64,000 bases of DNA from Janthinobacterium sp. GTDB taxonomy: Bacteria > Pseudomonadota > Gammaproteobacteria > Burkholderiales > Burkholderiaceae_D. Positions within the stretch are counted from its first letter, which is position 1. The number at the start of each line of letters is the position of its first letter. The notes under the pieces were generated by a model, which saw only the letters and a program-made list of their open reading frames with translations, did not search any database and was not told where the DNA came from. The stretch is taken from assembly GCF_009923995.1 (NCBI RefSeq), contig NZ_RFSK01000003.1, forward strand, positions 1 to 64,000, given 5' to 3'. Below are positions 1 to 64,000 of this stretch, in pieces. The translations under genes were made by a program, and so were the position numbers.

Positions 1-90
1 CCACCCCTTCCCATCCCGAACAGGACCGTGAAACAACTTTGCGCCGATGATAGTGCTGCAACCAGTGTGAAAGTAGGTTATCGTCAGGCT
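1..90 (+). rRNA. rrf: 5S ribosomal RNA, 3' portion
   Basis: The first 90 bases read as the 3' three quarters of a betaproteobacterial 5S rRNA. They contain the CCATCCCGAACAGG loop, then GCGCCGATGATAGT, and end in GTTATCGTCAGGCT. The 5' part and the rest of the rRNA operon lie left of the window. The exact 3' end is approximate. Confidence 0.93.
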
Positions 91-100
91 TGTTATTCGA

Positions 101-137
101 AAAAACCCCCATCGGTGATCCGGTGGGGGTTTTTTTA
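101..137 (+). terminator. Rho-independent terminator of the rRNA operon
   Basis: An A-run and ACCCCCATCGG are followed by a short loop, CCGGTGGGGGT and seven T residues, forming a strong hairpin about 10 nt after the 5S rRNA. It ends the rRNA transcript shortly before the LRR-kinase gene. Confidence 0.9.
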
Positions 138-191
138 CGTCCATTGATCTGATGCATGGCATCGATCGCGTGCCGCCTTGAAAGGGATATC

Positions 192-1499
192 TTGTCTGCT
201 TTGCATACGTTGGAACAACTCCGCGCGGGACAATTGGCCGGCGTGCGCCGTCTGAAGCTGTCCTGCGGCCTCACCGACTTCCCCAGCGAGATCTTCGACC
301 TGGCCCACAGCCTGGAAATCCTCGACCTGTCCGGCAACGCCCTGTCATCGCTGCCGGACGACTTGCCACGCCTGCGCAAGCTGCGCATCATTTTTTGCTC
401 GGATAATCTGTTTACCAGCTTGCCGGCCGTGCTCGGTTCTTGCCCTGCGCTGGAAATGATCGGTTTCAAGGCCAACCGGATACGCCAGGTGCCGGCCGCC
501 GCCTTGCCGCCCGGCCTGCGCTGGCTGACCTTGACCGACAATGCCATCGACGCCATGCCGGACGAACTGGGCCAGTGCGGAGAATTGCAGAAACTCATGC
601 TGGCGGGAAACTGTCTGAGCCATTTGCCCGCTTCGCTAGCCGATTGCCATCGCCTGGAACTGGTGCGCATCGCCGCCAACCGCTTCACGGCGCTGCCCGC
701 TTGCCTGCTGGCCTTGCCACGCCTGGGCTGGCTCGCGTATGCGGGCAATCCATTTACGGAAGCGCAGGAGCTGGTGGCCCTGGCCGATGCGGCAACGGCA
801 AGCGTGGCATGGCCGCGCCTGCAGCTGGCGCAGCCGCTGGGCGAGGGCGCTTCGGGTGTCATTTACCGGGCCTGCCTGGATGGCGCTGAGGATGTCGCGG
901 TGAAAGTATTCAAGGGGGCGATGACGAGCGACGGCTTGCCGCGCAGCGAGATGGCCGCCTGCGTCCGCGCCGGCGCGCACGCCAGCCTGATTCCCATCCT
1001 GGGGACGCTGGACGCCCATCCGCAAGGCGCGCCGGGGCTCGTCATGCCGCTCATCGACCCTGCTTTCCGCAACCTGGCAGGACCGCCGAGTCTGGCATCG
1101 TGCACGCGCGACGTGTATGCCGATGGCGTGCGCTTTGACGCAGCGCAAGTGCTGGCCATTGCCCATGGCATCGCTTCGGCCGTGCGCCAGCTGCATGCGC
1201 GCGGCATCGCGCACGGCGACCTGTATGCGCACAATATCCTGCATGCGGACAGCGGTGCCTGCCTGCTCGGTGATTTTGGCGCGGCCTCCCTGTTCGAGCC
1301 CGGCTCGCCGCAAGGGGACGTTCTTCAAGGGATCGAGGCGCGCGCCTTTGGCGTGCTGCTGGGAGAGTTGATCGCCCATGCGGATGCCCCCTTGTCCGAA
1401 CTGCACGCCCTGACGGATGCCTGTCTGCTGGAAGAGGTGGGGCGACGGCCATCATTCGAGGCCATCGAACGCGTGTTGCAGGAAATGTTGCCCGCATAA
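192..1499 (+). CDS. Leucine-rich-repeat protein fused to a protein kinase domain
   Basis: About 435 residues. The first ~190 carry successive leucine-rich repeats of the LxxLxLxxNxLxxLP type, for example LEILDLSGNALSSLP. The C-terminal ~220 form a protein-kinase-like domain with a glycine-rich loop (LGEGASGVIY), the lysine strand (VAVKVF), a catalytic loop HGDLYAHN and a DFG motif (LGDFG), so key catalytic residues are present. I chose the TTG at 192 because AAAGGG lies 5 nt upstream. An in-frame ATG at 156 has no ribosome binding site and would add 12 residues. There is no signal peptide or membrane segment, so it is probably cytoplasmic. The gene stands alone between the rRNA operon terminator and its own terminator. 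The substrate is unknown; a regulatory or effector-like Ser/Thr kinase is inferred. Confidence 0.85.
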   Translation: MSALHTLEQLRAGQLAGVRRLKLSCGLTDFPSEIFDLAHSLEILDLSGNALSSLPDDLPRLRKLRIIFCSDNLFTSLPAVLGSCPALEMIGFKANRIRQVPAAALPPGLRWLTLTDNAIDAMPDELGQCGELQKLMLAGNCLSHLPASLADCHRLELVRIAANRFTALPACLLALPRLGWLAYAGNPFTEAQELVALADAATASVAWPRLQLAQPLGEGASGVIYRACLDGAEDVAVKVFKGAMTSDGLPRSEMAACVRAGAHASLIPILGTLDAHPQGAPGLVMPLIDPAFRNLAGPPSLASCTRDVYADGVRFDAAQVLAIAHGIASAVRQLHARGIAHGDLYAHNILHADSGACLLGDFGAASLFEPGSPQGDVLQGIEARAFGVLLGELIAHADAPLSELHALTDACLLEEVGRRPSFEAIERVLQEMLPA

Positions 1500-1536
1500 A
1501 AAAATGGCGCAGCCTTCGCAGGCTGCGCCATTTTTA
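1500..1536. terminator. Bidirectional terminator between LRR-kinase and nitronate monooxygenase genes
   Basis: TGGCGCAGCC and GGCTGCGCCA form a perfect 10-bp stem around a six-base loop. A-runs on the left and T-runs on the right let it work for both convergent genes. Confidence 0.9.
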
Positions 1537-1553
1537 TTTCAGGCTGACAAGAT

Positions 1554-2819
1554 TCAGCCCGCTACCGGCTCTTCTTTTTCCGGCAGAGCGATCTGGTTGT
1601 CGACGCTGAACTGGTAATCCTTGAAGACGTGTTCGGCCGTCAGGATCTGGTATTCGCCATTGTCCAGCTTGTGCGTCGTGTCCTTCAGGCGATACGTGTA
1701 GTGGCCGCAGGTCCAGCAGTTGAAGTTGCGCATGTGCGTGCACAGGCAAGTCTTGTCCATCACGACGACGGTCTTTTGCTCGGGATGGGCCGCCACTTCG
1801 CGGTTGTAGGAGTTGATGTAGGCACAGTTGCCCGTCGCGTCGAGCAGGTAGCCGTACGATTCGCAGCCTGGGCGGATGCCGGCGCCGATGGCGGGCGTGT
1901 TCTTCAGCATGCGCATCGGGTAGCCCGTCGGCGAGACGCCGTTGACGATGATGTCTTCTTCCGAGGCCTTGTAGTATTCCTGCTTGACCTTGTTCGGCAA
2001 GCCGCATTCCTTGGTGACGGTAAAGCGCGTCGCCACCTGTACGCCAGCCGCGCCCGCTTCCAGGAAGGAGACGGCATCGCTGCCCGTGAAGATGCCGCCG
2101 GCCGCGATCAGCGGGATGTCCAGCTGTTCCGCCTTCAGGTAGGCCAGCAGTTCCGCCGTGATCGTGTGCAGGTCGTAATTGGCCCAGTCCATGCCGAAAC
2201 CCAGATGGCCGCCGGCCAGTGGTCCCTCGACGATGATGAAGTCAGGCAAACGGTCCAGCTTGGCGTTCTTGCGCAGGAAGATTTGCAGGGCGCGCACGGA
2301 CGAGACGATGATGCCCAGCTTGGCGTCGCGGAAACGTGGATGGTCAGCCATCAGGGCAAACGAGCCGAAGTGCAGGCCGGCCGACAGGGTGATGCCGTCG
2401 ATGCCCGCGTCCAGCGCCGCATTCAGGCGCACGCGCAAGGTTTCGCGGGGGCCGTTCATGGTCAGCTTTTCCATGCAATTGACGAAGATCAAACCATCAC
2501 CTTTTTTCGCTTCCATGGTGCGGCCGATATGCAGACGTTGCGCTTCTGCCAGGCGGCCCAGGTCGAACTGCACCACGGCCTTGTCGCTGTTATTGATGTT
2601 GAACTTGTACAGTTTTGTCTTGTCTTTGACGAAGGTGGTGTCGAAACGGCGGTCCGACACGTCTTCCACCATGGCATCGGAGATATGGCCGATACCGTTC
2701 AGCCGGGCCGCTTCCAGGGCCAGCTCCGACGTGGAAATATCCACACCCATTCCGCCTATCATGATGGGCACATATTCTTTTTTGCCAAATCGCAGGCGGA
2801 AATCATCAACACGTTTCAT
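1554..2819 (-). CDS. Nitronate monooxygenase / 2-nitropropane dioxygenase family flavoprotein
   Basis: 421 residues with the FMN-binding TIM-barrel features of the NPD family: an N-terminal GGMGVDIS segment, EGPLAGGHLGFG, IAAGGIFTG and GAAGVQVATRF. Family members oxidise alkyl nitronates with oxygen; the substrate here is unknown. The protein is longer than typical nitronate monooxygenases (about 310-380 residues). The extra C-terminal region holds four cysteines in CxC-x7-CxxC spacing (about C358, C360, C368, C371), which suggests a bound metal or iron-sulfur cluster. The start is supported by AAGGATAG just upstream. It is transcribed alone, away from the rRNA operon, and ends at a shared terminator. 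Confidence 0.83.
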   Translation of the reverse strand: MKRVDDFRLRFGKKEYVPIMIGGMGVDISTSELALEAARLNGIGHISDAMVEDVSDRRFDTTFVKDKTKLYKFNINNSDKAVVQFDLGRLAEAQRLHIGRTMEAKKGDGLIFVNCMEKLTMNGPRETLRVRLNAALDAGIDGITLSAGLHFGSFALMADHPRFRDAKLGIIVSSVRALQIFLRKNAKLDRLPDFIIVEGPLAGGHLGFGMDWANYDLHTITAELLAYLKAEQLDIPLIAAGGIFTGSDAVSFLEAGAAGVQVATRFTVTKECGLPNKVKQEYYKASEEDIIVNGVSPTGYPMRMLKNTPAIGAGIRPGCESYGYLLDATGNCAYINSYNREVAAHPEQKTVVVMDKTCLCTHMRNFNCWTCGHYTYRLKDTTHKLDNGEYQILTAEHVFKDYQFSVDNQIALPEKEEPVAG

Positions 2820-3012
2820 TGCTATCCTTAGACTACCGTGGTTATCACTGAGCCAGATGTACGGTCAAGCCCGCTGCCGGTGCGGCGCGCGGGCGCATGT
2901 AGCTGTGCGCAGCTTCAATTTTACCCCAAGCGGGCAGGCGCTCCGGGACAGCTTGCCGCCATGCCGGGGCAGGCGCGGCCCGGAGCGCGCTTCATCGGGC
3001 ATTTAAGCGAAA

Positions 3013-3498
3013 TTAATCGCGGAAATTGTTAAATTCCAGCGGCATGTCGGGTACGTCCTTGCGCAGCATGGCCATGGCCGCCTGCAGGTCGTCGCGCTTG
3101 GCGCCCGTGACGCGCACGGCTTCGCCCTGGATGCTCGCTTGCACTTTCATCTTGCTGTCCTTGATGACGCGCACGATTTTCTTCGCATCATCCGTTTCGA
3201 TGCCATTCTTGATCTTGATGATCTGCTTGACCTTGTCGCCGCCGATCTTCTTGATGTCGCCTTCGTCGAGGAAGCGCACATCGACCTTGCGTTTGGTCAA
3301 TTTGCTCGTCAGCACGTCGCGCACCTGGCTGAGCTGGAATTCCGAATCCGCAAACGCGGTCAGTTCGTTTTCCTTGTGTTCGACGCGGGCGTCGCTGCCC
3401 TTGAAGTCGAAGCGGGTCGAGATTTCCTTGTTGGCTTGCTCGACTGCATTCTTGACTTCGATCATATCGGCTTCGGAGACTACATCAAATGACGGCAT
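3013..3498 (-). CDS. yajQ: YajQ family nucleotide-binding protein
   Basis: 161 residues, the usual length of the YajQ/DUF520 family. It starts MPSFDVVSE and contains [11 protein letters not shown] and [16 protein letters not shown], all hallmarks of this two-domain, RNP-like fold. Family members bind nucleotides, and some (the Xanthomonas homologue) bind cyclic di-GMP and alter transcription; that role is not shown here. AAGGAA lies before the ATG. The gene appears monocistronic. Its closeness to the Wsp operon, which makes cyclic di-GMP, is suggestive but not proof of a link. Confidence 0.92.
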
Positions 3499-3633
3499 GG
3501 TCTGTTCCTTTTCTTGTTAAAGCGAGCGCACGCTCGGCGCGCTGGGCCTTGGCGGCTGATTCTGCGCCATGGGACGGCCCTGTTAAAGATGCGACATTTT
3601 AACGGACAACGGGCAAGTCGCCCTTGTCCTGAG

Positions 3634-3662
3634 GTGGTTTTTTGTCGCTTTCGCTCTATAAT
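3634..3662 (+). promoter_or_regulatory. Candidate murB promoter (perfect -10)
   Basis: A consensus TATAAT at 3657-3662 lies 21 bases before the murB ATG. The matching -35 region is weak (GTGGTT at 3634-3639, 17-bp spacer), so the call rests on the -10 box and position. Confidence 0.45.
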
Positions 3663-3683
3663 CGAGCAAAATTTCCCTATCCC

Positions 3684-4712
3684 ATGTCTGCAGAGCTCAC
3701 CATCGAACACAATTACTCCCTCCAGCGCCTGAATACCTTCGGCATCGCGGCCAATGCGGCCGCCTACGTACGCATCACCTCGCAGGCCGAATTGCAGGCG
3801 GCGCTGCAGGATCCCGCCTTGTCCGGCATGCCGCGCCTGATCCTGGGCGGCGGCAGCAACATCGTGCTCACGGGCGACTTTCCCGGCGCCGTGCTGCACA
3901 TGGCCACGCGCGGCATGCGCCTGGCGCAGGCGGACTTCGAGACCATCCTCGTCACGGCCGCGGCCGGCGAAAACTGGCACGACTTCGTGCAGTGGACCCT
4001 GGCGCAAGGCGTGGGCGGGCTGGAAAACCTGTCGCTGATTCCCGGCACGGTGGGCGCGGCGCCTATCCAGAATATTGGCGCGTATGGCGTTGAAATCAAG
4101 GATTATCTGCATAGCGTGAGCGTCATGCACAGCGCCAGCGGCATCGTCTTCGACATGGACCGCGCGGCTTGCCGCTTTGCCTACCGCGACAGCATCTTCA
4201 AGCAGGAAGAAGGGCGCGAGCTGATCGTGCTGGAAGTGACGTTCGCCCTGCCGGCCCAGTGGCAGCCGAATCTGCGCTATGGGGAACTGGCGCAGGCCAT
4301 CGCCGAGCGCAATCTTGCCGAACCGACGCCGCAGCAGGTGGCGGAAACCGTGATGGCCATCCGCCGGCGCAAGTTGCCAGATCCGGCCGTGATCGGCAAT
4401 GCGGGCAGTTTCTTCAAGAATCCCGTCGTGTCAAAGGCACAGTGTGCGGCCCTGCTGGAACGTTTTCCTGCGCTCGTGCACCATGCGCAGCCCGATGGCA
4501 CGGAAAAGCTGGCGGCCGGCTGGCTGATCGATCAGTGTGGCTGGAAGGGGAAAAACCTGGGGCCCGCGGGAGTGTATCCCAAGCAGGCGCTGGTTCTGGT
4601 GAATAATGGCGGCGCTCGTGGCGCGGACATTACCCGGCTGGCGGCAGCGATACAGGATGATGTAGAGGCGAAATACGGCGTGCGCCTGTCGCCCGAGCCT
4701 GTGTTTGTTTAA
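3684..4712 (+). CDS. murB: UDP-N-acetylmuramate dehydrogenase
   Basis: 342 residues, the same length as E. coli MurB. It is the FAD-dependent cytoplasmic enzyme that reduces UDP-GlcNAc-enolpyruvate to UDP-MurNAc in peptidoglycan synthesis. Visible motifs are the FAD-binding GGGSNIVL, IPGTVGAAPIQNIGAYGVE, YRDSIFK with the substrate arginine, GSFFKNP with the catalytic serine, and a C-terminal LSPEPVF carrying the catalytic glutamate of type I MurB. I start at the ATG at 3684 (MSAELTIEHN) rather than upstream because this matches family N-termini and a TATAAT box precedes it. The stop codon directly abuts the stop of convergent ppnP. Confidence 0.96.
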   Translation: MSAELTIEHNYSLQRLNTFGIAANAAAYVRITSQAELQAALQDPALSGMPRLILGGGSNIVLTGDFPGAVLHMATRGMRLAQADFETILVTAAAGENWHDFVQWTLAQGVGGLENLSLIPGTVGAAPIQNIGAYGVEIKDYLHSVSVMHSASGIVFDMDRAACRFAYRDSIFKQEEGRELIVLEVTFALPAQWQPNLRYGELAQAIAERNLAEPTPQQVAETVMAIRRRKLPDPAVIGNAGSFFKNPVVSKAQCAALLERFPALVHHAQPDGTEKLAAGWLIDQCGWKGKNLGPAGVYPKQALVLVNNGGARGADITRLAAAIQDDVEAKYGVRLSPEPVFV

Positions 4713-5027
4713 TCAAGCAAAATGGCAGACGTAATCGAGCGTCTCCACCGTTTCGATATCAAAATAGCTATTGCCCGGGATGCTGAATTCCTGGCCCGCG
4801 CCATAGCTGTTCCACTCGGTCGCGTCGGCCAGGCGTACCTTGCACAGGCCGCCGACGACTTCCATGATTTCCGCTGCGCCCGTGTTGAAGCGCAGCGATG
4901 AGGGGAAAATCACGCCCACGCTTTTCTTCGTGCCATCGGCCAGGATGACGTTGTGCGACACGCACTTGCCATCGAAGTAGATATTCGATTTCTTGACGAC
5001 GCTGACATTGTCCAGTTGTGTGCTCAT
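4713..5027 (-). CDS. ppnP: Pyrimidine/purine nucleoside phosphorylase
   Basis: 104 residues matching the PpnP (formerly YaiE, DUF1255) family, a small cupin-fold enzyme that cleaves several nucleosides with phosphate to the free base and pentose-1-phosphate. Typical segments are [34 protein letters not shown] and a C-terminal DYVCHF. AGGAAAG precedes the ATG. It lies 25 bp beyond the end of wspR on the same strand, so it may receive read-through from the Wsp operon. It converges on murB with no bases between the two stop codons. Confidence 0.93.
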
Positions 5028-5052
5028 GCTTCACTTTCCTTGCTGTTAAAAA

Positions 5053-6078
5053 TCAGTCCCGGACGTCATCGGCGCTCAGCACGCTGTTGCGTCCGCCGCG
5101 CTTGGCCGCGTACAGGGCCTGGTCGGCGCGGTTGATCAGTTGCTCGATCGTCGAGTCGGGCGAGGGCACGACGGTGGCCACGCCGATCGAGATGGTGACG
5201 ATGCCGGTGCCTGCCGCCGGGTTTTCGATCTGCAAGCCTTCCAGGTGGCGCCGGCACGCTTCGGCGATCAGCAGTGCTCCGGCCGCTTCCGTTTCCGGCA
5301 GGATCAGGGCGAATTCCTCGCCGCCGTAGCGGGCCGCCAGGTCGGCCGGGCGCTTCAGGTGTTCCGTCAGCACGGCGGCGACCTTTTTCAGGCACAGGTC
5401 GCCTGGCAGGTGGCCGAAGTGGTCGTTATAGCTCTTGAAATGGTCGATGTCGCAGAAAAGCAGGCTGAGCGGTGCTTTGTCGCGCTGGCCACGCTGCCAC
5501 TCGAAGTGCAGGGTTTCATCGAAGCGGCGGCGGTTGGCGATGCCCGTCAAGCCGTCGAGGGCGGCCAGTTTCTGTAATTCAATATTCGCGTCCGCGAGAT
5601 TCTTTTGGCTTTCTCGCAGGAAACGGAATGCCTGGTCGCGCTGCAGGCGGCTGATGTGCGCGTTGGAATGGTAGCGTATGCGCGCCAGCAATTCCAGGCG
5701 ATCCGGCAGTTTCACCACGTAATCATTGGCGCCGACGGCAAAGCTGTGCGCCTTCAGTTTCGGGTCATCCTTGGCCGACAGCACGATGACGGGCACGTGC
5801 GCCAGCGCCTCGTGTTCGCGGTACAGCTTGATCAAGGCGAAGCCGTCGATGCCTGGCAGCACCAGGTCCTGCAGGATGACGGTGGGCTGCAGGCGCAGCG
5901 CCGTGTCCAGCGCCTGGCTGGCGTCGGTCACGTAATGGAATTCGATATCCTGCTGGTCGCTCAGCATGCGCCGGATTGCCTCAGCAATGATCAACTGGTC
6001 GTCCACCAGCAGCACGCTGACCTTGAATTCGGTCAGCGCGGGCTCGTGCTGGATGAAACTGGAGGAAAATTCTGGCAT
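5053..6078 (-). CDS. wspR: WspR-type response regulator diguanylate cyclase
   Basis: 341 residues. An N-terminal receiver domain has acidic residues VDDQ, a phospho-acceptor near D71 (LQDLVLPGIDG) and a conserved lysine (VVKLP). A coiled linker follows, then a GGDEF domain with the active signature RYGGEEF near residues 252-256, so it should make cyclic di-GMP from GTP. An intact inhibitory RxxD site (RPAD) lies five residues before GGEEF, so product feedback is expected. The start MPEFSSSF is chosen because longer reading extends through wspF. It is the last gene of the Wsp operon, 10 bp after wspF, and is the expected output of WspE phosphorylation. Confidence 0.95.
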   Translation of the reverse strand: MPEFSSSFIQHEPALTEFKVSVLLVDDQLIIAEAIRRMLSDQQDIEFHYVTDASQALDTALRLQPTVILQDLVLPGIDGFALIKLYREHEALAHVPVIVLSAKDDPKLKAHSFAVGANDYVVKLPDRLELLARIRYHSNAHISRLQRDQAFRFLRESQKNLADANIELQKLAALDGLTGIANRRRFDETLHFEWQRGQRDKAPLSLLFCDIDHFKSYNDHFGHLPGDLCLKKVAAVLTEHLKRPADLAARYGGEEFALILPETEAAGALLIAEACRRHLEGLQIENPAAGTGIVTISIGVATVVPSPDSTIEQLINRADQALYAAKRGGRNSVLSADDVRD

Positions 6079-6088
6079 TGCATTCTTT

Positions 6089-7141
6089 TCAGATGTTGGG
6101 GGAGGGTTCCCACCCATTGTTGAGTTTGACGCCCAGGCGGCTGCGCAGGCTGGCGCCGATCTTGTCCAGGGGTAATATTTGCTGTGCTGCATCGAGTTCG
6201 GCCGCTGCGCGCGGCATGCCGTACACGGCACTGCTGGCCTGGTCTTGCGCGATCGTCGTCTTGCCGGCGCGGCGCATGGCCAGCAAGCCATCGCCGCCGT
6301 CGCGGCCCATGCCGGTGAGCAATACGCCGATGGCATCGCCGCGCCAGTGCTGCGCCACGCAGTTGAAGAAGACATCGACGGATGGACGATACACGTAATC
6401 GCGCGGTGCTGCATCGTAACCCAAACGATAATTTTGATCTAGCAGCAAGTGGTCGTTGGTCTTGGCCACCAGCACCGTGCCGGCCACCAGTTCGTCGCCG
6501 TCGGCGATCACGCGCACGGGCATGCTGAGCTGGTCGTCCAGCCATTTGGCGAAATGCGAGGCAAAGGTTTCATCGATGTGCTGCACCACGACGATGGCGC
6601 AGCCGGGCGGCGCGCTCCAGCCGGACAGCACCTTGGCCACGGCCGACGGACCGCCCGTCGAGGCGCCGATGGCCACCAGCGACGTCACCTGGCCGTCGCC
6701 GCGTTCCGTGCCGTTGCCGTTGGCCTGGCGCGGCGGCGGCGTCTCCGCACTATGGCGTATCAGCTTGCCGATCGTCTTGATCTTGGCCAATAGCTCGCTG
6801 TCGCCGCCCACTTGTCCCTGCAGCACGGGCGTGGCGGTGACGTCGAGCGCGCCCGCGCCCAGCGCGCGGAAAACCTGGTTGACATTGTCCTGCGGGCGCC
6901 CCGTGACGACCAGGATGGCGCACGGGCTTTGTTCCATGATCAGGCGCGTCGCCTCGACGCCATCCATCTCCGGCATGTTCAGGTCCATCAGGATCAGGTC
7001 CGGGCGGTTATCCAGGCACATGCGCACTGCTTCGAGTCCCGTGCGGGCGATCCACAGCACCTGGTGTTCCTGCGTACTGGCCACCACCCGGCGCAAGGCC
7101 TCGGCGGCCATCGCGACATCATTAACAATGGCAATTTTCAT
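6089..7141 (-). CDS. wspF: WspF, CheB-type methylesterase response regulator
   Basis: 350 residues: an N-terminal receiver domain (phospho-site near D53 in LILMDLNMPEMDG) and a C-terminal CheB methylesterase domain. The catalytic elements are visible: the serine in GASTGGPSAV, the histidine in VVVQHIDE and the aspartate in TGMGRDGGDG. It should demethylate or deamidate the receptor WspA and so damp the pathway; loss of WspF in pseudomonads locks WspR on and gives wrinkly colonies. The start MKIAIVND matches CheB family N-termini. An in-frame ATG eight codons upstream would overlap wspE. It lies 10 bp after wspE and 10 bp before wspR. Confidence 0.95.
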   Translation of the reverse strand: MKIAIVNDVAMAAEALRRVVASTQEHQVLWIARTGLEAVRMCLDNRPDLILMDLNMPEMDGVEATRLIMEQSPCAILVVTGRPQDNVNQVFRALGAGALDVTATPVLQGQVGGDSELLAKIKTIGKLIRHSAETPPPRQANGNGTERGDGQVTSLVAIGASTGGPSAVAKVLSGWSAPPGCAIVVVQHIDETFASHFAKWLDDQLSMPVRVIADGDELVAGTVLVAKTNDHLLLDQNYRLGYDAAPRDYVYRPSVDVFFNCVAQHWRGDAIGVLLTGMGRDGGDGLLAMRRAGKTTIAQDQASSAVYGMPRAAAELDAAQQILPLDKIGASLRSRLGVKLNNGWEPSPNI

Positions 7142-7151
7142 GAAGTACAGC

Positions 7152-9476
7152 TCATAAGCGCGCATCTCCTATCAGGTCGGCCACCGCGTCGAGCAGGGTC
7201 TCGTCGTGGAAGCTGCCCTTGGTCAGATAATAATCGGCGCCGGCGGACAGGCCGCGCGCGCGGTCCTCCGGCCTGTCCTTGTATGAAACGATCATCACCG
7301 GCAGCTTGTGCAGGTGCAGGTCCTTCTTGATCAGCGAGACCAGTTCGATGCCATCCATGCGCGGCATGTCCACGTCCGTAATCACCAGGTCGTATTCGCC
7401 GCTGCGCACCACGTTCCAGCCGTCGATGCCGTCGATGGCCACGTCGACGTCGAAACCGCGCGCCAGCAGCAGCTTGCGCTCCATCTCGCGCACCGTCAGC
7501 GAATCGTCGACCACCAGGATGCGCTTGGCGCGGCGCTGCTGCGCCTGGCCCGTTTGCGCCAGCTGGTGCAGGCCGCCTTCGTGCAGCAGCTTGTCGATCG
7601 ACAGCAGCAGGTCGGGCACGTCGAGGATCAGCACCGGCTCGCCGTCGTCGAGCAGGGCGGCGGCGGATATGTCGCGCATCTTGCCGAAGATCGGGTCGAT
7701 GGCCTGCACGGCCAGGCTTTGCTCGCCGCGGATGGCGTCTACCACCAGCGCGTAGCTTTGCTTGCCGCGCCCGATGACCACCACCGGCAAGTCGTCGGCG
7801 CCGCTGGCGCTTTCGCCCAGTTCCAGCACCTGCGCTGCCGACACCAGGCCCAGATGCTCGCCCTTGAGTTCGAAGAACTGCTTGTTTTCCAGCGTGTGGA
7901 TGGCCGCTTGCGGCACGCGCACGACGCTTTCCACCTTGACGATGGGGATGGCGTAGGCTTCGCCCTGGATGTCGATCACCAGCGCGCGCACGATCGATTG
8001 CGTCAGCGGCAGGGTGATGAGGGCGCGGAAACCGCGTCCCGGCTCCGACTCCAGGCGCACGGTGCCGTTTTGCTGGCGTATCGTCTCGTGCACGATGTCG
8101 AGGCCCACGCCGCGGCCCGACAGCTGGTTGGCCGTGGCCTTCAGGCTGAAGGCGGGCAGGAACAAAAATTCCAGCAGCTCGCCCGGCGACAGCGCGGCGG
8201 CCATGGCGGGGCTGGCCATCTTGCGCTCGATGACGGACTGGCGGATCTTTTCCAGGTCGACGCCGCGCCCGTCGTCGCTGATCTCGATGCTCAGCATGCC
8301 GGCGCGGTGGCGCGCTTCCATGCGTATCGTGCCCAGCGCTTCCTTGCCCGCCTCGATGCGCTCGTACGGGCCTTCCATGCCGTGGTCGATGGCATTGCGC
8401 AGCATGTGGTTCAGCGGGCTTTCGATCTTCGCCAGGATGTCGCGGTCGACCAGGGTGTCTTCGCCCTCGATCTCCAGCTGCACTTCCTTGCCCAGGCTGC
8501 GCGCCAGGTCGCGCACCATGCGGGGAAACGCGTGGATGCCGTCGCGGAAAGGGCGCATGCGCAGGGCCAGCACCTCGTCGACCATGCCTTGCGAGACGGC
8601 CAGCAGGCGCCGTTCATAGGTTTCGATGTCGGCGATGTGCTCGAGCATGAACTGCTTCAGGGGCTGCGTCTTTTGCAGCGCCAGCAGGGATTTTTCCATC
8701 AGCCCCGCGTCGCCGGAGCGGGAAATGGCTTCGTGCAGGTGCTCGATGGCGGAAAACAGGCTGCTCTGGTTGCGCTTGAAGCGCTGCAGGGCGCCGATGA
8801 AGGGATGCATCTGGTGCGCATTGATGCGCGATTCGCTGGCCAGCGACAGCAGCTTGTCGAAATTTTGCGCCGGCGCCTTGGCCGCAGCCGTGGCGGCCGC
8901 TCCGCTGGCACGCGGCGCGGCGACCGCCGCCGCTTCCTCGCCGGCCAGGCCGCCGGCCACGGGGGCTTGCGGCGCGGCGATGTCCGCCGGCACGGGCGGC
9001 GCTGGCGCAGCGGCGGGTGGCAGCGGCGGCGGGGACGGCGGCAGGGCGGGCAGTTCCGGCAGCTCGGCGATGCCGGCGATGGCGTTCAGGGTCTGGTCGA
9101 TCTGCGCCGCGTTGGCGGCCAGCCACGCCTCGGCGCCCGCGTCGTCCAGGCGCGACAGCTGCACGATCAGGTCCACGCCCGACAGCAGCACGTCGACCCG
9201 TTCCGGCGTGAGCTTCAGGCGGCCATGCTGGGCGGCAACAAAACTGTCTTCCATGCCGTGCGCCAGCTGCACCACCACCTGCAGGCCGACGATGGCGGCG
9301 GCGCCCTTGATCGAGTGCGCCGCGCGCATCATCGATTCGACGGCGGCCGCGTCGCCCGCATGGCGCTCCATGGCCAGCAAGCCGTCGGTGAGAATCTGGG
9401 TCTGGCTGTCCGCCTCCATGCGGAACAGGTCCAGCATGGAAAAGGCACTCAGGTCGCCGTGCTGGTCCTGGCTCAT
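7152..9476 (-). CDS. wspE: WspE, hybrid CheA-type histidine kinase
   Basis: 774 residues. In order: an Hpt domain with phospho-acceptor near H54 (AAHSIKGAA), a long Ala/Pro-rich linker (~155-215), a dimerisation helix region, a HATPase domain (HMLRNAIDHG, ISDDGRGVD, GRGVGLDIV), a CheW-like domain and a C-terminal receiver domain (VVDDSLTVRE, VITDVDMPRMDG). This is the WspE layout. The kinase autophosphorylates when WspA is stimulated and passes phosphate to WspR and WspF. The ATG overlaps the wspD stop as ATGA, indicating translational coupling. The Pro/Ala linker is a low-complexity stretch likely to vary between strains. Confidence 0.95.
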   Translation of the reverse strand: MSQDQHGDLSAFSMLDLFRMEADSQTQILTDGLLAMERHAGDAAAVESMMRAAHSIKGAAAIVGLQVVVQLAHGMEDSFVAAQHGRLKLTPERVDVLLSGVDLIVQLSRLDDAGAEAWLAANAAQIDQTLNAIAGIAELPELPALPPSPPPLPPAAAPAPPVPADIAAPQAPVAGGLAGEEAAAVAAPRASGAAATAAAKAPAQNFDKLLSLASESRINAHQMHPFIGALQRFKRNQSSLFSAIEHLHEAISRSGDAGLMEKSLLALQKTQPLKQFMLEHIADIETYERRLLAVSQGMVDEVLALRMRPFRDGIHAFPRMVRDLARSLGKEVQLEIEGEDTLVDRDILAKIESPLNHMLRNAIDHGMEGPYERIEAGKEALGTIRMEARHRAGMLSIEISDDGRGVDLEKIRQSVIERKMASPAMAAALSPGELLEFLFLPAFSLKATANQLSGRGVGLDIVHETIRQQNGTVRLESEPGRGFRALITLPLTQSIVRALVIDIQGEAYAIPIVKVESVVRVPQAAIHTLENKQFFELKGEHLGLVSAAQVLELGESASGADDLPVVVIGRGKQSYALVVDAIRGEQSLAVQAIDPIFGKMRDISAAALLDDGEPVLILDVPDLLLSIDKLLHEGGLHQLAQTGQAQQRRAKRILVVDDSLTVREMERKLLLARGFDVDVAIDGIDGWNVVRSGEYDLVITDVDMPRMDGIELVSLIKKDLHLHKLPVMIVSYKDRPEDRARGLSAGADYYLTKGSFHDETLLDAVADLIGDARL

Positions 9477-10159
9477 CGTAGTAGTCTCGCAAGTTGAAAG
9501 CCGATCAGCGCCGTGTCCAGGCAGCCGATGCGCATGTCGCCTTCGGTGATGACGCCGGACAGAAAGCGCGACAGGCCCTTGTTGATGGTGGCGGCCGGCG
9601 CCTGCACGGCGCCCGAGGCATAGCGCACGATGCCGTGCAGGTCCGCCACGGGCAGGGCATACGCCTGGTCTTCCCAGCGCATCAGCAGCAGGCGCGCAAA
9701 GGTGTGGCGGCCTTTCGCCACCGGCGTGCCCTGTTCGTCGATGCCCAGCAGGTGCGCCAGCGACATGCACGGATACAGCTTGCCGCCGATATTAACGATG
9801 CCGGCCAGGCCGCGCCCGCTGCGGTGCGGCAGCGCGTGCGGCTGCGCTTGCGGCGCCACCGAGTCGAACACGCGCGTGGGCAGCGCCAGCCATTCGCGGC
9901 CGATGCGGAACACGAGCGCGGAGCTGTCGCGCACTTCGCCGCCCGCGTCGAGCTGGCGGAAGTGGCTGGCCCATTCCTGCTGGTAGTGTTCGTCAACGGG
10001 GCGCTGCAGGTTGCGCTGGGCCGCGTCGGCATACACCTCGCAATTGCGGCAATGGACGTTGGCCGGCAGCCTGGGGCAGCTCTGGTCGCCGACCACGCCG
10101 ATGTGGTTCCAGCAGTCCTCGATGCCGTCCAGGGTTCCGCTCTCGATGGTGGTGCTCAT
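9473..10159 (-). CDS. wspD: WspD, CheW-type coupling protein
   Basis: 228 residues, longer than CheW because of an N-terminal extension of about 75 residues typical of WspD. That extension holds three or four cysteines (SCPRLPANVHCRNCEVY). The CheW fold follows, with LVFRIGREWLALP, GIVNIGGKLYPCMSL and the C-terminal DMRIGCLD. It should link WspA to WspE together with WspB. It sits between wspC (9 bp gap) and wspE (4-bp ATGA overlap). Confidence 0.92.
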   Translation of the reverse strand: MSTTIESGTLDGIEDCWNHIGVVGDQSCPRLPANVHCRNCEVYADAAQRNLQRPVDEHYQQEWASHFRQLDAGGEVRDSSALVFRIGREWLALPTRVFDSVAPQAQPHALPHRSGRGLAGIVNIGGKLYPCMSLAHLLGIDEQGTPVAKGRHTFARLLLMRWEDQAYALPVADLHGIVRYASGAVQAPAATINKGLSRFLSGVITEGDMRIGCLDTALIGFQLARLLR

Positions 10160-10168
10160 GCGTGCCCC

Positions 10169-11425
10169 TTAGTTGGACGCCTGGCGGCGCTGGTAGATGC
10201 GCGCCGCGCGCGCCTTCAGGGTGGCGGCAGCCGTATGGTTGCCATTGCGTTCGGCCAGCAGGGCCAGGTGGCACAGCGCCTCGTAGTGGTCGGGCTGCAG
10301 GTAGATGCAGCGGCGCCAGTAGTCGTCCGCCAGGTCCATCTTGCCGGCCAGTTCATTGATAATGCCCAGCATGAAGTACGCTTCCGCCGCCTCCGGCGCG
10401 CGGGCCAGGTGGGCGTGGCATTTTTCGCCCGCCTCGCGCAGCTGGCCACGGTCGGCCAGCCGGCGCGCCTCGGCCAGCAGGTCGGCCGCGGCGGCCGGCG
10501 CCGGGGCGGCCACGGCCACGGGACGGGCGCGGGACGGCGCTGGCGCAGGTGCTGGCACGGCATGCGGTGCGCGGGCCGGCAGCGGGCGCGGGGCGGGCGG
10601 CACGCTGCGCAGCGCCCGCGCCGGCGGCAGGGCGGCCACCTGGATGACGGCCGCCGGCGGCGTGCTGTCCTTTTTCAGGGCGAAGGCCTGGCGGAACTGC
10701 AGCGGCGCAAAGCCGTTCTGGCAGAACGACGGCACTTCCGCATAGCCGGCCAGCAGCATGCCGTCGTCGGCCAGCAGGGCGGACAGGTTGTGGATGGCGG
10801 CGCGCGTGGTCGGCTTGTCGAAATAAATCAGCAGGTTGCGGCAGAAGATGACGTCGTAATGGCGGCTGTAGGTGGCGGTGTCGAACTGCAGCAAATTGCC
10901 CTGCCTGAACGTGACCTGCTCGCGCAGGGCATCGATGATGCGGTAGGCGTCGTCGGCCACGTGCGTGAAATAGCGTTCGCGGAAGGCCACGTCCTGCGCG
11001 CGGAAGGCATTGCGGCCATAGATGCCGGCCTGCGCCCGCTCGATGCAGCCGGGGCTCAGGTCATACGCGTCGATGCTGAAGGCCTGTTTCGGCACGGCGC
11101 CGTCGCGCAGCGCCATGGCCATGGAATACGGTTCCTCGCCGCCGGCGCAGGGAATCGACAGGATGCGCGTGGCGCGTCCCCGTGCCCAGCGCTCCTGCAC
11201 CAGTTCGACGGTGGCGTAAAAGGCCTGCGGGTCGCGGAACAGCCACGACTCGGGCACCACCACCAGCTCGATCAGCTGCGTCATTTCGGCCGGCGTGAGC
11301 GCTTGCAGGTAGGCGTCGCTGTCGGCAAAGCCCGTCTGCTCCATGCGCTGGCTCACGGCCCGTTCCGCCACCGATTTCGAGACGGACAGGCCGGTGGCGC
11401 GGCGCAGCAGCGATTGCGCCGTCAT
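10169..11425 (-). CDS. wspC: WspC, CheR-type receptor methyltransferase with TPR tail
   Basis: 418 residues. The N-terminal part is a CheR methyltransferase: VPESWLFRDPQAF, the SAM-binding SIPCAGGEEPYS, DLSPGCIERA and FCRNLLIYFD. An Ala/Pro-rich linker (~residues 265-325) leads to C-terminal TPR repeats (AEAYFMLGIINELAGKMDLA and the following repeat). It should methylate glutamates of WspA using S-adenosylmethionine, opposing WspF. Its start overlaps the wspB stop by 4 bp. The presence of the TPR tail distinguishes WspC from plain CheR. Confidence 0.94.
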   Translation of the reverse strand: MTAQSLLRRATGLSVSKSVAERAVSQRMEQTGFADSDAYLQALTPAEMTQLIELVVVPESWLFRDPQAFYATVELVQERWARGRATRILSIPCAGGEEPYSMAMALRDGAVPKQAFSIDAYDLSPGCIERAQAGIYGRNAFRAQDVAFRERYFTHVADDAYRIIDALREQVTFRQGNLLQFDTATYSRHYDVIFCRNLLIYFDKPTTRAAIHNLSALLADDGMLLAGYAEVPSFCQNGFAPLQFRQAFALKKDSTPPAAVIQVAALPPARALRSVPPAPRPLPARAPHAVPAPAPAPSRARPVAVAAPAPAAAADLLAEARRLADRGQLREAGEKCHAHLARAPEAAEAYFMLGIINELAGKMDLADDYWRRCIYLQPDHYEALCHLALLAERNGNHTAAATLKARAARIYQRRQASN

Positions 11426-11877
11426 GCCGCGCTCCCGCCTTGAAACAGCAGCGCGCGCACGTCCGGCGGCAGCAGGTGGGCCAGTTCCACCAGCTGCACG
11501 ATGCCGTCCGCGTCGCTGGCCACCTGGCCCAGGAAGGGCGCCGTGGCCACGCCGCTGTCGCCCAGCTTGTTCGGGGCGATGTCGGCGATGCCGCGCACCT
11601 GCGAGGCCAGCAGCCCCAGCGCATGCGTGGCGCCATCGGGCGCGCGGTAGTCGACGACGACGATGCGCGTGTCAAACTGGGCCGCCGCCGCCGGCAAGCC
11701 TGCCAGGCGCGACAGGTCGATCACGGGCACGGGCGCGCCGTGCAAGTCCATCAGGCCGGCCACGTAGTCGGGCGTGAGCGGCAACTGCTTGAGTTCCAGC
11801 AGCGGCAGCACGCGCACGATGGCGGCCAGGGGCAGGCCGTAGCGGTCGCGTCCGATGTGAAAGACCAGTACTTTCAT
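11422..11877 (-). CDS. wspB: WspB, CheW-type coupling protein
   Basis: 151 residues covering a single CheW domain: VLVFHIGRDRYGLPL at the N terminus, GLMDLHGAPVPVIDL in the middle and LLPPDVRALLFQ near the end. It is the second CheW homologue in the operon and should couple WspA to WspE. It starts 4 bp after wspA and overlaps wspC by 4 bp. Confidence 0.93.
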   Translation of the reverse strand: MKVLVFHIGRDRYGLPLAAIVRVLPLLELKQLPLTPDYVAGLMDLHGAPVPVIDLSRLAGLPAAAAQFDTRIVVVDYRAPDGATHALGLLASQVRGIADIAPNKLGDSGVATAPFLGQVASDADGIVQLVELAHLLPPDVRALLFQGGSAA

Positions 11878-11881
11878 GGGA

Positions 11882-13693
11882 TCAGATGGTCACGGCAAAG
11901 GTCGAGACGCTCGACTGCAGGTCGCCCGCCGCATATTGCAGCTGGTGCACCGCTTCGCTGGTGGCTTTCAGCGATTCCACCGTCTGCTGCGTGGCATCAT
12001 TGAGCTGCATCATGGTGTCGGAAATCTGCGAGGCGCCGATGGCTTGCGACTGCATGCCTTGCAGCACGGCATCAAATTGCGGCGTGAGCTTCTGCACCTG
12101 GTCCATCACGGACGACAGCTGCTCGGCCACCTGCCGCACCTCGCCCACGCTGCGGCGGATTTCCTCCGAGAATTTATCCATGCCCATCACGCTGGCCGAC
12201 ACGGCCGACTGCATTTCCTTGAGCATCTGCTCGATATCCCACGTGGAGACGGACGTCTGGTCGGCCAGGCGGCGGATTTCCGTCGCCACGACGGAGAAGC
12301 CGCGGCCCGCTTCGCCCGCCTTTTCCGCCTCGATGGCGGCGTTCAGCGACAGGATGTTGGTCTGGTCGGCCACCTTGGTGATGGTAATCAGGACGCTGTT
12401 GATATTGCTGGCTTTTTCCGACAGGGCGGCCAGCTTGGCGTTGATGGAGTCGGTGGCCGAGACCATGTGCTGCATGGTCGAATCCATGCGCTTGAGGTTA
12501 TTCTGCGCTTCGGCCGTGGCATTCGTCGTGTAGTCGGCGACGGCGGTGGCGTCTTCCATGGTTTTCAGCAGCTGGCTCGTGTTGGCCGAGATTTCCTTGG
12601 TGGTGCTGAGGATTTCCACGCTGGTTTGCGCCTGCTCAATGCCCGTGGCTTCCTGTTGGCGCGCCGAGGCGGCGATTTCCGTGGCGGACGTCGTCACCTG
12701 GATGCCGGCCTTCTGTACGTTGTTGAGCAGGCTGCGCAGGTTCTCGAACATCTTCGCCAGGCCGTTGCCCAGCTGGCCGATGGCGTCGCTGCCCGTGATG
12801 CCGACCTTGCCCGTCAGGTCGCCCGATGCCGCCTTCGATACCACTTCCAGCAGGGAATCGACCTTGGCCCGCAAGGTGTTGGTGGCGGCCAGTTCATTGG
12901 CCTGGTTGTCCTGGATGGTTTGCGCCATGCGGTTGAATTCTTCCGTCACCTTGCCCAGCTCGTCGCGCGAGATGATGGCGGCGCGCGCGCCCTGTTCGCC
13001 GGCGGCGATGCGGCCCACGGCGTCCGTCAGGTTGTTCAGCGGGCCGAGGATGGAGCGGCCCAGCAGGTAGGAGATGCCCAGCGCCAGCACGACGCACAGC
13101 ACGCCGCCCAGCGACAGGGTCAGCAGCATGGTTTCCTGCAGCCGGCCGGTCGTGTTCGTCCGTTCGGCCAGCAGGCGGTTTTCTTCGGCGGCCGCTTCGT
13201 CGAGCAGCTTGTTGGCTTGCACGATGCCGGGCGAGCCGGCCGGCGGGAGCAGGCGCGCCACCGCTTCCGTGGCGCCCGGCGCATTGCCCAGCGCGCGGCG
13301 TTTTTCGATCAGGGGATTGATCCAGTCCTTGACCCAGGTGGAGCTCAGCTGGTCGATCTGGCGGAAGCGTTCCGTCTGGACCTTGTTGTCGGCCGTCATG
13401 CTGATGGATTTTTGCGTGTGCTGGCTCAGCACGGCCGCTTCGTCCGTTTCCGGCGTCAGCGACGCTTCATTGCCGGTGAGGATGTAGCCGCGCGTTTCCA
13501 CCTGGATTTGTAGGATGGAATTGTGAATCTTGTCGATCTCGACTAGCACTTCCATCGTGTGGCGATCCCAGGCATTGGCTTCGGACAGCCGCGAAAAGCT
13601 GTTGTAGGCCACGCCCAGCAGGATCAGGATGATGGCCACGATCGAGCCGAAGCCCAGGTACAGTTTATTCTTGATACTCAGGTCTTTGAACAT
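11882..13693 (-). CDS. wspA: WspA, membrane methyl-accepting chemotaxis-like receptor
   Basis: 603 residues. A first membrane helix lies at ~12-32. A periplasmic four-helix, CHASE3-like domain follows (IDKIHNSILQIQVETRGYILTGNE), then a second helix near residues 190-210, a HAMP domain and a long cytoplasmic signalling helix pair. The signalling tip reads EKAGEAGRGFSVVATEIRRLA. No C-terminal CheR-docking pentapeptide is present. In pseudomonads WspA senses surface contact or envelope stress and activates WspE. GGAG precedes the ATG. It is the first gene of the seven-gene operon, whose coding regions overlap or are separated by at most 10 bp. Confidence 0.95.
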   Translation of the reverse strand: MFKDLSIKNKLYLGFGSIVAIILILLGVAYNSFSRLSEANAWDRHTMEVLVEIDKIHNSILQIQVETRGYILTGNEASLTPETDEAAVLSQHTQKSISMTADNKVQTERFRQIDQLSSTWVKDWINPLIEKRRALGNAPGATEAVARLLPPAGSPGIVQANKLLDEAAAEENRLLAERTNTTGRLQETMLLTLSLGGVLCVVLALGISYLLGRSILGPLNNLTDAVGRIAAGEQGARAAIISRDELGKVTEEFNRMAQTIQDNQANELAATNTLRAKVDSLLEVVSKAASGDLTGKVGITGSDAIGQLGNGLAKMFENLRSLLNNVQKAGIQVTTSATEIAASARQQEATGIEQAQTSVEILSTTKEISANTSQLLKTMEDATAVADYTTNATAEAQNNLKRMDSTMQHMVSATDSINAKLAALSEKASNINSVLITITKVADQTNILSLNAAIEAEKAGEAGRGFSVVATEIRRLADQTSVSTWDIEQMLKEMQSAVSASVMGMDKFSEEIRRSVGEVRQVAEQLSSVMDQVQKLTPQFDAVLQGMQSQAIGASQISDTMMQLNDATQQTVESLKATSEAVHQLQYAAGDLQSSVSTFAVTI

Positions 13694-13730
13694 GGGAGGG
13701 CTCCGGAAGCGGGAAGGTCAGCACAATTGC

Positions 13731-13759
13731 ACTGTAGCATTTTGCCATGCGTACAGCAA
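13731..13759 (-). promoter_or_regulatory. Candidate promoter of the Wsp operon
   Basis: On the minus strand TTGCTG (13759-13754) and TACAGT (13736-13731) are separated by exactly 17 bp, about 40 bases before wspA. Each box is a moderate match, so this is a position-supported guess. Confidence 0.35.
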
Positions 13760-13819
13760 AATGGGGGCAATCCGGGGGCGTGGCGGGGCGTAAATCGCGG
13801 ACGAGTGCGCTGTAAATGC

Positions 13820-13847
13820 AAAAAAGCCGCCCGAAGGCGGCTTTTGC
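13820..13847 (-). terminator. Terminator of argG
   Basis: AAAAGCCGCC, a CGAA loop and GGCGGCTTTT form a hairpin flanked by A and T runs about 35 bp after the argG stop. It separates the arginine genes from the Wsp operon downstream on the same strand. Confidence 0.85.
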
Positions 13848-13882
13848 TGGGAGGAAAGGAAGCGTTGCCGCCCCCGTCCTGC

Positions 13883-15118
<1,236 letters not shown>

Positions 15119-15187
15119 ATTGCTTCCAGTTGTCGTTGTCTATGTATGTAGTGCGATGCTGCCAGGTTTTCTGCAGTGCCTGGCGAA

Positions 15188-16108
15188 TTAGCTGATTTTA
15201 CCGAGTAACAGGTATTCGATCAGGGCTTTTTGCACGTGCAGGCGGTTTTCCGCCTCGTCCCACACCACCGATTGCGGGCCGTCGATGACTTCGGCGGCCA
15301 CTTCCTCGCCGCGGTGGGCAGGCAGGCAGTGCATGAACAGGGCGTCGGGCGCGGCGCGGGCCATCTTCGCGCCGTCGACGATCCAGCCGTCGAAGGCGGC
15401 GATGCGGGCCGCGTTTTCCGCTTCGTAGCCCATGCTGGTCCACACGTCCGTGTTGACCAGGTGCGCGCCGGCACAGGCGTCGGAGGGGTTGTCGAAGAAG
15501 GTGTAGCGCTCGGTCTTGACCTGCGTCAGGTCGATGTCGTAGCCCTTCGGCGTCGAGACGTTGACGTGGAAGCCGAACACTTCGGCCGCCTGCAGCCACG
15601 AGTACAGCATGTTGTTGGCGTCGCCGATCCAGGCGACGACCTTGCCGGCGATCGAGCCGCGGTGTTCGATGTAGGTGAAGATGTCGGCAAAGACCTGGCA
15701 AGGGTGGTGTTCATTCGTCAAGCCATTGATCACGGGCACGCGCGAATTGGCGGCGAAGCGCTCGATGATTTCCTGGCCGAAGGTGCGCACCATGATGATG
15801 TCGCACATGCGCGACATGACCTGGCCCGCGTCTTCCACCGGCTCGCCGCGGCCCAGCTGGGAATCGCGCGTGTTCAGGTAGATGGCGGCGCCGCCCAGCT
15901 GGTGCATGCCGGCTTCGAACGACAATCGCGTGCGGGTCGAGTTCTTTTCAAAGACCATCACCAGGGTGCGGTCGATCAGTGGATGGTAGATTTCGTAGTT
16001 CTTGAACTTGCGCTTGATCAGATGGGCGCGTTCGATCACATATTCGTACTCTTCCAACGTGAAATCGGAGAACTGGAGGTAGTGCTTGATCGGTTTTTTT
16101 GTCGACAT
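15188..16108 (-). CDS. argF: Ornithine carbamoyltransferase
   Basis: 306 residues from the ATG at 16108 (MSTKKPIKHYLQ); a start three codons earlier is possible. It carbamoylates ornithine to citrulline. The carbamoyl-phosphate site STRTR, the HPCQ motif and the ornithine-site HCLPAHRG are all intact, along with DVWTSMG. It is the biosynthetic (anabolic) type judging by its pairing with argG and lack of arginine deiminase neighbours. Confidence 0.96.
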   Translation of the reverse strand: MSTKKPIKHYLQFSDFTLEEYEYVIERAHLIKRKFKNYEIYHPLIDRTLVMVFEKNSTRTRLSFEAGMHQLGGAAIYLNTRDSQLGRGEPVEDAGQVMSRMCDIIMVRTFGQEIIERFAANSRVPVINGLTNEHHPCQVFADIFTYIEHRGSIAGKVVAWIGDANNMLYSWLQAAEVFGFHVNVSTPKGYDIDLTQVKTERYTFFDNPSDACAGAHLVNTDVWTSMGYEAENAARIAAFDGWIVDGAKMARAAPDALFMHCLPAHRGEEVAAEVIDGPQSVVWDEAENRLHVQKALIEYLLLGKIS

Positions 16109-16305
16109 AATGACCACTTGAAGATGCGCAGGCCGCCGGCGGCGTGCCTTTCCCGCCGGGTTGCATCAGCGTACAACATCTCGTGCTGATGACTGCCTCG
16201 CCCGGCGCGCTGCTGTGTTGATCGGTGCCCGTGCCGGTTTGTCGCGCGGGCCGATGCGGTTTGCCAAGTTGAGAATAATGCAATGGCAAGGACGTCAGCC
16301 GTTCA

Positions 16306-16334
16306 ATTATAAGGGTTTTGCTTTTAGATTGGAA
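16306..16334 (-). promoter_or_regulatory. Candidate argF promoter
   Basis: A consensus TATAAT reads on the minus strand at 16311-16306, with a weak TTCCAA -35 at 17-bp spacing, about 200 bp before argF. This AT-rich patch sits in the 279-bp space between argF and the histidine kinase gene, where I see no other feature. Confidence 0.35.
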
Positions 16335-16387
16335 AGACCGTCCGGCCGCGTACTTGTATAGGCAAGCACGCGGACCCTTGCGCCGCT

Positions 16388-19243
16388 CTAATAGATGCTG
16401 GCCGGCGCGGCCCCGTCCAGCTGGGGCGCCACGAGCGGCAGGTCCAGCGTGAAGCGCGTGCCGGCGGGGCTGCTGCTCACCTGGATGGTGCCGCCCAGCA
16501 GGGCCGTGACGATGTTGTAGCTGATCGACAGCCCCAGGCCGCTGCCGCCCTGGCCCAGCTTGGTGGTAAAGAAGGGGTCGAAGATGCGCGACAGATATTG
16601 TTCCGCGATGCCGCCGCCATTGTCTTCAAACACGATCTGCACGCGGGCCGCTTCCACCGTGGCGGACAGGCGCATGCAGCCCGTGCCGGCGCTGCCGTCG
16701 TTGTGCCGCTGGTCGAAGGCATGCAGCAGGGCATTGTTGATCAGGTTGGTGATCACCTGGCCGAAGGGGCCAGGATAGCTGTCCATGGCGATGCCGAAAG
16801 CGATGTCCATCTCGATGCGGTGGCCCGAGCTGCGGATGCGGTTCATGACGGTGGCGATGATTTCATTGCTCACTTGCTGCAGATCAAACTGGCGCCGCTG
16901 CTCGGTGGTGCGGTCGACGGCCACCTGCTTGAAGCTGTTGACGAGTTCGGCGGCGCTGTGCAGGCCGCGCATCACCAGCGCCGACGCCTTGCCCGCATCC
17001 TCGATATAGCTGGCCAGGTCGGAGCGGCGCAGGCCGGGGCCGTTCATCAGGCGTTCCACGTCTTCCGTCTTCTGCTGCATGGTGCTGGCGATCAATAAAC
17101 TGTTGCCGATCGGCGTATTCAGTTCATGTGCCACGCCGGCCATCAGGGAACCGAGGGCGGCCAGCTTTTCCTGCGATACCAGTTGCGCCTGGGCATCTTG
17201 CAGCTGGCGGTAGGCGCTGGCGTTGTCGAGCGCGATGGCGCCATACGCGCACAGGGTGCGGAAGATCAGCCGCTCGCGTTCGCCATACGCGTTGGCATGG
17301 CAGGCCTGCACCGTCATCACGCCCAGCACGCGTTCGCCCACCATCAGCGGCACGTACAGCACGCTCTGGTTATGCAGGGTGCCGGGCACGGTGTAGGCAT
17401 GGCGCTTCAGTGGCACCTGGGCGATGTACACTTCGCGGCGGCCCAGCAGGCAGCGCACGGAATAGGCACGCGGATTGCTCAGTGGAATGGCGTTGTCGGG
17501 CAGGGGCCGGCCCGCTTCCATGCCGTGCGCGCGCCGCAGCGCCGTGCCGGGCGCATCGAGCATGTAGACGGCGAACGTGTTGACGGGAAGCAAGGCGTGC
17601 ACGTGGCGGTCGAGCACCTGGAACACGGCGCTGGCGTCCAGGTGGGTGGTGATTTCCTGGCCGATGGCCGACAGGCGCTCCAGGGTGTCGCTGGTCTGCT
17701 GCAGCACTTCGGCGCGGCGCGCCTCGGAGGCGGCCAGTTCGCGGTGATGATAGCCTTCCGAGCGCGCATGTTCCGTCTGGTGGTGCACCTGCATGGCGAT
17801 GGCGCGGTTGGTGGCTTGCTGCGTGTGGCTCTTTTCCCGCGCCACGCCCGCGTCGAGGGCGATATCGTAGGCGCGCGCGTAGTCGCCCGCGTGCGCATAC
17901 TCGCGCGCCAGGGCGTCGAGCAGCTCGCCCGGCGGCACATAGCCGTCGATGGAGGCGGCTACCTGCAGGGCCTGGTGCAGGAAATGCAGGGCGGGATTGC
18001 GCTCCAGCATGCCCGGCGGCGGCGGCAGCTCGTGGCGCGCATGCAACATCGCCAGCACGCGCAAGGCCGCCACCTGGTGCATGGCGTCGCCCTGCGCCGT
18101 GGCCAGCTGGCGCGCCCGTTCCGCCGCCTCGTAGGCTTCCTCCGGGCGGTCCAGGTAGGACAGCGCGTGGGCGCTGCCGCGCTGGGCCATGCTGCGGAAG
18201 TCGGCCTGGCCCAGGGCTTCGGCCCGCTGTGCCAGGCGGCTGAAGGCGTCGAGCGCCGTGTCGTAGTCGCCCTTGTCCAGGCTCAGCTCGCCCAGGTGGA
18301 ACAGCGCGTTCGCATACGTGCGCGCGCCGGAGACGGGGGCCAGGATGTGCAGCGCTTCGCGCAGCAAGTCTTCGGCGGCGCCCAGGCGGCCCAGCTTGCG
18401 CATGGTCTCCGCCGTATGCGTCTGGCAGGCGCCGATGCTGCGGGGCCAGCCCGTCGGGCGCGCCAGGTCCAGCGCGCACTGCATCCATTCCAGCGCCGAT
18501 TCGTGGTCGTTGAGGCTGGCGAAGCAGTCGCCGATATTGATGGCGGCCGTGATGGCACCCCGCATCTGGCCGCTTTCCAGGGCCGCTTCATAGCTTTGCA
18601 TGTAGTGGCCGGCGGCCGTGCCCAGGTCGCGCGAGGTGTGCGCCAGCAAGCCGCGGAAGTCATGCACCCAGGTGGCCAGCGGCGCGGGCAGCTTGCCGTT
18701 GTCGGGCAGGAAGCGGGCGCCCCATCGGGCCTGGGCGGCCGGCGCGTCGCGCAGGACGGCCCAGCGTGCCGTGGCCGCGTCGGCCAGGCTGGCGCGCGCC
18801 GTGTCGCCGGCGCCGCGCGCCTGTTCGCTTGCCGCCTGCAGTTCGGCGTCGCAGCGGGCATGGTCGCCGCGGTCGACGGCGATCGAGGACAGCAGCCAGT
18901 GCACGTCGGCGCAGCCGGCGCCGTCGCCGTCGCCGTGCGCGCACAGGGTGGCGTATGCCGCCAGGGCCAGGCTTTCGGCCGCGTCCAGCGCGCCTTGCAG
19001 CCAGGCCACTTCCGCCTGCACCAGTTGCAGGCGTGCCTGTGCCTGCGCCAGGGCGCCCGGTGCCAGTCCGGCCAGCGGCAGCAGCCGGCCCGCTTCTGTG
19101 CCCAGTTCACTTGCCCGCAAGCAATCGCGTTGCCGCAAGTGCCAGGACAGCAACAGCAGCAGGGGCACGCGCTCGGTGCCGCGCAAGGGCAGCAATTCAT
19201 TTTCCCACTGCGCTATTTCGTGTTCGAGCGCGAACATTTCCAT
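16388..19243 (-). CDS. Large TPR-GAF sensor histidine kinase
   Basis: 951 residues with no membrane helix. Residues ~1-480 are helical tetratricopeptide-like repeats (for example LFHLGELSLDKGDYDTALDAF). A GAF domain follows at ~520-670 (RLSAIGQEITTHLDASAVFQVLD, YVPLMVGERVLGVMTVQ). Then come an H-box GVAHELNTPIGN, an N-box (QVITNLINNALLHAF), G1 (FEDNGGGI), an F-box (FDPFFTTK) and G2 (GSGLGLSI), so the kinase core is complete. GGGGAG precedes the ATG. There is no receiver domain and no neighbouring response regulator, so it is an orphan. The TPR region probably binds a partner protein or peptide, and GAF a small ligand; neither ligand can be deduced. Confidence 0.88.
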   Translation of the reverse strand: MEMFALEHEIAQWENELLPLRGTERVPLLLLLSWHLRQRDCLRASELGTEAGRLLPLAGLAPGALAQAQARLQLVQAEVAWLQGALDAAESLALAAYATLCAHGDGDGAGCADVHWLLSSIAVDRGDHARCDAELQAASEQARGAGDTARASLADAATARWAVLRDAPAAQARWGARFLPDNGKLPAPLATWVHDFRGLLAHTSRDLGTAAGHYMQSYEAALESGQMRGAITAAINIGDCFASLNDHESALEWMQCALDLARPTGWPRSIGACQTHTAETMRKLGRLGAAEDLLREALHILAPVSGARTYANALFHLGELSLDKGDYDTALDAFSRLAQRAEALGQADFRSMAQRGSAHALSYLDRPEEAYEAAERARQLATAQGDAMHQVAALRVLAMLHARHELPPPPGMLERNPALHFLHQALQVAASIDGYVPPGELLDALAREYAHAGDYARAYDIALDAGVAREKSHTQQATNRAIAMQVHHQTEHARSEGYHHRELAASEARRAEVLQQTSDTLERLSAIGQEITTHLDASAVFQVLDRHVHALLPVNTFAVYMLDAPGTALRRAHGMEAGRPLPDNAIPLSNPRAYSVRCLLGRREVYIAQVPLKRHAYTVPGTLHNQSVLYVPLMVGERVLGVMTVQACHANAYGERERLIFRTLCAYGAIALDNASAYRQLQDAQAQLVSQEKLAALGSLMAGVAHELNTPIGNSLLIASTMQQKTEDVERLMNGPGLRRSDLASYIEDAGKASALVMRGLHSAAELVNSFKQVAVDRTTEQRRQFDLQQVSNEIIATVMNRIRSSGHRIEMDIAFGIAMDSYPGPFGQVITNLINNALLHAFDQRHNDGSAGTGCMRLSATVEAARVQIVFEDNGGGIAEQYLSRIFDPFFTTKLGQGGSGLGLSISYNIVTALLGGTIQVSSSPAGTRFTLDLPLVAPQLDGAAPASIY

Positions 19244-19400
19244 TCGACAAATCTCCCCGCGGCGCCAGCCTGCAAGGGATCAGGCTGTACTCCATCGCAT
19301 TGTAAGCTGCAAACGGGGGTAATTGTTCAGTGTGCCGGACAGATTTCACATGCCGGCGCAGCGCAGGGCGAGCGGTGGCTCCCTGCGCATGCTGGCCCGC

Positions 19401-19853
19401 TTAGCGCGACACGAGGCGGACGGATTGCGTGCCGTCGAGGCGCATGGCGCTGCGGCTGTCGGCGGGCATGCGCAGGCCTGGCAGCACCTGGGCGTCGTCG
19501 ATGACCACATGTTCGCCGGCGTTGCTGAAAGCGAAAGAGGCGCCGCGCCGCGTGACGAATACCCCTGGTCCCTGCGGGAACAGTTCCACTTCCGCCTTGT
19601 CGTGGCGTTCCAGCTTGTCGCTCAGGCGGCCAAAGAAGTGCAGATTATCTTCGCGTACGACGAGCATTTGTTCGTTCGACAGCTGATACACCTGTTCGAT
19701 CTGCTCGGCTTCCTCGGCAGTGACGCGGTAGGGCGAGCTGACGCTGACGCGTACGCTGTCGGTCGGGGTAGGGGCGCTTTGCGCCAGGGCGGCAGTGCTG
19801 GCCAGCGACAGCAGGACGGCGGCGGCAATCGGGAAGAGACGTGAGCTTTGCAT
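19401..19853 (-). CDS. Exported protein of unknown function
   Basis: 150 residues from the ATG at 19853, chosen because AAGGTGAA lies just upstream. An in-frame TTG five codons earlier lacks such a site. A signal peptide is clear: a basic start, a hydrophobic core (AAAVLLSLASTAAL) and a cleavage site ALAQS. The mature part (about 120 residues) is charged and has no family motif I recognise. It appears monocistronic. A periplasmic location is inferred. Confidence 0.75.
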   Translation of the reverse strand: MQSSRLFPIAAAVLLSLASTAALAQSAPTPTDSVRVSVSSPYRVTAEEAEQIEQVYQLSNEQMLVVREDNLHFFGRLSDKLERHDKAEVELFPQGPGVFVTRRGASFAFSNAGEHVVIDDAQVLPGLRMPADSRSAMRLDGTQSVRLVSR

Positions 19854-20128
19854 GACATTCACCTTCAATCAGGGTTGAGGATAAGGGATTAGACCGGGGC
19901 GTCACTGCGAGGTTTCCTGCAGGGACAGATGTCAAGGTAGCAAACGCCCGTCGCCGTCGCCAGCGCCGGGCGATGAAGCGCCCGTTTCATGCGCTGGAAT
20001 GCAGAAAAGCGGTGGTGAACGGTTTTTGGGATTAAACGTGGAAAGCAGGCTCGGCTGCAAAATTAAATTTTGCCAGGCCGTCTGTTGGAGGCGTGATATT
20101 CGATGCCGGGGCTGCCCCGGCACCGGGA
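19854..20128. other. 275-bp intergenic region with two palindromes
   Basis: No gene is supported here. GCAAAATT-A-AATTTTGC lies at 20057-20073 and TGCCGGGGC-T-GCCCCGGCA at 20104-20122. The second follows the rsgA stop by a few bases and could form its 3' hairpin, but it has no T-run in either direction. Confidence 0.5.
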
Positions 20129-21034
20129 TCAGTACAGCGTCTGTGCCGATTCGTGCAGCAGCTGGCCATACAGGGTATGGCGCATCTTGGCGATCTTGCC
20201 TTCGGACAAGGCTTGCAGGATGGCGCACTGCGGCTCGATCAGGTGGCGGCAGTTATAAAACTTGCAACCGCCGAGGTAGGGCTGGAATTCGCGGAAGGCC
20301 CGCTCCAGCATGCCTTCGGACAGGTGGTACAGGCCGAATTCCTGGAAGCCGGGCGAATCGATGATGGAGCTGTTCGCGCCCAGTTCGTCGAGCTTGTACA
20401 GGCGCGTAAACGTCGTCGTGTGCTTGCCCGTGTCCAGCGCGGCCGAGATTTCGCGCACGGCGATGTCGGCGTCCGGCACCAGCAGGTTGATCAGGGACGA
20501 TTTGCCCATGCCCGACTGGCCGATCAAAATCGATGACTGACCCGCCAGCAAGGGCGCCAGGGTGGCCACGGCATGTTCCGGTTCGGCGCGCGCCGACACT
20601 TCATGCACGGGGTAGCCCAGCGAGGAATACGGCAGCAGGCGTTCGCGGGTCTTTTCCAGCGCGGCCGTCACGTCCGTCTTGTTGAGGATGATGCGCGCCT
20701 CGATGCCGGCCGCGTCGGCCGCCACCAGCGAGCGCGAGATCAGGTCGTCGGCAAAGCCCGGTTCCGTCGCGACGACGATGAACAGCTGCGTCAGGTTGGC
20801 TGCCAGCAATTTCGATTTGTACTGGTCGGAGCGGTACAGCAGGGTCTTGCGCTCCTCGATGCGGTCGATGACGGCCTGGTCGTTGGAGGTGCGCGTCAGG
20901 TGCACGATGTCGCCCACGGCCACATTGGTTTTCTTGCCGCGCGTCACGCATTGCAGCTTGGCACCGTCCACATCGGCCAGGTAGTGGCGGCCGTGGGCGG
21001 CGATGATGACGCCTGTCAACTTGCCTTCGCTCAT
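20129..21034 (-). CDS. rsgA: Ribosome small-subunit-dependent GTPase A
   Basis: 301 residues. This GTPase helps late 30S subunit maturation. The circularly permuted order of GTPase motifs is visible: NKTD (G4) comes before [10 protein letters not shown] (G1), with DSPGFQEFG (G3) after it. A C-terminal zinc-binding segment has C-x6-C and H and C ligands ([14 protein letters not shown]). An N-terminal OB-fold precedes ([17 protein letters not shown]). The start is the ATG at 21034, which overlaps the phhB stop as ATGA, indicating coupling. Confidence 0.95.
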
Positions 21035-21396
21035 GGGGCCACCTGGCTGCTCTGGAAGATGAGGTCTGCCTTGGCGGCGCAGATGAAGTCGTTTTCGGAC
21101 AGGCCGCCGGCGCCCTGGTTGACCGAGTGCGTGTCGTAGCGCACGGCGCAGGTTTTGTAAGTAATGATGAGCTCCGGATGATGGTCTTGCGTGTGGGTCA
21201 TATAGGCCAGGGCGTTCACGAACGCCAGGGTCTGGTAGTAATTCTTGAAGCCGAAATCGCGGCACAGCTTGCCGTTTTGCACGCTCCATTGCGGCAGCAG
21301 GGCGTGCAGGGTGGCGATGTCCGTGTCGCCCAGCGCCTGCTGGCGCGGCGCGCAGGACAGTTGGGCCAGGTCTTGCGCGGTCGATGGCGTCGTCAT
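21031..21396 (-). CDS. phhB: Pterin-4a-carbinolamine dehydratase
   Basis: 121 residues. It dehydrates 4a-hydroxytetrahydrobiopterin, recycling the cofactor of aromatic amino acid hydroxylases. The family motif [12 protein letters not shown] with paired histidines and the later [10 protein letters not shown]-like strand are present. Two 4-bp ATGA overlaps, with the M48 protease gene upstream and rsgA downstream, show an operon. No phenylalanine hydroxylase lies in the window. Confidence 0.92.
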
Positions 21397-22673
21397 GCGG
21401 CAGCTCCTTTCAGGTGGCGGATGCGCACGCTGGCCGGCGGATGGCTGTCGTAGAAGGCCGAGTGCAGCGGGTCGGGCGTCAGGGTCGAGGCATTGTCCTC
21501 GTACATTTTCACGAGGGCCGAGACCAGGTCGTCCGCCTGCGTGTGCGTGGCGGCGAAGGCATCGGCCTCGAATTCGTGCTTGCGCGAGCTGAGCGACGTC
21601 AACGGTCCCAGCAGGAAGGTGAAGACGGGCAGCACCAGCATGAACAGCAGCAGGGCCAGCGCATCCGTCGGCTGGCCCGTCAGGGCCAGGGCGACGGGGT
21701 CCACGCCCAGGCCCGCATAGAACCACGGCTGCGTCTTCAGGAAGCCCAGCAGCGCCAGGAAGCCCAGCGAGACGGCGAACATCATGGCGATGCGCTTGAC
21801 GATGTGCTTGAGCTTGAAGTGGCCCAGCTCATGCGCCAGCACGGCTTCGATTTCCTGCGGCGCCAGGCGCGACAGCAGGGTGTCGAAGAAGACGATGCGC
21901 TTGTTGGCGCCGAAGCCCGAGAAATACGCATTGCCGTGGGCGCTGCGCTTCGAGCCATCCATGACGAACAGGCCTTTCGAGGCGAAACCGACGCGCTGCA
22001 TCAAGCCTTCGATGCGGCTTTTCAAGGATTCGTCGGCCAGCGGCGTGAATTTGTTGAACAGGGGAGCGATGACGGTAGGAAACAGCACCATCATCAGCAG
22101 CTGGAAGCCGCTCCAGACGAACCACGCGTACAGCCACCACAGGCCGCCCGACTTGGCCATCAGGGTCAGCACCACCCAGATGAGGGGCAGGCCGATGGCC
22201 GCGCCCAGCAGCACGCCCTTGAGCATGTCCGTGAAGAACAGCTTGCGCGGCATGGTGTTGAAGCCGAAACGTTGTTCCAGCACAAACTGGCGGTAGTAAT
22301 CGAAGGGCAGGTCGATCAGGCCGGAAATGGCGGCAAAGGCGGCGATCAGGCCGATCTGGTACAGCATGGGCGATCCCGCCCCCGTCAGCTCGTGCAGGTG
22401 CAGGGCCAGCCATTGCAGGCCGCCCAGCAGGGTAAAGCCGATCAGCACGGCATAGTTGACCAGCAGGGTCAGTAAGCCGAACTTGGTCTTCGCCACCGTG
22501 TAATCGGCCGCCTTCTGGTGCGCGGCGAGGGGGATCTTTTCCGCGAATTCGGCGGGCACGGCGGCCCGGTGCGCGAGCACGTGGCGGATCTGCCGCGACG
22601 CCAGCCAGAAGCGCACGGCCAGGGTCAAAACGAGGACGGATACAAACAAAATCGAAAACGCGAGTGAATACAT
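21393..22673 (-). CDS. M48 family integral membrane metalloprotease (Ste24/CAAX protease type)
   Basis: 426 residues with several membrane helices, including an N-terminal one (residues ~3-23). The zinc site HELGH lies in [14 protein letters not shown], with the third ligand in EFEADAFA. The order of helices and the 420-residue length match Ste24-like M48A proteases rather than shorter HtpX. It probably degrades or clips membrane proteins in the inner membrane; its substrates are unknown. It is the first gene of the M48-phhB-rsgA operon and is divergent from orn with only 56 bp between starts. Confidence 0.92.
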
Positions 22674-22729
22674 TCTGTGCCTGTGAGAAAATGGCTGATT
22701 ATTTAGTTTGATTAGGCCAAGAGAGAATT

Positions 22730-23326
22730 ATGTCACAAGCGACCGACTTAACCGCATCCGCCCCCGTCCCCGCAGTTCCGGCACGTCCCAATGAGATGAA
22801 CCTGGTCTGGGTCGACATGGAAATGACGGGCCTGGAACCCGATACCGACCGCATCATCGAGGTGGCGGTGGTGGTGACGGACATGCATTTGAACCTGCTG
22901 GCCGAAGGCCCCGTGTTCGTGATCCACCAGTCGGATGAAACCCTGAACAAGATGGATGCCTGGAACAAGGGCACGCACGGCCGCTCCGGCCTGATCGACA
23001 AGGTGAAAGCGTCGACCGTGACGGAAGCGCAGGCGGAAGCGGAGCTGATCGCGTTCCTGAAGAAATACGTTCCGGCAGGCAAGTCGCCCATGTGCGGCAA
23101 CACCATCGGCCAGGACCGCCGCTTCATGGTGCGCGGCATGCCGAAGCTGGAAGCATTCTTCCACTATCGCAATGTTGACGTATCGACACTGAAAGAGCTG
23201 TGCAAGCGCTGGAAGCCGGAAATCGCCACCGGTTTCAAGAAGCACCAGAAGCACACGGCCCTGGCCGACATCCTCGAGTCGATCGAAGAGCTGAAGTATT
23301 ACCGCGAGCACTTCATCAAGCTGTAA
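22730..23326 (+). CDS. orn: Oligoribonuclease
   Basis: 198 residues. This 3'-5' exoribonuclease degrades short RNAs down to mononucleotides, and in cyclic di-GMP using bacteria it removes pGpG. All DEDDh catalytic elements are visible: [14 protein letters not shown], and HTALAD with its histidine and aspartate. The ~20-residue N-terminal extension before MNLVWVDM is Ala/Pro-rich. AGAGAG precedes the ATG. It is divergent from the M48 operon and is followed 7 bp later by a 118-bp structured repeat. Confidence 0.96.
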
Positions 23327-23333
23327 GTTGAAA

Positions 23334-23451
23334 ACGCCTCACAAAACCTGCTGCGCGTCGGTATAGGCGGCCTGCGATGCTCACCGTACTTGAGTACAGT
23401 TGCGCTTCTCAGCCACCTCTCCCTTCCGCTCGCTACGGTTTTGTGAGGCGT
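23334..23451 (-). repeat. 118-bp structured repeat, copy 1
   Basis: One of three copies of equal length. Its ends are a perfect 15-bp inverted repeat (ACGCCTCACAAAACC at 23334-23348 and its complement at 23437-23451). A central hairpin is formed by ACCGTACT (23383-23390) and AGTACAGT (23393-23400). Relative to copies 2 and 3 it is inverted. It fills almost all of the 138 bp between convergent orn and the 23465-23809 gene, so it may also act as a transcription barrier there. Confidence 0.9.
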
Positions 23452-23464
23452 CGCGAAGGTTCTG

Positions 23465-23809
23465 TTACATCGTATCAAGGTCAAAATCGAGGGTGTGCCA
23501 ATCCCCCTCCTCATCCTGCCACGCCAGCGCAAACGGTCCCGTTTGCCGCAAGTCCGTGATCCACACGGTCTCGCCAGGCGAGCGGAAATACGCCATGCAT
23601 TGCCCGAACGGCTGCCCCAGCCGGCACAGCACCAATCCCTCGCCCGCCACGGCGCACCATTGCGCATTGATATCGATCAAGGCCACGGCCGGGTCGCCAT
23701 AGAATTCGCCCAGGCTCGCGTGCCGGCCATCGGCGGCCAGAACGCTGGCGTGTTCGTAGTCGTGCGTGACAACGTAATGCGCGCTGCGCGCTAATTCCTT
23801 GCTTGTCAT
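23465..23809 (-). CDS. Small protein of unknown function coupled to a LysR regulator
   Basis: 114 residues from the ATG at 23809 (MTSKELARSAHYV). It is acidic, soluble and without signal peptide or membrane segment. I do not recognise a family. Its start overlaps the stop of the LysR gene by 4 bp (ATGA), so it is very likely translated together with that regulator. Repeat copy 1 begins 13 bp after its stop. Confidence 0.72.
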   Translation of the reverse strand: MTSKELARSAHYVVTHDYEHASVLAADGRHASLGEFYGDPAVALIDINAQWCAVAGEGLVLCRLGQPFGQCMAYFRSPGETVWITDLRQTGPFALAWQDEEGDWHTLDFDLDTM

Positions 23810-24750
23810 GCGCCCTCCACGGTGGGCCAGACGGTTTCCTGGTCGGCGCGCGCCTCGGCGATCAGCCATTCACAGAAGGCATGCACGAGGGGCCGCGTTT
23901 CCGCCTGGGGCGAGCGCAACAGATAGTAGCAGTGGGGGCCGCGCACGGCGTGTTCGAAGACGCGCACCAGGCGGCCCGAGCGCAGATCGTCGCCGATCAG
24001 GGGGCTGGCGGCAATGGCCACGCCCTGGCCGCTGGCGGCCGCGTCCAGGCACAGATAGGTATGCGAGAAGCGCGCGCCGCTGTTGCCGCTATTGCCGCTG
24101 TAATGCACGCCGCAGCTGTGCAGCCAGCGCGTCCAGTCGATTTCGCCGGGCAGGTGCACTTCCGGCTCGTCGTGCAGCAGCGGGTAGCGCAGCAGGTCGG
24201 CGGGCTGGCGCAGGCTGGCCGCGTTGGCGCGGAAATCGGGGCTGCAGACGGCGGAAAACCATTCTTCCATCAACAGATCCACTTTCAGTCCCGGATAGCG
24301 GCCCGGTCCCAGGCGGATGGCCACGTCCACGCCGTCGCGCGCCAGGTCGACCGGATGCATGGACGCCAGCACGCGCAGCTCGATCTGCGGATAGCGGTCG
24401 CGCAGGCGCCCCAGGCGCGGCATCAGCCAGCGCGAGACGAGCGAGCTGGTGGCCGTCACCGTCACCACCTTGTCGTCGCCCTGGCGCCGCGCCTGCTCGG
24501 AGACGTCGGCCAGCTGATTGAGGATGGGGCCCAGCGACGCCGCATAGCGCTGGCCCGCATTGGTCAGCACGACGCCGCGCGGCAGGCGCTGGAACAGCAC
24601 GATGCCCAGCCACGCTTCCAGCTGTTTCACATGGTGGCCGATGGCGCCGGCCGAGACGTGCAATTCCTCGCCCGCGCGCTGGAAGCCTTCATGGCGGGCG
24701 GCCGCCTCGAAGGCGTGCAGGGCGGCAAGTGGTGGCAAGGGACGTGACAT
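23806..24750 (-). CDS. LysR family transcriptional regulator (GcvA-like)
   Basis: 314 residues from the ATG at 24750 (MSRPLPPLAALHAFEAAAR), which matches the GcvA-like branch of LysR proteins. The N-terminal winged helix-turn-helix spans ~residues 5-65 (FQRAGEELHVSAGAIGHHVKQLE). The effector-binding domain follows (VTVTATSSLVSRWLMPRL). The gene is divergent from an EamA transporter gene, the usual arrangement when a LysR protein controls its neighbour. The shared upstream region holds inverted repeats that could be its operators. Confidence 0.93.
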   Translation of the reverse strand: MSRPLPPLAALHAFEAAARHEGFQRAGEELHVSAGAIGHHVKQLEAWLGIVLFQRLPRGVVLTNAGQRYAASLGPILNQLADVSEQARRQGDDKVVTVTATSSLVSRWLMPRLGRLRDRYPQIELRVLASMHPVDLARDGVDVAIRLGPGRYPGLKVDLLMEEWFSAVCSPDFRANAASLRQPADLLRYPLLHDEPEVHLPGEIDWTRWLHSCGVHYSGNSGNSGARFSHTYLCLDAAASGQGVAIAASPLIGDDLRSGRLVRVFEHAVRGPHCYYLLRSPQAETRPLVHAFCEWLIAEARADQETVWPTVEGA

Positions 24751-24778
24751 GGCACTCTTCAAGAGATTGAGCCTCAGT

Positions 24779-24806
24779 AATATTCGGCCTATCCGTGAAG
24801 AATATT
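24779..24806. promoter_or_regulatory. Inverted repeat upstream of the LysR gene
   Basis: AATATTC (24779-24785) and GAATATT (24800-24806) are a perfect 7-bp inverted repeat, 29-56 bp before the LysR start. Position suggests autoregulation. Confidence 0.4.
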
Positions 24807-24847
24807 GGTTTGTTTCATTTTGCGCAAGCGAATATGATGCCGTCACT

Positions 24848-24890
24848 GCGTGAAATGACCCGCAATAGGATTCACGCATGTATTTCACGC
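24848..24890. promoter_or_regulatory. Candidate LysR operator between divergent genes
   Basis: GCGTGAAAT (24848-24856) and ATTTCACGC (24882-24890) form a perfect 9-bp inverted repeat, with a third half-site ATTCACGC at 24870-24877 between them. It lies midway between the LysR and EamA genes. Confidence 0.5.
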
Positions 24891-24930
24891 ACGCATCACC
24901 TTCCAGCCTTGCTTGGCATTAATATTTACA

Positions 24931-25048
24931 ACGCCTGGGAAAACCGTCGCGAGCGGCAGTGATTTGTGGCTGAGAAGCGCAACCGTACTTCAGTATGGTG
25001 AGCATCGCAGGCCGCAAAGCGCGACGCGCAGCAGGTTTGCCCAGGCGT
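24931..25048 (+). repeat. 118-bp structured repeat, copy 2
   Basis: Ends ACGCCTGGGAAAACC (24931-24945) and GGTTTGCCCAGGCGT (25034-25048) pair over 14 of 15 positions. The centre is ACCGTACT (24982-24989), TC, AGTATGGT (24992-24999). Compared with copy 1 the outer stem bases CAC/GTG are replaced by GGG/CCC, keeping the pairing. It ends 18 bp before the EamA start codon, so it would form most of that gene's leader. Confidence 0.9.
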
Positions 25049-25066
25049 ACTCTAAGAGGTTTAGTC

Positions 25067-25978
25067 ATGTCTGATCGCCGCGCCGTTGCGCTGGTGTTGC
25101 TGTCGGCCGCCGGTTTCGGCAGTTCCGCAGTGTTTGCCAAGGCGGCCTATGCGTCCGGGGTCAACCCGTCGACCATGCTGGCCTTGCGTTTCGTTATCGC
25201 CGCCATGCTGCTGCTGCCCCTCGTGTGGCTGGGCGGCTGGCGCCTGCCGCGCGGCCGTCTGCTGGCCGGCTACATGCTGATGGGCCTGATGTACACGGCC
25301 CAGTCGCAAGGCTATTTCAATGCGCTCATGTATGCCAGCAGCGGCCTGTGCGGCATGCTGCTGTACGTGTATCCCGTGCTGGTGACGATATTGGCGCTGG
25401 CGCTGGGCTGGGAAAAGCTGGACCGGCGCATGCTGGTGCTGCTGGCGCTGGCCATCGCCGGCATGGCCACCACCCTGGGCGGCAAGCTGCAGGGCCAGCC
25501 GATCGGCATCGCCCTGGCCTTGATGGCCGCCGGCGTGTACGCCGTGTATATCCTGTTTGGCAACAGCCTGGCGAAAAGCCCCGAGAATATTCACCCATTG
25601 GCCGCTTGCGTGGTGATCCTGGGCACGGCCGGCCTGGCGAATACGGCGATTGCCACGTGGCAAGGCGTGTCCTTGCCGGGGACGGCGACGGGCTGGCTGG
25701 CCGTCAGCGCCATCGCCCTGTTTTCCACGGCGATTGCCATTGCCGCCTTCTTTGCCGGCGTGGCGCAGATCGGCGCGGCCAAGGCGTCCATCATTTCCAC
25801 GTTCGAGCCCGTCATCACGATGGCCTTCGGCGTGACCCTGCTGAAGGAATCCGTCAGCGGCACGCAATTGCTCGGTGGCGCCATGGTGCTGATGGCCGTG
25901 ATCTTGCTGGCCCAGCGCTCCACGCCGAAGCAGGCGGCGACGCCTGCCGCCATGCCAGGCGCGCAAGCGAGCGCCTGA
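25067..25978 (+). CDS. EamA/DMT family transporter
   Basis: 303 residues with about ten hydrophobic helices and the two tandem EamA domains of the drug/metabolite transporter superfamily (first helix ALVLLSAAGFGSSAVFAKAA, second domain from ~residue 150). Such proteins export amino acids or other metabolites; the substrate is unknown. The ATG at 25067 is preceded by AAGAGGT. The start lies 18 bp after repeat copy 2. It is probably controlled by the divergent LysR protein. A strong terminator follows. Confidence 0.9.
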   Translation: MSDRRAVALVLLSAAGFGSSAVFAKAAYASGVNPSTMLALRFVIAAMLLLPLVWLGGWRLPRGRLLAGYMLMGLMYTAQSQGYFNALMYASSGLCGMLLYVYPVLVTILALALGWEKLDRRMLVLLALAIAGMATTLGGKLQGQPIGIALALMAAGVYAVYILFGNSLAKSPENIHPLAACVVILGTAGLANTAIATWQGVSLPGTATGWLAVSAIALFSTAIAIAAFFAGVAQIGAAKASIISTFEPVITMAFGVTLLKESVSGTQLLGGAMVLMAVILLAQRSTPKQAATPAAMPGAQASA

Positions 25979-26024
25979 TCCCTGTTTTTCCTGAACTGAT
26001 CGGCTGCGTCGATCGGTCTCCTTT

Positions 26025-26062
26025 GCGCCGCGACGGGTTTCCTGTCGCGGCGCTTTTTTTTT
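26025..26062 (+). terminator. Terminator of the EamA gene
   Basis: GCGCCGCGAC and GTCGCGGCGC form a perfect 10-bp stem followed by nine T residues. Confidence 0.92.
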
Positions 26063-26101
26063 CATGTCGCCCCTGGCACGGCACGCGGATACAAATAAGT
26101 C

Positions 26102-26129
26102 TTGATTGCGAATGATTCTCATTTATAAT
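26102..26129 (+). promoter_or_regulatory. Iron-regulated hmu promoter with internal Fur box
   Basis: TTGATT (-35, 26102-26107) and a perfect TATAAT (-10, 26124-26129) are 16 bp apart. Between them lies AATGATTCTCATT (26111-26123), the complement of the classical Fur core AATGAGAATCATT. Fur with iron would block RNA polymerase directly, so the hemin operon should be on only when iron is scarce. Confidence 0.8.
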
Positions 26130-26200
26130 CGATATCAAGATTCCCCACCACCAGCCAGCCGTCTGCATGCCAGCCAGTGTACGCCTTGAAAGGAGACACC

Positions 26201-27295
26201 GTGTCGAGCATGCCCCCTGTTTGCAATACCGAGCTGATCGCTGGCGAGTTCGCCCGTCTGCGCCGCGAAAAGAAAGCCCGCCACCGCGACATCGCCGAGG
26301 AACTGGCCATTTCCGAGGGCGAGCTGATCGCCGCGCACGCGGGCCTGTCGCTGGCCGATGGCGCCTTGCTGGGCGCCGAGCGCCTGCGGGCCGACTGGCC
26401 CGCCATCGTCGCCGCGCTGGAACCGCTGGGCGAAGTCATGGCGCTGACGCGCAACGCCTCGTGCGTGCATGAAAAGACGGGCGTCTACCGCAAGGCCAGC
26501 CACAACAACCATGTCGGCCTCGTGCTCGGTGGCGACATCGACCTGCGCGTGTTCTACCGCCAGTGGGCGCATGGCTTCGCCGTACGCGAGATGGGCGAAC
26601 ACGAGGTGCAGCGCAGCCTGCAGTTCTTCGATGCGGCCGGCAACGCCGTGCACAAGATTTTCATGAAGCCGCACAGCGACCTGGCCGCCTACGATGCGCT
26701 GGTCACGCGCTTTGCCGACGCCGATCAGGCGGCCGGCATCGCCGTGACGGCCCTGGCGCCGCCGCCGGCGGAACTGCCCGACGCGCAGATCGACGTGGCC
26801 GGCTTACGCGCAGCCTGGGCCGACCTGCGCGACACGCATGAATTTTTCACCCTGCTGAAAAAATACTCGGTCTCGCGCCTGCAGGGCCTGCGCCTGGCCG
26901 AGTCCCGTTTCGTGCAGCCGCTGGACAAATCCTGCGTGCTCGACCTGCTCAACGACGCGGCCCGCGAAAAAGTCGCCATCATGGCTTTCGTCGGCAACCC
27001 GGGCATGATCCAGATCCATTCCGGCCCCGTGCACAAGATCGCCGTGATGGGACCGTGGATCAATATCCTCGATGCGCGCTTCAACCTGCATTTGCGCGAA
27101 GACCATGTCGCCAGCGCCTGGGTGGTGAAAAAGCCCACCGTCGATGGCCTGGTGACGTCCGTCGAACTGTTCGACGCGAAGGGCGACACCATCGTCATGT
27201 TCTTCGGCGAACGCAAGCCGGGTGTGCATGAACTGTGCGAATGGCGCCATATCGTCGAAAAAGCGGCGCAGGAGGGCGAATTATGCGCCGCATGA
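26201..27295 (+). CDS. hmuS: Hemin-degrading factor HmuS
   Basis: 364 residues from a GTG start at 26201, chosen because AAAGGAGA lies 5 bp upstream; an ATG three codons later is also possible. It belongs to the HemS/ChuS/HmuS family of cytoplasmic heme-binding or heme-degrading proteins with two related halves. Typical segments are NASCVHEKTGVY with the candidate heme-ligand histidine, DLRVFYRQWAHGFAV, and NPGMIQIHSGPV and WINILDARFNLHLRED in the second half. It is first in the hmuSTUV operon and overlaps hmuT by 13 bp. Confidence 0.94.
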   Translation: MSSMPPVCNTELIAGEFARLRREKKARHRDIAEELAISEGELIAAHAGLSLADGALLGAERLRADWPAIVAALEPLGEVMALTRNASCVHEKTGVYRKASHNNHVGLVLGGDIDLRVFYRQWAHGFAVREMGEHEVQRSLQFFDAAGNAVHKIFMKPHSDLAAYDALVTRFADADQAAGIAVTALAPPPAELPDAQIDVAGLRAAWADLRDTHEFFTLLKKYSVSRLQGLRLAESRFVQPLDKSCVLDLLNDAAREKVAIMAFVGNPGMIQIHSGPVHKIAVMGPWINILDARFNLHLREDHVASAWVVKKPTVDGLVTSVELFDAKGDTIVMFFGERKPGVHELCEWRHIVEKAAQEGELCAA

Positions 27296-28209
27296 TCGCC
27301 GCCAGCGTGGCGCGCCGCATCGCGCTGAAGAAAATGGGGGCGGGCGCCCTGGCCCTGGCCGCGCCGATGCAGGTGCTGGCCGCCGTGTCCGACGCGGGCA
27401 AGCCGCTGGTGAAAGCGCGGCGCATCGTCAGCGTCGGCGGGGCGCTGACGGAAATCGTCTATGCGCTCGAGGCGCAGGGCGAGCTGGTGGGCGTCGATAC
27501 AACGTCGCTGTATCCGGCCGTGGCGCAGCAGCTGCCGCAGGTGGGCTATGCGCGCACCCTGTCGGCCGAGGGCGTGCTGTCGCTGGCGCCCACGCAGCTG
27601 ATCGCCACCGAGGAAGCGGGGCCGCAGACGGTGCTGCGCCAGGTGCGCGACGCGGGCGTGCCGGTGGCGGTGCTCAATGCGAATAACAGATTCGAAGGCT
27701 TGCTCGAACGGGTGAAGCAGGTGGGCCAGATCACGGGCCGGCCCGACCCGGCCGCGCGCCTGGCGCAAAGCCTGCAGCAGCAGTGGAGCGGCGCCCTGGC
27801 GAAAGTCCGGCAGCGCCAGCATGCGCCCGTGCGCGTGCTGTTCATCCTCGCCCATGCGCCGAACCAGGTGATGGTGGGCGGGCGCGAGACGGGCGCCGAC
27901 GCCATGCTGGCCTACGCGGGCGCCGTCAACGTGATGGGCGGGCAGGGCGGCTTTGCCGGCTACAAGCCGCTCACGCCGGAAGCGGTGATCGCCGCGCGGC
28001 CCGACGTCGTCCTCGTCACGGACCAGGGCTTGAAGGCGTCGGGCGGCGTGGACGGCATCCTGAAACTGCCTGGCCTGGCGCAGACGCCGGCCGGCCGGCA
28101 GCACCGCATCGTGTCGCAGGAAGCCATGCTGCTGCTGGGCTTTGGCCCGCGCATGCCGCAGGCGCTGGCGGAACTCGACGCCGCCTTTGCGAAAGCCATG
28201 GCCGCATGA
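27283..28209 (+). CDS. hmuT: Periplasmic hemin-binding protein HmuT
   Basis: 308 residues. The N terminus has an arginine-rich start, a hydrophobic stretch (MGAGALALAAPM) and a probable cleavage after VLA. The mature protein has the type III (PeripBP_2) fold features RIVSVGGALTEIVYALEAQGELVGVDTTSLYP and PDVVLVTDQGL. It should deliver heme to HmuU. GGAGGG precedes the ATG inside the end of hmuS. Its stop overlaps the hmuU start (ATGA). Confidence 0.93.
   Translation: MRRMIAASVARRIALKKMGAGALALAAPMQVLAAVSDAGKPLVKARRIVSVGGALTEIVYALEAQGELVGVDTTSLYPAVAQQLPQVGYARTLSAEGVLSLAPTQLIATEEAGPQTVLRQVRDAGVPVAVLNANNRFEGLLERVKQVGQITGRPDPAARLAQSLQQQWSGALAKVRQRQHAPVRVLFILAHAPNQVMVGGRETGADAMLAYAGAVNVMGGQGGFAGYKPLTPEAVIAARPDVVLVTDQGLKASGGVDGILKLPGLAQTPAGRQHRIVSQEAMLLLGFGPRMPQALAELDAAFAKAMAA
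28206..28209 (+). other. ATGA start/stop overlap, hmuT-hmuU
   Basis: The hmuU start and the hmuT stop share these four bases, which predicts translational coupling of the binding protein and permease. Confidence 0.8.
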
Positions 28210-29264
28210 ACGTGGCGGCGCTGCTCCCTGCGCGCGCCCGCTCCTGGCACGTTCAGCGCTGGGGCACCGCCGGCCTGCTGGCCATGGCGCTGGCTTGCGG
28301 CCTGCTCCTCGCCGTGCAGGCGGGCGCCGTGCCGGTGACCCTGGCCGACTGGCTGGCGCCGTTGCGGGCGGGCGACGAGGCGCTGTCCGGCGGCGCCTAC
28401 GTGCTGTGGCATATCCGCCTGCCGCGCGCCCTGTTCGCCGTGCTGATCGGCGCCGCGCTGGCGCTGGCCGGCGGCCTGACGCAGGGCCTGTTCCGCAATC
28501 CCCTGGCCGACCCCGGCCTGCTGGGCATCAGCAGCGGCGCCGCCTGCGCGGGCGCGGCCACCATCGTCTTCGCGGCCAGCCTGCGCGTGGCGCCCGAGCT
28601 GCGCGTGTGGCTGCTGCCTGCCGCCGCCTTTGCCGGCGCCATGCTCATCTGCGTGCTGCTCGACAGGGTAGCGCGCTGGGCCACGCCCGGTTCCATCGTC
28701 GGCCTGCTGCTGACGGGCATGGCGCTGAACGCCATCACGGTGGCCGTCATGGGCCTGTGCATCTACCTGGCCAGCGACGACCAGTTGCGTACCCTGACGT
28801 TCTGGACCCTCGGCTCGCTGTCGGCCGGCAGCTGGCGCCAGGTGGCGGCCCTGCTGCTGGTGCTGGCGGGCGCCCTGTGGGCCACGCGTTTCCTCATGCG
28901 CTCATTGAATGTGCTGGCGCTGGGCGAGGCGCAAGCCTTGCACGTGGGCGTCGACGTGGGCCGCCTGCGCACGCAGGTCATCGTGCTGGTGGCCGCGCTG
29001 ACGGGCTTTGCCGTCGCCTGGTGCGGCGGCATCGGTTTCATCGGCCTGATCGCGCCGCACCTGGTACGTACCTGGCTGGGCGCCGACCAGCGCAAGGTAC
29101 TGCCTCTGGGGATGCTGATGGGGGGCTTGCTGCTGCTGTTGGCCGATACCCTGGCGCGCACGGTGGCCATTCCCGCGGAAGTCCCCGTCGGCATCTTCAC
29201 CGCCCTGCTGGGCGGGCCATTCTTCCTCATGCTGCTGCGGCGCTTCCGCCACGGCACGGCTTAG
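28206..29264 (+). CDS. hmuU: Hemin ABC transporter permease HmuU
   Basis: 352 residues with about ten membrane helices of the FecCD permease family. Family signatures include RLPRALFAVLIGAALALAGGLTQGLFRNPLADPGLLGISSGA near the N terminus and GGIGFIGLIAPHLVR near the C terminus, which contacts the ATPase. It forms the inner-membrane channel for heme. It is coupled to hmuT by a 4-bp overlap and is followed 11 bp later by hmuV. Confidence 0.95.
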   Translation: MNVAALLPARARSWHVQRWGTAGLLAMALACGLLLAVQAGAVPVTLADWLAPLRAGDEALSGGAYVLWHIRLPRALFAVLIGAALALAGGLTQGLFRNPLADPGLLGISSGAACAGAATIVFAASLRVAPELRVWLLPAAAFAGAMLICVLLDRVARWATPGSIVGLLLTGMALNAITVAVMGLCIYLASDDQLRTLTFWTLGSLSAGSWRQVAALLLVLAGALWATRFLMRSLNVLALGEAQALHVGVDVGRLRTQVIVLVAALTGFAVAWCGGIGFIGLIAPHLVRTWLGADQRKVLPLGMLMGGLLLLLADTLARTVAIPAEVPVGIFTALLGGPFFLMLLRRFRHGTA

Positions 29265-29275
29265 CGGGAGCCACC

Positions 29276-30064
29276 ATGACGCCTTTACTTGAACTGCGCT
29301 TCGCCACCACCCGCCTGGGCCAGCAGTATTTCGGCCCCTTCAGCGTGCGGGTAGCGCCGGGCGAGCGCATCGCCATCCTCGGCCCCAGCGGCGCGGGCAA
29401 GTCGACCCTGCTCAAACTGATGGCGCGCGAACTGCGCCCGCAGGCGGGCGAGGTGGTGTTTGCGGGCCGTTCGCTGGCGCAGTGGCCGCTGGCGGACCTG
29501 GCCCTGCGCCGCGCCGTCCTGCCGCAGGGCTCGAACGTGGCCTTCGGCCTGCAGTCAGACCTGGTGATCGGCCTGGGAAGGGTGGCGCGCCTGGCCGACC
29601 CGCAGCTGGAGCGCATCGTGCAGGAAGCGGCCGCCCTGGCGCACGCCACGCATCTGCTGGGGCGGCGCCTGGACACCATGTCCGGCGGCGAACAGGCCAG
29701 GGTGCAGCTGGCGCGCATCTTCGCGCAGATGTGGGATGTGGAAGATGGCCTGATACTCGTCGATGAACCGCTGGCGGCGCTCGATCCCGGCCTGCAGCTC
29801 GACCTGCTTGACAGCCTGGAAGCGTTTTGCGCCGCGCGCGGCCATGCCGTCATCGCCATCCTGCACGACATCAACCACGCCTTGCTGGGCTTCGAGCGCC
29901 TGCTGCTGGTGCGTTCGGGGCAGCTGGTCGCCGATATCGCCAGCGATGCCGGCGCCGTGCCCGCCCTGGCGGACCTCTATGGCATCGCCCTGACGACGGC
30001 GACCAGCAGCGATGGCCACGTGTGCGTCATCCCTGCCAGAAGCGCCGTGCGCAGGGCCGCCTGA
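29276..30064 (+). CDS. hmuV: Hemin ABC transporter ATP-binding protein HmuV
   Basis: 262 residues with complete ABC motifs: Walker A GPSGAGKST, signature MSGGEQARVQLARI, Walker B LILVDEPLAALD and the H-loop ILHDINHAL. It powers heme import through HmuU. It is the last gene of the operon, and its stop lies 21 bp from the stop of a convergent gene. No TonB-dependent hemin receptor gene is present near the operon. Confidence 0.95.
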   Translation: MTPLLELRFATTRLGQQYFGPFSVRVAPGERIAILGPSGAGKSTLLKLMARELRPQAGEVVFAGRSLAQWPLADLALRRAVLPQGSNVAFGLQSDLVIGLGRVARLADPQLERIVQEAAALAHATHLLGRRLDTMSGGEQARVQLARIFAQMWDVEDGLILVDEPLAALDPGLQLDLLDSLEAFCAARGHAVIAILHDINHALLGFERLLLVRSGQLVADIASDAGAVPALADLYGIALTTATSSDGHVCVIPARSAVRRAA

Positions 30065-30085
30065 CGGGCTGACTCACGCAAGTCA

Positions 30086-30520
30086 TCACCACACGTCCGG
30101 CGCGCGCGGCCGCGCCATCCGGCCGCTGCCCAGCAGCCACACCATCAGGGCATCGGCCTGTTCGCGCGTGGCCGCCACCTCCTGCAGGATGCCGAAGGCC
30201 TTCATGGCGCCGGCCGCCATCGCCTGCAGGCGCGCGCGTTCCTGTGCGTCCGCCTCGATGGAGACCAGGCCGCGGCAGATGGCGGCCAGCGCCACCTTGT
30301 TGTGCTTGAGCCACAGGCCGCGGCGCTTGCGGTCGATGTGCGCCTCGTCGCTGCGCTCTTCTTCGAACAGCAGGACGAACGGCTCGCCGTGGCGTAGCAG
30401 GGCATCCATGTCGTTCTCCCACAGCGGGGCATAGCCGGCGACGGCCGTCTCGGGGCGAAAGCGCACGATGGGAAAGTCGCTGACGTCGTGGATGGAAAAA
30501 TGGGCGGGATGCGGTTTCAT
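30086..30520 (-). CDS. Unknown protein at the end of an efflux operon
   Basis: 144 residues from the ATG at 30520 (MKPHPAHFSIHDVSDFPIVRF). It is soluble with no signal peptide or membrane segment. The sequence has a central LLFEEERSDEAHIDRKRRGLWLKHNK stretch of high charge. I do not recognise a family. Its start overlaps the stop of the outer-membrane efflux gene by 4 bp, so it is translated as part of that operon. Confidence 0.78.
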   Translation of the reverse strand: MKPHPAHFSIHDVSDFPIVRFRPETAVAGYAPLWENDMDALLRHGEPFVLLFEEERSDEAHIDRKRRGLWLKHNKVALAAICRGLVSIEADAQERARLQAMAAGAMKAFGILQEVAATREQADALMVWLLGSGRMARPRAPDVW

Positions 30521-31962
30521 GGCGTGCTTCCTTGCGGTGGGGTTGAAAATGCCTGCCAGCCGCCGCCCAGCGCCTTGTAGACGTGGACCAGCGACAGCGA
30601 CGCGGTGGCGCGGCTGTCGACCAGCGCCGCCTCGTTGTTCAACAAGGTGTTTTGCACGTGCAGCACGTTGAGCAGGTCCGTGCCGCCCTGGCGGTACCGC
30701 AGCTCCACGCTGTCCAGTGCCCGCCGTCCCTGCCTGACGGCTTCGGCGAGGCTGGCCTGGCGCCGTTCGTTGGCCTGGTAGGCGGACAGCGCATCTTCCA
30801 CCTCGTGCCAGGCGGCCAGCACGGTCTGGCGGTAGGCGATGGCCGCTTCCTGCTGCTGCGCCGTGCGCAGGTGCAGGTTGCCGCGCAGGCGGCCGCCATC
30901 GAACAGGGGCACGCTGAAGCCGGGGCCGAACGCGTAGCGTTTGGCATCCCAGCCGATGTCGGACAGCTGCATGGCTTGCAGGCCGACGCTGCCCGACAGC
31001 GTGATGCGGGGGTAAAAGTCGCCGTGCGCCACGCCGACATTCGCCGTGGCCGCGTGCAGCTGCGCTTCGGCGCGGCGGATGTCGGGACGCCGTTCGGCCA
31101 GGCTGCTCGGCACGCCCAGCTGCACCTGCGCCGGCATGGCCATGGCGGGAACGTCCCGCGTCGCCGCCAGTTCCGCCTGCAAGGCTTGCGGCGGCAGGGC
31201 CAGCAAGAGGGCGAGGGCATTGCCCAGGCGCGCTTCGCGCTGCTGCAGCGGCGGCAGGCGCGCCTCGATGGTGGCCACGTGGGCTGTCGCCTCGGCCTCG
31301 TCGAGCTGCGCCGCCGCGCCTTCCTGCAGGCGGATGCGGGTCAGCGACAAGGTGTGGCGGGCGATGGCGAGCAGCTGCTGCGTGATGGCCAGCGTCTGCT
31401 GCGCGCCGCGCAGTTCGATGTAGTCGCGCGCCGTTTCGGCCAGCACGGCCAGCAGCACGCCGCGCTGCGTCTCCAGCGCCACGTCGACGCGCGCGTCCGC
31501 CGCCTCCACTTCGCGCCGCACGCGGCCCCACAGATCCAGCTCCCAGGCCGCATCGAGGTTGGCTTGCCACAGGCTGTAGGCGGATTGGCCGTTCAGGCGC
31601 GACGGGTCGCTCAAGCCTTGCGCGCTGTTGCGCGCGCGGCCATAGCTGCCATTCGCGCCCAGCGACGGGCCTTGCGCGGCGCCGGCCACGCCGCGCGCGG
31701 CACGGCTTTGTTCGAGACGGCTGCCGGCCGCCAGCACGTCGAGGTTGGCGCCGGCGGCGCGCTGCAGCAGGGAAGACAGGGTGGCATCGCCAAAGCTGTC
31801 CCACCAGCGCTGCTCGATGGCGCCATCCTCACTTGCGGCGAAACGGGCATGCGCCGCCTGGCGCCATTGCTGTCCGAGGTCGTTGCGGGGGCGCTGGAAA
31901 TCGCTGCCGACGCTGCCGCAGCCGGCCAGGCCCAGGGCCGTGAAGAGTATCCATGCTTTCAT
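30517..31962 (-). CDS. NodT-family outer-membrane efflux lipoprotein
   Basis: 481 residues. The signal peptide ends in a lipobox LAGC at ~13-16, so the mature N terminus is lipidated. The body has the TolC/OprM-type duplicated domain, with RRPDIRRAEAQLHAATANVGVA, a family signature, and FGPGFSVPLFDGGRLRGNL. It provides the outer-membrane exit duct for the adaptor and MFS pump encoded just upstream. Starts and stops overlap by 4 bp with both neighbours. Confidence 0.94.
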   Translation of the reverse strand: MKAWILFTALGLAGCGSVGSDFQRPRNDLGQQWRQAAHARFAASEDGAIEQRWWDSFGDATLSSLLQRAAGANLDVLAAGSRLEQSRAARGVAGAAQGPSLGANGSYGRARNSAQGLSDPSRLNGQSAYSLWQANLDAAWELDLWGRVRREVEAADARVDVALETQRGVLLAVLAETARDYIELRGAQQTLAITQQLLAIARHTLSLTRIRLQEGAAAQLDEAEATAHVATIEARLPPLQQREARLGNALALLLALPPQALQAELAATRDVPAMAMPAQVQLGVPSSLAERRPDIRRAEAQLHAATANVGVAHGDFYPRITLSGSVGLQAMQLSDIGWDAKRYAFGPGFSVPLFDGGRLRGNLHLRTAQQQEAAIAYRQTVLAAWHEVEDALSAYQANERRQASLAEAVRQGRRALDSVELRYRQGGTDLLNVLHVQNTLLNNEAALVDSRATASLSLVHVYKALGGGWQAFSTPPQGSTP

Positions 31963-33029
31963 CGTGCGCTCACCTGTACCGGGGTTTGGCGGCGCATGGC
32001 CGTATCGATGCGCACTTCGGCCGACATGCCCACACGCAGGCGGTGTTCGCCATCCTGGCCGGGATCGAGCGCGATCCTGACGGGGATGCGCTGTACCACC
32101 TTGGTGAAGTTGCCCGTGGCGTTTTCCGGCGCGACGGCGGCAAACGTCACGCCCGTGGCGGGGGCGATGCTGTGCACGGTGCCGCGCAGGGGCGCGCCCG
32201 GATAGGCGTCGATGGCGATGCTGGCGCGCTGGCCCTGGCGCACGTGCGTGAGCTGGGTTTCCTGCAGGTTGGCGACGACGAAGCTGCGGTTCAGGGGCAC
32301 CACGGCCATCAGGCTGGCGCCGGGCGCCACCAGGGCGCCGACGCGCACGGCGCGGCGTCCCACGATGCCGTCGATGGGGGCGCGCAGCTGCGTATGCGAT
32401 AAATCAAGCTCTGCCCGTTGCAGGCTGGCCTGGGCGCGCAGCAGGGCCGCGTCGGCCGCGCCTTGCTGCGCCAGCAGGATCTCCGTCTGCTTGCGCGTGG
32501 CGACGAGGGCGGCGCGGTTCTGGGCCAGGCGCGCGCGGCTCACGTCAGCGCGCGATCGCGCCTGCTGCGCATTCTGCACGCTGCCCGCGCCCTGGCCGGC
32601 CAGGTGCGTCGAACGGGCCAGCTCCTGCTGCGCCAGCGTGTCTTCCGCCTGGTTGGCCTCGACCAGGGTGCTGGCCTGGTCGATGACGGCTTGCTGGCGC
32701 TGCACGGTGGCGCGGGCATTAGCCAGCTGCGCTTCGGCGCCGGCGACTTCGGCGCGGGCGGCGGCGGCGGCTGCCTGGTAATCGCGGTCGTCGATGCGCG
32801 CCAGCAGCTGGCCCGCAGTGACAGCCTGGTTGTCGTCCACCAGCACTTCGCGCACGATGCCGCCCACCTTGGGCGAGAGCACGGTGTAGTCGGCGCTGAC
32901 GAATGCATCGTCGGTGGCCTGTTCGTCGCCGCGGGCAAACAGCAGCTGCCAGGCGCAAAAGGCGAGGGCGCAGGTCAGCAGGGCCAGGCCGAGAAGAAAG
33001 GCGCGCGAGCGCAGCAGGGGTTTTTGCAT
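31959..33029 (-). CDS. EmrA-type membrane fusion protein
   Basis: 356 residues. One N-terminal membrane helix (~11-30) anchors it in the inner membrane. Then come a biotinyl-lipoyl half-motif (VLSPKVGGIVREVLVDDNQAVTAGQLLARID), a long coiled-coil hairpin (~80-200) and the second half-motif (LRAPIDGIVGRRAVRVG). It bridges the MFS pump and the outer-membrane channel. It lies 27 bp after the pump gene and overlaps the channel gene by ATGA. Confidence 0.93.
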   Translation of the reverse strand: MQKPLLRSRAFLLGLALLTCALAFCAWQLLFARGDEQATDDAFVSADYTVLSPKVGGIVREVLVDDNQAVTAGQLLARIDDRDYQAAAAAARAEVAGAEAQLANARATVQRQQAVIDQASTLVEANQAEDTLAQQELARSTHLAGQGAGSVQNAQQARSRADVSRARLAQNRAALVATRKQTEILLAQQGAADAALLRAQASLQRAELDLSHTQLRAPIDGIVGRRAVRVGALVAPGASLMAVVPLNRSFVVANLQETQLTHVRQGQRASIAIDAYPGAPLRGTVHSIAPATGVTFAAVAPENATGNFTKVVQRIPVRIALDPGQDGEHRLRVGMSAEVRIDTAMRRQTPVQVSAR

Positions 33030-33056
33030 GGTGAAGCTCTTTCGTAAGGATAAAAG

Positions 33057-34601
33057 TCAGGCGGCGCGCGGCGGAAAGACGCGCGTCGGCAGGATGGGGA
33101 TGAGCAGGATCATGGCCAGCGCGATGGCGGCCACGGTCAGGTACAGGTCGGACGAGGTCAGGGTGACGACCTGCGCATGCATGCGCGCACTCAGGCCCGA
33201 CACGTCCACGGCGCCAGGCAGGTTGCCCAGGCGCTCGCTGAGCACCGTCGAATGAAAATGGTTGCGGCGCGTGACCAGTGCATCGAGCACGGCGCCGGCG
33301 ACGACGGCCGACATGCCCTTGATGGTGTTGAACCAGGCGGACGCGAACGGGCCATCCTGCGGCGCCAGGCCCGTGGTGGCCAGCAGCAGCAAGGGAATCA
33401 CGGCCATGGGCTGGGCGAAGATCTGCACGGCTTGCAGCAGGTAGAAATGCGTGCGGATCCAGTCCGGCGACATGCGCGCGCCCAGCACGCAGGACAGGGC
33501 CAGCAGGGCCAGGCCGATGGCCAGCACCCAGCGGCAGTCGACGGCGCGGATATTGCACAGGGCGGCCACCAGTGGCAGGGCGACCAGCTGCGGCAGCGCC
33601 ACCATCAGCATCACGGGCGCCGTCTGCAGCGGGCGGTAGCCATGCACCTGCGCCAGGTAGGACGAGGGGATCAGGATCACGGCCAGCAACACGAACAGCA
33701 CCCCGCCCAGGGTCAGCAGGGCGTGGCTGAGGTTACGCCGCGACAGCAGCTGCAGCTTGAAGAAAGGCAGCGGGTGCGACCATTCGTTGATGAAGAACAA
33801 GACGAGCAGCAGGAAGCCGCCGCCCAGCAGCGCGCAGATCAGCGGCGAAGCGAACCACGCCAGGCGCTCGCCCTGCAGCAGGCCCACCACCAGCATGCTG
33901 ATGGCGGGCAGGCCCAGCAGCATGCCGCGCCAGTCGAACTGGCGCAGGCGTTCCAGGCGCAGCGGGTCTTGCGGCAAGCCCCAGGACACCATCAGCAGGG
34001 CGACGATGCTGCCCGGGACGACTTGCCAGAAGGCCCAGCGCCAGCCCAGGTATTCCGTCCAGAAGGCGGCCAGCGGCGTGCCCAGGCTGGGGCCGAAGGT
34101 GGCGCTCAGCGCATAGCCGCCCAGGCCATACAGCTTGATGTTCGGCGGCAGGAAGCGCAGCGCCACCGTCATCAGCATGGGCGGCAGGGCGCCGCCGGCC
34201 GCGCCCTGCACCACGCGCAGGGCGATCAGCACGGGCAGGTTCGGCGCGAAGGGGCACAGCAGCCCGGCGGCCATGCAGGTGATGATGGCGGCCGCCGTCA
34301 GGCGCCGCAGCGAAAACGTCACGGAGCACCAGGGCGCAAACGCCATGGCCGACACCGAGGCGGCCGCGTACAGGGCGACGAGCCAGCTGGCGTCGTCGCG
34401 CGCGATGCCCATGGCGCCGCGGATGTCGGCCAGGGCGATCTTGGTGATGTTTTCATTCAGGCCGGCCACCAGCACGGCCAGCAGCACGCCGGCCAGGCCG
34501 GTGGCCAGGCGCGGGCCGAAGGCGGCCGGTGCCGGTGGCGCGGCGGCAGGAGGGGAAGGCGCGGCCGCGGGGGCGGCGCCGGGTAAGGGTACAGCGGACA
34601 C
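33057..34601 (-). CDS. EmrB-type MFS multidrug efflux pump (DHA2 family)
   Basis: 514 residues with about 14 membrane helices and an Ala/Pro-rich N-terminal tail of ~28 residues. DHA2 features include LNENITKIALADIRGAMG in helix 1, SWLVALYAAA, and LRVVQGAAGGALPP. It exports drugs using the proton gradient; substrates are unknown. The start is GTG at 34601 with GGAG 7 bp upstream. It follows the LysR gene by 113 bp in the same direction. Confidence 0.92.
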   Translation of the reverse strand: MSAVPLPGAAPAAAPSPPAAAPPAPAAFGPRLATGLAGVLLAVLVAGLNENITKIALADIRGAMGIARDDASWLVALYAAASVSAMAFAPWCSVTFSLRRLTAAAIITCMAAGLLCPFAPNLPVLIALRVVQGAAGGALPPMLMTVALRFLPPNIKLYGLGGYALSATFGPSLGTPLAAFWTEYLGWRWAFWQVVPGSIVALLMVSWGLPQDPLRLERLRQFDWRGMLLGLPAISMLVVGLLQGERLAWFASPLICALLGGGFLLLVLFFINEWSHPLPFFKLQLLSRRNLSHALLTLGGVLFVLLAVILIPSSYLAQVHGYRPLQTAPVMLMVALPQLVALPLVAALCNIRAVDCRWVLAIGLALLALSCVLGARMSPDWIRTHFYLLQAVQIFAQPMAVIPLLLLATTGLAPQDGPFASAWFNTIKGMSAVVAGAVLDALVTRRNHFHSTVLSERLGNLPGAVDVSGLSARMHAQVVTLTSSDLYLTVAAIALAMILLIPILPTRVFPPRAA

Positions 34602-34714
34602 AGGGAACTCCGTGGATGGGGATCAGTCCACGCAGTATAGGTAGCCGTTAATCTTGTGAAAATTGATAATTAAGGAATGCTCAATTGCGTCTGGCGCAAT
34701 GATTGCCTGCGCTG

Positions 34715-35623
34715 TCAGCCGGCGCTGCACACGTCCTTGAGCATCCGGCGCAGCCACTTGTGCGCGTGGTCGTTGTCCAGGCGCGGGTGCCAGGCCTGCA
34801 CGATCTCCACGCTGTCGACGGGCAGCGGCAGCTCGAACGACGTGAGTTTCAATCCCAGTCGCTCGACGATGGGCAGCATGTGGCGCGGCATCAGCGGCAG
34901 GATCAGGTTGGAATCGGCGACGGCGAAGAGGGCGGAGTGAAAATTGGCCGTGATCAGCGAGACGCGGCGCGCGTGGCCCCGCTCGGCCAGCCGCGTATCG
35001 AACGGCCCGCGCGCCAGGCCCCGGCGCGAGACGCTGACATGGTCGTAGGCCGCGAAGCGGGCCAGGTCGACGGGGGCGTCAAAGATAGGATGGCCTGTGC
35101 GCGCGATGCCGACGAAGGAGGTGGTAAACAGGCTTTGCAGCTTGATGTCGGGCGCGAAGCTGCGCCGGGAGCTGATATACAGGTCGATGCGGCCCGCCTG
35201 CAGGGCGTCGCCGTCCGACTCGCCATCGCCTTCGGGCACGAAGCGCAGCACCGTATTTGGCGCATGGCTGGCCAGCAGGTCGCGCAGCTTGCCGCCGTAG
35301 GCGCCGACAAACACGTCGTTGGCGCGCAGGCTGAAGGTGCGTTCCAGGGTGCGCAGGTCGATTTCGCGGCCCGACGTGAAGACGGCGTGCGCCTGCTCCA
35401 CCACGCCGCGCACCTGCTCGCGCAGTTCCAGCGCGCGGGGCGTGGGCGCCAGGCCCCGTCCCGAGCGCACGAAGACGGGGTCGCCGATGGCGTCGCGGAT
35501 GCGCGCCAGGGTGCGGCTCATGGCCGGTGCGCTCAAGTTCATGCGCCGCGCGGCCGCCACGGCGCTGCCTTCCTCGAGCAGGATGTCGAGGGCGACGAGC
35601 AGGTTCAGGTCGGGGAGTTTCAT
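34715..35623 (-). CDS. LysR family transcriptional regulator of the efflux operon
   Basis: 302 residues. The N-terminal helix-turn-helix (LNLLVALDILLEEGSAVAAARRMNLSAPAMSRTLARIRDAIGD) resembles the NodD/LinR/SyrM-like branch. The effector domain follows. It lies directly before the MFS-adaptor-channel genes on the same strand, so it probably controls them. The 113-bp gap (34602-34714) is AT-rich and contains the palindrome-like TTAATTATCAATT, a plausible promoter/operator. Confidence 0.92.
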   Translation of the reverse strand: MKLPDLNLLVALDILLEEGSAVAAARRMNLSAPAMSRTLARIRDAIGDPVFVRSGRGLAPTPRALELREQVRGVVEQAHAVFTSGREIDLRTLERTFSLRANDVFVGAYGGKLRDLLASHAPNTVLRFVPEGDGESDGDALQAGRIDLYISSRRSFAPDIKLQSLFTTSFVGIARTGHPIFDAPVDLARFAAYDHVSVSRRGLARGPFDTRLAERGHARRVSLITANFHSALFAVADSNLILPLMPRHMLPIVERLGLKLTSFELPLPVDSVEIVQAWHPRLDNDHAHKWLRRMLKDVCSAG

Positions 35624-35701
35624 GCGGCGATTATAGCCCGGGGGCCAGCGCCAGCGCTGCGCCGGCAGGACGCCGGCGCAGGGAGAGATGCTGCTGCGCG
35701 A

Positions 35702-36400
35702 TTACTCGGCTGCCGGCTCGGCGCCGCAGCATTTCTTGTACTTCTTGCCGCTGCCGCAAGGGCAGTCGTCGTTGCGGCCCACTTTCGGCTCGTCGCGCTT
35801 CAGGGTTTGCACGGGAGCCTTGCGGCGCGGTACCCAGAAACGGTGGATGGCCGGCAGGTTCGCTTCCAGTTCCTGCGCCAGCTTGTGCGCCTTGACCGGG
35901 TCTTCCACCAGTTTCAGCTCTTCTTCCTTGATTTCGTCGGCGCCCAGCAGGTAGATCGGCTGCATCAGCTCGGCCACTTCGGAATCCCAGATTTCGTTCC
36001 ACGAGCCGGGACGCAGCTCCATGCCGTCCCAGAAGCCCCAGCACCAGGCTTCGGCGTCGATCAGGGTCTGGCCTTCGTAGTCGTGTTCGACGAACAGGGC
36101 TTCGAATTCCTTCGGCGCCACTTCAAACGTCACCAGCACTTCGTTCATGAAGCGCATGATCAGGTTGACGATGCGCTCTTCTTCCTTGCTGTTCTTGAAT
36201 TTCGGCGCGTCTTCGGCATCTTCGCCCCACACGCGCGGCAACCACTCGGCCGGCATGATCGGTTCAGGGCCGATGGCCACGGCCGTCAGATAGCCGTGCA
36301 GCATATCCATGGTCATGGCGTCTTCGGAGCACCGGTCCGACAACAGGAATTGGTCTAATTCGTCAAATTCTTTTTCTGATAATGGCTGTTCGAGTTGCAT
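35702..36400 (-). CDS. UPF0149/YecA family protein with SEC-C zinc motif
   Basis: 232 residues from the ATG at 36400 ([19 protein letters not shown]). The N-terminal ~160 residues are the YgfB/YecA (UPF0149) helical domain ([24 protein letters not shown]). The C terminus carries a SEC-C zinc-binding motif ([18 protein letters not shown]), as in the SecA tail. Its role is unclear; YecA in E. coli binds ribosome or SecA partners. It is divergent from srkA. Confidence 0.92.
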
Positions 36401-36494
36401 GGCTTGCTCTTTGATGGAATATAAGCCGCCAGTATACGCCTTGCTGCGGCTTGCCGCCGAAGTGTTTGCACCGGCGGACCCCGCGCGCCTTACA

Positions 36495-37517
36495 ATGTCG
36501 CTCATGCACAATGAAAACCAGCCGCACGAGGACGACCGGCCCGTCCATCCCTTTTCCGCCCTGAGCCCCGATTGCGTGCTCGATGCCCTCGACAGCGTGG
36601 GCTTGCGCGGCGATGGCCGCCTGCTGGCCCTGAACAGCTATGAAAACCGTGTCTACCAGGTGGGCATCGAGGACAGCGCGCCCCTGGTGGCGAAGTTTTA
36701 CCGCCCTGGGCGCTGGAGCGATACGGCCATCCTGGAAGAACACGCCTTCGTGTCGGAACTGGTCGAACGCGAAATCCAGGTGGTGCCGGCGCTGGAAATC
36801 AAGGGCAGCACCCTGCACCGGTTCCAGGGCTACCGCTTTGCCGTCTTCCCCCGCCACGGCGGCCGCGCGCCGGAACTGGACGATCCGCACACGCTGGAGT
36901 GGATAGGGCGCTTCATCGGCCGCATCCACGCCGTCGGCGCACTCTCCGCCTACAGGGAGCGCCCGGCGCTGGACCCGGCCACCTTCGGCGTGGAGCCGCG
37001 CGATTTCCTGCTGGCGAACGATTTCATTCCGCCCGAGCTGCTGGCCGCGTATGCCAGCGTGGCGCAGCAGGCGCTCGATGGCGTCAAGCGCTGCTATGAC
37101 CGCGCCGGTGACGTGGCCGTGCTGCGCCTGCACGGCGACTGCCATGGCGGCAACGTGCTGTGGACGGACGCCGGCCCCCATTTCGTCGACTTCGATGACA
37201 GCCGCATGGGACCGGCCATCCAGGACCTGTGGATGATGCTGTCGGGCGAGCGGGGCGACATGGTGCGCCAGATGAGCGACATCCTGGCCGGCTACGAAGA
37301 CTTCTGCGACTTCGACCCGCGCCAGCTGTACCTGGTCGAAGCGCTGCGCACCCTGCGCCTGATCCATTATTCGGCCTGGCTGGCGCGCCGCTGGGACGAC
37401 CCCGCCTTCCCCGTCGCCTTCCCGTGGTTTAACACGCAGCGCTACTGGCAGGACCGCATCCTCGAATTGCGCGAGCAGGTGGCGCTGATGGATGAAGCGC
37501 CCCTCTGGCCTATTTAA
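36495..37517 (+). CDS. srkA: Stress response serine/threonine protein kinase SrkA (YihE)
   Basis: 340 residues from ATG 36495; an ATG three codons later is equally possible, and neither has a good ribosome site. It matches the SrkA/YihE family along its length: [31 protein letters not shown], the catalytic [31 protein letters not shown] and [13 protein letters not shown]. In E. coli SrkA protects against envelope stress and MazEF-linked death. The kinase residues are intact. It is a single gene. Confidence 0.95.
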
Positions 37518-37747
37518 GCGCGATAAAACGCCCATGGCGGCGTGGCATTGCCTAGGCGTCCTATTCCTGCTGCCTGCGGCAATTCGCCTTGCCCTGGGCA
37601 TTTGCCCGGGCGCTTCAATCCCTGGCAACTCTGGAAAAGAGCGGTAAAACGGGCTCTTCTTGCCGCGCTGGTTTATGCATGCCTGCTCGATAATGGTGGT
37701 AATAAATTCCCATAAGCAACGGAATTCACCCGAATAAGCGAGAAATC

Positions 37748-40192
37748 ATGCAAGCACAGCAAAATCAGCGCCAGGCCGTTTCCCTCACCGTCGCGTATTC
37801 CGCCGACGACGAGTTCGACCAGGACAGCATCGTTTCGCTGCATGATTTCAAGGACCTGGAAAGCAAGACCGAGGCGCCTGCGCCTGTTCTTTCCGCGCCT
37901 GCCGCCGCCATGGCCCAGCCGCAGGCGGAGCCCGAGGCGCAAGCCGACGTCAAGGCGCCCGCCGCCGAACGCCAGAAAATGGAATTGAAGGCCATCCACG
38001 AGGCCATCGCCCGCGTGGAAGCGGAAGCGAAAGCCACGTGCGCCGCCGAAAGCCGGGCGCTGGCCGAGGCGCGCGTGCGCTCGCTGGCCGAGGACCGCGC
38101 CGCCATCGACGCCGCCGCCGCCGCCGCCGCGCAGCAAAATGCGCAGGCGGCCGAGGAAGCCATCGCCGCCAACCGCGAACGCCTCGACACCATGCGCGCC
38201 GCCGCGCTGGCCAGTGTGGCGCGCCTGGAAGCCGTCAAGCAGGAAACGGCCGAACTGCGCGCTCGCGTGGAATCCGACAATGAAATCCGCCTGGCCGCCG
38301 AACAGCGCGCCCGCGCCGAGCAGGAAAGCCGCCTGCGCGCCAGCGAGCAGGTGGCCGTGCAATCGGAACTGGCCGAGCAGGCGGCCCGCGCCGCCGAGGA
38401 ATTGCAGCTGCAGACGGAGCAGGCGCGCCTGCAGGCCGTCGAGCGCGTCGCCGCCGTGCAGGCGGCCAAGGAAGAAATGGTGGGCATCGCTTCGGCCGAC
38501 GCCAGGGTCGCCGTACTGGCCCGCGAGCGCGAGCGCCACGCCCACGGCGCGCGCCAGACGGCGCAGATGCTGGCCGAAGCGGAAAGCGAAGCGCTGGAAC
38601 TGACGGTGCAGCGCGAGCGCGCCGACCAGATCGCGCTGGAATCGGCCTTCAACCGCGCCGCCGCCGAAGTGCGCGCGCTGGAAGAAGCCCGCGCGCTGGC
38701 CCATCTGGAACAGGAACGCGAAGCCATCGCCCTGGCGCAGGCGGAATCGGAACGCCATGCGGCGCAGTCCTTGCACCTGCGCCTGCAGACGGAAAAGGAA
38801 TTGCGCGACGCGGCCATCCACCGCGAGCGCCTGGAGATGGTGGCCGCCGCCAGCGCGCAGGCGCGCCGCGATGCCGACGTGCGCATCCTGGCCGCCACGG
38901 AAGCGCGCATCGAAGTGGACCGCCAGCTGCGCGCCGTGGCGCTGGCCCGCGTGACGGCGGAACAGGACGCGGAAATCGCCGGCCACGCCAGGCTGGAAGC
39001 GGAAACGGCGGCCCTGGAACAGACCCGGGCGCGCGAAGCGGCCGAACAGGCCGCCGCCGCTGCCGCCGCGCTGGAACTGGACGAGCAGCGCCGCGCCGCC
39101 AGCCTGGCGCACGCACGCGCCGAACAGGCGCGCCAGGCGGCCCAGCTGGCCGCCAGCCAGAATGAAGCCGAACAGGCCGAGGCGGATGCCTGTTCCGCGA
39201 CCTTGGCTGCACAGGAACAGGCGTCGCAGCTGGCGCTGGAAAAAGCCCATGAAGCAGCGCGCTTGCTGCAGGCGGAGCAGGAACGCGTGGCTGCCGAGCA
39301 GGCCGCCATCGCGGCCGTAAAAGAGAAACTGGAAGCCGAAGCGCTGGCCTTCACTGCGGCGCAGGAACGCATCGCCGCCGAAGCGGCGCAGGCCGAACTG
39401 CTGCGCGGCCAGCAGGCGGCGGAACTGGCCTTGCAGGAAGCGGCGCAAAAGGAGGCGAATGCCATCCGCATCCTGATGGACCAGGCGCTGGTCGAAGGCG
39501 AACAGAAAGCGGCGGCAGCGCAGGCCGTGCAGGCGCAGGCGCGCCTGGCCGTGGAGCTGGGGCAGGTGCACAGCGAACGGGCCCGCGTGGAAGAAGACAA
39601 GGCGCAGGCTGCGGAAGCGCTGCTGGCATCCGAGCGCGATTTCGTCGCCGCCGAGCGCGAGTCGCTGGCCCTGATCGCGCAAAAACTGGTGCAGCAGCGC
39701 CAGACGAGCAGCGCCGAGGAGCGCGCCACGCAAGCCATCGCCGGCCGCCTGGAAGCGGAAAAGCAGGCGACGGCGGCCGCCGAAGCGCGCGCACTCATGG
39801 AACAGCAGGCGCTCGAGGCCATGCGCCAGCGCGAGCAGCTGGAACTGGCGGCGCAGCAGGCCGCCGGCGACAAGCTGGAAGCACAGCAAGCCTTGCTGGC
39901 CAGCGCCCAGGCCCACGCCGCCCTGCAGCGCAAGGCGGCCGACACGACGCGCGCCATGGCCGCGGCCAAGCAGCAATTGCTGGAACTGGACATGGCCCGC
40001 GCGCAGCAGCAGGAACGCGAGCTGGCCGCCCTGCGCGCCAGCCTGGAGCAGCAGCAAGGCGCGTTTTCCAGCTCCCTGGCCGCCGCCCGCGCCAAGGCGG
40101 AACAAGTCAGCTCGGCCAGCCTGACGCGCGAAGTGATCGAGCGCCTGACGCAGCCGAATGAGTCGGCTGGCGCCGTCTGGCGCTCACGTTGA
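37748..40192 (+). CDS. Large alanine/glutamate-rich coiled-coil protein
   Basis: 814 residues with an N-terminal ~75-residue acidic/Pro-Ala segment (DEFDQDSIVSLHDFKDLES) and then ~700 residues of nearly uninterrupted coiled coil rich in Ala, Glu, Gln and Arg. There is no signal peptide or membrane segment. No enzyme or binding motif is seen, and I do not recognise a family; an elongated cytoplasmic scaffold or filament is inferred. The ATG is preceded by GCGAGAAATC. The Ala/Glu/Arg codon bias leaves both strands open over most of the length. It is flanked by srkA and a hairpin repeat. Confidence 0.8.
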   Translation: MQAQQNQRQAVSLTVAYSADDEFDQDSIVSLHDFKDLESKTEAPAPVLSAPAAAMAQPQAEPEAQADVKAPAAERQKMELKAIHEAIARVEAEAKATCAAESRALAEARVRSLAEDRAAIDAAAAAAAQQNAQAAEEAIAANRERLDTMRAAALASVARLEAVKQETAELRARVESDNEIRLAAEQRARAEQESRLRASEQVAVQSELAEQAARAAEELQLQTEQARLQAVERVAAVQAAKEEMVGIASADARVAVLARERERHAHGARQTAQMLAEAESEALELTVQRERADQIALESAFNRAAAEVRALEEARALAHLEQEREAIALAQAESERHAAQSLHLRLQTEKELRDAAIHRERLEMVAAASAQARRDADVRILAATEARIEVDRQLRAVALARVTAEQDAEIAGHARLEAETAALEQTRAREAAEQAAAAAAALELDEQRRAASLAHARAEQARQAAQLAASQNEAEQAEADACSATLAAQEQASQLALEKAHEAARLLQAEQERVAAEQAAIAAVKEKLEAEALAFTAAQERIAAEAAQAELLRGQQAAELALQEAAQKEANAIRILMDQALVEGEQKAAAAQAVQAQARLAVELGQVHSERARVEEDKAQAAEALLASERDFVAAERESLALIAQKLVQQRQTSSAEERATQAIAGRLEAEKQATAAAEARALMEQQALEAMRQREQLELAAQQAAGDKLEAQQALLASAQAHAALQRKAADTTRAMAAAKQQLLELDMARAQQQERELAALRASLEQQQGAFSSSLAAARAKAEQVSSASLTREVIERLTQPNESAGAVWRSR

Positions 40193-40217
40193 AGGCCTGA
40201 AAACCCGATAACACCCG

Positions 40218-40284
40218 GGGTCGGACCTTAATGGGGAAACGCAGTCCAATGGACTGCGTTCCAATCGCGCAGCGACCGACCCCA
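40218..40284. repeat. Nested hairpin element after the coiled-coil gene
   Basis: An outer pair GGGGTCGG (40218-40225) and CCGACCCC (40277-40284) encloses a perfect inner palindrome ACGCAGTCCA-A-TGGACTGCGT (40240-40260). It sits between convergent genes and lacks a T-run. GGGGTCGG-type hairpins of this look recur in Oxalobacteraceae genomes from memory; I see no second copy here. Confidence 0.65.
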
Positions 40285-40316
40285 GACCTAGGTTTGGGTT
40301 ACGTCTGCATCTCCCA

Positions 40317-41270
40317 TCAGAACTTCCGTCCCACCCCCACCAGTATCACGTCCGCATCGCGGTGGTAATCCGTGATCACGCGGTTCCATGCCACTTGCGC
40401 CACCCAGCGGCGGTTCACGTGGTAGCGCGCCACGGCCGACAGCAGGCCGGCCATGCGCGCCCGGTGTTCCTCGTTGTTTTCCGGATCGAAGGCCAGGTAA
40501 GGGCCCAGGCCCATGCCGAATTCCACTTTTTCCGTGAGCGAGCGGATCAGCCATAGCTGGCTGGCCACGCCGCGCCGGCGCGTGATGTCGGTGCTGCCTT
40601 CGTTCAGGCCCGTCACCGTCCAGTCCACGTATTTGCCGATGGCCCGGCGGTATTCCAGGGTGATGGGCGTCGACGTCTCCGAGCGGAAGCTGTTGACGAT
40701 GGTATGGCCCGTCGAGACGGTGAGGGTGTCGTCGTGCGCCCAGTTCTGCAAATGCAGCTTGGCGCCCGGCACGCCGTCATAGCGGTAGCCGGCGCCGAGC
40801 AGGAAATGCGTAGTGTTGTCCTTGCCATCGGGCTTGATGCGGTTGATCTGCGCCTGCGCATACCAGCGGTTGTCGAACTGCCAGCGCGCCTGCAGGCTGA
40901 GGATGGAACCCCAGCCGTGGTCATTGTCGAAATTGTGCGGCGCGTCGTCCGTCTTGGCCGTGTCGAAGAAAAAATAGCGGCCCACGCCGGCGCCCAGCAT
41001 CAGGCCCTGGTCCACGTTTTTCGTGCGCAGCCAGAACTGGCCCGCCATGCCGTCGCGGTGATGGTCTTCCGGGTGGCCTTCATTGATGTAGGACAAGCTC
41101 ATGGCATTGTAATTGCCCACCGGCTGGGTATAGCTGATGGCGGCGACAAAGGTGCGCTCGTTGGTCGAGTTCACTTTCAGGGCGCCGGCCATGCCGGACA
41201 GGTCTTGCGCCAGGGCGGACAAGGGGAGCGTGGTGGCCAGCAGAAGCAGGCCGGAGAGGCGGATGCGCAT
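40317..41270 (-). CDS. Outer-membrane beta-barrel protein of unknown function
   Basis: 317 residues from the ATG at 41270 (MRIRLSGLLLLATTLPLSALA). A signal peptide with cleavage after ALAQ is clear. The mature chain alternates polar and hydrophobic residues in amphipathic strands (ILSLQARWQFDNRWYAQAQINRI) and ends in phenylalanine (VGRKF), as outer-membrane barrels do. The function is unknown. The gene is monocistronic. The 253-bp region upstream (41271-41523) is AT-rich and holds no other gene I can support. Confidence 0.82.
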   Translation of the reverse strand: MRIRLSGLLLLATTLPLSALAQDLSGMAGALKVNSTNERTFVAAISYTQPVGNYNAMSLSYINEGHPEDHHRDGMAGQFWLRTKNVDQGLMLGAGVGRYFFFDTAKTDDAPHNFDNDHGWGSILSLQARWQFDNRWYAQAQINRIKPDGKDNTTHFLLGAGYRYDGVPGAKLHLQNWAHDDTLTVSTGHTIVNSFRSETSTPITLEYRRAIGKYVDWTVTGLNEGSTDITRRRGVASQLWLIRSLTEKVEFGMGLGPYLAFDPENNEEHRARMAGLLSAVARYHVNRRWVAQVAWNRVITDYHRDADVILVGVGRKF

Positions 41271-41523
41271 GGTGTTTCCCAATGAGGGTGAGGCGTGGAA
41301 GGCGGGCTGGGCGTCATGCGATAGCGCAAGAATCCTGCACAGGGACTACATTCGTAAAATGTTCCAGTCGGAAATAATTGTCACAGTCTATAAGAAAGTG
41401 AGAATGTGTGAGGCGCGCAACAAATTCCTTGTTGGAAATTTATTGCTTTAGGGGAAAAGCGGCGGGGAAGGGGGAAGCGCCGGCCTGGAACGGCCAGCCG
41501 GCGCGGCACTGCTCAAGACGGTG

Positions 41524-41898
41524 TTACTGGCTCAGGACGACCTTGTCGGCATAGTATTCCGTCTCGCCGAAGCATTGCGTCGGCACGCCCTTGTGCTGGC
41601 TGTAGGTGACGAGGATGCGCTTGCCGGCCGCGGCCGACAATTGCTTGGCCACTTCCTCGTCGCGCACGCTGAACTGGAATTTTTCCGGGATGGTGCCCGG
41701 CAGGGCCGTCAGCAGCAGCTCACCCTCCCATGTCTTGCAGATCCAGCCCCGCTTGGAGAACTTTTGCAGGTAGCCCGCCCGTTCGCCTTCCGAGTACGAG
41801 AAGCTGAGGGCCATCCACGTGTAGGCCGCCAGCAGCAGGAAGCCGGCCACGAGGAAGATGACGAAGGCGAAGGTGACTTTTTTGGTCGTAGGGGTCAT
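41524..41898 (-). CDS. Small membrane-anchored protein of unknown function
   Basis: 124 residues. One N-terminal membrane helix (VTFAFVIFLVAGFLLLAAYTWMALSF, ~8-33) is followed by a ~90-residue soluble domain with GYLQKFSKRGWICKTWEGELLL and VTYSQHKGVPTQCFGETEYY. Related proteins are often mislabelled as 6-phosphogluconate dehydrogenase in betaproteobacterial genomes (from memory); nothing here supports that activity. It follows terA by 24 bp and may be the last gene of the Ter operon. Confidence 0.75.
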   Translation of the reverse strand: MTPTTKKVTFAFVIFLVAGFLLLAAYTWMALSFSYSEGERAGYLQKFSKRGWICKTWEGELLLTALPGTIPEKFQFSVRDEEVAKQLSAAAGKRILVTYSQHKGVPTQCFGETEYYADKVVLSQ

Positions 41899-41922
41899 GG
41901 TTGGCTTGTCTAGGTAAAGGGA

Positions 41923-43167
41923 TCAGTCCTTGCGGCCGGCTTTCCAGTTCAAGCCGAAATTATATTTCTCGTCCATGGCCTGGTGCGCCGTGATTTTACC
42001 TTGGCCGCCGAAGTATTCCACCAATTTCGTCACCTGCAGGTTGCCGCCGTGGTTTTCCAGCATGGCGATGGCGCACATGGCGTGCGGGCTGTCGCTGTCG
42101 AGGCGCACTTCCACCGTCGGCTGGCCGGGAATCTCGATCGTCACGACGCCGTCCGTGGCGGCCCAGTTCGGCACGCCTTCGTAGATGAAGGCGTAGACGA
42201 GCACGCGCTTGATCTGGTCGAAGTGGGTGCCGTTGATGAAGATGTTTTCGCCGCTGCTGACGCTGCCCGTGCGGTCGTCGCCTTCCAGGTGGATGTAGGG
42301 GGGGCGGTCATACGCGCCCCAGCTGTTGCCCAGCGCCTGCACGGCGCTCTTGGCGCCATTGCTCATCTCGAACAGGCAGCCGATGTCGAGGTCGATGCCG
42401 CCGGAGCGGCTGGCCGGCTTGTTGAACAGCTTGCCGAGGAAGCCCGTGTCCAGCTTCGAGGCGGGCGCCTGGCCTTGCGAGGCGTTCTGGTTCCAGTTCA
42501 GGTTGACGCGGATGCGGCCATAGCCGCCGCTGTCGCGCTTGTCGAGCGAAATCTTGTCGCCGCGCTTTTCCAGGCGGATCTTCGACAGCGAGATCTTGTT
42601 CGCCGGCGGCGGGGCTGCCGGCGTGGATACGGGAATGGGCGCGGGAGCCGGGGCCGCTTGCGCCGCCTCGCTGCCGCCGAAGTGCTTCAGCAGCGCCGCC
42701 AGGCCGCCGGCGAAACCCTGGCCCACGGCACCGAAGCGCCAGCTGCCGTCGCGGCGATACAGTTCGCCGATGATGACGGCTTTTTCGTCCTGGAAGTCGT
42801 TGCCCGTGAAGGCGAACGTGGCCGCCTGGCCCAGCGCCATGCTGGAGTTGCCCAGTGCGCGCATGCTGCCCTGTTCCGTCGCCGCCGTAAACACCAGCTT
42901 GTCGATGGAGGCGGGCAGGCGGGCCAGGTCCACCTGGAAGGTGGAGCGGGGGCCGTTCAGCTCCACCGTGACGGCGTTGTCCGGGGCGCTTTTCTGGTTG
43001 TAGAACACCATGTAGCGGTCGTCCGACAGCTTGCCGGCCGCGTCGACGCCGAAGCAGCTGACGTCCACTTCCATCGAACCCGATACGATATCGAGCGTGA
43101 CGGCAAACGGGCCGTTCAAGCCCAGGTCCGCCAGTTTGCCTTTTTGTCCGCGTGTGAAATTGGTCAT
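41923..43167 (-). CDS. TerA-like tellurium-resistance protein with two TerD-type domains
   Basis: 414 residues. The N-terminal TerD-like domain (~1-160) has MTNFTRGQKGKLADLGL, DRYMVFYNQKSAPDNAV and IIGELYRRDGSWRFGAVGQGF. An Ala/Pro linker follows, then a TerA-type C-terminal domain (~190-414) with IDLDIGCLFEM, PPYIHLEGDDRTG, GENIFINGTHFDQIKRVLVYAFIYEG and VTIEIPG. Calcium-binding is typical of TerD domains. The start overlaps the HpcH/HpaI gene stop (ATGA). In Ter systems these proteins are thought to act in membrane-linked stress responses; a direct role in tellurite resistance here is untested. Confidence 0.88.
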   Translation of the reverse strand: MTNFTRGQKGKLADLGLNGPFAVTLDIVSGSMEVDVSCFGVDAAGKLSDDRYMVFYNQKSAPDNAVTVELNGPRSTFQVDLARLPASIDKLVFTAATEQGSMRALGNSSMALGQAATFAFTGNDFQDEKAVIIGELYRRDGSWRFGAVGQGFAGGLAALLKHFGGSEAAQAAPAPAPIPVSTPAAPPPANKISLSKIRLEKRGDKISLDKRDSGGYGRIRVNLNWNQNASQGQAPASKLDTGFLGKLFNKPASRSGGIDLDIGCLFEMSNGAKSAVQALGNSWGAYDRPPYIHLEGDDRTGSVSSGENIFINGTHFDQIKRVLVYAFIYEGVPNWAATDGVVTIEIPGQPTVEVRLDSDSPHAMCAIAMLENHGGNLQVTKLVEYFGGQGKITAHQAMDEKYNFGLNWKAGRKD

Positions 43168-44156
43168 GGTCGTGCAGTCCCTTCGTCGCTGGAAAGTTGA
43201 GTATTCAAGGAGTGGTGCAAATGGGGGCCGGCCGCGGCGCTGTCGCCGGTGTGGCGGATGCCGAACAGGCGCGCCTGCTCGATGATGCGCAGGGCCCAGC
43301 TGCTGTGCGTGGCCACTTCGCACATCGATTCCTGCATGCGGAACACGGCCGGGCTGTCCGGGTCGATGATGCGCAGCGCCAGTTCGATGTCCGACTGCGC
43401 CACCTGGTAGTGGCGCTCGATCTGCGGCACCTGGTCCGGGTGGATGGCCGTCTTGGCGATCATGCCGTGCGCCATGTCCTGCGCCACTTCCGCATCGAGC
43501 CAGCTGCCCTGCGACAGGTGCTCGAAGACGGGCGCCGTCAGCTGGAAACCGTGCGGCTTGAAGATGGTGACGAGGCGGCCGATGACCTGTCCCAGCGGCG
43601 TCGAATAGATGGTGCCGCTGGTGGGGCGGCGCAAGCCCAGCAGGGCCAGCAGATCGTTGCCGCCGATGCGCAGGGCCAGGATGCGGCGGCGCACTTCCGG
43701 CGCCGACAGCACGAGGCGGAACTGCTTCATTTCCTCGTCGTCGAACACTTCCGCCGTTTCCAGGGTCGGCATCAGCAGGTGATGCGTGTGGCGCACGAGG
43801 TCGAAATACGCGGCGAAGTTGTGGCGCGTGGACTTGGGCAGCACGAAGCCGCTCAATTTGTCGGCGCCGGGCATGGTCAGCACGCGCGCCAGCACGTCCA
43901 GGTTGCGTACGCGCACGAAGCGCAGGGTGTCCGACTCGTCGCCCATGTTTTGCAGCGCCAGAGACAGGTTGAACAGCGCGTAGCTGAGATCGCGCTCGGC
44001 GATGGCGTCTTCCGTGCACAGGATGACCGAGCGCAGATGGCTGAATTTGTCGCCATTGGCGATCGCCAGCAAGTCCTTGTGCGTGGTCGGCACGTACATG
44101 GAGGCGCCCAGCGCCGCCTTGTGCTCGCTTTGCGGGTGTAGGGAGTTGTTATCCAT
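43164..44156 (-). CDS. HpcH/HpaI aldolase / CitE-like protein of the Ter biosynthetic cluster
   Basis: 330 residues. It resembles the HpcH/HpaI aldolase/citrate lyase beta-subunit (CitE) superfamily branch found beside ter genes: SVILCTEDAIAERDL, FVRVRN with the early arginine, GFVLPKSTRHN, TLETAEVFD and IRIGGNDLL-like ALRIGGNDLLALLG. These enzymes cleave or form C-C bonds next to carbonyls using a metal. The substrate is unknown. It overlaps the StiP-like gene by 8 bp and terA by 4 bp. Confidence 0.85.
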   Translation of the reverse strand: MDNNSLHPQSEHKAALGASMYVPTTHKDLLAIANGDKFSHLRSVILCTEDAIAERDLSYALFNLSLALQNMGDESDTLRFVRVRNLDVLARVLTMPGADKLSGFVLPKSTRHNFAAYFDLVRHTHHLLMPTLETAEVFDDEEMKQFRLVLSAPEVRRRILALRIGGNDLLALLGLRRPTSGTIYSTPLGQVIGRLVTIFKPHGFQLTAPVFEHLSQGSWLDAEVAQDMAHGMIAKTAIHPDQVPQIERHYQVAQSDIELALRIIDPDSPAVFRMQESMCEVATHSSWALRIIEQARLFGIRHTGDSAAAGPHLHHSLNTQLSSDEGTARP

Positions 44157-45255
44157 CGACTGCGCTCCTGATGAGGGCGACCGCCTGGTAGGGCAGCGCC
44201 GGTTCTACTATGACGGGTATGGCTTTTTCCTGTGCGAGAAGCAGCAAATGTGCCACGTCCGGGGCATTCGTGTCGCGCACGATCAGGCGTTCCGGCACGC
44301 GGCGCAGCAGCACGCGCGTCGCTTCGCCGATGCCCGGCTTGATCAGGTTGATGTCGCTGATGCCGTATTGCTGCTGCGCCTGCGCCATGTAGGCTTGCGA
44401 GCGGGCCGCCATGGCCGGCGCATCGCTTGCCTCGGCCAGCGGGATGCCGCTGCTGGCGGCAATGGCAACGGCGTCGGCCACCAGGCCGTCGGCGAAGGCG
44501 CGCGACTGGTCGTGGGCTTCGAACTGCGCGTAGTACACGCAGCCATGGAAGTCGTCCGCGCCGATGGCTTCATTCAGTACGGAGCGGCTCACCAGGCCCG
44601 ATACGGTGGCATTCAGGATGCTCGACGGGATCAGGTAGTCGCCCGCCGAGGCGGCGCAGGCGGCCGTGCCGGCCAGGTCGGACAGCACGAACAGGCCGCC
44701 GTCGATGGCCGTGCCATGCGCGGCGTTGAAGTCGTTCACCGTCTGGCGCAGCTCGCGCGAGATCACGCCCTTGCCCGTCCAGCCGTCGACGAAGACGATG
44801 GACTCCGGCGCATGGCCCTGTGCCAGGATGTGGCGCAGGGCGTTGGCGTCGATGCCGCGGTCGCGGATGATGGAGACGGAATAGTGGCGGCACTCGCGCT
44901 GGAAGACCTGGCGCAGCAAGTGGCCCAGGATGACGCCCACGGGCGTGCCCGCGCGCGCCAGCGACACCAGCGTGATGGGACCGGCGCGGCGCGCCGCGAT
45001 CAGGGCCGCCAGGCGCAGGCAGTCGCGCGCCATCTGCAGGCGGTTGGCCGCGAACGCGCTCTGGAACAGGGCCAGGTAGGCGGGCGAGGGCAAGGACTCG
45101 GGCGACAGCATTTCGCTGTAGTGGCGCTGGCCCGACTGGATCAGCCGCTCTTTTTCAGCCAGGTCGAGGATGGGTTCGAGCGCCATGGGCGTGAGGAGAA
45201 AATGAACGTCTTCCTGGCGGTAGCTGCCGCTGAAATGCTGCGTGACGTCGCTCAT
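44149..45255 (-). CDS. StiP-like phosphoribosyltransferase-fold protein with PELOTA-type tail
   Basis: 368 residues from the ATG at 45255, overlapping the HAD stop as ATGA. The family is labelled cysteine protease StiP in many annotations, but comparative genomics assigns a phosphoribosyltransferase-like core (ITLVSLARAGTPVGVIL, SIVFVDGWTGKGVISRELR as the probable PRPP loop) and a C-terminal PELOTA-like RNA-binding-type domain (VPERLIVRDTNAPDVAHLLLLAQEK). That reassignment is from the literature on Ter clusters. I infer a role in making a nucleoside-like compound. Confidence 0.82.
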   Translation of the reverse strand: MSDVTQHFSGSYRQEDVHFLLTPMALEPILDLAEKERLIQSGQRHYSEMLSPESLPSPAYLALFQSAFAANRLQMARDCLRLAALIAARRAGPITLVSLARAGTPVGVILGHLLRQVFQRECRHYSVSIIRDRGIDANALRHILAQGHAPESIVFVDGWTGKGVISRELRQTVNDFNAAHGTAIDGGLFVLSDLAGTAACAASAGDYLIPSSILNATVSGLVSRSVLNEAIGADDFHGCVYYAQFEAHDQSRAFADGLVADAVAIAASSGIPLAEASDAPAMAARSQAYMAQAQQQYGISDINLIKPGIGEATRVLLRRVPERLIVRDTNAPDVAHLLLLAQEKAIPVIVEPALPYQAVALIRSAVDG

Positions 45256-46004
45256 AGCGCCGCCACCGTGAGGGCTGCCAGCTGGGTGCCGCTGGGGACG
45301 ATGGCGTAGTCGCAGGCGGCCATGAAGCGGGCGTCCGAGCGGCTGTCGCCCATGCCGAAGCTGAGGATGGGGCCATGTTCGGCTTCCAGTTCCGCGCGCA
45401 GGTAGGCCACGGCGCGCGCCTTGTTCAGGGTTTTCGGCAGCACGGCCAGGTTGTTGCCGTTGCGGTGGATGAAGTAGTCGGAACCTTCGCCATCGATCCA
45501 CTGCCGCAGCACCTGCTCCTCGATGTCGGCCAGGCGTTCGCCGCGCGCTTCATGGTCCTTGACGACGATGTAGAACGGCGTGTTGTAGTCCTCGATCAGG
45601 CGCGCGCGCGACGGCATGCCGGCCTTGGCCTGGAAATCGTCGATGATGCGCATGGCGTCGCGCAGGCCGGGCAGGGCCGTCTGCATGTCGTTTTGCATCA
45701 GCGCCAGCCAGCCCGCGTCGAGTGCGCCGCCCGGCTGCAGCACGATGCCGCCGTAATCGAGCACGCTGTAGCTGGTAAACGGCAGGTCGACGCGGCGGAA
45801 GGCGTCGCCATTCCTGGCCGTGGCGGGGATCAGGGTCATGCCGCTTTGCGCGAACTCGAAGAAGGCGCGCTGGCGCGCCGTCGTAAACGAACAGGCATCG
45901 CCATTCTTCAGGTAGGCGGCCGGCCGCAAATGGGTCTCGCCGGGGCATTTTTTCGGAGTCTGGAACAGTGTGTCGTCCAGGTCAACAAACAGGAATTTCT
46001 TCAA
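45252..46004 (-). CDS. HAD family phosphatase of the Ter cluster
   Basis: About 250 residues. The HAD motif I FVDLDDTLF with its two aspartates opens the protein. Motif II/III and IV elements follow, with the late GMGDSRSDARFM giving the metal-binding aspartates. I chose a TTG start at 46004 (MKKFLFVDLDD) because motif I begins a few residues later; an ATG at 46088 would add 28 unrelated residues and overlap the upstream gene by 107 bp. Even the short start overlaps that gene by 23 bp. It probably removes a phosphate from a pathway intermediate. Confidence 0.84.
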   Translation of the reverse strand: MKKFLFVDLDDTLFQTPKKCPGETHLRPAAYLKNGDACSFTTARQRAFFEFAQSGMTLIPATARNGDAFRRVDLPFTSYSVLDYGGIVLQPGGALDAGWLALMQNDMQTALPGLRDAMRIIDDFQAKAGMPSRARLIEDYNTPFYIVVKDHEARGERLADIEEQVLRQWIDGEGSDYFIHRNGNNLAVLPKTLNKARAVAYLRAELEAEHGPILSFGMGDSRSDARFMAACDYAIVPSGTQLAALTVAAL

Positions 46005-47139
46005 TTTTGGTCTCTGACTGAAAGTGGAACAGGCGGCCGTTGAGCTGGCCGGCGAGTTGCATGAGGGCCGGGCTGGCCGGGGTTTCATGGCAGATGAATA
46101 CGTGCTGGTACTGGCCGGGCGCCACGTTGTACAGGTAGTTGGCGATGCCTTCGCCGTAGTTGTCGTCGCAGCGGACGATATGGCCGACGGAGCCCCACGA
46201 CAAAATCGGCGAGCGCGTGGTCGACTGCACCACCACGCTCTTGCCCAGGCTTTCCAGCTCGCGCGCCAGCAAAAAGGACGGGTGCATGAATTCGCCCGTG
46301 CCCAGCACCAGCACGGAGTCGCCGGCGCCGATTTCCTGCGCCAGCTGCACGGCCAGGCCCTGCGGCGGGTTCAATGCGCGGCCCACGCCGATGCGCCCGA
46401 AGGCCGGACTGGCGCCCCGTTCCGCATTCGCCTCGAAACGCTGGGCGCTGGCCGCCACGGGTGCAGGCGCAGCGCCGGCCTGGAAGGCGTAGTGGCCGGA
46501 GAGCGCCGCGCCGACGGTGGTGGGCAGGCCGAAACGCTGCGTGAGGCCCGCGTTGGCGGCCTGGCCCATGAAATTGGTGATCACGCCCAGGTGCAGCTTT
46601 TCCAGCTGCGGGTAGCGTGCGCGGCACACTTGCACCAGGTTGGCGAAGGTGTTGCCGGTCGACGCTTCATCGTCGATCAGCACCAGGCTGCGGGCCGTGG
46701 AAAACAGCGCGCTGGCCGCCTCGGACAAATGTAAAAACTGGCGCGGCGCGTGGCTGTGCGATTCCTCGAACTCGAAGAAGGGCACCGTGCCCACGCGGTA
46801 GCGCGAGCTGTGCAAAAACAGGGCCTTGCCATTCGGGTTCGCGCGCAGCCACGCTTCGAACACGCCCTGGCCCAGCCCCACGGCCGTTTCCGCCATGGCG
46901 ATGAAGACGACGGGGCCGGGCAGGCTGGGGGGAATCTGCGCGGCCAGGTCGTCGTGGATGGCTTCCATGGCGCGCGGCGTGACGGGCCAGTGCTTGCCCA
47001 GCACCTTGGACAGGAACAGGAAGCCCCGCTTGGCGTTGGCGCGCGCGGCAAAGCCGATCAGCCAGTCCAGCGGAAAGCGCGCCTCGTCCACCTTCAGGGT
47101 CAGTTCGCCCGTGGGCATCTGCTTCTTGACGAGGTTCAT
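45982..47139 (-). CDS. Phosphoribosyltransferase with TRSP domain, Ter cluster
   Basis: 385 residues. The N-terminal phosphoribosyltransferase-like domain (~1-190) has a PRPP-binding loop VLIDDEASTGNTF. The C-terminal TRSP domain is named for its motif, seen here as TTRSPILSWGS. Both domains co-occur in Ter-linked biosynthetic operons. It probably joins ribose-phosphate to a base-like acceptor, by analogy only. It overlaps the ATP-grasp gene by 4 bp (ATGA). Confidence 0.86.
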   Translation of the reverse strand: MNLVKKQMPTGELTLKVDEARFPLDWLIGFAARANAKRGFLFLSKVLGKHWPVTPRAMEAIHDDLAAQIPPSLPGPVVFIAMAETAVGLGQGVFEAWLRANPNGKALFLHSSRYRVGTVPFFEFEESHSHAPRQFLHLSEAASALFSTARSLVLIDDEASTGNTFANLVQVCRARYPQLEKLHLGVITNFMGQAANAGLTQRFGLPTTVGAALSGHYAFQAGAAPAPVAASAQRFEANAERGASPAFGRIGVGRALNPPQGLAVQLAQEIGAGDSVLVLGTGEFMHPSFLLARELESLGKSVVVQSTTRSPILSWGSVGHIVRCDDNYGEGIANYLYNVAPGQYQHVFICHETPASPALMQLAGQLNGRLFHFQSETKIEEIPVC

Positions 47140-48173
47140 GGCAGCTCCACGGCGTAGGCGGCTTCGGCCACGCGCATGCCTTCGCGGATGGCGGGCACGG
47201 TGAGCTTGTCATAGCCCTGGTCGAAGCCGGCCAGCGCCAGGTAGGGCAGGTTGGGGCCGGCCGCGCACGCCATGCCGATGCCGCCCGACATGCGCGGATT
47301 GATCTCCAGCAAAGCCAGGCCGTTCGCGCCGACGCGGAACTGGATGTTGAACACGCCGTTCAGGCGGTAGTCGCGCGCCAGTTTTTCGCAGGCCGCCAGC
47401 AGGTCGGCGCGCAGCTCGATCAGCTGGCCGCTGCCGCCCCCATGCAGCTTCTTGCGCGGCACGGCGCAGATGAGCGTTCCCTGGTCGGCGACGCAGTCGG
47501 CGCTGTATTCGTGGCCGTCGAGGTACTCCATCAGCAGCAGGGTCTTGAAGGTGCCCATCTGCGCCAGGCCGCTGCGCAATTCCTGCGCATTGACCTGGTA
47601 GGCGGCGCCGGCCAGCAGCAGCTGGGCGCTGGAGCGCTCTTCATCGAGCACGGCGAAGCCCAGGCCATACACGGATTCGGACGGCTTGATGCACAGCTTG
47701 CCGTGCAAGGGGCGCAGCTCGGCGTAGGCGGCGTCGTATTCGGCGATGGTGGTTACGGCGCGGTAGTCGGCGGGACGCGCCATGGGCAGGTCCAGGCCGT
47801 CGCAGAAGCGCGCCTTGTCGTGCATCAAGGCCAGCGTGTCTTCGCTGGCCACGCTGAGCACGCGCGTGCCGATGGCGGCGAAGCGCGCGCTGGCGCTGCC
47901 GACGAGGCCCGCTTCCTTGCCGGGCCAGAAAATCGTGATGTTGCGGTCGCGGCAAAACTCCAGGCACCACTCGACATAATTGAGACCCGTCAGCCCCGCC
48001 GGTTCGACGGCGTATTCGTCGGCCGCCAGGAAGGCGGCCGCGTGCGCGTTCGTGTTGCTGCAGACGATGTGATAGCGCGGTTGGCCGCCGGTGGCGGCCA
48101 GATCGGCTTCGCGGATCAGGCGCATGGCCGTGGCGACCGAGGAAAATGTTTTGTTGAACCAGACTCTTTGCAT
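47136..48173 (-). CDS. ATP-grasp family enzyme of the Ter cluster
   Basis: 345 residues. The ATP-grasp fold is indicated by CIKPSESVYGLGF (ATP-binding loop), LLMEYLDGHEYSADCVA and NIQFRVGANGLALLEINPRMSGG with the metal-binding glutamate and asparagine. Such enzymes form amide or related bonds with ATP through acyl-phosphates. It is the first of the six overlapping cluster genes. No good ribosome site is visible before its ATG. Repeat copy 3 lies 125 bp upstream of it. Confidence 0.87.
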   Translation of the reverse strand: MQRVWFNKTFSSVATAMRLIREADLAATGGQPRYHIVCSNTNAHAAAFLAADEYAVEPAGLTGLNYVEWCLEFCRDRNITIFWPGKEAGLVGSASARFAAIGTRVLSVASEDTLALMHDKARFCDGLDLPMARPADYRAVTTIAEYDAAYAELRPLHGKLCIKPSESVYGLGFAVLDEERSSAQLLLAGAAYQVNAQELRSGLAQMGTFKTLLLMEYLDGHEYSADCVADQGTLICAVPRKKLHGGGSGQLIELRADLLAACEKLARDYRLNGVFNIQFRVGANGLALLEINPRMSGGIGMACAAGPNLPYLALAGFDQGYDKLTVPAIREGMRVAEAAYAVELP

Positions 48174-48297
48174 GTACGGGGACCGGGTAAAGAAAGGGGA
48201 AGCCGCGCGCAGGTGCGCGCGCGGGGATTCTAGCGAGCCAGACTTAACCTGGCCTTAGAATCTTTTTTGAACTGCAACGTTGAACAACAAACTAACA

Positions 48298-48415
48298 GCG
48301 CCTGACAAAACCGTAGCGAGCGGAAGGAAGAGGTGGCCGAGAAGCGCAACCGTACTAAAGTACGGTGAGCATCGCAGGCCGCCTATGCCGACGCGCAGTA
48401 GGTTTGGTCAGGTGC
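48298..48415 (+). repeat. 118-bp structured repeat, copy 3
   Basis: Ends GCGCCTGACAAAACC (48298-48312) and GGTTTGGTCAGGTGC (48401-48415) pair with one G-U and one mismatch. The perfect central hairpin is ACCGTACT (48349-48356), AA, AGTACGGT (48359-48366). It lies inside the Ter cluster, 2 bp beyond the AIM24 stop, and its orientation is opposite to transcription of the cluster. Confidence 0.9.
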
Positions 48416-48417
48416 CT

Positions 48418-49134
48418 CTAGCCAGCCTTGCCGGAGGCTGTCCATTTGAGGAAGGCGTCGCGGTTGCGCGAGCAGATGAACACCTTGCCCGAGCCGGAAA
48501 AGCGCAGCACGATGCCTTCGCCGCTGGTCACGCTGTTGACGATATTGCCGAGGAAGCCGCCGATGCCGCCGCCGCTGGCGCCGCCGCCCGTGGTGATGGA
48601 AATCTCGTATTTCAGGCTGCTGTCCCAGCACACCACGTGGGAATTGTCGATCACGACATCCTTGCCCGGCTCGACGTCGAGCTGGAACATGGAGCCGAAG
48701 CCCGATACCACCACCTGGCCCGTGCCCGCCGTCTCCATGACGAAGAAGCCGCCCGACTGGGCGAACAGTGCGTTGCCGAGGCTTTGCGTGCGCACCTTCA
48801 TTTCCGTGCCCGAGGTGGCGGCGACAAAGGCGCCGTCGTTGAGCAGGTACTGGCGCGCGCCCACGTCGACCACTTCGATGGCGCCCGGCAGGGTGGGCGA
48901 GAGCAGGCAGTCGCCGCTGCCGCGCACCGCTTCGATGTGCTGCTGGAAGAACGACTCGCCATTGGCGAAGCGGCGCATGATGGCGCTGCCCAGGCCACCG
49001 GTCATCTTGCCCTTCAAATCGAGCGCCGTTTCCATCATCACCATCGCATCGGACTCGCAATAGATGGTTTCGCCCTGTTTCATGCTGACGTGGAGGAAAG
49101 GATCGACGTCGCCGGTGACACTAAATACTGGCAT
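48418..49134 (-). CDS. AIM24/TIGR00266 family protein
   Basis: 238 residues. It fits the AIM24 family of beta-sandwich proteins: FLHVSMKQGETIYCESDAMVMME at the start, MRRFANGESFFQQHIEA, LSPTLPGAIEVVDV, and a late glycine-rich ITTGGGASGGGIGG loop. The family commonly sits beside TerD genes; its biochemical role is unknown. GGAGA precedes the ATG. It follows terD across a terminator and is followed by repeat copy 3. Confidence 0.88.
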   Translation of the reverse strand: MPVFSVTGDVDPFLHVSMKQGETIYCESDAMVMMETALDLKGKMTGGLGSAIMRRFANGESFFQQHIEAVRGSGDCLLSPTLPGAIEVVDVGARQYLLNDGAFVAATSGTEMKVRTQSLGNALFAQSGGFFVMETAGTGQVVVSGFGSMFQLDVEPGKDVVIDNSHVVCWDSSLKYEISITTGGGASGGGIGGFLGNIVNSVTSGEGIVLRFSGSGKVFICSRNRDAFLKWTASGKAG

Positions 49135-49145
49135 GATAAATCTCC

Positions 49146-49177
49146 AAAAAAAAGCCGCCTGAGTATGTCCAGGCGGC
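49146..49177 (-). terminator. Terminator after terD
   Basis: GCCGCCTG and CAGGCGGC form an 8-bp stem with an eight-base loop, followed on the minus strand by eight T residues. It sits between terD and AIM24, so it may act as a partial terminator, letting terD be made in excess. Confidence 0.85.
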
Positions 49178-49198
49178 TGTGTTTAGCGCATATGACGT

Positions 49199-49774
49199 TT
49201 AAGCATTGACACCGAAAGAGCGGGCGAGGGGGCCCAGGCCGCCGTTGAAGCCCTGGCCGATGGCCTTGAACTTCCATTCGCCGTTGTAGCGGTAGATTTC
49301 GCCAAAGATCATCGCCGTTTCCGTCGAGCTGTCTTCGGACAGGTCGTAGCGGGCGATTTCGCGTTCGCCTTCCGCGTTCAGGCAGCGGATGAAGGCTTTC
49401 GAGACCATGCCGAAGTTCTGGCGGCGCGCCTCGGCATCGTGGATGGTGACGGTGATGCTGATGCGGTCGATGTCGGCCGGCACGCGGGTCAGGTCGATTT
49501 CGATGCGCTCGTCGTCGCCTTCGCCTTCGCCCGTCTGGTTGTCGCCCGTGTGGACGACGGCGCCATCGGTCGACTTCAGGTTGTTGTAGAAGATAAAGTC
49601 AGAGTCGCCACGGACTTTGCCGTCGCTTTTCAGGAGGAAGGCGCTGCCGTCAAGGTCGAAGGTGGCGCCGTCGGTCGAACGAGGATCCCAGCCGAGGCCG
49701 ACGATGATCTTCTTCAGGTTCGGTGCTTCCTTGCTCAGGTTGACGTTGCCGCCTTTTTGCAAACTGATTGCCAT
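49199..49774 (-). CDS. terD: TerD family protein
   Basis: 191 residues, the standard TerD length. It starts [20 protein letters not shown] and contains [47 protein letters not shown], the typical Asp-rich calcium-site segments, and [20 protein letters not shown]. TerD proteins are calcium-binding and associate with the ter stress or tellurite-resistance systems. AAAGGAG precedes the ATG. It lies 102 bp after the DUF475 gene; two weak hairpins lie in that gap. Confidence 0.95.
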
Positions 49775-49876
49775 GTGGTGCTCCTTTTCAGTAATTTACT
49801 TAAACATACCTGCATGGGATGAGCGCGTAAGGCGCTCGTGCCATCACTCTCTCAATTGGGGACGATCTCCCCGATT

Positions 49877-50959
49877 TCAAGCTTGTGCCGCGTGCCGTTT
49901 GCGATAACGCAAGGATGACCACAGCGAGACCAGGATGAAGGCCACGCCCGACAGGCCCGTGAACCACTCCGGGATATGGTACTTGACGGAGCCCAGCATG
50001 ATCAAGGCCAGGATGCCGATCGCATAATGGGCGCCGTGTTCCAGGTAGACGAATTCGTCCAGCGTGCCCTTGTGCACCAGGAAGACCGTCATCGAGCGCA
50101 CGAACATGGCGCCGATGGCCAGGCCCAGCATGATGATGACGACGTCGTTGGTGATGGCGAAGGCGCCGATCACGCCGTCAAAGCTGAACGAGGCGTCCAG
50201 CACTTCCAGGTACAGGAAGCCGCCGATGCTGCCGCGCGCCACGGTTTTCACCAGGTCGCCATTGCCGCTTTTCGCGGGCGCCGCGCCTTCTTCCCCGTCA
50301 TCCTGCAGGTCCGGTTCGCCTTCTTCCAGCAAGCCGCTGATCCAGTTCACGCCGATGTAGACGGCGATGCCGACGATGCCCGACGCCAGCACGCTGTATT
50401 TTTGTTCCGCAGGGCCCATGGCCACGCAGGCGGCCACGGCGCCCATGGTGATCAGCACGGCCAGGCTTTCGGTGCCCAGCGCGTTGACTTTTTCCTCGGC
50501 CCAGCCCAGCCAGTGCAATTCCTTCTCGTCGTCGAACAGGAAGTTCAGGAACACCAGCAACAGGAAGGCGCCGCCGAAGGCCGCTACCTGTGCGTGGTTG
50601 TCCGTCAGGTGCTTGGCATACACGTCCGGCGTCGTGGTGGCCATGGTCCACACGTCGACCAGGCCCAGGCCCGTGGCCACGGAGACGATGACGAGCGGAA
50701 ACAGCAGCCGCATGCCGAAGACGGCCACGAGGATACCCACGGTGAGGAACAGTTTTTGCCAGAATTCATTCCAGTGACGCAAGACCGAGGCATTCACCAC
50801 GGCATTGTCGAACGACAGCGACACTTCCATGATGCCCAGCACGCCCGTGATCCACAGGGCCTGGATCATGCCTGCCGTGCCGCCATGGCTGTAGCCCCAC
50901 CAGCCGGACACCGCCATCAGGACAAAAGTGACGAAAAAGGAAATTCTGAAATGCCGCAT
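49877..50959 (-). CDS. DUF475 TerC-like integral membrane protein
   Basis: 360 residues from the ATG at 50959 (MRHFRISFFVTFVLMAVSG). About nine membrane helices are visible. Two helices carry conserved acidic motifs typical of the TerC/DUF475 superfamily: MEVSLSFDNAVVNA and LDASFSFDGVIGAFAITNDVV. A charged loop (EEGEPDLQDDGEEGA) follows ~residue 215. The superfamily is linked to metal-ion export. It heads the Ter cluster and is divergent from the PAP2-like gene; the 227-bp space between them contains their promoters. Confidence 0.9.
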   Translation of the reverse strand: MRHFRISFFVTFVLMAVSGWWGYSHGGTAGMIQALWITGVLGIMEVSLSFDNAVVNASVLRHWNEFWQKLFLTVGILVAVFGMRLLFPLVIVSVATGLGLVDVWTMATTTPDVYAKHLTDNHAQVAAFGGAFLLLVFLNFLFDDEKELHWLGWAEEKVNALGTESLAVLITMGAVAACVAMGPAEQKYSVLASGIVGIAVYIGVNWISGLLEEGEPDLQDDGEEGAAPAKSGNGDLVKTVARGSIGGFLYLEVLDASFSFDGVIGAFAITNDVVIIMLGLAIGAMFVRSMTVFLVHKGTLDEFVYLEHGAHYAIGILALIMLGSVKYHIPEWFTGLSGVAFILVSLWSSLRYRKRHAAQA

Positions 50960-51031
50960 GGATACCCCGTTGTGTGGAAAGACGTTTGACTGCGGGCGCC
51001 GCGCGCTGCGCCCGGTGTTGATATACGTCAA

Positions 51032-51060
51032 TTGTTGTATATGCCATGATTTTATATTAG
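51032..51060 (+). promoter_or_regulatory. Possible promoter of the PAP2-like gene
   Basis: TTGTTG (51032-51037) and TATTAG (51055-51060) are 17 bp apart in the AT-rich divergent region. The match is modest. Confidence 0.3.
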
Positions 51061-51186
51061 TTGCCGCCGGGGGCGGCGTTTTATACGGCGGGGCCGGACA
51101 GTTCTGCTGGCGCGGGCGATCTGCGATAATTGCGGCGCGCCGGCCTCCCCTGGCACATACACCCTACATATAAGAAGGAATACCCC

Positions 51187-51612
51187 GTGGATATCGCTTA
51201 CCTCGTCACGCCCCTGATCACATGGATCCTGGTCGGGCCGATCAAATTCCTGATCAACAGCGCCCGCACGCGCCAATGGGCATTTGGCCTGGTCGGCAAT
51301 GGCGGCTTTCCCAGCAACCATAGCGCCGTCGTGTCCAGCATGGCCACCCTGATCGCCCTGCGCGAAGGCATCGGCCATCCCGCCTTCGGCGTGGCCGTGA
51401 CCCTGGCCTTCATCGTCATCATCGACGCCAACAGCCTGCGCCAGCACGTGGGCAAGCAGGCGGCCGCCATCAACCGCCTGGCCGGGGAAGCGTCCAGCGC
51501 CGCGCACAAGACCTTGCGCGAGCGCATGGGCCATACCCTGGTGGAAATCGCCGGCGGCCTGTGCACGGGCGTGGCGATCGGCTTCCTGGTCAACTACGTT
51601 TTCGCACGCTGA
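51187..51612 (+). CDS. Divergent PAP2 family (DUF212) membrane protein
   Basis: 141 residues from a GTG start at 51187, supported by AAGAAGGAA upstream. About four membrane helices are visible. Family features are NGGFPSNHSAVVSSMATLIALREG, DANSLRQHVGKQA, and the final helix GLCTGVAIGFLVNYVF. Members resemble lipid phosphatases of the acid phosphatase/VPO superfamily; the substrate is unknown. It is a single gene followed by a strong terminator. Confidence 0.9.
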   Translation: MDIAYLVTPLITWILVGPIKFLINSARTRQWAFGLVGNGGFPSNHSAVVSSMATLIALREGIGHPAFGVAVTLAFIVIIDANSLRQHVGKQAAAINRLAGEASSAAHKTLRERMGHTLVEIAGGLCTGVAIGFLVNYVFAR

Positions 51613-51630
51613 GTCCGCTTCTTCGGCCAT

Positions 51631-51660
51631 GCAAAACCCCGCTTCAAGGCGGGGTTTTGC
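51631..51660. terminator. Terminator after the PAP2-like gene
   Basis: CAAAACCCCGC and GCGGGGTTTTG form a strong hairpin around a short loop, with T-rich flank on the plus-strand side. Confidence 0.9.
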
Positions 51661-51720
51661 GTTTCAGGGCGTAAAAACTACGTTTCATCCACGGATTAAA
51701 GCATTACAGGAATCCGCCGA

Positions 51721-51750
51721 TTGACATGGCCGGATACGCTCATGGATACT
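51721..51750 (+). promoter_or_regulatory. Candidate promoter of the first RND operon
   Basis: A perfect -35 TTGACA at 51721-51726 is followed 18 bp later by GATACT (51745-51750), about 100 bp before the adaptor gene. Confidence 0.5.
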
Positions 51751-51851
51751 TTGGCGCTTGTGGTTTTAATAAAAATAAATGCCGGCCATCACCTGTCGCC
51801 CTATCCGGGCCGCCGGGCTGGTGGCGGTGCTATCTATCCGGAGAATTACCC

Positions 51852-53027
51852 ATGTTGCGCAAAACCCTGTTTGTTCTGGCAATCGCTTCTGCCTTGGCCG
51901 CCTGTGGCAAAGAATCCAAGGACCCTGGCAAAGGCAGTGGCAAGGATGGCAAGGAACAGGCCGGCGCCGCCGTCAACCTGCTCGTTTCCCCGGAAGACGT
52001 GCTGACCATCCAGAGCAATGCGCTGGCCTCGGGTCCCGTCATCACCGGCTCCGTGCAGCCTGAACGCAATGCCGACCTGCGCGCCGAAGTGTCGGCCGTG
52101 GTGATCCAGGTCATGAAGGAAAATGGCGAAGCCGTGAAACGCGGCGACGTGCTCGTGCGTCTGGACGAGACGGCCATCCGCGACAGCCTCAATTCGGCCG
52201 AGGAGGCGAGCCGCGCCTCGGGCCAGGTGCTGGAGCAGTCCGAACGCATGTTCCAGCGCATGAAAACCCTGCGCGCCTCGGGCATGACGTCGACGCAGGC
52301 GCTGGAAGACGCGGAAATCCGCCGCAACAATGCGCAAAGCGATTTGTCGGCCGCGAAGAGCCGCGCCGCCCAGGCCCGCCAGCAGCTGCAGCGCACCCTC
52401 GTGCGCGCGCCGTTCGACGGCATCGTGAGCGAGCGCAAGGTATCGAATGGCGATACGGCGCAAATCGGCAAGGAATTGATCAAGGTCATCGATCCGACCA
52501 GCATGCGCCTGGAAGGCCTGGTGTCGGCCGACAAGATCGGCGTCGTCAAGGTGGGTCAGCCGGTGTTGTTCCGCATCAATGGTTATCCGGGACAGGATTT
52601 CGCCGGCAAGGTGCGCCGCGTCGATCCTGCCGCCAACGCCGTCACGCGCCAGGTGGCCGTGCTGGTCGATTTCGTCGAAAAGGAACAGCCGCGCGTGGCC
52701 GGCCTGTATGCGGAAGGACGCATCGAGACGGAGACCGTCAGCGCCCTGATGATCCCGGACTCGGCCCTGGTGAAGGCGGGCGACGTGACGTACACGTGGA
52801 AGGTCAAGGACAAGGCCCTGCGCAAGACCACGCTGCGCATCGGCGCGCGCGACGTGCGCACGGGCCAGTGGGAAGTGACCAGCGGCCTGGCCAGCGGCGA
52901 CACCGTGCTGCGCACGCCCGGCTCGACCTTCAAGGATGGCCAGAAAGTGGAGCTGACGGCCGCCAAGGCCGTGCCGGCGGCCGCCGTCGCCAGCAGCAGC
53001 GCCGCCGTTGCCGGTAAAGGAAACTAA
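51852..53027 (+). CDS. RND efflux adaptor lipoprotein (system 1)
   Basis: 391 residues. The signal peptide ends in a lipobox LAAC at ~15-18. A Gly/Lys-rich flexible stretch (GKESKDPGKGSGKDGKEQ) follows. The core is typical of membrane fusion proteins: ERNADLRAEVSAVVIQV and GEAVKRGDVLVRLD (first lipoyl half), a coiled hairpin (~130-185), VRAPFDGIVSERKVSNGD (second half) and a beta-barrel. It links the RND pump to an outer-membrane channel. GGAG precedes the ATG. The pump gene follows after 3 bp. Confidence 0.93.
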   Translation: MLRKTLFVLAIASALAACGKESKDPGKGSGKDGKEQAGAAVNLLVSPEDVLTIQSNALASGPVITGSVQPERNADLRAEVSAVVIQVMKENGEAVKRGDVLVRLDETAIRDSLNSAEEASRASGQVLEQSERMFQRMKTLRASGMTSTQALEDAEIRRNNAQSDLSAAKSRAAQARQQLQRTLVRAPFDGIVSERKVSNGDTAQIGKELIKVIDPTSMRLEGLVSADKIGVVKVGQPVLFRINGYPGQDFAGKVRRVDPAANAVTRQVAVLVDFVEKEQPRVAGLYAEGRIETETVSALMIPDSALVKAGDVTYTWKVKDKALRKTTLRIGARDVRTGQWEVTSGLASGDTVLRTPGSTFKDGQKVELTAAKAVPAAAVASSSAAVAGKGN

Positions 53028-53030
53028 GCC

Positions 53031-56000
53031 ATGTTCCTGTCCGATTTCAGTATCAAGCGGCCCACCGCCACCATCGTCCTGATCCTGGCGATGATGTGCG
53101 TCGGCTTGCTGGCGCTCAAGAAACTGCGCGTCAACCAGAATCCCGACGTCGAAGTGCCGTTCATCGTCGTCAGCATTCCCTATCCTGGCGCCTCGCCCGA
53201 CACGGTCGAGCGCGAAGTGGTCAACCGCCTGGAAAAGTCCCTGCAGAGCATTTCCGGCGTGACGGAGATCAACAGCGACTCGAACGAAGGCTCGGCCAGC
53301 ATCTTCCTGAAGTTTTCCTTCAAGACGAACCTGATCGAGGCGTCCGACGACATCCGCAACGCCATCGCCGCCGTGCGCTACAAGCTGCCGCTGGAGATGC
53401 GCGAGCCTATCCTGCAGCGCATCGACCCCGGTGCCGAGCCGATCATGCAGCTGGCCCTGTCGTCCAATTCGCAAAGCCACGCGGAAATCTCGCGCCTGGC
53501 CGAGGACGTGCTGTCGGACCGCTTCCGCGCCGTCGATGGCGTGGCGCTGGTGAACGTGGGCGGCTCGCTGAAGCGCGAACTGTCCGTGCTGCTGCGCGCG
53601 GAAAAGTTGCGTGAGTACAATGTTTCCGTCAGCGATGTCGTCACCGCCCTGCGCAACCAGAACACGAATGCGCCCGTGGGCAAGGTGCGCGGCACCCTGG
53701 ACGAGAAAAGCATCCGCCTCGTGGGCCGCATCGAGTCGCCGTCCGACTTCGAGCAGGTGGTGATCAAGCGCCGCGGCGAGGAAATCGTGCGCCTGGCGCA
53801 AGTGGCGACCATCCAGGACGGCTTTGCCGAAATCAACAGCCTGAGCGTGCGCAGCGGCAAGCCGAACGTGGGGATCTCGATCACCCGCGTGCGCGACGCG
53901 TCCACCGTCAGCGTGGCCAACAAGATCCGCGACATGGTGGCGGAGATCAACAAGACCTTGCCGAAAGGCACGATCCTGCAAGTGACGCGCGACGGCGGCG
54001 AAAACGCCCAGCATAGCCTGAACAACGTGATCGAATCGCTGGTGCTGGGCGCCGTGCTGACCATCTTCGTCGTGTACGCCTTCCTGAACTCGTGGCGCTC
54101 GACCCTGATCACGGCGCTGAGCCTGCCGACGTCCGTCATCGCCGCCTTCATCGCCGTGTGGCTGTGCGGCTTTACCCTGAACTTCATGACCCTGCTGGGC
54201 CTGTCGCTGGCCATCGGCGTGCTGATCGATGACGCCATCGTAGTGCGCGAAAACATCGTGCGCCACATGCAGATGGGCAAGGACCGCCGCACGGCGGCGC
54301 TGGAAGGCACGGCCGAGATCGGCATGGCCGTGGCCGCCACGACCTTCTCCATCATCGCCGTCTTCATCCCCGTCGCCTTCATGCCCGGTATCTCCGGCGA
54401 ATGGTTCCGTCCCTTTGCCTTGACGGTGACGTGCTCGGTGCTCGTCAGCCTGGGCATCTCGTTCACGCTCGACCCCATGCTGTCGGCCTACTGGGGCGAC
54501 CCCGTCGAGGAACACTCGGCGCCGAAAAAAGGCCTGGGCCGCGTGCTGGAGAAATTCAACCACTGGTTCGACCACCAGGCGGACCGCTACGGCCACGTCA
54601 TCGCCTGGGCCCTGCACCACCGCCGCTGGATGGCCGTCATCGCCTTCGGCAGCCTGGTGGGCGCCATCGCCCTGCACGTCTGGCAAGGCGGCACGAGCTT
54701 CCTGCCGGCCTCCGATTCGGGCAACCTGATGATCAACGTGCGCACGCCATCGTCGAGCAGCATCGAGTATTCGCGCCTGAAGCTGGAAGCGGCGGCCGTG
54801 CTGGCACGCACCTTGCCTGAAACCAAGGACACCAACAGTTCCATCAATGCGGGCGGCGGCCGCGTGTATGTCGACATCGGCAAGCGCAACACCCGCAAGC
54901 GTTCGGCCAAGGAAATCGCCACGGAACTGCGCGAGAAGATGTCGCGCCTGGTGGGCGCCGAATACGTGGTGCTCGACGACCTCAGCAATGGTGCGCAAAA
55001 GCCCATCCAGGTGGAATTCACGGGTCCTGATTCGCGCAAGCTGATGGAAATCACCAACGCCTACATGGACAAGCTGCGTGCCATTCCCGGCGCCGTCGAT
55101 GTCGGCCTGTCCGAGCAGGACCCGAAGAACGAGCTGAAGATCGAACTGAACCGTGGCCTGGCCAACTCGATGGGCATTTCCGTCAATGACGCGGCGCAAT
55201 CGCTGCGCGTGGCCTTTGCGGGCGTGGAAGTGGGCGACTGGGTCGATCCGACGGGCGAAACGCGCGATGTGGCCGTGCGCCTACATCCCGATGACCGCGT
55301 GGCCTCCGAGAACATCGAGCGCCTGCCGATCAGCGTGACGGGCACGTCGCAAATGGTGCCGCTGGACCAGATTGCTACCATTACCATGGGCAAGGGACCT
55401 TCCGGCATCGAGCACAAGAACGGCAAGCGCACGATCACCGTCTCGGCCAATGCGCAAGGCCGCTCGAATGGCGAAGTGACGAGCGACGCCATGAAACTGG
55501 CCAAGTCCATCGACTTCCCGCCCGGCTACGGCCTGGCGCTGGGCGGTGCCGGCCAGGACCAGCAGGAACTGTTCACGGAAATGCTGATCGCGCTGGTGAT
55601 GGGTATCGGTTTGATGTATTTGATCCTGGTCATGCAGTTTGGTTCCTTCACGGCGCCGGTGGCCGTCATGATGTCCTTGCCGCTGAGCCTGATCGGCGTG
55701 GTGGTGGCGCTGGTGATTACCGAGAACACCCTCAACCTGATGAGTTTTATCGGCATCATCATGCTCATGGGGCTGGTCGCCAAGAACGCCATCCTGCTGC
55801 TGGACGCGGCGCGCAAGCGCGAGGAAGAGGGGCACGGCCGCGAGGATGCCTTGATGTATGCGGGCCGCATGCGCCTGCGCCCCATCCTGATGACGACGTT
55901 CGCGCTGATCGCCGGCATGTTCCCCGTGGCGCTGGGCCTGGGCGAGGGCGGTGAATTCTACCGTCCGCTGGCGATCGCCATCATCGGCGGCACCATCACC

Positions 56001-56252
56001 TCGACCATCCTGACCCTGCTGGTGGTGCCGACCTTCTACGACAGCATCGAGATCGCCCGCGATGGCGCCGTGGCCAAGTTCCACCGCCGCGCCGCGCGCA
56101 TGCACGTGGCCTTCGCCCTCGTCCTGACGCTGATCGAGTGCGTGCTGACCCTGCTGATGGTGCGTTTCGTCTACCGCATGCTGAAGCTCGTCGTGCTGTA
56201 CCTGATGGGCCGCCGCACGCCTGCGGCCGCGCCGGTCGGCCTGCAGAAGTAA
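53031..56252 (+). CDS. RND efflux permease with C-terminal membrane extension (system 1)
   Basis: 1073 residues. It has the twelve-helix RND layout with two large periplasmic loops. Proton-relay residues are visible in helix 4 (GVLIDDAIVVREN) and helix 10 (LVAKNAILLLDAA). The usual end after helix 12 (TSTILTLLVVPTFYDSIEIAR) is followed by an extra ~60 residues with a long hydrophobic stretch (AFALVLTLIECVLTLLMV then MLKLVVLYLMG), perhaps one or two further helices. It exports drugs or solvents by proton antiport. No outer-membrane channel gene is linked within this transcript. Confidence 0.93.
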   Translation: MFLSDFSIKRPTATIVLILAMMCVGLLALKKLRVNQNPDVEVPFIVVSIPYPGASPDTVEREVVNRLEKSLQSISGVTEINSDSNEGSASIFLKFSFKTNLIEASDDIRNAIAAVRYKLPLEMREPILQRIDPGAEPIMQLALSSNSQSHAEISRLAEDVLSDRFRAVDGVALVNVGGSLKRELSVLLRAEKLREYNVSVSDVVTALRNQNTNAPVGKVRGTLDEKSIRLVGRIESPSDFEQVVIKRRGEEIVRLAQVATIQDGFAEINSLSVRSGKPNVGISITRVRDASTVSVANKIRDMVAEINKTLPKGTILQVTRDGGENAQHSLNNVIESLVLGAVLTIFVVYAFLNSWRSTLITALSLPTSVIAAFIAVWLCGFTLNFMTLLGLSLAIGVLIDDAIVVRENIVRHMQMGKDRRTAALEGTAEIGMAVAATTFSIIAVFIPVAFMPGISGEWFRPFALTVTCSVLVSLGISFTLDPMLSAYWGDPVEEHSAPKKGLGRVLEKFNHWFDHQADRYGHVIAWALHHRRWMAVIAFGSLVGAIALHVWQGGTSFLPASDSGNLMINVRTPSSSSIEYSRLKLEAAAVLARTLPETKDTNSSINAGGGRVYVDIGKRNTRKRSAKEIATELREKMSRLVGAEYVVLDDLSNGAQKPIQVEFTGPDSRKLMEITNAYMDKLRAIPGAVDVGLSEQDPKNELKIELNRGLANSMGISVNDAAQSLRVAFAGVEVGDWVDPTGETRDVAVRLHPDDRVASENIERLPISVTGTSQMVPLDQIATITMGKGPSGIEHKNGKRTITVSANAQGRSNGEVTSDAMKLAKSIDFPPGYGLALGGAGQDQQELFTEMLIALVMGIGLMYLILVMQFGSFTAPVAVMMSLPLSLIGVVVALVITENTLNLMSFIGIIMLMGLVAKNAILLLDAARKREEEGHGREDALMYAGRMRLRPILMTTFALIAGMFPVALGLGEGGEFYRPLAIAIIGGTITSTILTLLVVPTFYDSIEIARDGAVAKFHRRAARMHVAFALVLTLIECVLTLLMVRFVYRMLKLVVLYLMGRRTPAAAPVGLQK

Positions 56253-56290
56253 GTCAGGCAGCCCCGGCTGCGCAGCACTTGTGCCAAGTC

Positions 56291-56319
56291 AAAGAGCCTT
56301 CTTCGGAAGGCTCTTTTTA
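56291..56319 (+). terminator. Terminator between the two RND systems
   Basis: AAAGAGCCTTC, TTCG, GAAGGCTCTTTTT: a stable tetraloop hairpin with a T-run, 38 bp after the first RND permease. Confidence 0.93.
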
Positions 56320-56476
56320 CGTCAGGTGCTCTACAATCGTAGAACGGGTGGCGGCGCAGCCGGGCCGCTGCCGGCGTGTCTTCGCGAGCTGCAGGCGGCG
56401 TGGATGTTGCCTGCTTGGCTGGCTCGATTTGCTCAACTTGGTCACTTGTAGTCTTGCAAGGTATTGGACAAGAATC

Positions 56477-57982
56477 ATGCTCTCCAGCATACGGCAGCCC
56501 AGCCCCGGCATCCTCCTGGCATGCCTGCTGGCCGGCTGCGCCGTCGGGCCGGATTTCCAGCGTCCTGCCGCCCCGCAGACGGGCGACAGCTACACGCCGG
56601 CACCCATGCCGGCGCAGACGGCTTCGGCCCCTGGCCTCGGGGGACAGGCGCAGCGCCTGGTGTCGGGCCAGGATATCCCCGGGCAATGGTGGTCGCTGTT
56701 CCAGTCGCCGGCCCTGGACCGGCTGGTGCGCGATGCCCTGGCGCGCAGCCCGGGCGTGGCATCCGCCCAGGCGGCCCTGCGCCAGGCCGATGAAAACTAT
56801 CGGGCCCTGTCCGGCAGCCTGCTGTATCCGGCCGTGAACGCCCAGTTGGGCGCCAGCCGCGAAAAGACCAGCCGCCTGGAGGGCGCGGGCGGGGTCTTCA
56901 CTTTGTACAATGCTTCGGTGAATGTGTCGTATGCCCTGGACGTGTTCGGCGGCAACAAGCGCCAGCTGGAGGGCTTGCAGGCACTGGCCGATTACCAGCA
57001 GTATCAGCTGGAAGCGGCCTGGCTGGCCCTGACGGCCAACCTGGTGACGACGGCCATCCGCGAAGCGTCCCTGCGGGGCCAACTGCAGGCGACGCGGGAA
57101 GTGCTCGACGCGCAGCAGCAACAGCTCGACCTCATCGAGCAGCAATTCCGCTTCGGGGCCATCCCCCGCGCGACGGTCCTGCTCCAGCGCAACACCGTGG
57201 CGCAGACGCGCGCCACCCTGCCGCCCCTGGAGAAAGCCCTGGCCCTGACGCGCCACCAGCTTTCCGTGTATGCGGGCCGGCTGCCCGGCGAACCGGGCAT
57301 GCCCGAATTCGACCTGGCGTCGCTGCGCCTGCCGCTGGACTTGCCCGTCTCCCTGCCGTCGGCCCTCGTGCACCAGCGGCCCGACATCCGCGCCAGCGAG
57401 GCGCTGCTGCACCAGGCCAGCGCGCAGATCGGCGTGGCCACGGCGAACCAGTATCCGCAAGTCACCCTGACGGGCAACTATGGCTCGCTGGCCACCAGCC
57501 TGCCCGGCCTGCTGCACGGCGGTTCCGCCGTCTGGGGCGTGGCGGCCGGACTGGCCCAGCCCCTCTTCAATGGCGGCGCCCTGAGCGCCAGGCGGCGCGC
57601 CGCCATCGCCGCCTACGACGGGGCGGCGGCCGGGTACCGCGCCACCGTGCTGGGCGCGTTCCAGAACGTGGCCGACAGCCTGCGGGCGCTCGAGGCGGAC
57701 GCCGCCGCGCTGCAGCAGCAGGCCGAGGTGGCGGCGCTGGCCGGCGAATCGCTGGCGCTGAGCACGCAGCAATACAAGCTGGGCGCCATCAGTTACCTGA
57801 GCCTGCTGGACGTGCAGCGTACCTACCAGCAGGCCAGGGTGGGCCTGGTGCAGGCGCAGGCGGCGCGCTTTGCCGACAGCGCCGCGCTGTTCCAGGCGCT
57901 GGGCGGCGGCTGGTGGAACCGGCCCGCGCTGGAGACGGTCAGCGCCACGACGGCCTTGCCCGTGAGGGCGGACACGGACTGA
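56477..57982 (+). CDS. NodT/OprM-family outer-membrane channel lipoprotein (system 2)
   Basis: 501 residues from the ATG at 56477. The signal peptide ends in the lipobox LAGC (~18-21), then AVGPDFQRP, which is typical of the family. The two repeated TolC-type halves are visible, with HQRPDIRASEALLHQASAQIGVA and GLAQPLFNGGALSARR. It forms the outer-membrane tunnel. It heads the second RND operon, and because system 1 lacks a channel it may serve both. Confidence 0.93.
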   Translation: MLSSIRQPSPGILLACLLAGCAVGPDFQRPAAPQTGDSYTPAPMPAQTASAPGLGGQAQRLVSGQDIPGQWWSLFQSPALDRLVRDALARSPGVASAQAALRQADENYRALSGSLLYPAVNAQLGASREKTSRLEGAGGVFTLYNASVNVSYALDVFGGNKRQLEGLQALADYQQYQLEAAWLALTANLVTTAIREASLRGQLQATREVLDAQQQQLDLIEQQFRFGAIPRATVLLQRNTVAQTRATLPPLEKALALTRHQLSVYAGRLPGEPGMPEFDLASLRLPLDLPVSLPSALVHQRPDIRASEALLHQASAQIGVATANQYPQVTLTGNYGSLATSLPGLLHGGSAVWGVAAGLAQPLFNGGALSARRRAAIAAYDGAAAGYRATVLGAFQNVADSLRALEADAAALQQQAEVAALAGESLALSTQQYKLGAISYLSLLDVQRTYQQARVGLVQAQAARFADSAALFQALGGGWWNRPALETVSATTALPVRADTD

Positions 57983-58015
57983 CTTTCGGACGCCGCAATA
58001 ACAGGGGGTGCATCC

Positions 58016-59182
58016 ATGACGAAACGCACGAAGCGCATGTTCATCATGCTGGGGGCGGTGGCGCTGCTGATTGCCTTGCTGGCGCTGGGGTTCTTCCTGC
58101 ATATCCGGCAGCTGATGGCCAGCGCGCCCAAGCCGGCGCCGCAGACCGTCTCGGCCACCATCATCCGCAAGGTCGACTGGCAGCCGCACCTGTCGTCCGT
58201 AGGCACCCTGGTGGCCGTGCGCGGCGTCGACGTGACGAGCGAAATCGCGGGCCTCGTCAGGACCATCCATTTCAAGTCGGGCCAGGATGTGGCGGCCGGG
58301 CAGCTGCTGGTGCAGCTGAATGCCGATGCCGATATCGCGCAGCTGCGCGCGCTGGAGGCGGCGGCCGAACTGGCCGCTTCCGTGCTCCGGCGCGACCAGC
58401 AGCAATTTGCCGTCCAGGCCATCAGCCAGGCCCAGGTCGACAGCGACGAGGCCGACCTGAAAAGCAAGCAGGCGCTGGCCGGCCAGCAGGCGGCGCTGGT
58501 GGCAAAGAAAACCATCCGCGCGCCGTTTGCGGGCAGGCTCGGCATTACCACCGTCAATCCGGGCCAGTACCTGAATCCCGGCGACAAGATCGTCACCCTG
58601 CAAACCATCGATCCCATCTATGTGGACTTCTATATTCCGCAAAAGCAGCTGAGCGGGCTGCAGGTGGGGCAAGTGCTGGCCCTGTCCAGCGACGCCTATG
58701 CGCAAACGGCCTTCGCCGGCAAGGTCAGCGCCATCAGCTCCAAGGTCGATCCCGCCACGCGCAACGTGCAGGTCGAGGCCACGGTGGCCAATCCCAAACG
58801 GCAGTTGCTACCGGGAATGTTTGCCAACGTGCACGTGGAGGTGGGCGCCAGGCAGTCCTACCTGACCTTGCCGCAGACGGCCATCACCTACAACCCGTAT
58901 GGCTCCACCGTCTTCGTCGTGCAGCCGGCGCAGCAGTCTCCCCAGGCCCCCGGAACCGCCGCGGCGGCGCCGCCGCCCAAGGCGGGCGACCTGGTGGTGC
59001 GGCAAGTCTTCGTGACGACGGGCGAGACGCGGGGCGACCAGGTGGCCGTGCTGACGGGCCTCGCCGAGGGACAGCAGGTCGTCACCAGCGGGCAGATCAA
59101 GCTCAAGAACGGCAGCCCCGTGGTGATCAGCAACGTCGTCGAGCCGCGCGACAACCCGCGGCCCACCCCGCAGGAACACTGA
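58016..59182 (+). CDS. RND efflux adaptor (system 2, MexH/MdtA-like)
   Basis: 388 residues. One N-terminal membrane helix (~10-30, FIMLGAVALLIALLALGFFLHI) and no lipobox. The lipoyl halves read EIAGLVRTIHFKSGQDVAAGQLLVQLN and IRAPFAGRLGITTVNPGQYLNPGD, with a short coiled hairpin between. A Pro/Ala-rich insert (QQSPQAPGTAAAAPPPKAG) near residue 310 is unusual. GGGGGTG precedes the ATG. The permease gene follows after 9 bp. Confidence 0.93.
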   Translation: MTKRTKRMFIMLGAVALLIALLALGFFLHIRQLMASAPKPAPQTVSATIIRKVDWQPHLSSVGTLVAVRGVDVTSEIAGLVRTIHFKSGQDVAAGQLLVQLNADADIAQLRALEAAAELAASVLRRDQQQFAVQAISQAQVDSDEADLKSKQALAGQQAALVAKKTIRAPFAGRLGITTVNPGQYLNPGDKIVTLQTIDPIYVDFYIPQKQLSGLQVGQVLALSSDAYAQTAFAGKVSAISSKVDPATRNVQVEATVANPKRQLLPGMFANVHVEVGARQSYLTLPQTAITYNPYGSTVFVVQPAQQSPQAPGTAAAAPPPKAGDLVVRQVFVTTGETRGDQVAVLTGLAEGQQVVTSGQIKLKNGSPVVISNVVEPRDNPRPTPQEH

Positions 59183-59191
59183 GGCGCCGCC

Positions 59192-62100
59192 ATGAATTTC
59201 ACCGATATCTTTATCCGCCGGCCCGTGCTGGCGATGGTGGTGAGCCTGCTGCTGGTGGTGCTGGGATTGCGTTCCCTGTTCAGCCTGCCGATCAACCAGT
59301 ATCCGAAGACGCAGAACGCGGTGGTGACCATTTCCACCACCTACTACGGGGCCGATGCGCAGACGGTGGCCGGTTTCATCACGCAGCCGCTGGAATCGGC
59401 CATCGCGCAGGCGCAGGGCATCGATTACCTGTCCTCGTCGAGCAGCAGTGGCGTGTCGACCATCACGGCCACCCTGCGCCTCAATTACGATGCGAACCGG
59501 GCTTTGACGGAAATCAATACCCAGGTCAGTTCCGTGCGCAACCAGCTGCCGGCGCAGGCCCAGGCGCCCGTGCTGACGGTGCAGACGGGGCAGACGACGG
59601 ATGCCATGTACCTGGGCTTTTACAGCAAGACCTTGCCGACGAATAATGTGACGGATTACCTCAGCCGCGTCGTCAAGCCCAAGCTCGACTCCATCAGCGG
59701 CGTGCAGACGGCCGAACTGCTGGGCGCGCGCCTGTTCGCCCTGCGCGCCTGGCTCGATGCGGACAAGATGGCCGCCTTCGGCGTGACGGCGGCCGACGTC
59801 AGCACGGCGCTGGGCAACAACAACTACCTGGCGGCGCTCGGTTCCAGCAAGGGGCAGATGGTGACCATTCCCCTGACGGCGGGCACGGACCTGCATTCGG
59901 TGGACGAATTCAGGCAGCTCGTCGTCAAGCGCAGCGGCGACTCCATCGTGCGCCTGCAAGACCTGGCCACGGTCGTGCTGGGATCGGAAAACTATGACTT
60001 CAACGTGGCCTTCAGCGGCGTGCGTTCCGTCTTCATCGGCATCAAGGTGGCGCCGGAAGCGAATATCCTCGACGTGGCCCAGCGCGTGCGCGCCGCCTTT
60101 CCCGACATCCGCTCGCAGTTGCCGGCGGGGCTGACGGGCGAGATCGTGTATGACTCGACCTTCTTCATCAATACCTCCATCCGTGAAGTCATCAAGACCC
60201 TGGTCGAGGCGCTGCTGATCGTCACCATCGTCATCTTCCTGTTCCTGGGCAGCCTGCGGGCCGTCATCGTGCCCGTGATCGCCATGCCGCTGTCCCTCGT
60301 CGGCACGTTCGCCGTCATGCTGGCGCTCGGCTACTCCATCAATCTGCTGACCCTGCTGGCCATCGTGTTGGCCATCGGCCTCGTGGTCGACGACGCCATC
60401 ATCGTGGTGGAAAACGTCGACCGCCACATGAAGCTGGGCCAGCCGCCGCTGCAGGCCAGCCTGCTGGCGGCGCGCGAGCTGGGCAGCCCGATCCTGGCCA
60501 TGACGGTGGTGCTCATCGCCGTCTACGTGCCCATCGGCTTCCAGGGCGGCCTGACGGGCGCGCTGTTCACGGAGTTCGCCTTCACCCTGGCCGGCGCCGT
60601 GGCTGTCTCGGGCATCGTGGCCCTGAGCCTGTCGCCCATGATGTGTTCGCGCTTTTTCCGTCCGGAACAGGACAGCGGGCGCTTCGTGCAAGCCATCGAC
60701 CGTGTCTTCGGCAAGGTCCATGAGCGCTACCGGCGCATCCTGCACAGCCTGCTCGACACCTGGCTGGTGCTGGTCGTGATGGCGGCCCTGCTGATGCTGG
60801 TACTGGGGCTGATGTTCAGGATGGCGCAGTCCGAACTGGCGCCCGAGGAAGACCAGGGCGTCGTGCTGTCGCAGGTGGTGGGCGACCCGACGGCCACCTC
60901 GGACCAGATGCAGACCTATGCCGAGCAGATTTACCAGGTGGCCAGGGGCATGCCGGAATACAGCCAGATGTTCCAGATCACGGGCGTGCCGACTGTCAAC
61001 TCCGGCTTTGGCGGCATGCTGATGACGCCGTGGAATGCGCGCACGCGCAGCGCCCAGCAGGTGCAGCAGGACTTGCAGGCGGGCTGGAACAGGATCGCCG
61101 GCGCGCGCGTGGCCGCCTTCCAGTTTCCCGCCTTGCCCGGCTCTTCGGGCTTGCCCGTGCAATTCGTCATCACCACCACGGAGCCGTTTGAAAACCTCAA
61201 CACCGTCGCGCAGCAGGTGCTCGACAAGGCGCGCGCGTCGGGCAAGTTCTATTTCATCGACACGGACTTGAAGATTGACAAGCCGCAAGCGACCGTCGTG
61301 GTCGACCGCGACAACGTGGCCGCGCTGGGCATGACGCAGCAGGACGTGGGCGCGGCCCTGGGGGCGGCGCTGGGCGGCGGCTACGTCAATTACTTTTCCA
61401 TCGCCGGACGCTCGTACAAGGTGATCCCGCAGGTGCTGCAGGTGGACCGCCTGAATCCGTCTGCAGTGCTCGACTTCCATATCCGCACGCCCGACGGCGC
61501 CATGCTGCCGGCCAGCACCGTGGCGCACATCCGCTACGATGTCGTGCCCGAATCGATCAACCGCTTCCAGCAGCTCAATTCCGCCACCCTGTCCGGCGTG
61601 TCCGGTGCGTCGCAGGGCGAAGTGCTGGCATTCATGCGGCAAGCCGTGGCCGAGGCGGCGCCCAGCGGCTACACGGTCGATTATGCGGGCCAGTCGCGCC
61701 AGTTCGTGCAGGAATCAGGCGGCTTCGTCGTCACCATGCTGTTTGCCGTCGTCATCGTCTTCCTGGCGCTGGCGGCGCAGTTCGAGAGTTTCCGCGACCC
61801 CGTCGTGATCCTCGTCTCCGTGCCGCTGGCCCTGTTTGGCGCCACCATGTTCATCTTCCTGGGTTTTGCCTCGATCAACATTTACACGGAGGTGGGCCTG
61901 GTGACCCTGATGGGGCTGATCAGCAAGCACGGCATCCTGATCGTGGAAGTGGCCAACCAGCTGCAAAAGGCGGGCAGGAGCAAGCGCGAGGCGGTGGAAG
62001 AGGCTGCCACCGTGCGCCTGCGCCCCATCCTGATGACGACGGCCGCCATGGTGTTTGGCGTGCTGCCGCTCGTGATCGCCTCTGGCGCGGGCGCGGCCGG

Positions 62101-62260
62101 GCGCCACGCGATGGGGCTGGTGATTTTCACGGGTTTGTCCATCGGCACCCTGTTTACCCTGTTCGTCGTGCCGGCCATGTACCTGTTCCTTGCCGCCGAT
62201 CACCAGGCCCTGCGTGCCGGCGCGGCGGACAGCGCGACGGAGGAAGTGCTGGCGCACTGA
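59192..62260 (+). CDS. RND efflux permease (system 2, MdtC/MexI-like)
   Basis: 1022 residues. The twelve-helix RND fold is complete: NFTDIFIRRPVLAMVVSLLLVVLGL at the start, helix 4 GLVVDDAIIVVENVDRH with the proton-relay aspartates, helix 10 GLISKHGILIVEVANQ and helices 11-12 RLRPILMTTAAMVFGVLPLV. This length and the ISKHGILIVE form fit the MexI/MdtC-like branch. It ends normally, unlike the system 1 permease. It is the last gene of the channel-adaptor-pump operon. Confidence 0.94.
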   Translation: MNFTDIFIRRPVLAMVVSLLLVVLGLRSLFSLPINQYPKTQNAVVTISTTYYGADAQTVAGFITQPLESAIAQAQGIDYLSSSSSSGVSTITATLRLNYDANRALTEINTQVSSVRNQLPAQAQAPVLTVQTGQTTDAMYLGFYSKTLPTNNVTDYLSRVVKPKLDSISGVQTAELLGARLFALRAWLDADKMAAFGVTAADVSTALGNNNYLAALGSSKGQMVTIPLTAGTDLHSVDEFRQLVVKRSGDSIVRLQDLATVVLGSENYDFNVAFSGVRSVFIGIKVAPEANILDVAQRVRAAFPDIRSQLPAGLTGEIVYDSTFFINTSIREVIKTLVEALLIVTIVIFLFLGSLRAVIVPVIAMPLSLVGTFAVMLALGYSINLLTLLAIVLAIGLVVDDAIIVVENVDRHMKLGQPPLQASLLAARELGSPILAMTVVLIAVYVPIGFQGGLTGALFTEFAFTLAGAVAVSGIVALSLSPMMCSRFFRPEQDSGRFVQAIDRVFGKVHERYRRILHSLLDTWLVLVVMAALLMLVLGLMFRMAQSELAPEEDQGVVLSQVVGDPTATSDQMQTYAEQIYQVARGMPEYSQMFQITGVPTVNSGFGGMLMTPWNARTRSAQQVQQDLQAGWNRIAGARVAAFQFPALPGSSGLPVQFVITTTEPFENLNTVAQQVLDKARASGKFYFIDTDLKIDKPQATVVVDRDNVAALGMTQQDVGAALGAALGGGYVNYFSIAGRSYKVIPQVLQVDRLNPSAVLDFHIRTPDGAMLPASTVAHIRYDVVPESINRFQQLNSATLSGVSGASQGEVLAFMRQAVAEAAPSGYTVDYAGQSRQFVQESGGFVVTMLFAVVIVFLALAAQFESFRDPVVILVSVPLALFGATMFIFLGFASINIYTEVGLVTLMGLISKHGILIVEVANQLQKAGRSKREAVEEAATVRLRPILMTTAAMVFGVLPLVIASGAGAAGRHAMGLVIFTGLSIGTLFTLFVVPAMYLFLAADHQALRAGAADSATEEVLAH

Positions 62261-62370
62261 TCGCCGGCCGCCGCCGCGCGGGCGTCGCCGCGTGGAAGAC
62301 GCCTCGTGCCTGAGGCATGCTCGGGACGCGGCCGAGACATGGCAGCGCCGTGGTGCGCGCGGGCGGAACG

Positions 62371-62490
62371 GTGAGGGTGAAGTGAGGTAGGTAAGGTAGG
62401 TGAGGTGAGGTGAGGTGAGGTGAGGGTGAACTAAAGTGAGGTGAGGGGGGAATGAAGTGAAGTGAAGTGAAGTGAAGTGAAATGAAGTGG
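62371..62490. repeat. Pentanucleotide microsatellite tract
   Basis: Runs of (GGTGA)n near 62395-62427 and (AGTGA)n near 62455-62487 form an almost pure 5-base periodic tract of about 120 bp with strong purine strand bias, in the 387-bp space after the RND operon. Beyond it (62551-62578) is a CGGAAAGCC/GGCTTTCCG hairpin without a T-run; no other feature is seen there. Confidence 0.9.
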
Positions 62491-62647
62491 GATGCGGGAG
62501 GTGCGGGCAGATGCGAAGGCCGGGCGCGCGGGCGCTGCGGCTGGGTACAGCGGAAAGCCTCCGCGGGAAGGCTTTCCGTGGTCGATGCCTTGCAGGCCTT
62601 CCGCCATGGCGGCGGGCCGCTGCAGGGGCGCTGCTTCAGCGGCAGTG

Positions 62648-63001
62648 TCAGCTGCTGCGGGGCGGCGGCGTGGTGGTGCCGGTGCCGGTACCTGGCGTGG
62701 TGCTGCTGGCGGGCGGCACGGCGGGGGGCGTGGTCGTGCCGTCGGGATTGGTGGTGCTGCCCGGTACGGTGCCCGATGGCGTGGCGGGCGGGGTACTGTC
62801 GGGTGTCATGCCGCCGCCCGTGCCCGAGGTGCCGGAAGTGCCGCTGGTGCCGGGCGTCGTGGCCGGCGTGGCATCGGGCGTGGCGGCAGGGGTGGCCGGC
62901 GCGGTACTGGTGTCATTGTGCTTGTTGCAGCCGCCCAGCAGCGCGCACACGATGGCGCTGCCGAGGACAAGCCTGCTGGTGTTCAGGAATGGGGCCGTCA
63001 T
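62648..63001 (-). CDS. Small Thr/Pro/Gly-rich lipoprotein of unknown function
   Basis: 117 residues from the ATG at 63001, with AGAAAGGA upstream. The signal peptide ends in a lipobox (CALLGGC). The mature ~95 residues are low complexity, built of Thr, Pro, Ser, Gly and Ala (TPGTSGTSGTSGTGGG). It is a lipid-anchored, probably unstructured surface or periplasmic tail. Its function cannot be deduced. The repeat content suggests length variation between strains. Confidence 0.7.
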   Translation of the reverse strand: MTAPFLNTSRLVLGSAIVCALLGGCNKHNDTSTAPATPAATPDATPATTPGTSGTSGTSGTGGGMTPDSTPPATPSGTVPGSTTNPDGTTTPPAVPPASSTTPGTGTGTTTPPPRSS

Positions 63002-63502
63002 GATGGATCCTTTCTCGTTGGAAAGCTGTCGTGAAAGTTCGGATGAGAGTCCGGGCATCGCCGGGCCGCCCGCCCGGATGGCATGACGGGCAGCCGTAGC
63101 AATGCTGGCATCGCTTGCAAAAATTAGAGTAGGCAGGCGCGCGCAGGTTCACCGGATTTACAAATCAGCAGAGGAGGATGAGGGGAGCGACCATCCCCTT
63201 TGACCTGGCGCAAGCGCACCCCGCGAACGACAAGCGCCGCCGGGGAAAGCGCCCGGACGACACGCCATGCCCATCGCGGAATGCCTCCGCTGGCTGCCCC
63301 GTCCGCGTCCGCTCCGACGGCGCTGCCTGGCGACCAGGTTTTCCTCGGGGAGGGCGTCAGCTAGGCGTGGCGGCCCGGCCTACACCGGCCAGGTGTGGCG
63401 CGGCCTGGCCCGGCCTGGCGCGGCGCGGCCCGGTATGGCCACACCACGCCTGGCGTGGCGAGGCGAGGCGCAGGCCGGCACGCGGCCAGGCTGCCAGCGG
63501 GG
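63002..63502. other. 500-bp GC-rich region without a supported gene
   Basis: No convincing gene is seen. Its right half (about 63365-63500) is a low-complexity stretch of GGCCTGGC and GGCGCGGC-like units, rich in short palindromes. Frames that stay open here have simple Arg/Pro/Ala/Gly composition and are treated as artefacts. Confidence 0.6.
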
Positions 63503-64000
63503 CTAGGACTTGGGCGCGGCCGGCATGTCGGGCTGGGCGGTGACGGGCGTGCCGGCCGCTTCCAGCGGCGCAACGAAGTTGCACAGGTCCAGCTGCAGCT
63601 TGCCCTGCCTGCCCAGGGCCGGGTTGAAGGCGTACGAGGTGATGCCGCAGTTGGGCACGTCGGCGGCCCGGTCGATGGCGAGGATGGCTTGCTCGTCGCA
63701 GCGCTCCAGCAGGTAGCGGAAGCAGTTGACGATGACCTGGTGGCCGACGACCAGCACCCGTTCTCCCCGGTATTCGCGCGTGATGGTGTCGAGCACGCTG
63801 CGTAGGCGCAGGATGACGTCGCACCAGCTTTCGCCACCGGGCGGGCGAAAATAGAACTTGCCCACGTGCTGGCGCTGTTCGTACAGTTCCGGGTATTTGC
63901 TGGCGATGCCATGCACGGTCAGGCGGTCGAGGATGCCGAATTCCTTTTCGCGCAGGCGCTCGTCGGCCACGACGGCGGTCAGGCTGTCCCCGTCCAGCCG
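63503..64000 (-). CDS. Histidine phosphatase (phosphoglycerate mutase-like) family protein, N-terminus outside window
   Basis: At least 165 residues of the C-terminal part; the start and the RHG motif lie beyond the right edge. The visible frame continues to base 64000. VVADERLREKEFGILD, FYFRPPGGESWCDVILRLRSVL and the second catalytic histidine in VLVVGHQVIVNCFRYLL are clear. The family removes or moves phosphates by a phospho-histidine; the substrate is unknown. The last ~30 residues form a Pro/Ala-rich tail. Confidence 0.88.
   Translation of the reverse strand, partial: RLDGDSLTAVVADERLREKEFGILDRLTVHGIASKYPELYEQRQHVGKFYFRPPGGESWCDVILRLRSVLDTITREYRGERVLVVGHQVIVNCFRYLLERCDEQAILAIDRAADVPNCGITSYAFNPALGRQGKLQLDLCNFVAPLEAAGTPVTAQPDMPAAPKS

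Follow-up and report, generated by a model that had tools for sequence, protein, structure and literature searches.

A family of MITE-like hairpin elements in Proteobacteria in which the fold of one strand is under purifying selection after insertion

We have shown here that three 118-bp repeats in a Janthinobacterium contig belong to a family of elements that are MITE-like by anatomy, with inverted repeats at their ends, flanking TNA repeats (seen in relatives and at a single clean site) and, in one relative, an end that agrees with that of a resident IS5-family element, and that the fold of one strand is kept by purifying selection after insertion, as demonstrated statistically at loci shared between species. 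Taken as a whole, our reading of the family as a two-module mobile element with a selected RNA-like fold is one that we accept on balance, more firmly for mobility than for function. Small palindromic repeats are commonly dismissed as selfish debris or serve as typing markers. Here the folded form is under measurable purifying selection once inserted, on one strand, and the family is large: several genomes hold at least 100 copies, and relatives extend beyond a single order. More than 100 natural copies, together with the empty sites in sister species, make it possible to test whether repeats of this kind function as RNA.

The window, that is, the whole stretch of 64,000 nucleotides that was analysed, contains three copies of exactly the length and at the positions given in a preliminary description of this DNA. 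A covariance model built from 29 copies recovers these three across the window and no further ones. The copies and the parts of the third are as follows.

23334..23451, minus strand: copy 1, 118 bp, in the opposite orientation to copies 2 and 3; on one side is an exonuclease gene of the RNase_T family, whose stop is 7 bp from the right end of the element, and on the other a convergent ORF lacking a Pfam match
24931..25048, plus strand: copy 2, 118 bp, flanked by divergent LysR-type and EamA-type genes
48298..48415, plus strand: copy 3, 118 bp
48298..48312, plus strand: copy 3, left arm of the outer stem (terminal inverted repeat)
48313..48323, plus strand: copy 3, conserved loop strand GTAGCGAGCGG, GA side of the first GA/GCA internal loop
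48339..48348, plus strand: copy 3, conserved loop strand GAGAAGCGCA, GA, A and GCA sides of three internal loops
48349..48355, plus strand: copy 3, left arm of the apical 7-bp stem
48360..48366, plus strand: copy 3, right arm of the apical 7-bp stem
48367..48376, plus strand: copy 3, conserved loop strand GAGCATCGCA, partner of GAGAAGCGCA
48392..48400, plus strand: copy 3, conserved loop strand CGCGCAGTA, GCA side of the first internal loop
48401..48415, plus strand: copy 3, right arm of the outer stem

The right end of copy 3 lies 2 nt from the stop (CTA, that is, TAG) of an antisense AIM24-family gene (48418-49134), and copy 2 lies 18 nt upstream of the predicted EamA start and is not stop-adjacent. 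The site of copy 1 is occupied too in L073, L137 and L182, and that of copy 3 in L141. Stem bases 7-9 read CAC/GTG, GGG/CCC and GAC/GTC, and base 1 reads A-T, A-T and G-C, as originally described. The 15-bp terminal stem of that description is perfect in copy 1 and carries an A.G mismatch at pair 10 in copies 2 and 3, with an additional G.T at pair 3 in copy 3. Likewise, the apical hairpin described as conserved has the exact form ACCGTACT-NN-AGTACGGT in copy 3 only, with one change in each of the others. The 118-bp unit stands above chance in the window; its 15-16 bp cores taken alone, with 3 mismatches allowed, do not. With room for at most 39 codons, the element is non-coding.

The search of the genome and its relatives with a covariance model that the preliminary description had proposed reveals at least 104 distinct loci in the host genome and copies in other genera. 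The host genome (6.18 Mb) gave 138 model matches at E<=10 among 150 candidates scored, including weaker opposite-strand duplicates; the count of 104 leaves out those duplicates, matches below ~50 bits and C36:100696. None of the 104 lies inside a predicted gene. A first-look sequence search had found at least 40 copies at 76-100% identity (40 of 134 candidates scored). Across 37 genomes of the genus, copy number ranges from 0 or 1 up to at least 58, and matches are present in 34, the exceptions being two incomplete genomes and one other (G027), which gave one weak match in a further search. Two genomes (G001 and G022) hold one strong copy each, in which the loops are kept and many stem bases are changed. 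The record of Janthinobacterium sp. LM6 gives 113 model matches. Family members are mostly 117-146 bp long, and copies also occur in Massilia, Herbaspirillum, Collimonas, Ralstonia, Zoogloea and Hylemonella records. The hosts include many bacteria of soil and water.

In a phylum-wide sample of 398 genomes, with the best 8 candidates at most scored per genome under strict filters, matches were found in at least 31. Nine of these genomes, the host included, are in the host's order and account for all strong matches (>=79 bits); three belong to a single family in another part of the class, and 19 are from other parts of the phylum. Matches in the 19 are mostly single and weak, several retaining the GAGAAGCGCA/GAGCATC core, and are candidate members of the family. 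Genomes such as G081, G187, G219 and G314, among others (L431, L432, L433, L435), have few and weak matches, some of them AT-rich, with the GAGAAGCGCA/GAGCATC loops retained, and these may be older branches of the family. Plasmid and phage collections searched with the element gave no match, and the element is not named in the literature titles and abstract openings searched, where coverage is thin for subscription papers.

Orthologous sites are empty in some genomes and occupied in others. A clean empty site (L175) compared with an occupied one (L057), with flanks 97.5% and 96.5% alike, lacks 124 bases, which correspond to a 121-bp element and a TTA repeat. In a genome of another family (G056) 32 of 45 copies are bounded immediately on either side by the same TNA triplet, where random pairing predicts 13.9 identical triplets. 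In a Zoogloea record the same TNA triplet lies 2 nt further out in 6 of 18 copies (for example CTGAGA-element-TCTGAA), and triplets at this offset are identical, whatever their kind, in 7 cases as against 2.5 expected. Over the 192 copies of the Janthinobacterium set, the expected offset shows no notable excess of matching direct repeats. The copies did not prove to be fragments of a longer ordinary mobile element, as the preliminary description had allowed they might.

IS5-family insertion sequences use TNA-type targets, and one relative (G055) carries a resident IS5-family element (NF033581, 305 bits against a cut-off of 140). The left end of this insertion sequence, CAGGCCGTTGAAAAAC, is identical over 16 bases to the left arm of our element in 4 of the 6 copies read, the other 2 having other stems, and the right ends of both the insertion sequence and the element are each one base off the left-end sequence. 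The likeness stops at the ends: beyond those examined, the insertion sequence does not resemble the hairpin core. An autonomous partner with the Janthinobacterium ends was not recognised in the host genome or in LM6 by a free-end pattern search allowing one mismatch, and the DDE_Tnp_1 genes of G000 and G014, considered as partners, have no similar ends beside them at three mismatches. The pattern search returned forms of 132-145 nt, forms of 36-41 bp and single arms away from the listed copies; eight predicted proteins near three of these arms (L410, L411, L417) include no transposase by Pfam. We infer transposition in Janthinobacterium from the empty sites and from the relatives. Mobilisation by a reverse transcriptase can be dismissed, there being no PF00078 match in six genomes with at least 50 element-model matches each (G000, G002, G004, G014, G016 and G023).

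The 36-41 bp forms are mini-hairpins made of the outer arms and a short core remnant (L405, L408 and L409 in the host genome, L413 and L415 in LM6), and are probably internal deletions. The flanks of L409 and L415 are identical, so that one mini-hairpin site is common to two species.

The whole element forms one long hairpin in which internal loops are conserved and stems are exchanged. From the base, the outer stem is followed by a GTA/A bulge, GC/GC, a GA/GCA loop, GCG/CGC and a long inner stem; beyond this come a second GA/GCA loop, GA/TC, A/A, GC/GC, a GCA/GA loop and the apical stem of 7 bp. The loops are the most conserved part of the element, and the loop strand GTAGCGAGCGG is mostly invariant or nearly so in both alignments that we analysed. 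The first of these holds 29 host-genome copies (30 loci minus L019, which has a loop insertion). Here 21 of 44 pairs have changed on both sides, a number that none of 500 column shuffles reached (mean 11.0), and 91.1% of cells are paired, as against 84.2% after shuffling and 29.5-41.3% when partners are slid by 1-3 columns. The second holds 18 sequences, drawn from seven or more genera and from several unplaced bins. In it, both sides have changed in 36 of 49 pairs (23.6 shuffled), including all 18 outer pairs; doubly changed cells number 178 (55.6 shuffled); 90.1% of cells are paired (71.2% shuffled, 33.3-40.9% slid); and the covariation score is 0.558 against 0.184. Subfamilies within the host genome have entirely different inner stems, and some copies have unrelated yet mostly complementary outer stems.

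That the fold is maintained, and not the sequence alone, as first proposed, thus holds in the host-genome copies, in the multi-genus sequences and at orthologous loci (see below), and covariation exceeds the controls, namely column shuffles, slid partners and flanks at orthologous loci. The original inference from compensatory change in three copies reached the right conclusion on weaker grounds than claimed, because terminal inverted repeats, which are present in the copies listed though degenerate in some, pair by construction. Since pairing of the outer arms is inherent in inverted repeats, the argument for the fold rests on the inner stems and on the orthologue comparison.

When the 29 host-genome copies are read in one orientation they contain 71 G.T against 12 A.C pairs, 25 of the 71 from one nearly fixed column, and 61 copies from six other genera give 122 against 28 with two mostly-G.U columns left out. 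The bias has the same direction in each neighbour context (G.T/A.C: << 110/40, >< 73/36, >> 34/14). We separated history from present selection by comparing copies at the same site in different genomes, where 25 clusters yielded 15 usable pairs, one per cluster, each the most divergent of equal length. Single stem changes in these pairs preserve a G.U 30 times and produce an A.C 4 times (binomial p 6e-6), in a sample that is small and whose clusters may share species; omission of an outlier locus (L050) leaves 27 against 4 (p 3e-5). A further 13 single changes break a pair and 2 alter an unpaired cell, and double changes keep pairing 12 times and lose it 5 times. The flanks within 60 bp show no such bias (39 C/T against 32 A/G). 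This excess of G.U over A.C, with even flanks, indicates that the fold of one strand is still selected after insertion. Across 32 comparable orthologous pairs, paired sites (194/2812) are substituted at the same rate as unpaired ones (68/964), so the constraint is on the type of pair rather than on rate. Of 14 examples that were folded, 11 are more stable on the plus strand of the element. Selection thus concerns the strand that runs antisense to the adjacent gene; at 49 of 100 loci this strand is antisense to both neighbours.

These observations bear on the best surviving alternative, that the copies are ordinary MITEs whose arms pair as terminal inverted repeats and in which quasi-palindrome correction during replication restores pairing, so that the fold has no function. 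The MITE anatomy and the existence of internally deleted 36-41 bp derivatives fit this account, as does the pair L050 and L083, whose 22 differences with 7 paired double changes would suit a templated or conversion event. Yet template correction should close the internal loops and the A.G at pair 10 (found in 15 of 29 copies), whereas the loops are what is best conserved, and it predicts no strand bias, in conflict with the ratio of 30 to 4 at shared loci beside even flanks. We consider this explanation unlikely. As to L050 itself, 20-22 of its 118 positions are different in L083, L111 and L114, including 5-7 paired double changes, although the flanks are ~95% alike; this may reflect local replacement or conversion of the element in place.

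The elements with a selected fold are also oriented with respect to the genes predicted by a simple home-made gene finder. Among 100 host-genome copies with both neighbours, 83 have an antisense gene at the right end, and 75 of these 83 right ends lie at most 9 bp from, or overlap, the antisense stop codon (58 lie 0-9 bp away and 17 overlap it, by as much as 13 bp), with 30 copies exactly 2 bp from the stop; uniform placement predicts 17.8, a figure that covers the 0-9 bp class only. Left ends are that close to a stop in 8 of 48 cases, where 13.5 are expected. The stops at the 75 right ends are TAA (30), TAG (23) and TGA (22), compared with 166, 68 and 135 for genes in general. The same arrangement is seen in Ralstonia sp. 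A12 (13 of 14 right ends 0-4 bp from a stop) and Herbaspirillum (4 of 4 within 6 bp), and in Zoogloea both element ends are used. A stop preference is not evident in G056 (6 of 23 right ends and 4 of 29 left ends lie within 9 bp of a stop) or in the few Massilia cases. Target choice by translation was considered as the cause of stop adjacency and set aside for a TNA target followed by survival, which is the simpler reading given that empty sites exist and that other genomes show TNA flanks. As TNA includes TAA and TGA, insertion there rebuilds the stop and would be tolerated. A TNA target explains neither the TAG stops (23 of 75) nor the 75:8 orientation bias.

The element had been described as matching nothing that could be named. 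This needs correction, since its anatomy is MITE-like and the family is distantly related to the Rfam family sX9 (RF02228), and so is not wholly unknown. An Rfam scan of the window at gathering level returns 5S rRNA only, with copy 3 scoring 13.8 bits against the sX9 cut-off of 44. In a permissive search of 18 related loci sX9 appears on the opposite strand with a best score of 39.8 bits, again below that cut-off. The relationship is clearest in a genome of another family of the same class (G420), where all 5 matches to the multi-genus model (E<=1e-5) coincide, on the opposite strand, with sX9 members scoring 63.5-87.8 bits. Sub-cut-off sX9 matches with a similar offset occur in Ralstonia sp. 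A12, G056, G059 and LM6 copies in a selected list; its overlap of 24 out of 24 reflects selection by eye for overlap, the unselected figure being the 5 of 5 in G420. The sX9 model, of 76 nt, spans about half of the hairpin and is drawn on the other strand, whereas the present element is the full hairpin; sX9 thereby gains a full-length hairpin and a mobile-element context.

An alternative that follows from this kinship is that the copies are true sX9-like small-RNA genes on the Rfam strand, that is, on the 3' UTR side of the stop-adjacent gene, merely spread by transposition. The accessible text of two papers places sX9 among the 20 most prevalent sRNAs (PMC9029176) and Xanthomonas sX9 genes among copper-induced transcripts (PMC10924375), and the portions of the sX9 literature available to us do not describe it as a mobile palindrome, in contrast to the mobile, palindromic element studied here. 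Both the prevalence and the transcripts favor this alternative, and in 22 of the 24 entries of the selected list the sX9 match on that strand has its 3' end at 4-9 nt from the left end of the element. Against it, the G.U bias is opposite in every set that we counted, the plus-strand fold is the more stable in the proportion given above, and the model covers only part of the hairpin. We regard it as distinctly improbable. The same strand assignment weighs against our own RNA reading, in that the sole relative for which a transcript has been reported is drawn on the other strand.

Integron attC sites lie directly after a stop codon, act through one folded strand and have a conserved structure with variable stems. 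The present element resembles them in its stop adjacency, its one folded strand and its variable stems within a conserved structure; it differs in that copies are dispersed and that, at the empty sites read, the neighbouring gene remains while the element is absent. It is thus conceivable that the folded form is single-stranded DNA recognised by a single-strand recombinase, as for attC or for REP sequences with their RAYT transposases, although we find this the least probable of the alternatives. As in attC, it is the strand antisense to the stop-adjacent gene that is under selection, and G.T pairs would favor a fold of single-stranded DNA too. A GTAG lies at the base of the inner hairpin, and all 24 genus genomes have at least one Y1 transposase match. 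However, none of the 24 has an integron integrase over cut-off, the two genomes with one strong copy (G001 and G022) still carry Y1 matches, selection on the fold persists at shared loci, and the TNA repeats and IS5-like ends indicate a DDE enzyme. Of the two Y1 matches in the host genome, one is more than 13 kb from the nearest listed element match and the contig of the other has none. REP/BIME sequences with RAYT are, in the accessible text of PMC3733652, palindromic and extragenic with a GTAG motif, like our element, but measure 20-40 bp rather than 118 bp, and the elements described here flank no Y1 gene of the host genome.

We therefore return to the two-module reading. The copies would constitute a proteobacterial family of non-autonomous, MITE-like elements in which the outer module, the stem of 15-18 bp, serves as the terminal inverted repeat on which an IS5-type DDE transposase presumably acts, with insertion into TNA triplets and formation of a 3-bp repeat. 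The inner module would be the long hairpin with its repeated GA/GCA internal loops, so that a conserved RNA-like core is combined with exchangeable transposon ends. At shared loci, selection keeps the single-stranded fold of the strand that is antisense to the stop-adjacent gene. This folded form would be an RNA produced by transcription entering at the element's far side, and the element probably acts as RNA. At a guess, such a hairpin might be processed or terminate transcription as a 3' boundary, so that less antisense or read-through transcription enters the gene; as to function, our best guess is a strand-specific RNA boundary element at the 3' ends of genes. A broader and more tentative proposal, to which we give less credence than to the two-module reading, is of a proteobacterial mobile RNA superfamily in which the selected core borrows the ends of whichever IS5-like transposon is resident, targets stops in a fixed orientation and then acts as a strand-specific 3'-end boundary, sX9 being one branch.

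Comparable elements are known. ERIC, Correia/NEMIS and YPAL are imperfect palindromes of ~100-170 bp that are intergenic and multicopy, duplicate their target and give foldable RNA. Size, palindromy, intergenic location, copy number and foldability are shared with the present element, and probably target duplication too, but ERIC and Correia target TA, whereas our element has a 3-bp TNA target. Unlike in ERIC-type MITEs, its stems are exchanged across genera while the loops are kept, and selection at shared loci is strand-biased. ERIC and NEMIS are named in the accessible parts of PMC3110155 and PMC2267715. The first of these also describes BRE (Betaproteobacterial repeat element, Hot 2011), which is repeated and mostly intergenic, as is our element in Betaproteobacteria; BRE, likened here by description and not by sequence, is 75-91 bp in full length and often tandem, and the table in the available text (PMC3110155) lists no Oxalobacteraceae.

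A longer form of the element, of 142-145 nt, occurs in the host genome (L210:1501-1650, L244, L245:1501-1651, L246 and L250) and in LM6 (L412, L414, L418 and L419). It carries inserted blocks like GGCTCGGCGCCCCC and GGGGGCGCCGAGCC that are largely complementary to each other; a helix between these two would cross the main inner helix, possibly as a pseudoknot or a switch. At one locus of another genome (L255 in G026) two copies, at 982-1104 and 1144-1265, stand in direct tandem with a repeated spacer. Elsewhere in the window, positions 1-89 are the end of a 5S rRNA gene, and two long ORFs on the same strand, 53031-56252 and 59192-62260, share stretches of 52 and 81 nt that are 77% and 72% identical, and are perhaps paralogues.
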